A stretch of 21,056 bases of DNA from a virus: positions 1 through 21,056 of IMG/VR virus record IMGVR_UViG_3300045258_000007; one strand, written 5' to 3'. A model generated the notes under the pieces. The model had not been told where the DNA came from and did no database searches. It was given only the letters and a program-made list of their open reading frames with translations. Position numbers and translations under genes: made by a program. Position 1 is the stretch's first letter. Every line of letters starts with the position of its first letter. Of the stretch, positions 1-21,056 are shown in pieces.

Positions 1-2
1 GC

Positions 3-746
3 GTCAAATTTGGCTCGGCGTTGAAGAACGCCGGCTCGAACACCGGCATCACGCCGGACCTCTACGGCACCGCGCGCCCCTTCGGCAGCGCTTACGACAT
101 CGGCGTCTTCGAGTCCACGACGACCGGGCCTATCGCGCAGTCGGGCTCGAACGGCACCGGCACGACGGTCACCATGCCGTCCGGGCTCGCGGCCGGCGAC
201 CTGATCCTGGTGCAGTACCTCGGCATCAACAGCCCGGCGATCACGCCGCCGTCCGGCTTCCAGGTGCTCACCAACATCACGACCGGCTTGTTCGCCTGCG
301 TGTTCTGGAAGATCGCGACCGGCACGGAGGGCTCCAGCCTAACGTTCACGGGCGCCACGGCGAAATACTGGGTAGCGGCGCGCATCTCGAACCACGGCAG
401 CGCAGCACACCCGCCCGAGTTCGCGAACGCCACCGGCCTGACGAGCATCGCGCGCCCGCCATCGCTGACGCCGGTCTGGGCCGCGAAGAATTACCTATGG
501 GTCGAGATCGCATCGTCGGCCGACGCCATCGACGGCCCGAGTGCCGGCTACACCAACCTCACGCAGAGCTTCGACAACACGAGCCGTATCGCAACGCGCC
601 AGGAGAACACGGCGACCGAACAGCCGCCGCTGATGGGCGCGGCTTCGAGCAGCCAGTGGCTCGCGCATACCATCGCTGTGTACCCAATCGAGGCGGCGGC
701 CGGCGGCGGGTTCCGTGGCCGGATTGCAGGAGGCCGCATCCAATGA
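3..746 (+). CDS. Phage fibre protein, C-terminal part (beta-helix end plus beta-sandwich domain)
   Basis: The reading frame is open to the left edge, so this is the 3' end of a longer gene. The apparent TTG at 21 is not a credible start because it has no SD and sits inside a domain. The first ~35 residues end in the pattern D-L-Y-G-T-x-R-P then Y-D-I-G-V-F-E, the usual last turn of right-handed parallel beta-helix proteins of the choice-of-anchor Q type. About 190 residues of Ser/Thr/Gly-rich beta-sandwich follow (GDLILV, PPSGF, VFWKIATG), then a Gly/Arg-rich end. A related domain seems to open the protein at 1371. The likely role is host-surface binding at the virion tail. The stop overlaps the next ATG (ATGA at 743-746). 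The family role is well supported and the exact fold is inference. Confidence 0.75.
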   Translation, partial: VKFGSALKNAGSNTGITPDLYGTARPFGSAYDIGVFESTTTGPIAQSGSNGTGTTVTMPSGLAAGDLILVQYLGINSPAITPPSGFQVLTNITTGLFACVFWKIATGTEGSSLTFTGATAKYWVAARISNHGSAAHPPEFANATGLTSIARPPSLTPVWAAKNYLWVEIASSADAIDGPSAGYTNLTQSFDNTSRIATRQENTATEQPPLMGAASSSQWLAHTIAVYPIEAAAGGGFRGRIAGGRIQ

Positions 747-1360
747 GCGAATATATCGGTGATTTCCTGATGGGCGGCGTCGTCGGGAAGAAGTTCACGA
801 CGATCAAGTCCGATGGCTCGCCGATCACTCTCGCCGGCACGCCGGTCGTCAGCGTCTACAAGAAGGGCAGCACCACCGAGAGCGTAACCGGCGTCACGCT
901 GACCGTGGACTACGACGGCAAGTCCGGACTGCACGACGTGTCCATCGACACGGGCGCGGACGCCACCTTCTACGCGCGCGAGAACGAGTTCGAGGCGGTG
1001 CTCACCGCCGGCACGGTGGACGGCATCTCGGTCGTCGGCTACACGCTGTTTTCCTTCAGCATCGACAACCGCACCAAGTCGATGAAGCGATTCCAGCGCG
1101 CCGAAGATTCGGTGACGATGGGCACGGTCGGCAGCGGCTCGACGCAGACCAGCATCGTCAGCAGCGCGCTCGATCCGGCCGCCGCCGCAACGGACCAGTT
1201 CAAGGGCCTCGTGATGGCGTTCGACAAGGGCACCACGAGCGCGAACCTGCGCGGCCAGAAGGCCCAGATCACCGCCAACACGTCGGCCGGCGTCTTCACG
1301 CTCGCCGGCTCGGGCCTGTCACACACGCCAGTGTCGGGCGATACCTTCACCATCACCTAG
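743..1360 (+). CDS. Phage fibre/baseplate-associated beta-sandwich protein
   Basis: This is a 205-residue protein. The start at 743 is preferred over upstream in-frame codons because AGGAGG lies at 728-733 and ATGA overlaps the previous stop. The frame upstream of 743 is only a shadow of the fibre gene. Residues ~15-105 form a beta-rich domain (FTTIKSDGSPITL, GTPVVSVYKKG, VTLTVDYDG, GLHDVSIDT) resembling the N-terminal domain of BppU-like baseplate proteins. Residues ~125-205 carry a second beta domain (GSTQTSIVSSALDPAAAATD, FKGLVMAF, GDTFTI), a module common in fibres of siphoviruses. No signal peptide or membrane segment is seen. It lies between two fibre genes and is probably part of the same adhesion apparatus. 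The domain assignments come from memory of these families. Confidence 0.68.
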   Translation: MSEYIGDFLMGGVVGKKFTTIKSDGSPITLAGTPVVSVYKKGSTTESVTGVTLTVDYDGKSGLHDVSIDTGADATFYARENEFEAVLTAGTVDGISVVGYTLFSFSIDNRTKSMKRFQRAEDSVTMGTVGSGSTQTSIVSSALDPAAAATDQFKGLVMAFDKGTTSANLRGQKAQITANTSAGVFTLAGSGLSHTPVSGDTFTIT

Positions 1361-1370
1361 AAGGTGACGC

Positions 1371-4300
1371 ATGGCGATCACCTTCGGCGCAACCTGTGGG
1401 GCTGCGGCTCTAAAGACCGGCACACAGAACAGTTTCGGCATCACGTTCAACGCGGCGGTCGCAATAGGCAAGGCGGTCGTCCTCATCTTCGCGACCGACA
1501 ACAACGCGACCACGACAGGCGACGAGAACGCTGTCACCAGCGTCTCCGACACGAAGGGTAACACCTGGAAGAAGGCGGTCGAGTTCACCAACCCTTCGGC
1601 CTCGCCGGCAGCGCAGGCCGGAAGCGTCTGCTCGATCTGGTACGCGAACATCACGGTCGCTCTGACGACCAGCGACATCGTTACGCTGGCCCTCTCGAAC
1701 GGCACGATACGCGGCGCCTGCACCGGCACGATGGCGTACTACAACGTCACGTCGGGCCGCATCGCGCCGGACGTAACCGCGACGCAGGCGACCAACGCCG
1801 GCAACCCGGCATCGCTCAACGCCACGACCGCGAGCGCCGAACGCCTGCGCGTGCGCGGCATCGCTGGCGAGACGAACTCGACCACCGCCATCACGGTCAC
1901 GTCCACATGGACGAAGTTCGTTGACACCAGCGGCCTCGCCAACACGACCGGCGCGGCTGCCGCGACCAACCAAGCGGTGCGCGGCGAGTTCCTGATCTCG
2001 ACGGCAACCGGCGCGGCCAGCCTGCCGACATGGGCGGTCTCGGCCGACCTCGCCTCCTGCTACGTCGCCTTCCGCGAGGCGGCGGTCAGCAACCAAGCCG
2101 TCACCGCGACCGGCGCTGCCACAGCCACCGTGGCCGGGCGTGTCGGCAAGAGCATCGCTCCAGCCACCGGCAGCGGCGCGGCGGTGTCGCTGCGCGCGGC
2201 GCTCTTGCGGACGATCAGCGCAGCCAGCGTCGGCGTCGCCTCGGTCACGAAGTTCGTCAACACCCCGCCGCGCACCGGCTTCGGCGCGCTGACGCGCATG
2301 GGGCCATCGGGCTACGGCATCCGGCAGGGCTTCGCGGCTCCAACGACTCCCTCCTACGACTCGCCCGACGACATCGCCGGCCTGCTGCTCTGGCTCGACG
2401 CCAAGGACGCGGCAACGATCACGTCGGCGTCGTCGCCGTTCCTGCCGACCAGCGTCGCCGGCTGCCTGCTCTGGCTCGATGCCGCAGACGCCGCGACGAT
2501 CACCGCCAGCGGCGGCTTGGTCTCGGCGTGGGCGAACAAGGGCAGCGTCGGCGGATCGTTCGTGCAGGCCACCAGCGGGAATCAGTTCTCGCAGACGACC
2601 AACGCACACGGGAACGCGGTCGGCTGCACGTCGTCGGGCAAGTTCATGTCCGGCGGCACCAACGCCGCCTACGACATCGCCAACATGACCGTGCTCTCGG
2701 TCGTGAAGCCGGCCGCGAGCGGCGGCAACATGGAGATCCTGACCCGGTTCAACGACACCAGCTTTAGCGGCTGGTACTACGAGGTGAACTGGTCGAGTGG
2801 GACAAACGGCGCTTCTGCCAAGATCACGCAATGGGACGCCTCGTTCAACAACTCCAACGCTGGCGCGTCGGTCACCCTGTCGTCGTTGAGGGCGTGGGTT
2901 GGAACTTCGTATCGCCGTTCGAGCGGCGTGATGGCTGCGACGGTCAACGGATCATCGAACAATGGCGTCTCGCACACCTACGTCCCGCCGATAAGCTCGA
3001 CCTACAACATCCTCATCGGCGCCAGGGACGGCGGCGGGCCAGTCAACTTCATCGGCGACATCCACGAAGTCCTGATGTTCGACAGCGGCCTCTCGGACGC
3101 CGACCGGCAGATGCTCGAAGGCTACCTTGCCTGGAAGTGGGGCCTGCAAGCCGATCTGGTATCGGGCCATCCCTACGCGAGCGCACCACCGGCCGGCGGC
3201 GGCACGCTGGTCTCGTCCTGGGCGAACAAGGGCTCAGTCGGCGGCACACTCGGTCAGTCGGTAGCCGCGAACAAGCCGGCGCTCACGTCGAACGCCAATG
3301 GGCCGTGCCTGCGCTTCGGCGAGATCAGCACCGCGCCAGCGAACGGCAGCTATCTGATCGGCAGCACAACGTCGGCTTACGACATCACCACGCGGACTGT
3401 TTTCACGGTTCACAAGCCAAGGGCGCCCGCGTCGGGCACTGGCCCAGGCGGTGGGTCTCTGCTTACCCGTTTCGATGACGCCACGAGCTACGGCTTCATG
3501 TACGCGATCTACAAGGCGTCCACGAAGCAGTACGTCGATGCGTCCGAGATGGACTCCAGCTTCAACTTCGTCGCTGCCGATACCGGGCAAACCCGCGACT
3601 TCACCGCAACGGTCGTCTACAGCGACAGACTGCACCCGACGACGAGCTACCTGCCGCGCATGACCGGCGACGCGACCGGGAGTACGTTTGTGCCGGGCGC
3701 ATACGCCGCGCCGGTCGGCACCATGCCGATCATGCTCGGCGGTCACAAGAACATGTCCACGAGCGCCGTCACGCTGGACCTGAACGCCGACGTTCACGAA
3801 GTCCTGCTCTACAACGGCATCCTGTCGCTGTCCGATTACGAGATAGTCGAGGGCTACCTCGCCTGGAAGTGGGGCTTGCAGGCCGACCTTCCGTCGAGCC
3901 ATCCCTACTATGGCGCGCCGCCGTGGCCGCTCGGCGGCACCACCACGCCGCTCACCATCACCGCCGCAGCCGCATCGACCGCGCTCGTGGCCGCGCGCAA
4001 CGCCTACCTGCGCACGATCTCGGCCGCCGCCGCGAGCGCTGTCACCATTGGCCGCGTCGTCGCGCGCCTGCTGGCGATCACCGTGTCGAGCGCGAGCGCG
4101 TTCACGATGCTGCGCATCACCGCGCACCCGCGCGCGATCACCGCGAGCGGCGGCTCGACCGTGACGCTCGGCGCCCTGAAGGTGCTCCTGAAGGCGATCA
4201 CCGCGAGCGGCGGCGCCGTCGTCACGATAGTGCGCAGCGTGCTCAAGCCGATCAGCGTGGCCGGTGCATCGGCCGTCTCGATCACCAGGAGCATGGTGAA

Positions 4301-5453
4301 GGCGATCACCGTGGCCGGCGCATCGGCGGTCAGCGTCTCGAAGCAGATGGCGAAGGCGATCACCGCCGCCGCCGCGTCCGTGGTCACCATCATCGCCGCG
4401 CGCATCGGGCTGTCGCGCCTGATCTCAGTGACCGGCGGCGCCACCGTGACGCTCGCGCGCGTCCCTCAGAAGGTCGTCAGTGTAGTCGGGGCATCGGCTG
4501 TCTCGCTCGCTCGGGTGTTCGCGCCGATCCGCATCATCTCCGTGGTCGGCGCGGCGGGGGTGAGCATCGCGCGGACGACAGCAGGAGTGCGGGGGGTCAC
4601 CGTCGCCACGGCGTCAGCAGTAACCGTGTCGGCCATCCGCGCGTTCCTGCGCCCGATCTCGGCGGCTGGCGCGTCCATCGTCACCATCGGCCGCAGCACC
4701 CTGAAGGGCGTCACCGCCGCGAGCACGTCGGCGGTCTCGATCACCCGGCAGATGGTCAAGACGATCTCCGTAGCCGGGGCGTCGGCCATCGTAATCGGGC
4801 GCGGAGTGTTCAAGAGCATCACCGTCGCCACGGGCGCCACAGCCACCGTGGGCGCGCTCCGGGCGTTCCTGAAGGGCGTGACAGCCTCCGGAGCCTCAAC
4901 CGTTCTCCTGGCGCGGCAGGCGGGCAAGGCGGTGGCGGTGGCGAGCGCATCGGCCATCACCATCGGCCGCCGGCTGGCCGCTGGCCTCACCATCGCGGTT
5001 CAGGGCTCGGCCCTGGTGTCCATCGCCAAGCGCATGAGCCGGACGATCACCGCCGCGACAGCTTCGGCCGTCGCACTGGTTCCGTTTCACGGGCTCGTGA
5101 GGCTGATCAGCGTGGCGACGGCCAGCGTCGCGGTCGTCGGGCGCGGCAACTTCCGCACCCTCCTCATCAGCGGCGCGTCGGCGGCCTCGATTGCCACCAA
5201 GCGCATCACCGGCATCTTCGCGGCGCGTCCATCCCTGGTCACCATCGGCCGGGGCGGCACCAAGCTGATCTCCGTCGCCACCGCGTCCATCGCGTCGCTG
5301 TTCACGCTCGGCCTCACCATCGGCCGTCACGCCTTGGAGCGCATGATCAACCTGCTGCCGATCTCGCGCACCGTGACGCTCGAAGCGAAGGATCGCCGCA
5401 TCAACCTTCTGCCCGAACCGACCGACGCCAAAGCCAAGGACGAGTACCCATGA
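1371..5453 (+). CDS. Giant phage adhesin with LamG-like domains and ~19-residue repeat array
   Basis: The protein has 1,360 residues. The start has AAGGTGA at 1361-1367. In order it contains: a beta-sandwich domain at ~1-240 related to the end of the first gene; three degenerate ~19-residue repeats at 243-301; two LamG/concanavalin-like domains at ~333-852, each ending with EGYLAWKWGLQADL; about 24 repeats at 861-1319; and a charged tail ending at 1360. The order start-start-body-body suggests that one LamG domain is inserted into the other. The repeat consensus is roughly [IV]-[ST]-V-A-G-A-S-A-V-[ST]-I-x-R-x-x-x-K, with hydrophobic/Thr/Ser strands and a basic residue closing each unit. LamG folds typically bind glycans, so a receptor-binding or tail-fibre role is likely. 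It overlaps the next gene by ATGA. Codon use matches its neighbours. It could also be a head fibre. Confidence 0.78.
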   Translation: MAITFGATCGAAALKTGTQNSFGITFNAAVAIGKAVVLIFATDNNATTTGDENAVTSVSDTKGNTWKKAVEFTNPSASPAAQAGSVCSIWYANITVALTTSDIVTLALSNGTIRGACTGTMAYYNVTSGRIAPDVTATQATNAGNPASLNATTASAERLRVRGIAGETNSTTAITVTSTWTKFVDTSGLANTTGAAAATNQAVRGEFLISTATGAASLPTWAVSADLASCYVAFREAAVSNQAVTATGAATATVAGRVGKSIAPATGSGAAVSLRAALLRTISAASVGVASVTKFVNTPPRTGFGALTRMGPSGYGIRQGFAAPTTPSYDSPDDIAGLLLWLDAKDAATITSASSPFLPTSVAGCLLWLDAADAATITASGGLVSAWANKGSVGGSFVQATSGNQFSQTTNAHGNAVGCTSSGKFMSGGTNAAYDIANMTVLSVVKPAASGGNMEILTRFNDTSFSGWYYEVNWSSGTNGASAKITQWDASFNNSNAGASVTLSSLRAWVGTSYRRSSGVMAATVNGSSNNGVSHTYVPPISSTYNILIGARDGGGPVNFIGDIHEVLMFDSGLSDADRQMLEGYLAWKWGLQADLVSGHPYASAPPAGGGTLVSSWANKGSVGGTLGQSVAANKPALTSNANGPCLRFGEISTAPANGSYLIGSTTSAYDITTRTVFTVHKPRAPASGTGPGGGSLLTRFDDATSYGFMYAIYKASTKQYVDASEMDSSFNFVAADTGQTRDFTATVVYSDRLHPTTSYLPRMTGDATGSTFVPGAYAAPVGTMPIMLGGHKNMSTSAVTLDLNADVHEVLLYNGILSLSDYEIVEGYLAWKWGLQADLPSSHPYYGAPPWPLGGTTTPLTITAAAASTALVAARNAYLRTISAAAASAVTIGRVVARLLAITVSSASAFTMLRITAHPRAITASGGSTVTLGALKVLLKAITASGGAVVTIVRSVLKPISVAGASAVSITRSMVKAITVAGASAVSVSKQMAKAITAAAASVVTIIAARIGLSRLISVTGGATVTLARVPQKVVSVVGASAVSLARVFAPIRIISVVGAAGVSIARTTAGVRGVTVATASAVTVSAIRAFLRPISAAGASIVTIGRSTLKGVTAASTSAVSITRQMVKTISVAGASAIVIGRGVFKSITVATGATATVGALRAFLKGVTASGASTVLLARQAGKAVAVASASAITIGRRLAAGLTIAVQGSALVSIAKRMSRTITAATASAVALVPFHGLVRLISVATASVAVVGRGNFRTLLISGASAASIATKRITGIFAARPSLVTIGRGGTKLISVATASIASLFTLGLTIGRHALERMINLLPISRTVTLEAKDRRINLLPEPTDAKAKDEYP
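2097..2273 (+). repeat. Three degenerate units of the adhesin repeat, N-terminal to the LamG domains
   Basis: The coded segments AVTATGAATATVAGRVGK, SIAPATGSGAAVSLRAALLR and a third unit beginning TISAASVGVASV fit the same pattern as the long array at 3951-5327: a Thr/Ser/Ala-rich strand and an Arg or Lys at the end. They are separated from that array by both LamG domains, as if those domains were inserted into a longer array. Confidence 0.6.
2367..3926 (+). repeat. Duplicated LamG/concanavalin-like domains with nested order
   Basis: The opening motif LLWLDAxDAATIT occurs twice, at about 2379 and 2466. It is followed by only one copy of the domain body (LVSAWANKGSVGG to EGYLAWKWGLQADL, about 2517-3158). 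A second body (LVSSWANKGSVGG to EGYLAWKWGLQADL, about 3207-3890) then follows without its own opening motif. The two bodies are clearly paralogous, and DNA identity is high around WANKGSVGG and GYLAWKWG. Confidence 0.72.
3951..5327 (+). repeat. Array of ~24 coding repeats of 18-21 residues in the adhesin
   Basis: I count about 24 units over 459 residues, averaging about 19 residues. Examples are PISVAGASAVSITRSMVK, AITVAGASAVSVSKQMAK and TISVAGASAIVIGRGVFK. Units alternate beta-prone Ser/Thr/Val segments with a short segment ending in Lys or Arg. The DNA copies are diverged, so this is an old array maintained by selection on protein sequence rather than a recent slippage product. Confidence 0.85.
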
Positions 5454-5731
5454 GCGACCTGCCGGCGTGGCCGATCAAAGACCCGGACGAGGTGCTGGAC
5501 TACTCGGTCAACTGGACCGCGCGCCTGCCCGACGACGACAAGATCCTGACCTCGACATGGACGATCCCGACCGGGCTGACGCTCAACGCGCAGACCATCG
5601 ACGGCTTCATCACCACGGTGTGGATGTCGGTCGGAGTGAGCGGCGTCACCTACAAGATCTACAACACGATCACCACCCAGGCCGGGCGGACCTTGCAAGA
5701 GGCGGTGCAATTGGTCGTCCGCTCACTGTAG
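5450..5731 (+). CDS. Putative phage fibre-tail adaptor protein
   Basis: This is a 93-residue protein. Its ATG at 5450 overlaps the adhesin stop (ATGA), and the long open frame upstream is an antiphase shadow of the adhesin. The features are W-P-I-K-D-P-D-E-V-L-D-Y near the N-terminus, then two predicted beta-sheet stretches (STWTIPTGLTL, ITTVWMSVGVSGVTYKIYN) and an Arg at the extreme end. This pattern is familiar from small proteins annotated as fibre-tail adaptors that follow fibre genes in proteobacterial siphophages. It would join the fibres to the tail or baseplate. Its position right after the fibre genes supports this. The last 62 bases overlap a convergent small gene. The name is tentative. 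Confidence 0.62.
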   Translation: MSDLPAWPIKDPDEVLDYSVNWTARLPDDDKILTSTWTIPTGLTLNAQTIDGFITTVWMSVGVSGVTYKIYNTITTQAGRTLQEAVQLVVRSL

Positions 5732-5924
5732 ACGGCGCCGGGCTGATCCCCATGCGCATGCACAGGTAGACCGACAGCGCGCGCTCGATGACGATGCGGG
5801 CGTCGCGCTCGATCATCGAGACCTCCCTGATCTTCTGGATCAGGTAGAGCGACTTAGCCGACAGCGGCGCGGTCGTCGCTGGTTGGCACTTTGCCGGTCG
5901 TTGCGGCTTCGCGTTCTTCGACAT
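5670..5924 (-). CDS. Small protein of unknown function (minus-strand island)
   Basis: This is an 84-residue protein on the minus strand. It is supported by a good SD (GGAGAG, three bases before the ATG region at 5922-5924), which is unusual for a shadow frame. The N-terminus is rich in Lys, Pro, Ala and Thr. The middle is an amphipathic helix rich in Ile, Arg and Glu (LIQKIREVSMIERDARIVIE), and the end is Pro/Ser/Arg-rich. Its start overlaps the end of the helix-turn-helix gene by 71 bases, and its end runs 62 bases into the convergent adaptor gene. I do not recognise the family. The translated tail inside the adaptor gene may be incidental. Confidence 0.45.
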   Translation of the reverse strand: MSKNAKPQRPAKCQPATTAPLSAKSLYLIQKIREVSMIERDARIVIERALSVYLCMRMGISPAPSTVSGRPIAPPLARSARPGW

Positions 5925-6192
5925 GGACTCTCCATCGTTCGGGCCATTGCTCTTCCGGGACGAGTTCGAGTAGCTCCAGACTCGACATTACGTATTCCGG
6001 GATCGGCAACGTGCCGGCGACCCAGCGCTTGATGGTCGAGTATTCCTTGCCGAGAGCCTTCGCGACCCGTGGTCCCCAAAACCAGTTATCACCGAACAGG
6101 GCCTTGAAACGCCCCTTCAGTTCCTCACCCTTGCTCGCGTACTTCCTCTTCGGGCGTGCGGCCCGACGCTTGGTCTTGCGCTGCATTTTCAT
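5854..6192 (-). CDS. Small helix-turn-helix DNA-binding protein
   Basis: This is a 112-residue protein on the minus strand. A very basic N-terminus (residues 1-20, mostly Lys and Arg) is followed by FKALFGDNWFWGPRVAKAL and STIKRWVAGTLPIP. That is a helix-turn-helix at about residues 39-62, with the usual Trp at position 57 and Pro-x-Pro after the recognition helix. A Leu/Glu-rich helix and an Arg/Glu-rich tail follow. The start may be 6192 or the second ATG at 6186; the SD is weak for both (GAG). Phage proteins of this kind are typically repressors or antitoxin-like regulators. It faces against the surrounding late genes and may control its own island. The target is unknown, and the palindrome at 6344-6354 is a possible operator. 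Confidence 0.66.
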   Translation of the reverse strand: MKMQRKTKRRAARPKRKYASKGEELKGRFKALFGDNWFWGPRVAKALGKEYSTIKRWVAGTLPIPEYVMSSLELLELVPEEQWPERWRVHVEEREAATTGKVPTSDDRAAVG

Positions 6193-6328
6193 CTCGCGTT
6201 AGCCGGGCGCGCTCCATGCAACGAGCTTCGAGCATCAGCGCGCAGTGGCGCATGACCGCGACGAGCAGCGGATTGCAGTTGAAGGGCGGCGGCGGGTTGT
6301 CGAACATGGTGCCGCCGTTATAGCGCAT
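6125..6328 (-). CDS. Small hypothetical protein, first gene of minus-strand island
   Basis: This is a 67-residue frame if translation begins at the ATG at 6328, preceded by AGGGG four bases upstream on the minus strand. The frame is open further up to 6370, and an internal ATG at 6307 gives 60 residues. Content: FDNPPPPFNCNPLLVAVMRH, then an Ala/Arg/Glu-rich helix (ALMLEARCMERARL) and an acidic C-terminus. It overlaps the next gene by 68 bases. No family is recognised. It could be a leader peptide or an accessory protein of the helix-turn-helix gene. Confidence 0.42.
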   Translation of the reverse strand: MRYNGGTMFDNPPPPFNCNPLLVAVMRHCALMLEARCMERARLTRDENAAQDQASGRTPEEEVREQG

Positions 6329-6343
6329 GGCGCCCCTAACGTT

Positions 6344-6354
6344 TGAAAATTTCA
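6344..6354. promoter_or_regulatory. Possible operator palindrome between divergent genes
   Basis: TGAAAATTTCA is a perfect odd-centred palindrome in an AT-rich pocket between the minus-strand island and the plus-strand MuF gene, in an otherwise GC-rich window. It is a plausible binding site for the helix-turn-helix product. No good -35/-10 pair is visible on either strand, so this is weak. Confidence 0.25.
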
Positions 6355-6376
6355 GCGTCATGGAGAGCATCGGTCG

Positions 6377-7504
6377 ATGATCAACGCAGGGCTGATCGAC
6401 TCACGACGCATCATCGCCAAGCGCGTCACGCAGTTGAGCGACATCGAAGAGATGGCGCGCAAGCTGGAGCCACAGGTCGCGCGCGCGATCCTCGACGCGC
6501 TCCAGCAGCAGGCCGAGTCGGTCGACCTGCGCGAGCTTGAGATCGCACTGAGCACCGGGCAGATCTCGCATGCGCTCTCGCTGCTCTCGATAGACAAATT
6601 CGACGCGGTCATGGCCCCTGCACAGTCGGCGCTACGCCGTGGCGTCTTCGCAGCCGGAGCCTCGACGGTCGCGCGCGCGCTTCTGCCGACGCTGCGCGGC
6701 GTCGCGTTCCGGTTCAACGAGCTAAATCCGCGCCTCATAGACTGGTTGCAGCGCTACGAACTTAATCTCATCCGCGAGATCAACGACAAGACCCGCGAGG
6801 GCGTGCGGACCTATCTCACCACCGGCATGACGGAGGGCAAGAATCCGCGCGCCGTGGCGAAGGAAGTGAAGCAGATCGTCGGGCTCACCGACCGGCAGGC
6901 CATCGCCGTGAAGAACTTCCGGCGCAACCTCGAAACCTTCCACCTCCGGCGCACGGCGCAAGCCTGGGGGCTCGGCAACAAGATCGACCGCGCGCCCGGC
7001 GGCGCCCAGGTGTTCAAGCCCGACGACGACGGCACCCCGAAGGACGCCATCGACGAGCGCAGGCTACGCGATTTCCGTTACGACAAGATGTTGCAGCGCG
7101 CGATGGAGCAGTCGAAGCCGCTGACGCCCGCGCAGATCGACAAGATGGTCGACGCCTACTCGCGCAAGTACCTGAAGCACCGCGCCGAGACGATTGCTCG
7201 CACCGAAGCGCTCCGCACCACGAACGTCGGCGTGCAGGACGCATGGCGGCAGGCCATCGACCAGGGCAAGGTCGCGACCGACAGCGTGCGGCGCAAGTGG
7301 ATCGTCGCGGCCGACGAGCGGCTGTGCGAGTTCTGCGCGCCGATCCCGAGCATGAACGGGAAGCTCGGCGTGCGGATGGACCAGCCGTTCCAGACACCGA
7401 AGGGACCGCAGATGCTCCCGCCGCTGCACCCGAACTGCCGCTGCACGGTCTTCGCGCGCGCCTACGAGCCGAAGCAGATCGCTGCGGCCGAGGCGAAGAA
7501 ATGA
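6377..7504 (+). CDS. MuF / SPP1 gp7-type head morphogenesis (minor capsid) protein
   Basis: This is a 375-residue protein. The SD GGAGAG lies at 6362-6367. The C-terminal third has the family signature: a TIARTEALRTTNVG helix, a Cys pair at 317 and 320 (L-C-E-F-C), and H351-P-N-C354-R-C356, a likely metal-binding group. The N-terminal two thirds are helical (FNELNPRLIDWL, REINDKTREGVRTYLTTGMT, the last like the DNA-entry or portal-interaction region). In Mu and SPP1 these proteins associate with the portal inside the head and affect DNA ejection. MuF genes are known to be fused to or followed by toxin domains in temperate phages. Here the next gene overlaps by ATGA and encodes a metallopeptidase. 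It is a normal-length stand-alone MuF without a fused toxin. Confidence 0.9.
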   Translation: MINAGLIDSRRIIAKRVTQLSDIEEMARKLEPQVARAILDALQQQAESVDLRELEIALSTGQISHALSLLSIDKFDAVMAPAQSALRRGVFAAGASTVARALLPTLRGVAFRFNELNPRLIDWLQRYELNLIREINDKTREGVRTYLTTGMTEGKNPRAVAKEVKQIVGLTDRQAIAVKNFRRNLETFHLRRTAQAWGLGNKIDRAPGGAQVFKPDDDGTPKDAIDERRLRDFRYDKMLQRAMEQSKPLTPAQIDKMVDAYSRKYLKHRAETIARTEALRTTNVGVQDAWRQAIDQGKVATDSVRRKWIVAADERLCEFCAPIPSMNGKLGVRMDQPFQTPKGPQMLPPLHPNCRCTVFARAYEPKQIAAAEAKK

Positions 7505-8769
7505 CCGCGCTCGATGCCCGTCTCGCCCTCATCCGGGCCGGGCTCATCCTCGCCAAGTACAGCGCTACCCAACCGCGCGCGCCCGCTGGGACGGCCATAG
7601 GCGGGCGCTTCGTCGGCCGGGGCGGTGCTGGTGCCGGCGGCGGCTCAGACGCGACAGGCGCCCACCGCACGCCCGCTGACGGGGGTTCGGCGAAGAGCAT
7701 CACGCCCCCGCCGAACATCGGCGGCGGGGCAACGAACCCGCGCTACCAGACGAAGGCGCACGCGCTGCACGCCATGGCGGTCGCCGGCAACATCGCAGGG
7801 CTCGAAGCCGAAGCGGCCAAGCTCACCGCGAAGTTCGAGGAGTCGAAGTCCAAGCTCAAGCAGAACTCGCATGACCGCTGGAATGCGAAGCTCACGGCCT
7901 ACGCGCAGACGCTCGTCGGCGAAGTGAAGGGCGGGGCGACCGGCGGGCCTGTCTCGCCGCCGCCACCTCCACCACCGCCGCCTGTCGGGCCGAAGCCGCC
8001 ACCACCACCACCGCCTGCCGTCTCACCGCCGCCGCCGCCGTTGGCGTCATCGTTCGCGGTGAAGCCGAAGCCGCCGAAGACGCTGGCGCACGAGTATCCG
8101 GCCTCGAATATCGAGGCACGACCGGGGTTCAAGAAGGACATCCCGGTCATGAAGGCGATGATGGACAAGCTGCCGCCTGATCACCTGGGGCTGCTCCAGG
8201 GTGTCAAGACCACGCTCGGCACGGTCAAGGGCCACAACGCGGCCGGGCTGTTCTACTCCCACAACAACACGGTGTTTCTCGGGAAGAACTACACGACGAG
8301 CAAGGAAGTCGTGTATCACGAGATGGGCCATGCGCTCGATCAGGCCATCGGCTCCAAACAGATGACTGCGCAGGGCAAGCAGATCAAAAACTGGCAGGGG
8401 CATTTCACCCGGAATTTTGCGGCGACGCGAGACCCGCTCTACGCGACAGCGGTCGATGACGAGCACAACGCGCTCAAGGCTCTCGCGAAGGCCGGGCATA
8501 CGGAAGCGAAGATGCTCTCGCACTTCACCGGCAGCAGGACCGAGTCGTTCGCGCAGGGCTACGCGGCACTGATGGCGCCGCCCGTGACGCTGAACGCGCG
8601 CATCAACGCGACGCGGCAATACATGCCGAAGACGATTGAAGCCGTGCGCGATCTGCTCGGTCGTCACGGCCTGACCGTGCCGCCGCCTGCGCCGTATCAG
8701 CCGCCGCCGAAGCCGCCGCCGATGCCGGTGGGCTTCAAGCCTTACCCTGGATATGTGAGCCCAGCATGA
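7501..8769 (+). CDS. Tagged virion-associated metallopeptidase, lethal-factor-like (putative effector)
   Basis: This is a 422-residue protein. The start at 7501 overlaps the MuF stop (ATGA). The N-terminal helix LDARLALIRAG matches the start of the protein at 8981. It contains tag TQPRAPAGTAIGGRF at 23-37; a Gly-rich linker; a helical module at ~68-138 shared with the 1,212-residue protein; a proline-rich linker at 153-180 (runs of 9, 7 and 5 Pro); and a metallopeptidase domain at ~200-385. That domain has V-Y-H273-E274-M-G-H277-A-L-D (HExxH) and E348-S-F-A-Q-G-Y-A-A-L, the layout of the anthrax lethal factor-like zinc peptidase family. In that family the third ligand Glu precedes F-A. A second Pro-rich tail follows. 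Substrate is unknown. Its position behind MuF suggests carriage in the head and delivery into the host. It could instead act in virion maturation. Confidence 0.8.
   Translation: MTALDARLALIRAGLILAKYSATQPRAPAGTAIGGRFVGRGGAGAGGGSDATGAHRTPADGGSAKSITPPPNIGGGATNPRYQTKAHALHAMAVAGNIAGLEAEAAKLTAKFEESKSKLKQNSHDRWNAKLTAYAQTLVGEVKGGATGGPVSPPPPPPPPPVGPKPPPPPPPAVSPPPPPLASSFAVKPKPPKTLAHEYPASNIEARPGFKKDIPVMKAMMDKLPPDHLGLLQGVKTTLGTVKGHNAAGLFYSHNNTVFLGKNYTTSKEVVYHEMGHALDQAIGSKQMTAQGKQIKNWQGHFTRNFAATRDPLYATAVDDEHNALKALAKAGHTEAKMLSHFTGSRTESFAQGYAALMAPPVTLNARINATRQYMPKTIEAVRDLLGRHGLTVPPPAPYQPPPKPPPMPVGFKPYPGYVSPA
7567..7611 (+). repeat. PAG/GGQW-type tag motif, copy 1
   Basis: The coded motif is T-Q-P-R-A-P-A-G-T-A-I-G-G-R-F at residues 23-37 of the metallopeptidase. 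It matches the copies at 9074 and 9821 at Q-P-R-x-P-A-G and G-G. It is preceded by a short helix and followed by low-complexity Gly/Ala, as expected for an exposed peptide. Confidence 0.8.
7702..7914 (+). repeat. Shared helical module, copy in metallopeptidase
   Basis: Residues ~68-138 of the metallopeptidase align without gaps to residues ~303-375 of the 1,212-residue protein. Shared positions are PP-x-I-G-G-G, N-P-x-Y-Q-x-K-A, A-G-N, K-x-E-x-S-K-x-K, and N-S-H-D-x-W-N-A-K-L-x-x-Y-A. It is predicted to be a helical hairpin or bundle. Confidence 0.82.
7957..8040 (+). repeat. Polyproline linker coding tract
   Basis: Three consecutive proline runs of 9, 7 and 5 codons are separated by V-G-P-K and A-V-S. 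Codons are mixed (ccg, cca, cct), so the run is not simple DNA slippage. Such tracts stall ribosomes and normally need elongation factor P. The run separates the tag/helical part from the peptidase domain. Confidence 0.9.
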
Positions 8770-8984
8770 CCCTCAAGGTGCTCTACACCGTCACCAAGAT
8801 GGACGACGGCAGGTTCTATGTCATCTCGTCGATGGACGACGAGGAGACCGGCATGCTCGGCGACGGCGAGATGTGGGTCGGTCCTGGCGAGACGGTCCTC
8901 GACCGCTGGAAGTTCGAGGACATCAAGGAGGGCCAGTACAACGAGAAGGGCGAGTATCTCGGGGAGCAGTGGAACGAACCTTGA
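8766..8984 (+). CDS. Small acidic protein between the two tagged effectors
   Basis: This is a 72-residue protein, overlapping the metallopeptidase stop by ATGA and the next start by TTGA, so it is translationally coupled on both sides. It is rich in Asp and Glu, with a beta-prone N-terminus (LKVLYTVTKM, GRFYVISSM) and W-V-G-P-G-E-T-V-L-D-R-W. It has no tag motif. Its size, acidity and position make it a candidate inhibitor or chaperone of the metallopeptidase, or of the following multi-enzyme protein. This is inference from context only, as I do not recognise the family. Confidence 0.68.
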   Translation: MTLKVLYTVTKMDDGRFYVISSMDDEETGMLGDGEMWVGPGETVLDRWKFEDIKEGQYNEKGEYLGEQWNEP

Positions 8985-11900
8985 GCACTGACTCGCTACG
9001 CGCGCGCCTGTCCCTGATAGGCGCGAACATCTCGATGGAGCAGTTGCGCGAGAGGTATTCCAAGTCGGTCGGCACGCAGCCCCGTGTGCCGGCCGGCTCG
9101 CCATCCGGCGGGCAATGGGCGGGCGGTCACAGCGGCGGCTCGGGAGCGTCGTCGAGCAAGCCATCGAGCGGCAAGCCGCACCCGCGCGTGGACGACAAGG
9201 GCCAGCCGGTCACCATCACGTCGCCGACCAAGCCCACCGATTCATCGTCGTGGCACGCTGCCGACAAGACCGCGACGTTCGTTCCTGACGGCGCCACCCC
9301 GAAGTCGCTGATGGGCGTGGCGATGAAGCCGTGGACGCCGCCGACCACCGCTGCCGGATGGGCCAAGGTCGAGGGCCAAGATCCGACGCTCGATCACGCA
9401 CCACCGCAGCCCGTGCGGGGCAAGAGCGTGGCGGCCGGCGTCGTCGTCATGGAGCCGGACGGTCGCGTGTGGCTCGTGAAGCCGACCAACAACTTCGCCG
9501 GCTACAGCAACACCTTCCCGAAGGGCACGATGGAGCCCGGCATGTCGCTCCAGGCGACAGCCATCAAGGAGGTGTACGAGGAGTCGGGCCTCAAGGTGAA
9601 GCTCACCGGCCTGCTCGGCGACTTCGAGCGGCCCGGCAGCGTCGCGCGCTACTACGTCGGCCAGCGAACCGGCGGCACTCCGGCAAAGATGGGCTGGGAG
9701 TCGCAGGCCGTTCGCCTCGCGGCGCCGGAGCATCTGGGCAAGCTGCTGAACGCATCGGTCGACCGCAAGATCGCCGACACGCTGATGCGCGAGGCCAGGA
9801 TCGGCAAGGCGTTCAGCATCCAACAGCCGCGCTGGCCCGCTGGCACGCCGCTCGGCGGCCAGTGGCTCAAGGTGTCGGCCAGCGGCATCGTCATGCCGCC
9901 GCACATCGGTGGCGGCACCGCCAATCCGCAGTATCAGAAGAAGGCCGACCAGATCTTCGCGCATGCCGAGGCCGGCAATCACACCGCCGTCAAGGACATG
10001 GCGACCGCGCTCGCGCAGAAGGTCGAGGCGTCGAAGCTCAAGGCCAAGACCAACTCGCACGACTCGTGGAACGCGAAGCTCTCGCAGTACGCCAACGCGG
10101 TCGCGGACACGTCGCAGCAGACGCACACCGCCGTCGCGGTCGCCGACAAGATCGATGGGCCGCTCAAGCTCTCGGAGATGACGCACTTCGCGCCGAAGCC
10201 GGGCGGTCAGAGTCCGGGCGCGATCTACAAGGACGCGAACGGCGAGACGTGGTTGGTCAAGGGCAACGCGCAACTCCAGCAAGGCAATGTCTCACAGACG
10301 GTGTCGGATGATCGCGCGCGCAACGAGGTGACCGCAGCGCATCTGTTCAACGCCGCCGGCACGCAGGCGCCGGAGATGAAGCTCGTCGAGCTTGGCAGCG
10401 CGCACGGCGGCGGGCTCGGCGTGGCGTCGAAGATGATCGCGGGCATGTCGCCGTTCGACATCAAGAACGGCGCGCAACTCGCAGCAGCGCAGCAGACGTT
10501 CGCCGCGCAGGTCTGGCTTCGCAATCACGACGCGCTCGGCAACCACAACGACAACATCACGATCTCGAAGGACGGCAAGGGCATCGCGGTCGATCCCGGC
10601 GGCGCGCTCGGGTTCAAGGGCTGGGGCTTGCCGAAGCCGGACGGTGTTCCCGATCACCCGTCCGAGTGGACGAGCATGCGGGACAAGTCGAAGGCGCCGA
10701 CCGCAGCGCCGACGTTCGGCTCGATGACCCAGTCGCAATTGCAGGCGAGCGCGAAGCCGCTGGCGAGTGTCGGCGACGACCAGATCAAGAAGATCGTCGA
10801 TACCTACGGCCCCGGCAGCAAGGAGCAGAAGGCCAAGCTCGCCGAGTCCCTGATCAAGCGGCGCGATGCGATCCTCGACATGGCCGGGCTCGACAAGGCG
10901 GGCAATCCGAAGGTCGTCGCACCGCCGCCGCAGCCCGTGCAGCCGCCGACGCCACCGGCCGCCGCGATTGCGAGCCACCCCACGGCGTCGCACTCGCAGT
11001 TCCCGCCGCCGACGTTCAACACCGGCTTCGCTTCCGCCAATGCGGTCTATGACAAGCTCGCGGCCGACATGGTCGCGGCGCACGCGGCCGGCGACGCGGC
11101 CAAGATCCAGGCGCTCAAGGTCAATGCTGTTCCAGGGCCGCACATTAGCGCCAACGGTCAGAAGCTCATCGACTACGCCGACAAGCTGACCGCGAACCTG
11201 AACTCGAAGGCGGTCAACGTCGCCACGCAGAACGTGGCGCCGGGCTCGCTTGCGCCAAATCCCAACGTCGCGCAGCCGGGGACCGCGAAGCCGGTCAGCA
11301 ACGCCGCGATGCCGCTGTTCGAGAACCACAAGATCAGCGGCAACAACCAGAACGCTGGCAGCCACAACGCGAAGGTCGAGACCATCGCGAAGCTGGCGAT
11401 GGCCGGCAACATCAACGGCATCCTCGCGCTCAACTACTCGACCAACACCTACGGCGTGAAGCAGCACTATCTCGCGAACGACACGCTGAAGGCGCTCGGC
11501 TCGCCGCACATGGTCACGCCGGGCCAGAAGAAGGGCGCGCATCCTGCGCTTCAGGCGAACTTCAACCTGAACCAGACCGCCATCGCGACGGCCAACGCCG
11601 CGACGGCTGCGGTCGCACCGCCGGGAGGCGCTACGCCGCCGGCCGCCAAGGTGCCGGTCCTCGATCCATCGAAGCTGCCGAAGCCGCCGGACTACAACAC
11701 CAGCGGTCAAGGCGGCAAGCCGATGCACGGCGCGCAGTGGAAGAACGACGCGAACAATGCCGAGGGCGCGCACATCCAGAGTCTCGCGCTCGGGCCGAAG
11801 CCGGTCGAGGCGCTCAACGCCTACACGATCAAGTCGCCGTCGAAATATCTCCAGGCATACAAAGATCAACTGCTCACGGAAATCGACAGCCAGTTGAATC

Positions 11901-12619
11901 CGCCCGCACCGATAGTCGTGCATCACGCGGCCGGCGCCGACGTTCATACCTTCGCCGGCAAATCGCCGTATCCGGTCGGCACTGCATACACCAGCATCAA
12001 ACCGCAGGAGCGCTTGGCGTTCTATGCGGCGGTCGCCATCATCAAGACGCAGATCAACTGGAGCGACAAGGAATCGGTGCAGTCAGAGCAGTGGGTCAAG
12101 GACGGCTACAAGGAATACGACAACTCGTCAGCGGTCACCAAAGCCGGCATCTCCGTGCAGCAAGGCAATCCGCATCAATTCCGTGGCAAAAGCCTGCAAA
12201 GCAAGATCGGCGGCAGCGGTTACACCCTGCACGAAATGATGAAGCACTGGGACAAGGACGCGAAGATCGTTCCGGAGGGCACCAAGCTCTATCGCTACGT
12301 GGGGCTCACGAAGGAGATGAAGGACCAGATGCTCGCGGCTGAGCCTGGGACCGTCTTGCAAGACCTTTCGCCCGGTGCGGCATCGCGTGACAACGGTCGA
12401 AATAATACGTTCGGCGGCAGTAGCTCGAACAGCAAGATCGAGTTCATCACGTTGTCTGGCGTGCGCGCGATCAAGTCCTACGGCAGCAAAGGTTTTCAGA
12501 ACGAGATGGAGACCACACTGATGCCCGGTCAGCGCTTCATGATTCACAAGGTGACGAAGCGCGCGAACGGCGGCGTCAAGATCAAAGCGATTCTACTGCC
12601 CACGCAATCGCCTGTTTGA
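8981..12619 (+). CDS. Giant tagged effector: Nudix, kinase-like fold and ADP-ribosyltransferase
   Basis: The TTG at 8981 gives 1,212 residues. It is chosen because of the TTGA overlap and because LRARLSLIGA then matches the metallopeptidase N-terminus. Domains in order: tag TQPRVPAGSPSGGQW at 32-46; Nudix domain at ~148-268 with box 182-204, where K-E-V-Y-E-E-S-G-L (196-204) keeps the metal ligands but Met188 replaces the usual first Glu; second tag at 281-295; helical module at ~303-375; kinase-like domain at ~390-555 (K427, D517, N521/N525, V-D538-P-G-G); three diverged helical modules at 679-740, 777-839 and 904-972 in Pro/Ala-rich linkers; and a C-terminal R-S-E ADP-ribosyltransferase (L-Y-R1105-Y-V-G, S1147-S-S, E1175-M-E1177). 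It is probably a head-packaged host-takeover protein, compare T4 Alt. The kinase fold is the least certain part. No signal peptide or membrane segment is seen. Confidence 0.78.
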   Translation: MSTDSLRARLSLIGANISMEQLRERYSKSVGTQPRVPAGSPSGGQWAGGHSGGSGASSSKPSSGKPHPRVDDKGQPVTITSPTKPTDSSSWHAADKTATFVPDGATPKSLMGVAMKPWTPPTTAAGWAKVEGQDPTLDHAPPQPVRGKSVAAGVVVMEPDGRVWLVKPTNNFAGYSNTFPKGTMEPGMSLQATAIKEVYEESGLKVKLTGLLGDFERPGSVARYYVGQRTGGTPAKMGWESQAVRLAAPEHLGKLLNASVDRKIADTLMREARIGKAFSIQQPRWPAGTPLGGQWLKVSASGIVMPPHIGGGTANPQYQKKADQIFAHAEAGNHTAVKDMATALAQKVEASKLKAKTNSHDSWNAKLSQYANAVADTSQQTHTAVAVADKIDGPLKLSEMTHFAPKPGGQSPGAIYKDANGETWLVKGNAQLQQGNVSQTVSDDRARNEVTAAHLFNAAGTQAPEMKLVELGSAHGGGLGVASKMIAGMSPFDIKNGAQLAAAQQTFAAQVWLRNHDALGNHNDNITISKDGKGIAVDPGGALGFKGWGLPKPDGVPDHPSEWTSMRDKSKAPTAAPTFGSMTQSQLQASAKPLASVGDDQIKKIVDTYGPGSKEQKAKLAESLIKRRDAILDMAGLDKAGNPKVVAPPPQPVQPPTPPAAAIASHPTASHSQFPPPTFNTGFASANAVYDKLAADMVAAHAAGDAAKIQALKVNAVPGPHISANGQKLIDYADKLTANLNSKAVNVATQNVAPGSLAPNPNVAQPGTAKPVSNAAMPLFENHKISGNNQNAGSHNAKVETIAKLAMAGNINGILALNYSTNTYGVKQHYLANDTLKALGSPHMVTPGQKKGAHPALQANFNLNQTAIATANAATAAVAPPGGATPPAAKVPVLDPSKLPKPPDYNTSGQGGKPMHGAQWKNDANNAEGAHIQSLALGPKPVEALNAYTIKSPSKYLQAYKDQLLTEIDSQLNPPAPIVVHHAAGADVHTFAGKSPYPVGTAYTSIKPQERLAFYAAVAIIKTQINWSDKESVQSEQWVKDGYKEYDNSSAVTKAGISVQQGNPHQFRGKSLQSKIGGSGYTLHEMMKHWDKDAKIVPEGTKLYRYVGLTKEMKDQMLAAEPGTVLQDLSPGAASRDNGRNNTFGGSSSNSKIEFITLSGVRAIKSYGSKGFQNEMETTLMPGQRFMIHKVTKRANGGVKIKAILLPTQSPV
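9074..9118 (+). repeat. PAG/GGQW-type tag motif, copy 2
   Basis: The coded motif is T-Q-P-R-V-P-A-G-S-P-S-G-G-Q-W at residues 32-46, directly after an N-terminal helix related to that of the metallopeptidase and before a Gly/Ser-rich linker leading to the Nudix domain. Confidence 0.85.
9821..9865 (+). repeat. PAG/GGQW-type tag motif, internal copy 3
   Basis: The coded motif is Q-Q-P-R-W-P-A-G-T-P-L-G-G-Q-W at residues 281-295, between the Nudix domain and the helical module. An internal copy followed by the same helical module as in the metallopeptidase suggests that two originally separate tagged proteins were fused here. Confidence 0.85.
9893..10105 (+). repeat. Shared helical module, copy 1 in giant effector
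   Basis: Residues ~305-375 (PPHIGGG, NPQYQKKA, AEAGN, KTNSHDSWNAKLSQYA) are closely related to the module in the metallopeptidase and sit right after the internal tag, so the tag-module order is conserved between the two proteins. Confidence 0.82.
11015..11200 (+). repeat. Diverged helical module, copy 2 in giant effector
   Basis: Residues 679-740 carry FNTGFASANAVYDKLAADM, AAHAAGDAAKIQAL and a closing helix GQKLIDYADKLTANL. The N/Y/K start, the A-G-D/N turn and the K-x-x-x-Y-A end follow the module pattern, with lower similarity. Confidence 0.55.
11309..11497 (+). repeat. Diverged helical module, copy 3 in giant effector
   Basis: Residues 777-839 contain NHKISGNNQNAGSHNAKVET, I-A-K-L-A-M-A-G-N-I-N-G-I, then a Tyr-containing helix KQHYLANDTLKAL. 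A-x-A-G-N in the middle is the clearest link to the other copies. Confidence 0.52.
11690..11896 (+). repeat. Diverged helical module, copy 4 in giant effector
   Basis: Residues 904-972 have a Gly/Asn-rich lead, a helix (AHIQSLALG, PKPVEALNAY) and a closing helix KYLQAYKDQLLTEIDSQL. It is the most diverged copy and lies just before the ADP-ribosyltransferase. Confidence 0.4.
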
Positions 12620-12633
12620 TGTAGAGTGCGCCT

Positions 12634-13125
12634 ATGCCCACTCGTGACGAAATCAAAGGCGATGCCTCGACTCTGGTCATCCCTGACGTAAACGCCGCGT
12701 CGCTTGCGGTCCCTTCGACGGTTGAAGCGCTCGTGCGCGAGTACGTTGCCAAGATCATCAAGCTCCATGGTGACTGGGGCGACGGCACGATCACGGGCGA
12801 CGAAATGGGCAAGCGGGCGACCGACGAGTCCGCTCGTATGCAGGACATCTTCTTCGGCAAGGACAAGACCTACGAGGCGACCGACTGGAACACGCCCGAG
12901 AAGCTCGGCGTGTATCTCCAGAACGGCGATCCCGCCATCGACCCGGCCGGCGCGGTCGCCTCCGTGTTCAACAAGGGCACCCTCGACATCTGGGAGGGGC
13001 TGAACATGGAGATCGCCGGCAAGTTCGCGGCCGGCATGATCGAAACGGTCATCGACGAGGTGATCGCGCGCCTGATGTCGTACATGCTCGGCGTGCCCGA
13101 CGACACCTTCGTCAAGCAGGACTAG
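12634..13125 (+). CDS. Hypothetical acidic protein, possible partner of the giant effector
   Basis: This is a 163-residue protein, 14 bases after the effector stop, with only a weak SD (GTAGAG). It is mostly helical: VEALVREYVAKIIKLHGDW, then ITGDEMGKRATDESARMQD, an Asp/Pro-rich centre (NGDPAIDPAGAV), and a C-terminal helix (IAGKFAAGMIETVIDEVIA). It lacks Cys and has no tag, signal peptide or membrane segment. I recognise no family. Its place after an ADP-ribosyltransferase protein makes an immunity or chaperone role possible. It is the last gene before an AT-rich hairpin that may end this transcription unit. Confidence 0.72.
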   Translation: MPTRDEIKGDASTLVIPDVNAASLAVPSTVEALVREYVAKIIKLHGDWGDGTITGDEMGKRATDESARMQDIFFGKDKTYEATDWNTPEKLGVYLQNGDPAIDPAGAVASVFNKGTLDIWEGLNMEIAGKFAAGMIETVIDEVIARLMSYMLGVPDDTFVKQD

Positions 13126-13135
13126 CCGACCGAAT

Positions 13136-13169
13136 AATTGAGGGTTTATCGAACGATAAAGCCTCAATT
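13136..13169. terminator. Long AT-rich inverted repeat, possible terminator or operator
   Basis: Arms 13136-13151 (AATTGAGGGTTTATCG) and 13154-13169 (CGATAAAGCCTCAATT) are complementary apart from one G-G mismatch, with AA between them. A short A/T stretch flanks each side, so it could terminate in either direction, but no long T-run follows. The AT content is far above that of its surroundings. It could equally be a protein-binding palindrome in front of the head genes. Confidence 0.6.
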
Positions 13170-13201
13170 TACATTCATCGTCTGAGCGTCGGAGCCGCGC
13201 C

Positions 13202-13402
13202 ATGCAGATCATCTACAAGTGCGCCTGCATGGCGGTAGAGGCGAAGGTCGAGGTGCGCGAGCGGCTCGACTACGAGGATGTCATCGCCTGGGCTAACAAC
13301 ATCGCCAAGCCGGCCCTCCGTGCGGATCACGCCAGACGCTCGCCGCACTGCCCGTATGTCGGCCAGAAGTTCACCACCCACATGAGACCGCTCATACCCT
13401 AG
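13202..13402 (+). CDS. Small Cys/His-containing protein of unknown function
   Basis: This is a 66-residue protein with GGAG about eight bases before the ATG. It starts M-Q-I-I-Y-K-C-A-C-M and later has H-A-R-R-S-P-H-C-P, so three Cys and nearby His could bind a metal. The middle is a helix (LDYEDVIAWANNIAKPAL). It lies between an AT-rich inverted repeat and the prohead protease gene. No family is recognised. It could be a small zinc-binding regulator or a virion component. Confidence 0.6.
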   Translation: MQIIYKCACMAVEAKVEVRERLDYEDVIAWANNIAKPALRADHARRSPHCPYVGQKFTTHMRPLIP

Positions 13403-13414
13403 ACGGAGCCAGCC

Positions 13415-13813
13415 ATGGACAGCGTCGGCTTTGCGTTCGAGATCGAGAAGTCGGACGAGACCGGCCGCTATGTCCGGGGCTGGGCCAGCGTCATCGCGGT
13501 CGATGGCAAGCCTGTGACCGACACGCAGGGCGACGTGATCAGCATGCCCGTGCTGCGCAAGGCGGCGCACGAGTTCATCACCGACGCGCGCGTCGCCAAG
13601 GTGATGCACAACGGCCAGCGCATGGGCGACGTGGTCGAGAGCGTCCTGATCGATGACGAGTTCGCCAAGGCGATGGGCGCCAGCACCGGCAAGCGTGGCT
13701 GGTGGATCGGCATGGATATCCACGACCCGGCGACCCGCGCGCGCGTGGCGAAACGCGAGCTTCGCGCCTTCTCCATTGGCGGTCGCGGCGTGCGCCAGAA
13801 GATCGCCGACTGA
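13415..13813 (+). CDS. XkdF-like prohead protease
   Basis: This is a 132-residue protein, with SD CGGAG upstream of the ATG at 13415. The conserved blocks are G-W-A-S-V-I, D-T-Q-G-D-V-I, K-A-A-H-E-F, V-M-H65-N-G, W-W-I-G-M-D-I-H-D and A-F-S120-I-G-G-R-G, as in the XkdF family of phage serine proteases. H65 and S120 are the likely catalytic pair. It would cleave scaffold and capsid precursors during head maturation. It lies just upstream of the scaffold, as expected. Unusually, the block E-I-S-L-V-D-x-P-A-N that often ends this family is absent here and opens the next gene. Confidence 0.85.
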   Translation: MDSVGFAFEIEKSDETGRYVRGWASVIAVDGKPVTDTQGDVISMPVLRKAAHEFITDARVAKVMHNGQRMGDVVESVLIDDEFAKAMGASTGKRGWWIGMDIHDPATRARVAKRELRAFSIGGRGVRQKIAD

Positions 13814-13823
13814 AAGGACGCAC

Positions 13824-14666
13824 ATGGCAACCCAGATTACGGTCCTGAAGCTGGACGAGATTTCGCTGGTCGACGACCCGGCGAACATCGACGCAAGAGT
13901 TGAGATCGTCAAGCGTCGCAGCGCCAGCAACGCCAGCGACATGATTGCAAAGATCGGCGAGTTCGCCGACGCCCTGGCCGGAGGAACCCCGGTCGACCCG
14001 GACACCGCCAGTGCGGCTGTGTCTTACATCCAGGAGATCACGATGGATCTTGAGACGCTGTCGAAGCAACTCGACGAGGCGCAGAAGAACCTCGACACGC
14101 TGACCAAGCGCGCCGAGGAGGCCGAGGGCAAGATCGCCAAGCACGCCGAGGAGATCACCGCCAAGGACACGGTCATCAAGGCCAAGGACGAGGAGATCGC
14201 CAAGCTCGCGGCCGACAAGCCGAAGCCAACCGACGACGAGATCATGAAGTCGGTCCCGGAGCCCGTGCGCAAGCGTCTCGAAGCGGCCGAGGCCGAGATC
14301 ACCAAGATGCGCGACGCTGCCGACGAGGCCGTGTTCAAGGCCAAGGCCCAGAGCTTCGGCATCGGCAACGCGGACGAGATCGGCCCGATCATGCTGCGCA
14401 TCGCCAAGCACTCCACGGAGGACGTGCTCGCCATCGAGAAGGTGCTCAAGGCGGCCGGCGCGCAGATCAAGGCAGCGGGCCTGTTCAAGTCGGTCGGCGC
14501 CGGCAGCGGTGCGGAGGACACCTCGCCCGATGCGCTCCTCGTGCAGAAGACGCACGAAATCCAGAAGGCCGACCCGAAGCTCACCTACGCGGCGGCCTAC
14601 ACGCTCGCGACGGAGCGCAACCCGGAACTCTATACGCAGTATCTCCAGAAGCGCCGCGTCGCCTAG
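13824..14666 (+). CDS. Coiled-coil capsid scaffold protein
   Basis: This is a 280-residue protein. AAAGGA at 13813-13818 precedes the ATG at 13824. Residues 9-30 (LDEISLVDDPANIDA) match the C-terminal block of XkdF-type proteases and may bind the protease. Residues ~75-131 are a strong coiled coil with Glu/Lys/Ala heptads (LETLSKQLDEAQKNLDTLTK, AEEAEGKIAKHAEE), and a second helix lies at ~145-175. The C-terminus is YTQYLQKRRVA, basic as in scaffold capsid-binding tails. It guides assembly of the prohead and would be removed by the upstream protease. It is followed by a clear hairpin terminator. Confidence 0.8.
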   Translation: MATQITVLKLDEISLVDDPANIDARVEIVKRRSASNASDMIAKIGEFADALAGGTPVDPDTASAAVSYIQEITMDLETLSKQLDEAQKNLDTLTKRAEEAEGKIAKHAEEITAKDTVIKAKDEEIAKLAADKPKPTDDEIMKSVPEPVRKRLEAAEAEITKMRDAADEAVFKAKAQSFGIGNADEIGPIMLRIAKHSTEDVLAIEKVLKAAGAQIKAAGLFKSVGAGSGAEDTSPDALLVQKTHEIQKADPKLTYAAAYTLATERNPELYTQYLQKRRVA

Positions 14667-14699
14667 CAGCGCCGGCAACCCATCCGCGTCTCCTGAAGG

Positions 14700-14733
14700 G
14701 GGCGCGAGTCCAGCGTTGGGCTCGCGCCCTTTT
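14700..14733 (+). terminator. Rho-independent terminator after the scaffold gene
   Basis: Arm GGGCGCGAGTCC (14700-14711), loop AGCGTT, arm GGGCTCGCGCCC (14718-14729) and then TTTT. The stem is 12 bp with one G-T pair. It probably tunes the ratio of early head genes to the capsid genes rather than stopping all transcription. Confidence 0.85.
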
Positions 14734-14757
14734 CGATTCTGAAAGGGACCAATCAAC

Positions 14758-15528
14758 ATGACGACTAGCTCGAACCTCGAAAGCCGCAGCTTCATCGCGG
14801 CGGCCGATTTCCGCACCAAGCAGTTCTACGCGATGAAGGTCAACGCCAGCGGGCAGTGCATGCTTCCCACGGCGGTCGGCGATCCCATGGTCGGCGTGCT
14901 CCAGAACAAGCCGAACATCGGCGAGATCGCGACCGTCGCCGTCTTCGGCCGCACCAAGTGGGTGTGCGCCAACGCGATCAACGCCGGCCAGGGTGTGCAG
15001 TCCGACGCAGCCGGCAAGGCGATCCCGGTCGCCACCGGCTACACCGCCGGCTACAGCGCCGAGACGGCGATCTCCAGCGCGGGCCAGATCATCGAAGTCG
15101 ATCTCCTGCACATGGGCATGGCCGTCGTCCTGACCGGCACGCTGGGCGCGGAAGGCGCGTCGGTCGACGAGGTGCGCAACACGCGCGGCGAGACCAAGGA
15201 AGAGCAGGCGGCACGCGAAGCGGCCGAAGACGCCGAAGCCGATCTGCCGGGCGAGGAGCGCGCGCGCCGGCTGCACGAGCGCGAGCAGATCCGCGTCAAC
15301 CCCGGTCTGCGCGAAGGCTTCGAGGCCGATTGGAAGGCGCGCGACGAGCAGATCGCGGCGCAGCGCGAGGCGCAGCAGGCCGAGGCGGCGCATGAGGCAG
15401 AGCGCGCGGCGGCGCGTCGGGAGGCGGCACTCGCGAAGCTGTCGCCGGCCGAACGCGAGGCGCACGAGAAGGCAGAGCGCGAGGCCAGCGAGCGCAGCGC
15501 GGCCAAGCGCGGTCCCCGCTACGGCTAA
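14758..15528 (+). CDS. Capsid decoration (cement) protein with long charged C-terminal helix
   Basis: This is a 256-residue protein, with AAAGGGA at 14742-14748 before the ATG. Residues ~1-120 are a beta-rich domain (AMKVNASGQCMLPTAVGDPM, VGVLQNKP, ATVAVFGRTKWV, GQGVQSDAAGKAI) typical of small head decoration proteins encoded just upstream of the capsid gene. Residues ~135-256 are an unusual extension made almost only of Glu, Ala, Arg and Lys (EEQAAREAAEDAEADL, EREAHEKAEREASERSAAKR). It is predicted to be a single long helix or coiled coil. The extension is not part of the usual domain and may project from the capsid or serve in assembly. Confidence 0.76.
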   Translation: MTTSSNLESRSFIAAADFRTKQFYAMKVNASGQCMLPTAVGDPMVGVLQNKPNIGEIATVAVFGRTKWVCANAINAGQGVQSDAAGKAIPVATGYTAGYSAETAISSAGQIIEVDLLHMGMAVVLTGTLGAEGASVDEVRNTRGETKEEQAAREAAEDAEADLPGEERARRLHEREQIRVNPGLREGFEADWKARDEQIAAQREAQQAEAAHEAERAAARREAALAKLSPAEREAHEKAEREASERSAAKRGPRYG

Positions 15529-15594
15529 CCCAAGCGCGACACGTCGCGTCGGTTCTCGACTCGATCTGAGTCACAATTCAGGAAGGAGCTAACG

Positions 15595-16581
15595 ATGCAG
15601 CCCACCCCGAGCGACGTGCATGTCAACACGCCGCTGACGAACATGTCCATCGCGTACATCCAGCAGGCATCCGACTTCATCGCCGCGCAGGTGTTCCCGA
15701 ACATCCCGGTCCAGAAGCAGAGCGACCTCTACTTCACCTACGACCGTGGCATGTTCAATCGTGACGAAATGCGCGAACGCGCACCCGCTACCGAGTCCGA
15801 GGGCAGCGGCTACACGGTGGACGCCACGTCGAACTACTACGCGCGGCACTACTCGTTCCACCACGACATCCCGGATCAGGTGAGGTCGAACGCCGACCAT
15901 CCGCTCTCTCCTGATCGCGACGGCACGACGCTGGTCACCCAGAAGGCGCTTATCCGCCGCGAGAAAATCTGGGTGTCCAAGTTCTTCAACTCGGGCATCT
16001 GGGCGTTCGATTGGGCCGGCGTCGCTGCTGGTCCGACCGGCAACCAAGTGCTCCAGTGGAACGACGTGAACTCGAACCCCATCGAGGACGTGCGCAAGTT
16101 CAAGCGCACGATGAAGGAGTCGACCGGGTTCGAGCCGAACAAGCTCGTGCTCGGGCGCGCGGTCTACGACACGCTGCTCGATCACCCGGACTTCATCGAC
16201 CGGGTCAAGTACGGCCAGACGAGCGGCGGGCCGGCGATGATCAGCCGCAACAACATGGCGGCGCTCTTCGAGATCGACCAGATCCTCGTGATGAACGCCA
16301 TCGAGAACACCGCCAAGGAGGGCCTCACCAACGTCCACGCCTTCATCGGCGGCAAGAAGGCGCTCCTGGCCTATGCGCCGCCGTCGCCGTCGATCCTGAC
16401 GCCGTCTGCCGGCTACACGTTCAGTTGGACCGGGCTGATCGGCTCGGGCGTCGAGGGCAACCGCATCCGGACGTTCAGGATGGAGCAGTTGCTCAGCGAC
16501 CGCATCGAGATCGACATCGCGTTCGACATGAAGCCGGTCTGCCTCGACTGCGGGTTCTTCCTCAACACCATCGTCGCGTAG
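15595..16581 (+). CDS. Major capsid protein
   Basis: This is a 328-residue protein with a very strong SD, AGGAAGGAG at 15580-15588, consistent with the most abundant virion protein. Features are NMSIAYIQQASDFIAAQVFP near the N-terminus, a spine-helix-like stretch with basic residues (TLVTQKALIRREKIWVSKFF), NKLVLGRAVYDTLLDHPDFI, FEIDQILVMNAIENTAKEG and RTFRMEQLLSDRIEIDIAFD near the end. These match HK97-fold capsid proteins of proteobacterial siphophages. There is no long N-terminal delta domain, in keeping with a separate scaffold. Cys pairs near the C-terminus (VCLDCGFF) could form cross-links. Confidence 0.87.
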   Translation: MQPTPSDVHVNTPLTNMSIAYIQQASDFIAAQVFPNIPVQKQSDLYFTYDRGMFNRDEMRERAPATESEGSGYTVDATSNYYARHYSFHHDIPDQVRSNADHPLSPDRDGTTLVTQKALIRREKIWVSKFFNSGIWAFDWAGVAAGPTGNQVLQWNDVNSNPIEDVRKFKRTMKESTGFEPNKLVLGRAVYDTLLDHPDFIDRVKYGQTSGGPAMISRNNMAALFEIDQILVMNAIENTAKEGLTNVHAFIGGKKALLAYAPPSPSILTPSAGYTFSWTGLIGSGVEGNRIRTFRMEQLLSDRIEIDIAFDMKPVCLDCGFFLNTIVA

Positions 16582-16585
16582 GAAT

Positions 16586-16610
16586 TGGGGGCAGACCTGA
16601 CCTGCCCCCA
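16586..16610. terminator. GC-rich hairpin after the capsid gene
   Basis: TGGGGGCAG (16586-16594) and CTGCCCCCA (16602-16610) pair perfectly over 9 bp with a 7-base loop, starting five bases after the capsid stop. There is no T-run, so it is either a weak terminator or an mRNA 3'-end stabiliser that lowers expression of downstream genes. Confidence 0.5.
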
Positions 16611-16626
16611 CTTCCGGTGCTACAAC

Positions 16627-16656
16627 ACCCCCGGTTTATTCCTACCGATAGGGGGT
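16627..16656 (+). promoter_or_regulatory. Possible hairpin masking the ribosome binding site of the 16662 gene
   Basis: ACCCCC (16627-16632) pairs with GGGGGT (16651-16656), and GGT (16633-16635) pairs with ACC (16644-16646), leaving GATA bulged. GGGGG at 16651-16655 is the only SD-like sequence before the ATG at 16662, so the fold would hide it. Confidence 0.4.
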
Positions 16657-16661
16657 CACAC

Positions 16662-17048
16662 ATGTCGCGTCATTCACCACCTTTGCCGTTCTCGCCGTAC
16701 TACGATTTCCGCGTCGTCAAGCCGATGACCGTGGCCGGGCAGGCGCTCAAGCTCGGCGACCCGCTGCCGAAGGACGGCCTGTCGCCCCGGCGGCTGCGCC
16801 AACTGTTCGAGGCGCGGATGATCTCACCGCTGCCGCCCGAGATCCTGCCCGGCAACGGGGCTGCGGACGCCGGCCATGGCGACAACGGCGCCTGGGGCTC
16901 CAACCCCCCGGCTGACACCGCAACGCCTCCCAGCGGGCCGCTGCGCGCCCAGCACAAGGGCTTCGGGAAGTGGTTCGTGATCAATGCCGCCGGCCAGGAG
17001 GTGAGCGGGCCGCACACGCGCGAGGAGGCCGAACGTCTGTCTGGTTGA
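16662..17048 (+). CDS. Small phage head-region protein of unknown function
   Basis: This is a 128-residue protein starting at 16662. The long open frame upstream is a capsid-gene shadow. The N-terminal half (YDFRVVKPMTVAGQALKLGD, SPRRLRQLFEARMI) is a compact domain. The middle is Gly/Ala/Pro-rich and disordered. The end (GKWFVINAAGQEVSGPHTRE, EEAERLSG) is a small beta-hairpin-helix motif met in other phage head-region proteins. By position, after the capsid gene, it may be a head-tail joining or minor head protein, but I cannot name a family. Confidence 0.66.
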   Translation: MSRHSPPLPFSPYYDFRVVKPMTVAGQALKLGDPLPKDGLSPRRLRQLFEARMISPLPPEILPGNGAADAGHGDNGAWGSNPPADTATPPSGPLRAQHKGFGKWFVINAAGQEVSGPHTREEAERLSG

Positions 17049-17093
17049 CCGGACTCGCTCGGGCCTATGCTGTTCCTCGACGAGGAAGGCGCC

Positions 17094-17420
17094 ATGGACA
17101 TGCACGAGCTATCGGGCGAGGCGAGCTTCTGGTTGATCGACGGTCCCGACACTCGCATCGACGTGGACTACGACCCGGCGCTCGCCTTCGTGCTCATGTC
17201 GCCGGGCTACCGACCCTGGCGCGTGCAGCCGCCGTGGAGCATGGCTGGCAGGTACAGCGTGCATGGCGTCGAGTTCACCGACACGCCGTACCCGATCATC
17301 ATCGCGGCGATCAAGCCGGAGCATGTGCGATGGTTCCTTACGATGCCGCAGGGCCTCGTCGATAACGCCATCATCGAGATCCAATCGCAGATGATCGGCG
17401 AGCCGGTCGGCCATGCTTGA
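17094..17420 (+). CDS. Hypothetical phage protein
   Basis: This is 108 residues from the ATG at 17094, which has AGGAAGG five to ten bases upstream. The ATG at 17067 (117 residues) has no SD and is the alternative. It is acidic and aromatic, with ASFWLIDGPDTRIDVDYDPA, PGYRPWRVQPPW and IIIAAIKPEHVRWFLTMP. It probably forms a small alpha/beta domain. It overlaps the methyltransferase-like gene by eight bases, so the two are likely translated together. No family is recognised. Confidence 0.62.
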   Translation: MDMHELSGEASFWLIDGPDTRIDVDYDPALAFVLMSPGYRPWRVQPPWSMAGRYSVHGVEFTDTPYPIIIAAIKPEHVRWFLTMPQGLVDNAIIEIQSQMIGEPVGHA

Positions 17421-17886
17421 CGTGGATCGTACCGAGTGGGTGCGCAAGCTGCTCATGGCGGGCGAGCGCTGCATCGACGTGGGCTGCGGCACGAGCCCGC
17501 AGAACATCATCCGCTATGACCAGCACATCTGCGTCGAGCCGAACCCGGTAAGCGTCTGCTGGCTGGAGCGCCGCGCCTTCAACGTCCGGTCGATGCGGGC
17601 GCAAGAGGTGCTGCCCGATCTCGCGCCGTCGACCGCCGTGTTCCTGCTCGACGTGCTGCATTGCCTGACGCTCGATGACGCCGCAGCCGTGCTGGCGCTC
17701 GCGAAGCGCAAGGCGGTGCTGCACCTGATCGTCGCGGAGCCGTTCGCCCCGGCGACCAACGGCAGCGACCTGTGGAACCGCGCGCGCTCGATCTGGCGCA
17801 GCGACATGCTGGGCAACGAACCGGGCTGGCAGCACAAGGAGACGCACGCGGGATTCGTCTCCGTGCTCTCGTGGCTGCCGCCCTAA
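17413..17886 (+). CDS. SAM-dependent methyltransferase-like protein
   Basis: This is a 157-residue protein overlapping the previous gene by eight bases. C-I-D22-V-G-C-G26-T is the classic motif I of class I methyltransferases, and I-C-V-E42-P-N supplies the acidic residue that binds the ribose. V-F-L-L-D-V-L-H-C-L fits motif IV/post-motif strands. The domain is short (usual length is about 200 or more), so the C-terminal substrate part is reduced. No DNA-methylase motif (N/D-P-P-Y) is seen, so a DNA target is not indicated. It is out of place among head-tail genes and looks like an accessory gene. The substrate is unknown. Confidence 0.72.
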   Translation: MLDVDRTEWVRKLLMAGERCIDVGCGTSPQNIIRYDQHICVEPNPVSVCWLERRAFNVRSMRAQEVLPDLAPSTAVFLLDVLHCLTLDDAAAVLALAKRKAVLHLIVAEPFAPATNGSDLWNRARSIWRSDMLGNEPGWQHKETHAGFVSVLSWLPP

Positions 17887-17903
17887 GAGGAAGCCGGCGA
17901 CGG

Positions 17904-17940
17904 GAGGGCAGTGGGTCACCGGCACCTGCATGCTGCCCTC
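17904..17940. other. Intergenic inverted repeat
   Basis: GAGGGCAG (17904-17911) and CTGCCCTC (17933-17940) pair over 8 bp around a 21-base loop, between the methyltransferase-like gene and the connector gene. There is no T-run. The arms resemble those of the hairpin after the capsid gene. Confidence 0.4.
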
Positions 17941-17959
17941 ACAAAACGCGGAGAACACC

Positions 17960-18529
17960 ATGGCAGTGATCGTTGAAGACGGCAGCGGCAAGCCCGACGC
18001 CGAGGTCTATGTCGCGCTCGCCGACTTCAAGGCATGGGCGACCAAGCGGCTCTACGACATCACGCCATACAGCGACGCCACCATCGAAGCGAAGATGCTC
18101 GACGCCGCGATGTGGATCGACACCAAGTACCGCTACGGCGGCACCAAGCTGGTCGCCACGCAGGCGCTCGAATTCCCGCGCATGGGGCTCGTCGATTGGA
18201 GCGGCAACCCGGTCTACGGCGTGCCGTCGCGCGTGCAGCAGGCCGAGAACGACCTGACGTGGAAGGGCTTCACGCAGCCGCTCTACAGCGACGCGGCGCG
18301 CGACGGAGCGATCCAGCAGGAGGTCGTCGGGCCGCTGTCGGTGACGTACTTCCAGGGCGCGCCGTCGCAGACCACGTTCACGGCGGCTGAGCAACTGCTC
18401 AAGCCCTACGTGATCGGCGAAGACGAGGTGCTCGGCGGTCCTTACGTCGGCGGCTCCGCTCAAGCGTCGGCTGACGATCCATATGGCGGTCCAACCTTCG
18501 GCATCGGCATGAACGACAATCCGGAATAG
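17960..18529 (+). CDS. DnaT-like head-tail connector protein
   Basis: This is 189 residues from the ATG at 17960, which has CGGAGA about eight bases upstream. The ATG at 17930 lies in the preceding inverted repeat and is unlikely. M-A-V-I-V-E-D-G-S-G, A-E-V-Y-V-A-L-A-D-F-K-A-W, K-Y-R-Y-G-G, T-Q-A-L-E-F-P-R and V-P-S-R-V-Q-Q-A are the conserved blocks of the DnaT-like family found in phage head-tail connectors. It would add to the head at the portal vertex before tail joining. The C-terminus is Gly/Asp-rich and disordered. Neighbouring head-closure and tail-terminator genes support this. Confidence 0.84.
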   Translation: MAVIVEDGSGKPDAEVYVALADFKAWATKRLYDITPYSDATIEAKMLDAAMWIDTKYRYGGTKLVATQALEFPRMGLVDWSGNPVYGVPSRVQQAENDLTWKGFTQPLYSDAARDGAIQQEVVGPLSVTYFQGAPSQTTFTAAEQLLKPYVIGEDEVLGGPYVGGSAQASADDPYGGPTFGIGMNDNPE

Positions 18530-18533
18530 CGCC

Positions 18534-18902
18534 ATGGGCAAGTACGACGGGCTCACCAACACCGCCGCATCGCTGATCGCGCGCAAGGGCGGGCCTGCCA
18601 AGCTCACGCATGTCGAGGATGCCACGTTCAACCCGGTCACGCAGGAGACGGCATCGCAGACCAGGATCTACGACGTGATGGCTGTCGGGCTGCCGCCGAC
18701 CAAGGGCGCAGAGTTCCGCGTCGGATCGCTGCTCATGCGCAACGTGCTCGAATTCCAGATCGCGCAGAAGGGGCTCGCCGTGCGGCCGATGCCGGGCGAC
18801 AAGCTGCGCTGGGCCGGCTACGACTGGCGCATCATCTGGTCGACGACCTACGATCCAGCCTCCGATGGCTCGATCATGACGACCGCCTATGGCGAACGCT
18901 AA
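18534..18902 (+). CDS. Putative head closure / head-tail joining protein
   Basis: This is a 122-residue protein starting four bases after the connector stop. It is beta-rich (PAKLTHVEDATFNP, IYDVMAVGLPPTKG, AVRPMPGDKLRWAG, YDWRIIWSTTYDP) with the pattern of small head-closure proteins, whose domain includes a G-D-x-L/V strand pair and a W near the end. It lies between the connector and the gp10-like gene, the usual place for head closure. Its stop overlaps the next start by 14 bases. Sequence evidence alone is moderate. Confidence 0.66.
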   Translation: MGKYDGLTNTAASLIARKGGPAKLTHVEDATFNPVTQETASQTRIYDVMAVGLPPTKGAEFRVGSLLMRNVLEFQIAQKGLAVRPMPGDKLRWAGYDWRIIWSTTYDPASDGSIMTTAYGER

Positions 18903-19308
18903 CGACACGCCGAAGCTGTTCTTCGCCAGCATCAAGCGCTGGCACGAGAAGACCCAGGCGACGCTTCTCGCGATTGCGCGTCAGAGCGCGTTCGAGCTAG
19001 CGGAGCGCGTGGTCGTCGCGACGCCGGTCGACACCGGATTCCTGCGCGGCTCGTGGCAGCCATCCATCGGCGGGCCGGCGAAGTTCGGCGGCGGCGCCTT
19101 CGTCATCGCGGCGGTCGTCCAACAGATCAAGCTCGGCGACGTGTTCATGCTGCGCAACAATGCGGCCTACGCGATGCGGATCGAGTTCGGCTTCGTCGGC
19201 ACGGACAAGCTCGGTCGCCACTACAATCAGAAGGGCCGCTACATGGTCACCGACAACTGCGCGAAGTGGAAGACCATCGTCGCCGACATCGCGAGGCAAC
19301 TCAAATGA
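18889..19308 (+). CDS. HK97 gp10-like neck / tail-completion protein
   Basis: This is a 139-residue protein. It has the typical A-T-P-V-D-T-G-F-L-R-G-S-W block followed by N-N-A-A-Y-A-M-R-I-E-F-G, the signature of the HK97 gp10-like family of tail-attachment proteins. A long N-terminal helix (HEKTQATLLAIARQSAFELA) and a C-terminal helix complete the domain. It sits directly before the tail terminator and overlaps it by ATGA at 19305-19308. Confidence 0.86.
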   Translation: MANANDTPKLFFASIKRWHEKTQATLLAIARQSAFELAERVVVATPVDTGFLRGSWQPSIGGPAKFGGGAFVIAAVVQQIKLGDVFMLRNNAAYAMRIEFGFVGTDKLGRHYNQKGRYMVTDNCAKWKTIVADIARQLK

Positions 19309-19730
19309 GCGGCATCGCAACCGTCGAGGCCGACATCCGCTCGGCGTTCCGGGCCGCGCTGCTCGCCGTTCCTGGCCTGCCCGAGGGGCGCAAGTGGGAA
19401 GGCAAGCCCTATCAGCCGATACTCGGGACGCCGTTCATCGCCGAGACGGTGCGGCCGGTCTACTCGATGGTGCGCGCGCTCGGGCGCGGCGGCAACATCG
19501 AGCATCGCTTCCTGTGCATCGTCAACCTGAACTTCCCTGACGGTCGCGGCACCGCTGCCATCGACACGCTCGCGGGCGCCATCCGTGAGAAGCTCTCGCC
19601 GGCTACATCGTTCGCCTACAACGGCACGGCGGCCTACATCCTTCGCGCCGAGACCGGGCCGCTCATCGAGGCGCCCGATTGGTTGACCAAGCCGGTCATG
19701 ATCACGGTCAGCACCTACACGACCAACTAG
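19305..19730 (+). CDS. Tail terminator-like protein
   Basis: This is 141 residues from the ATG at 19305 (ATGA overlap). It starts with V-E-A-D-I-R-S-A-F-R, has P-F-I-A-E-T-V-R-P, a strand F-L-C-I-V-N-L-N-F-P, and a late ITVSTYTTN strand, the layout of small tail-terminator proteins (DUF4128-like). These cap the tail tube and fix its length at the head-proximal end. The following gene is the tail tube, as expected. Confidence 0.8.
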   Translation: MSGIATVEADIRSAFRAALLAVPGLPEGRKWEGKPYQPILGTPFIAETVRPVYSMVRALGRGGNIEHRFLCIVNLNFPDGRGTAAIDTLAGAIREKLSPATSFAYNGTAAYILRAETGPLIEAPDWLTKPVMITVSTYTTN

Positions 19731-19736
19731 ACGAAC

Positions 19737-19759
19737 GCTCCCGCTCGGGCGGGCTGAGC
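19737..19759. other. Small GC-rich hairpin between terminator-protein and tube genes
   Basis: GCTCCCGC and GCGG-G-CT-GAGC can pair around TCGG, giving a short imperfect stem in the 88-base gap before the tail tube gene. There is no T-run. It may stabilise mRNA. Confidence 0.3.
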
Positions 19760-19802
19760 CGACGCGCTCGCGTGCGCGCCGTGGCGTCGTCGCGTCCACC
19801 CC

Positions 19803-19811
19803 AGGAAGGAG
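19803..19811 (+). promoter_or_regulatory. Strong SD fixing a TTG start for the tail tube gene
   Basis: AGGAAGGAG lies seven bases before the TTG at 19819. No ATG is suitably placed, so the TTG is the start. A strong SD with a weak start codon suits a highly made tube protein. Confidence 0.8.
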
Positions 19812-19818
19812 AATCCCC

Positions 19819-21011
19819 TTGACCCAGGCGTTGCAGGAATCCGTAGGCGTCACCCTCACCTACGGTCCAGAGACGGTATTCGGCACGCAGTCGGCGTCGG
19901 CCGGCAAGAAGATCGCGCGCGTCTCGTCGTCGCTCGTGCTCGGCAAGGCGAGCTTCGCTTCGCAGACGGTGCGCTCCGACCAGGAGATCGCGGACGCCCG
20001 CCACGGCATGCGCCGCGTCACCGGGCAGGTTGCCGGCGAGGTGATGATGCAGATGTGGGACGACTGGTTCGAGGCGCTGCTGCGCGGCACCTGGGCGGCC
20101 GGCGCGATACTCGATAATACGACGTATACCTCCGTCTCGGCCGACAACCCCACGAGCAAGTTCACCTTGGGCGCAGGCGATCCGGTCGTGACCGGCCTGC
20201 TCAAGGTCGGCGACATCATCAATTTCGGCAGCACCATCACCGGCCCGAATGCGAACTCGAACTTCCGCATCGCGTCACGAACAAGGACATCACGGTCGTC
20301 CCGGCGCCGGCCACGATGGGCGCGGACACCACCTTCACGCTCACCGTCTCCGGCAAGAAGCTGACGACCGGAATCGTCAAGCGGTCGTTCTCCATCGAGC
20401 AGATCATGCCGGCGCAGGACGTGTCCGAGATGTTCTTGGGCTGCCGGCTCTCGCAAGGCTCGTTCCGCCTGCCGCCCGATGGCATGGCGACCGTCACCTT
20501 TGACGTGATGGGCCAGGGCTCGAACACGCTGACCGGCGCCGCCAGCCCCGGCTTCGTCGCGCCGACTCCGGAACCGAACACGGCGATCCTCGCCGGGCTC
20601 AACGGCGCGCTGCTGATCAACGGCGTCGAGTCCGCGAACGTGACCGGCATGGACTTCACGTTCAACAACAACATGAACCAGACGCCCGTGCTCGGCTCCG
20701 ACGTGTCGCCCGACGTGTTCCACGGGCTCAAGACGGTCACCGGCAACATCTCGCTGTTCATCCAGGACGAAACGCTGCTCAACACCTTCCAGAACGAGAT
20801 CGAGGTCGGCATCACAGCGGTGCTGGAAGCGGCCGGCGGCGGCGTGGCGCCGCAGTTCATCGCCTTCTGCTTCGACCGCGTCAAGCTCATGGGCATCACG
20901 CGGCAGGTCGGCGCCGATGGCGGCGTCATCGGGCAGTTCCCCTTCCAATCGCTGCTGTCGAACACGCCCGGCGGCGGCTCGATGCACATCCAGCGCAGCA
21001 ACCTCACCTAG
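19819..21011 (+). pseudogene. Phage tail tube protein gene, broken by a frameshift near 20274
   Basis: Two frames together encode one tail tube protein. The first (19819 to ~20274) begins T-Q-A-L-Q-E-S-V-G-V-T-L-T-Y-G and contains MMQMWDDWFEALLRGTW. It then turns into an Arg/Ser-rich tail (stop 20364). The second frame, from 20274, continues sensibly as V-T-N-K-D-I-T-V-V-P-A-P and carries RSFSIEQIMPAQDVSEMFLG, LINGVESANVTGMDFTFNNN and the end at 21011. Adding one base at 20274-20275 joins them as F-R-I-A-V-T-N-K-D, 397 residues. The family is the siphovirus tube (tail tube 2 type). It is either a real lesion or an assembly error. Programmed shifting is unlikely because no slippery site is seen. 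Confidence 0.8.
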
Positions 21012-21023
21012 CCATCGGCGAAA

Positions 21024-21048
21024 AGCCCCTGTTATGGTGGCGGGGGCT
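21024..21048. terminator. Possible weak terminator after the tail tube gene
   Basis: AGCCCC (21024-21029) and GGGGCT (21043-21048) pair over 6 bp with a 13-base loop, 12 bases after the tube stop. There is no T-run before the window ends. Confidence 0.3.
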
Positions 21049-21056
21049 CGGGACCG

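Follow-up and report, generated by a model that had tools for sequence, protein, structure and literature searches.

A frame break in the tail tube gene of a metagenomic virus contig, likely produced by a one-base consensus error

Results

A tail tube gene divided between two reading frames
We analysed a linear metagenomic virus fragment of 21,056 bases, the whole of its IMG/VR record (hereafter the window), and found that its tail tube gene is divided between two reading frames by a break near position 20,274. The break is likely a one-base insertion or deletion in the contig consensus that came from sequencing or assembly error. As judged from its sequence, the gene is an ordinary major-tail gene of a siphovirus-like phage, with 152 codons in one frame (frame N) and 245 in the other (frame C). 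The record is probably a fragment rather than a complete genome. Three other explanations of the break, namely a real mutation, ribosomal recoding and a split gene, are weighed below, and the likelihoods attached to all four are judgements and were not calculated. The coordinates are collected in Table 1.

Table 1 Features of the tail tube region in the window
Feature	Coordinates	Strand	Evidence
Tail terminator gene, intact, directly upstream of the tube gene	19305..19730	+	PF13554 E 2.2e-10; phrog_179 E 7.5e-13
Shine-Dalgarno-like AGGAAGGAG, seven bases ahead of the TTG start at 19819	19803..19811	+	read from the sequence
Frame N, N-terminal 152 codons of the tail tube gene	19819..20274	+	Phage_tube_2 and phrog_290 matches; 43% identity to relative L003
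Frame break, best joint 20273-20274	20264..20280	+	codon usage, frame decoder, alignments to relatives
Out-of-frame tail of ORF 19819-20364, Arg-rich, 29 residues then stop	20275..20364	+	ORF translation; codon score negative
Frame C, C-terminal 245 codons of the tail tube gene and stop	20274..21011	+	Phage_tube_2 and phrog_290 matches
Predicted stable RNA hairpin past the joint, inside the tube coding sequence	20290..20372	+	z -2.79; -4.3 (60 shuffles); -3.45 (200 shuffles)

In frame N an ORF opens with TTG at 19819, reaches its stop at 20362-20364 and encodes 181 amino acids, while frame C, which lies one base back (-1 sense), has no stop from 20118 until it terminates at 21009-21011. A codon-usage split trained on the other genes of the window placed the best joint at 20273-20274, and a seven-state frame decoder to which the joint was not supplied switched frames at 20272/20273. 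In blocks of 45 bases, the frame N codon score stayed positive through the block that begins at 20211 and turned negative with the block at 20256; the frame C score behaved in the opposite way, and the block starting at 20436 was near zero in both. In alignments to L003 and L002, the nearest relatives, the protein followed frame N through residue 151 and frame C from its residue 2. These results bear out the preliminary description, in which the tube protein continued in the -1 frame from 20274, to within a few bases, and its remark on an Arg-rich end of the frame N product also held, with 10 Arg counted among the 29 residues of the translated out-of-frame tail.

Both parts belong to one tail tube family
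The N-terminal half matched PF18906 (Phage_tube_2) with an E-value of 4.6e-7 over profile positions 4-99 of 266 and phrog_290 with an E-value of 2.9e-14; the C-terminal half matched the same two profiles with E-values of 1.2e-26 (positions 74-265) and 6.8e-32, respectively. When the window was searched with phrog_290, two places were found in order, 19846-20169 and 20319-21017. A chance origin of the break is ruled out by these collinear matches of both halves to one family, which also support the earlier claim that a single tube gene is frame-broken; in addition, all other decoder switches on the + strand fall at gene ends. The window gene thus resembles other members of PF18906/phrog_290 in that both of its parts match the profile in order and that it follows a tail terminator gene, but the relatives are encoded in a single frame whereas the window gene is split at 20273-20274. 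The solved chain 8xan_B, annotated as 'Major tail structural protein', belongs to the same family by profile comparison (E 2.4e-69 and 3.1e-72, each of the matching profiles having contained one window half). It is a single chain of 307 residues and does not have the optional segment in which the window joint falls. A literature search on this solved protein found nothing useful, and the AlphaFold model of the relative L003, with a mean pLDDT of 36.7, was unusable.

The right part of the window carries a head-tail module on the + strand, as defined by Pfam and phrog profile matches, in the order scaffold-like protein, major head protein, head-tail adaptor Ad1, head closure Hc1, Neck1/tail completion, tail terminator and tube gene. 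The position of the tube gene after the tail terminator is that expected of head-tail gene order and is the same in the named phages L007 and L008. Within the head module on the + strand, the ORF at 8873-12619 encodes 1248 amino acids; residues 185-300 hold a NUDIX domain (E 2.7e-13), and the long part that comes after it has no Pfam match. The + strand ORF at 7243-8769, which lies directly after the Mu F-like gene at 6377-7504, encodes long proline runs and has a weak, below-cut-off match to metallopeptidase M90.

Relatives carry the tube gene in one frame
The preliminary description had proposed a comparison with homologues at the break, and we carried it out. A first profile was built from eight relatives (L002-L009), with the window excluded, and run on 34 records. 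In ten of the 34, all of them relatives (L002-L009, L013 and L030), the tube lay in one open frame, and in two, the window and L001, which is its own copy, it was found as two pieces. The other 22 did not match this profile, most of them being capsid loci that end before the tube. Run on the records of four of these 22 (L012, L014, L019 and L031), phrog_290 matched in each. Of the remaining 18, 16 extend less than 4,500 bases beyond the capsid, and the other two (L032 and L033) share a contig with L031. Applied to eight records (L002, L003, L012, L013, L014, L019, L030 and L031), phrog_290 identified 11 places in total, four of them in the L031 record, and the tube was unbroken in each record. 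Stops within the matched spans were terminal in L002, L003, L012 (L035), L013 and L030 (L036), and the stop in L014 falls ahead of the start. In the metagenomic contig L019, an in-frame TGA is internal; it lies at locus position 6680, which is codon 369 of the matched span when the first codon is numbered 0. The L019 tube gene is otherwise open over about 530 codons, and its TGA lies further on than the window break and is unrelated to it.

Taken together, all 14 distinct related records (the eight above and L004-L009) hold one frame across the joint; 13 of the 14 are free of internal stops, and all six named phage records are intact. The closest relatives are merely 33-43% identical in protein sequence, which precluded a base-by-base comparison with a close relative. 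The joint falls in a segment of variable length, which L002, L003 and the five named phages L004-L008 all have in frame. The segment, several dozen residues long, is optional in this family and separates two conserved parts. As a separate observation, the contig JAESPQ010000022.1 (L031, L032 and L033), filed under an Alteromonadaceae metagenome-assembled genome (MAG), has three copies of the phage capsid region and four of the tube gene, about 65 kb apart; it probably represents the head-to-tail assembly of a phage genome that was then binned with bacteria.

The optional segment bears on the reading that we consider least probable of the four, in which the gene is truly split and two polypeptides jointly form the tube, the second starting from the ATG at 20316. 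The joint does lie inside this segment, which is absent from phage Ab18 (L009) and from 8xan_B. However, the ATG at 20316 is the sole ATG, GTG, TTG or CTG of frame C within 20118-20340, and no Shine-Dalgarno-like sequence lies ahead of it. A start there would lose the codons at 20274-20315, which are coding-biased and homologous to the relatives, and none of the 14 relatives has a split tube gene.

Recoding and the downstream hairpin
We also considered the very improbable reading that the phage truly carries the shifted frame and that programmed or corrective -1 ribosomal frameshifting yields the tube by fusing both frames at a site that lacks a classical slippery heptamer, aided by the long hairpin at 20290-20372. 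This hairpin is the only hint of programmed frameshifting. Its z score of -4.3 was the third lowest of 208 stretches scanned in the right part of the contig, and frameshifting is documented in the tail genes of other phages, as described in the excerpts of PMC5009743 and PMC6316719. Against recoding, no slippery heptamer of the form X XXY YYZ occurs at 20101-20364, none of the codons at 20248-20283 re-matches two of three bases one base back, and the hairpin begins some 15 bases past the joint. The matching stretches of the relatives gave z scores of -0.28, -2.04 and -1.58 in L002 and -0.30, -0.46 and -0.29 in L003, so the hairpin is not clearly common to both. None of the 14 relatives needs a shift, that is, the shift is not conserved, although the nearest of them are only 33-43% identical. 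A CCC at 20149, which re-pairs fully one base back, was examined as a candidate slip site and rejected, because the frame N codon scores and homology persist for about 120 more bases. A search of 20000-20600 against Rfam returned just a sub-threshold snoRNA match at 20025-20103, which was regarded as chance.

The known cases differ from the window in the position and the kind of the shift. According to the same excerpts, +1 shifts at CCC by the stop codon yield a second tail protein in the Listeria phages PSA, A118 and A500 and in SPP1, and a -1 shift near the 3' end of the chaperone gene G of lambda yields gpGT (PMC5009743, PMC6316719). PSA tsh, SPP1 17.1* and lambda G/GT are like the window in that the frame changes within a tail gene. 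In contrast to the +1 shifts of PSA tsh and SPP1 17.1*, the change in the window is -1, mid-gene and not at a slippery heptamer; lambda G/GT shares the -1 direction, but its shift lies near the 3' end of the gene whereas the window break is mid-gene, again with no slippery heptamer. In the cases described there, tail frameshifts occur at the 3' end of the gene and give an extension or a fusion, while the window break falls mid-protein. Should a real shift be recoded here, it would represent an unusual mid-gene event in a major virion protein, and the most abundant tail protein would then depend on frameshifting.

Consensus error or real mutation
Codon bias is fully retained on both sides of the joint, so that the break, if it is real at all, must be recent. 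On the + strand, the joint is the sole frame change that the decoder placed within a gene, and it lies 782 bases from the contig end. Because this break is single on the + strand and close to the contig end, a consensus error is likelier than the fixed loss of an essential structural gene. The proximity of the contig end and the strong hairpin just after the joint are plausible causes of poor coverage. We propose that the consensus carries a one-base length error near 20273-20274 in an otherwise ordinary tube gene, and that the slip would have arisen during sequencing or assembly in a GC-rich stretch with a strong hairpin adjoining and the contig end near. The lone in-frame TGA in the L019 tube gene indicates that single-base breaks occur in metagenomic contig records. 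In viral metagenome assemblies of a mock community, indels ranged from <2 to 474 per 100 kbp depending on the method, as given in an excerpt of PMC6487183. Two observations speak against an error: homopolymers of four or more are absent at 20200-20330, and, if short reads were used, the rates in that excerpt would predict fewer than about 0.4 indels in 21 kb. Exact-pattern scans of viral_contigs gave no second copy of the window virus and a DNA search of phages with 19300-21056 gave no match, in searches whose answers may omit near-identical records.

On the - strand, within window positions 5719-6192, the decoder shifted from the ORF at 5854-6192 to the upstream part of the ORF at 5670-5924 near 5970-5980. 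This change is weak. Pfam matched neither of the two ORFs, and the switch may mark a second break of frame or no more than a pair of small genes that overlap.

It is possible, though unlikely, that the indel is a real and recent mutation in the phage or prophage, either in a defective genome or as a minority variant caught in the consensus, which would make a full tube impossible. The printed sequence codes solely for the truncated 181-amino-acid product, and L019 provides another interrupted tube gene in a metagenomic contig. However, no decay is seen elsewhere on the + strand, where the genes are open and codon-biased, and few members of a population abundant enough to assemble should carry a lethal change.

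Discussion

Long-tailed phages need a tail tube, and its loss would have the consequence stated in the preliminary description, a phage unable to form infectious particles. That the gene is broken as printed stands, but its loss by the phage is unproven and less likely than a record error, since the break is alone on the + strand and near the contig end of a metagenomic fragment. A failure to make particles would follow only if the indel were confirmed by reads. The break is not a novel system and bears no sign of a new mechanism; most likely it reflects a slip in assembly or sequencing, or otherwise a single defective phage genome. Under the favoured explanation of a consensus error, the natural phage would read a single continuous frame and make an ordinary tube. 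Slips of one base in the consensus of a metagenomic virus contig can thus mimic the loss of an essential gene and can lead automatic annotation to two partial tail genes.
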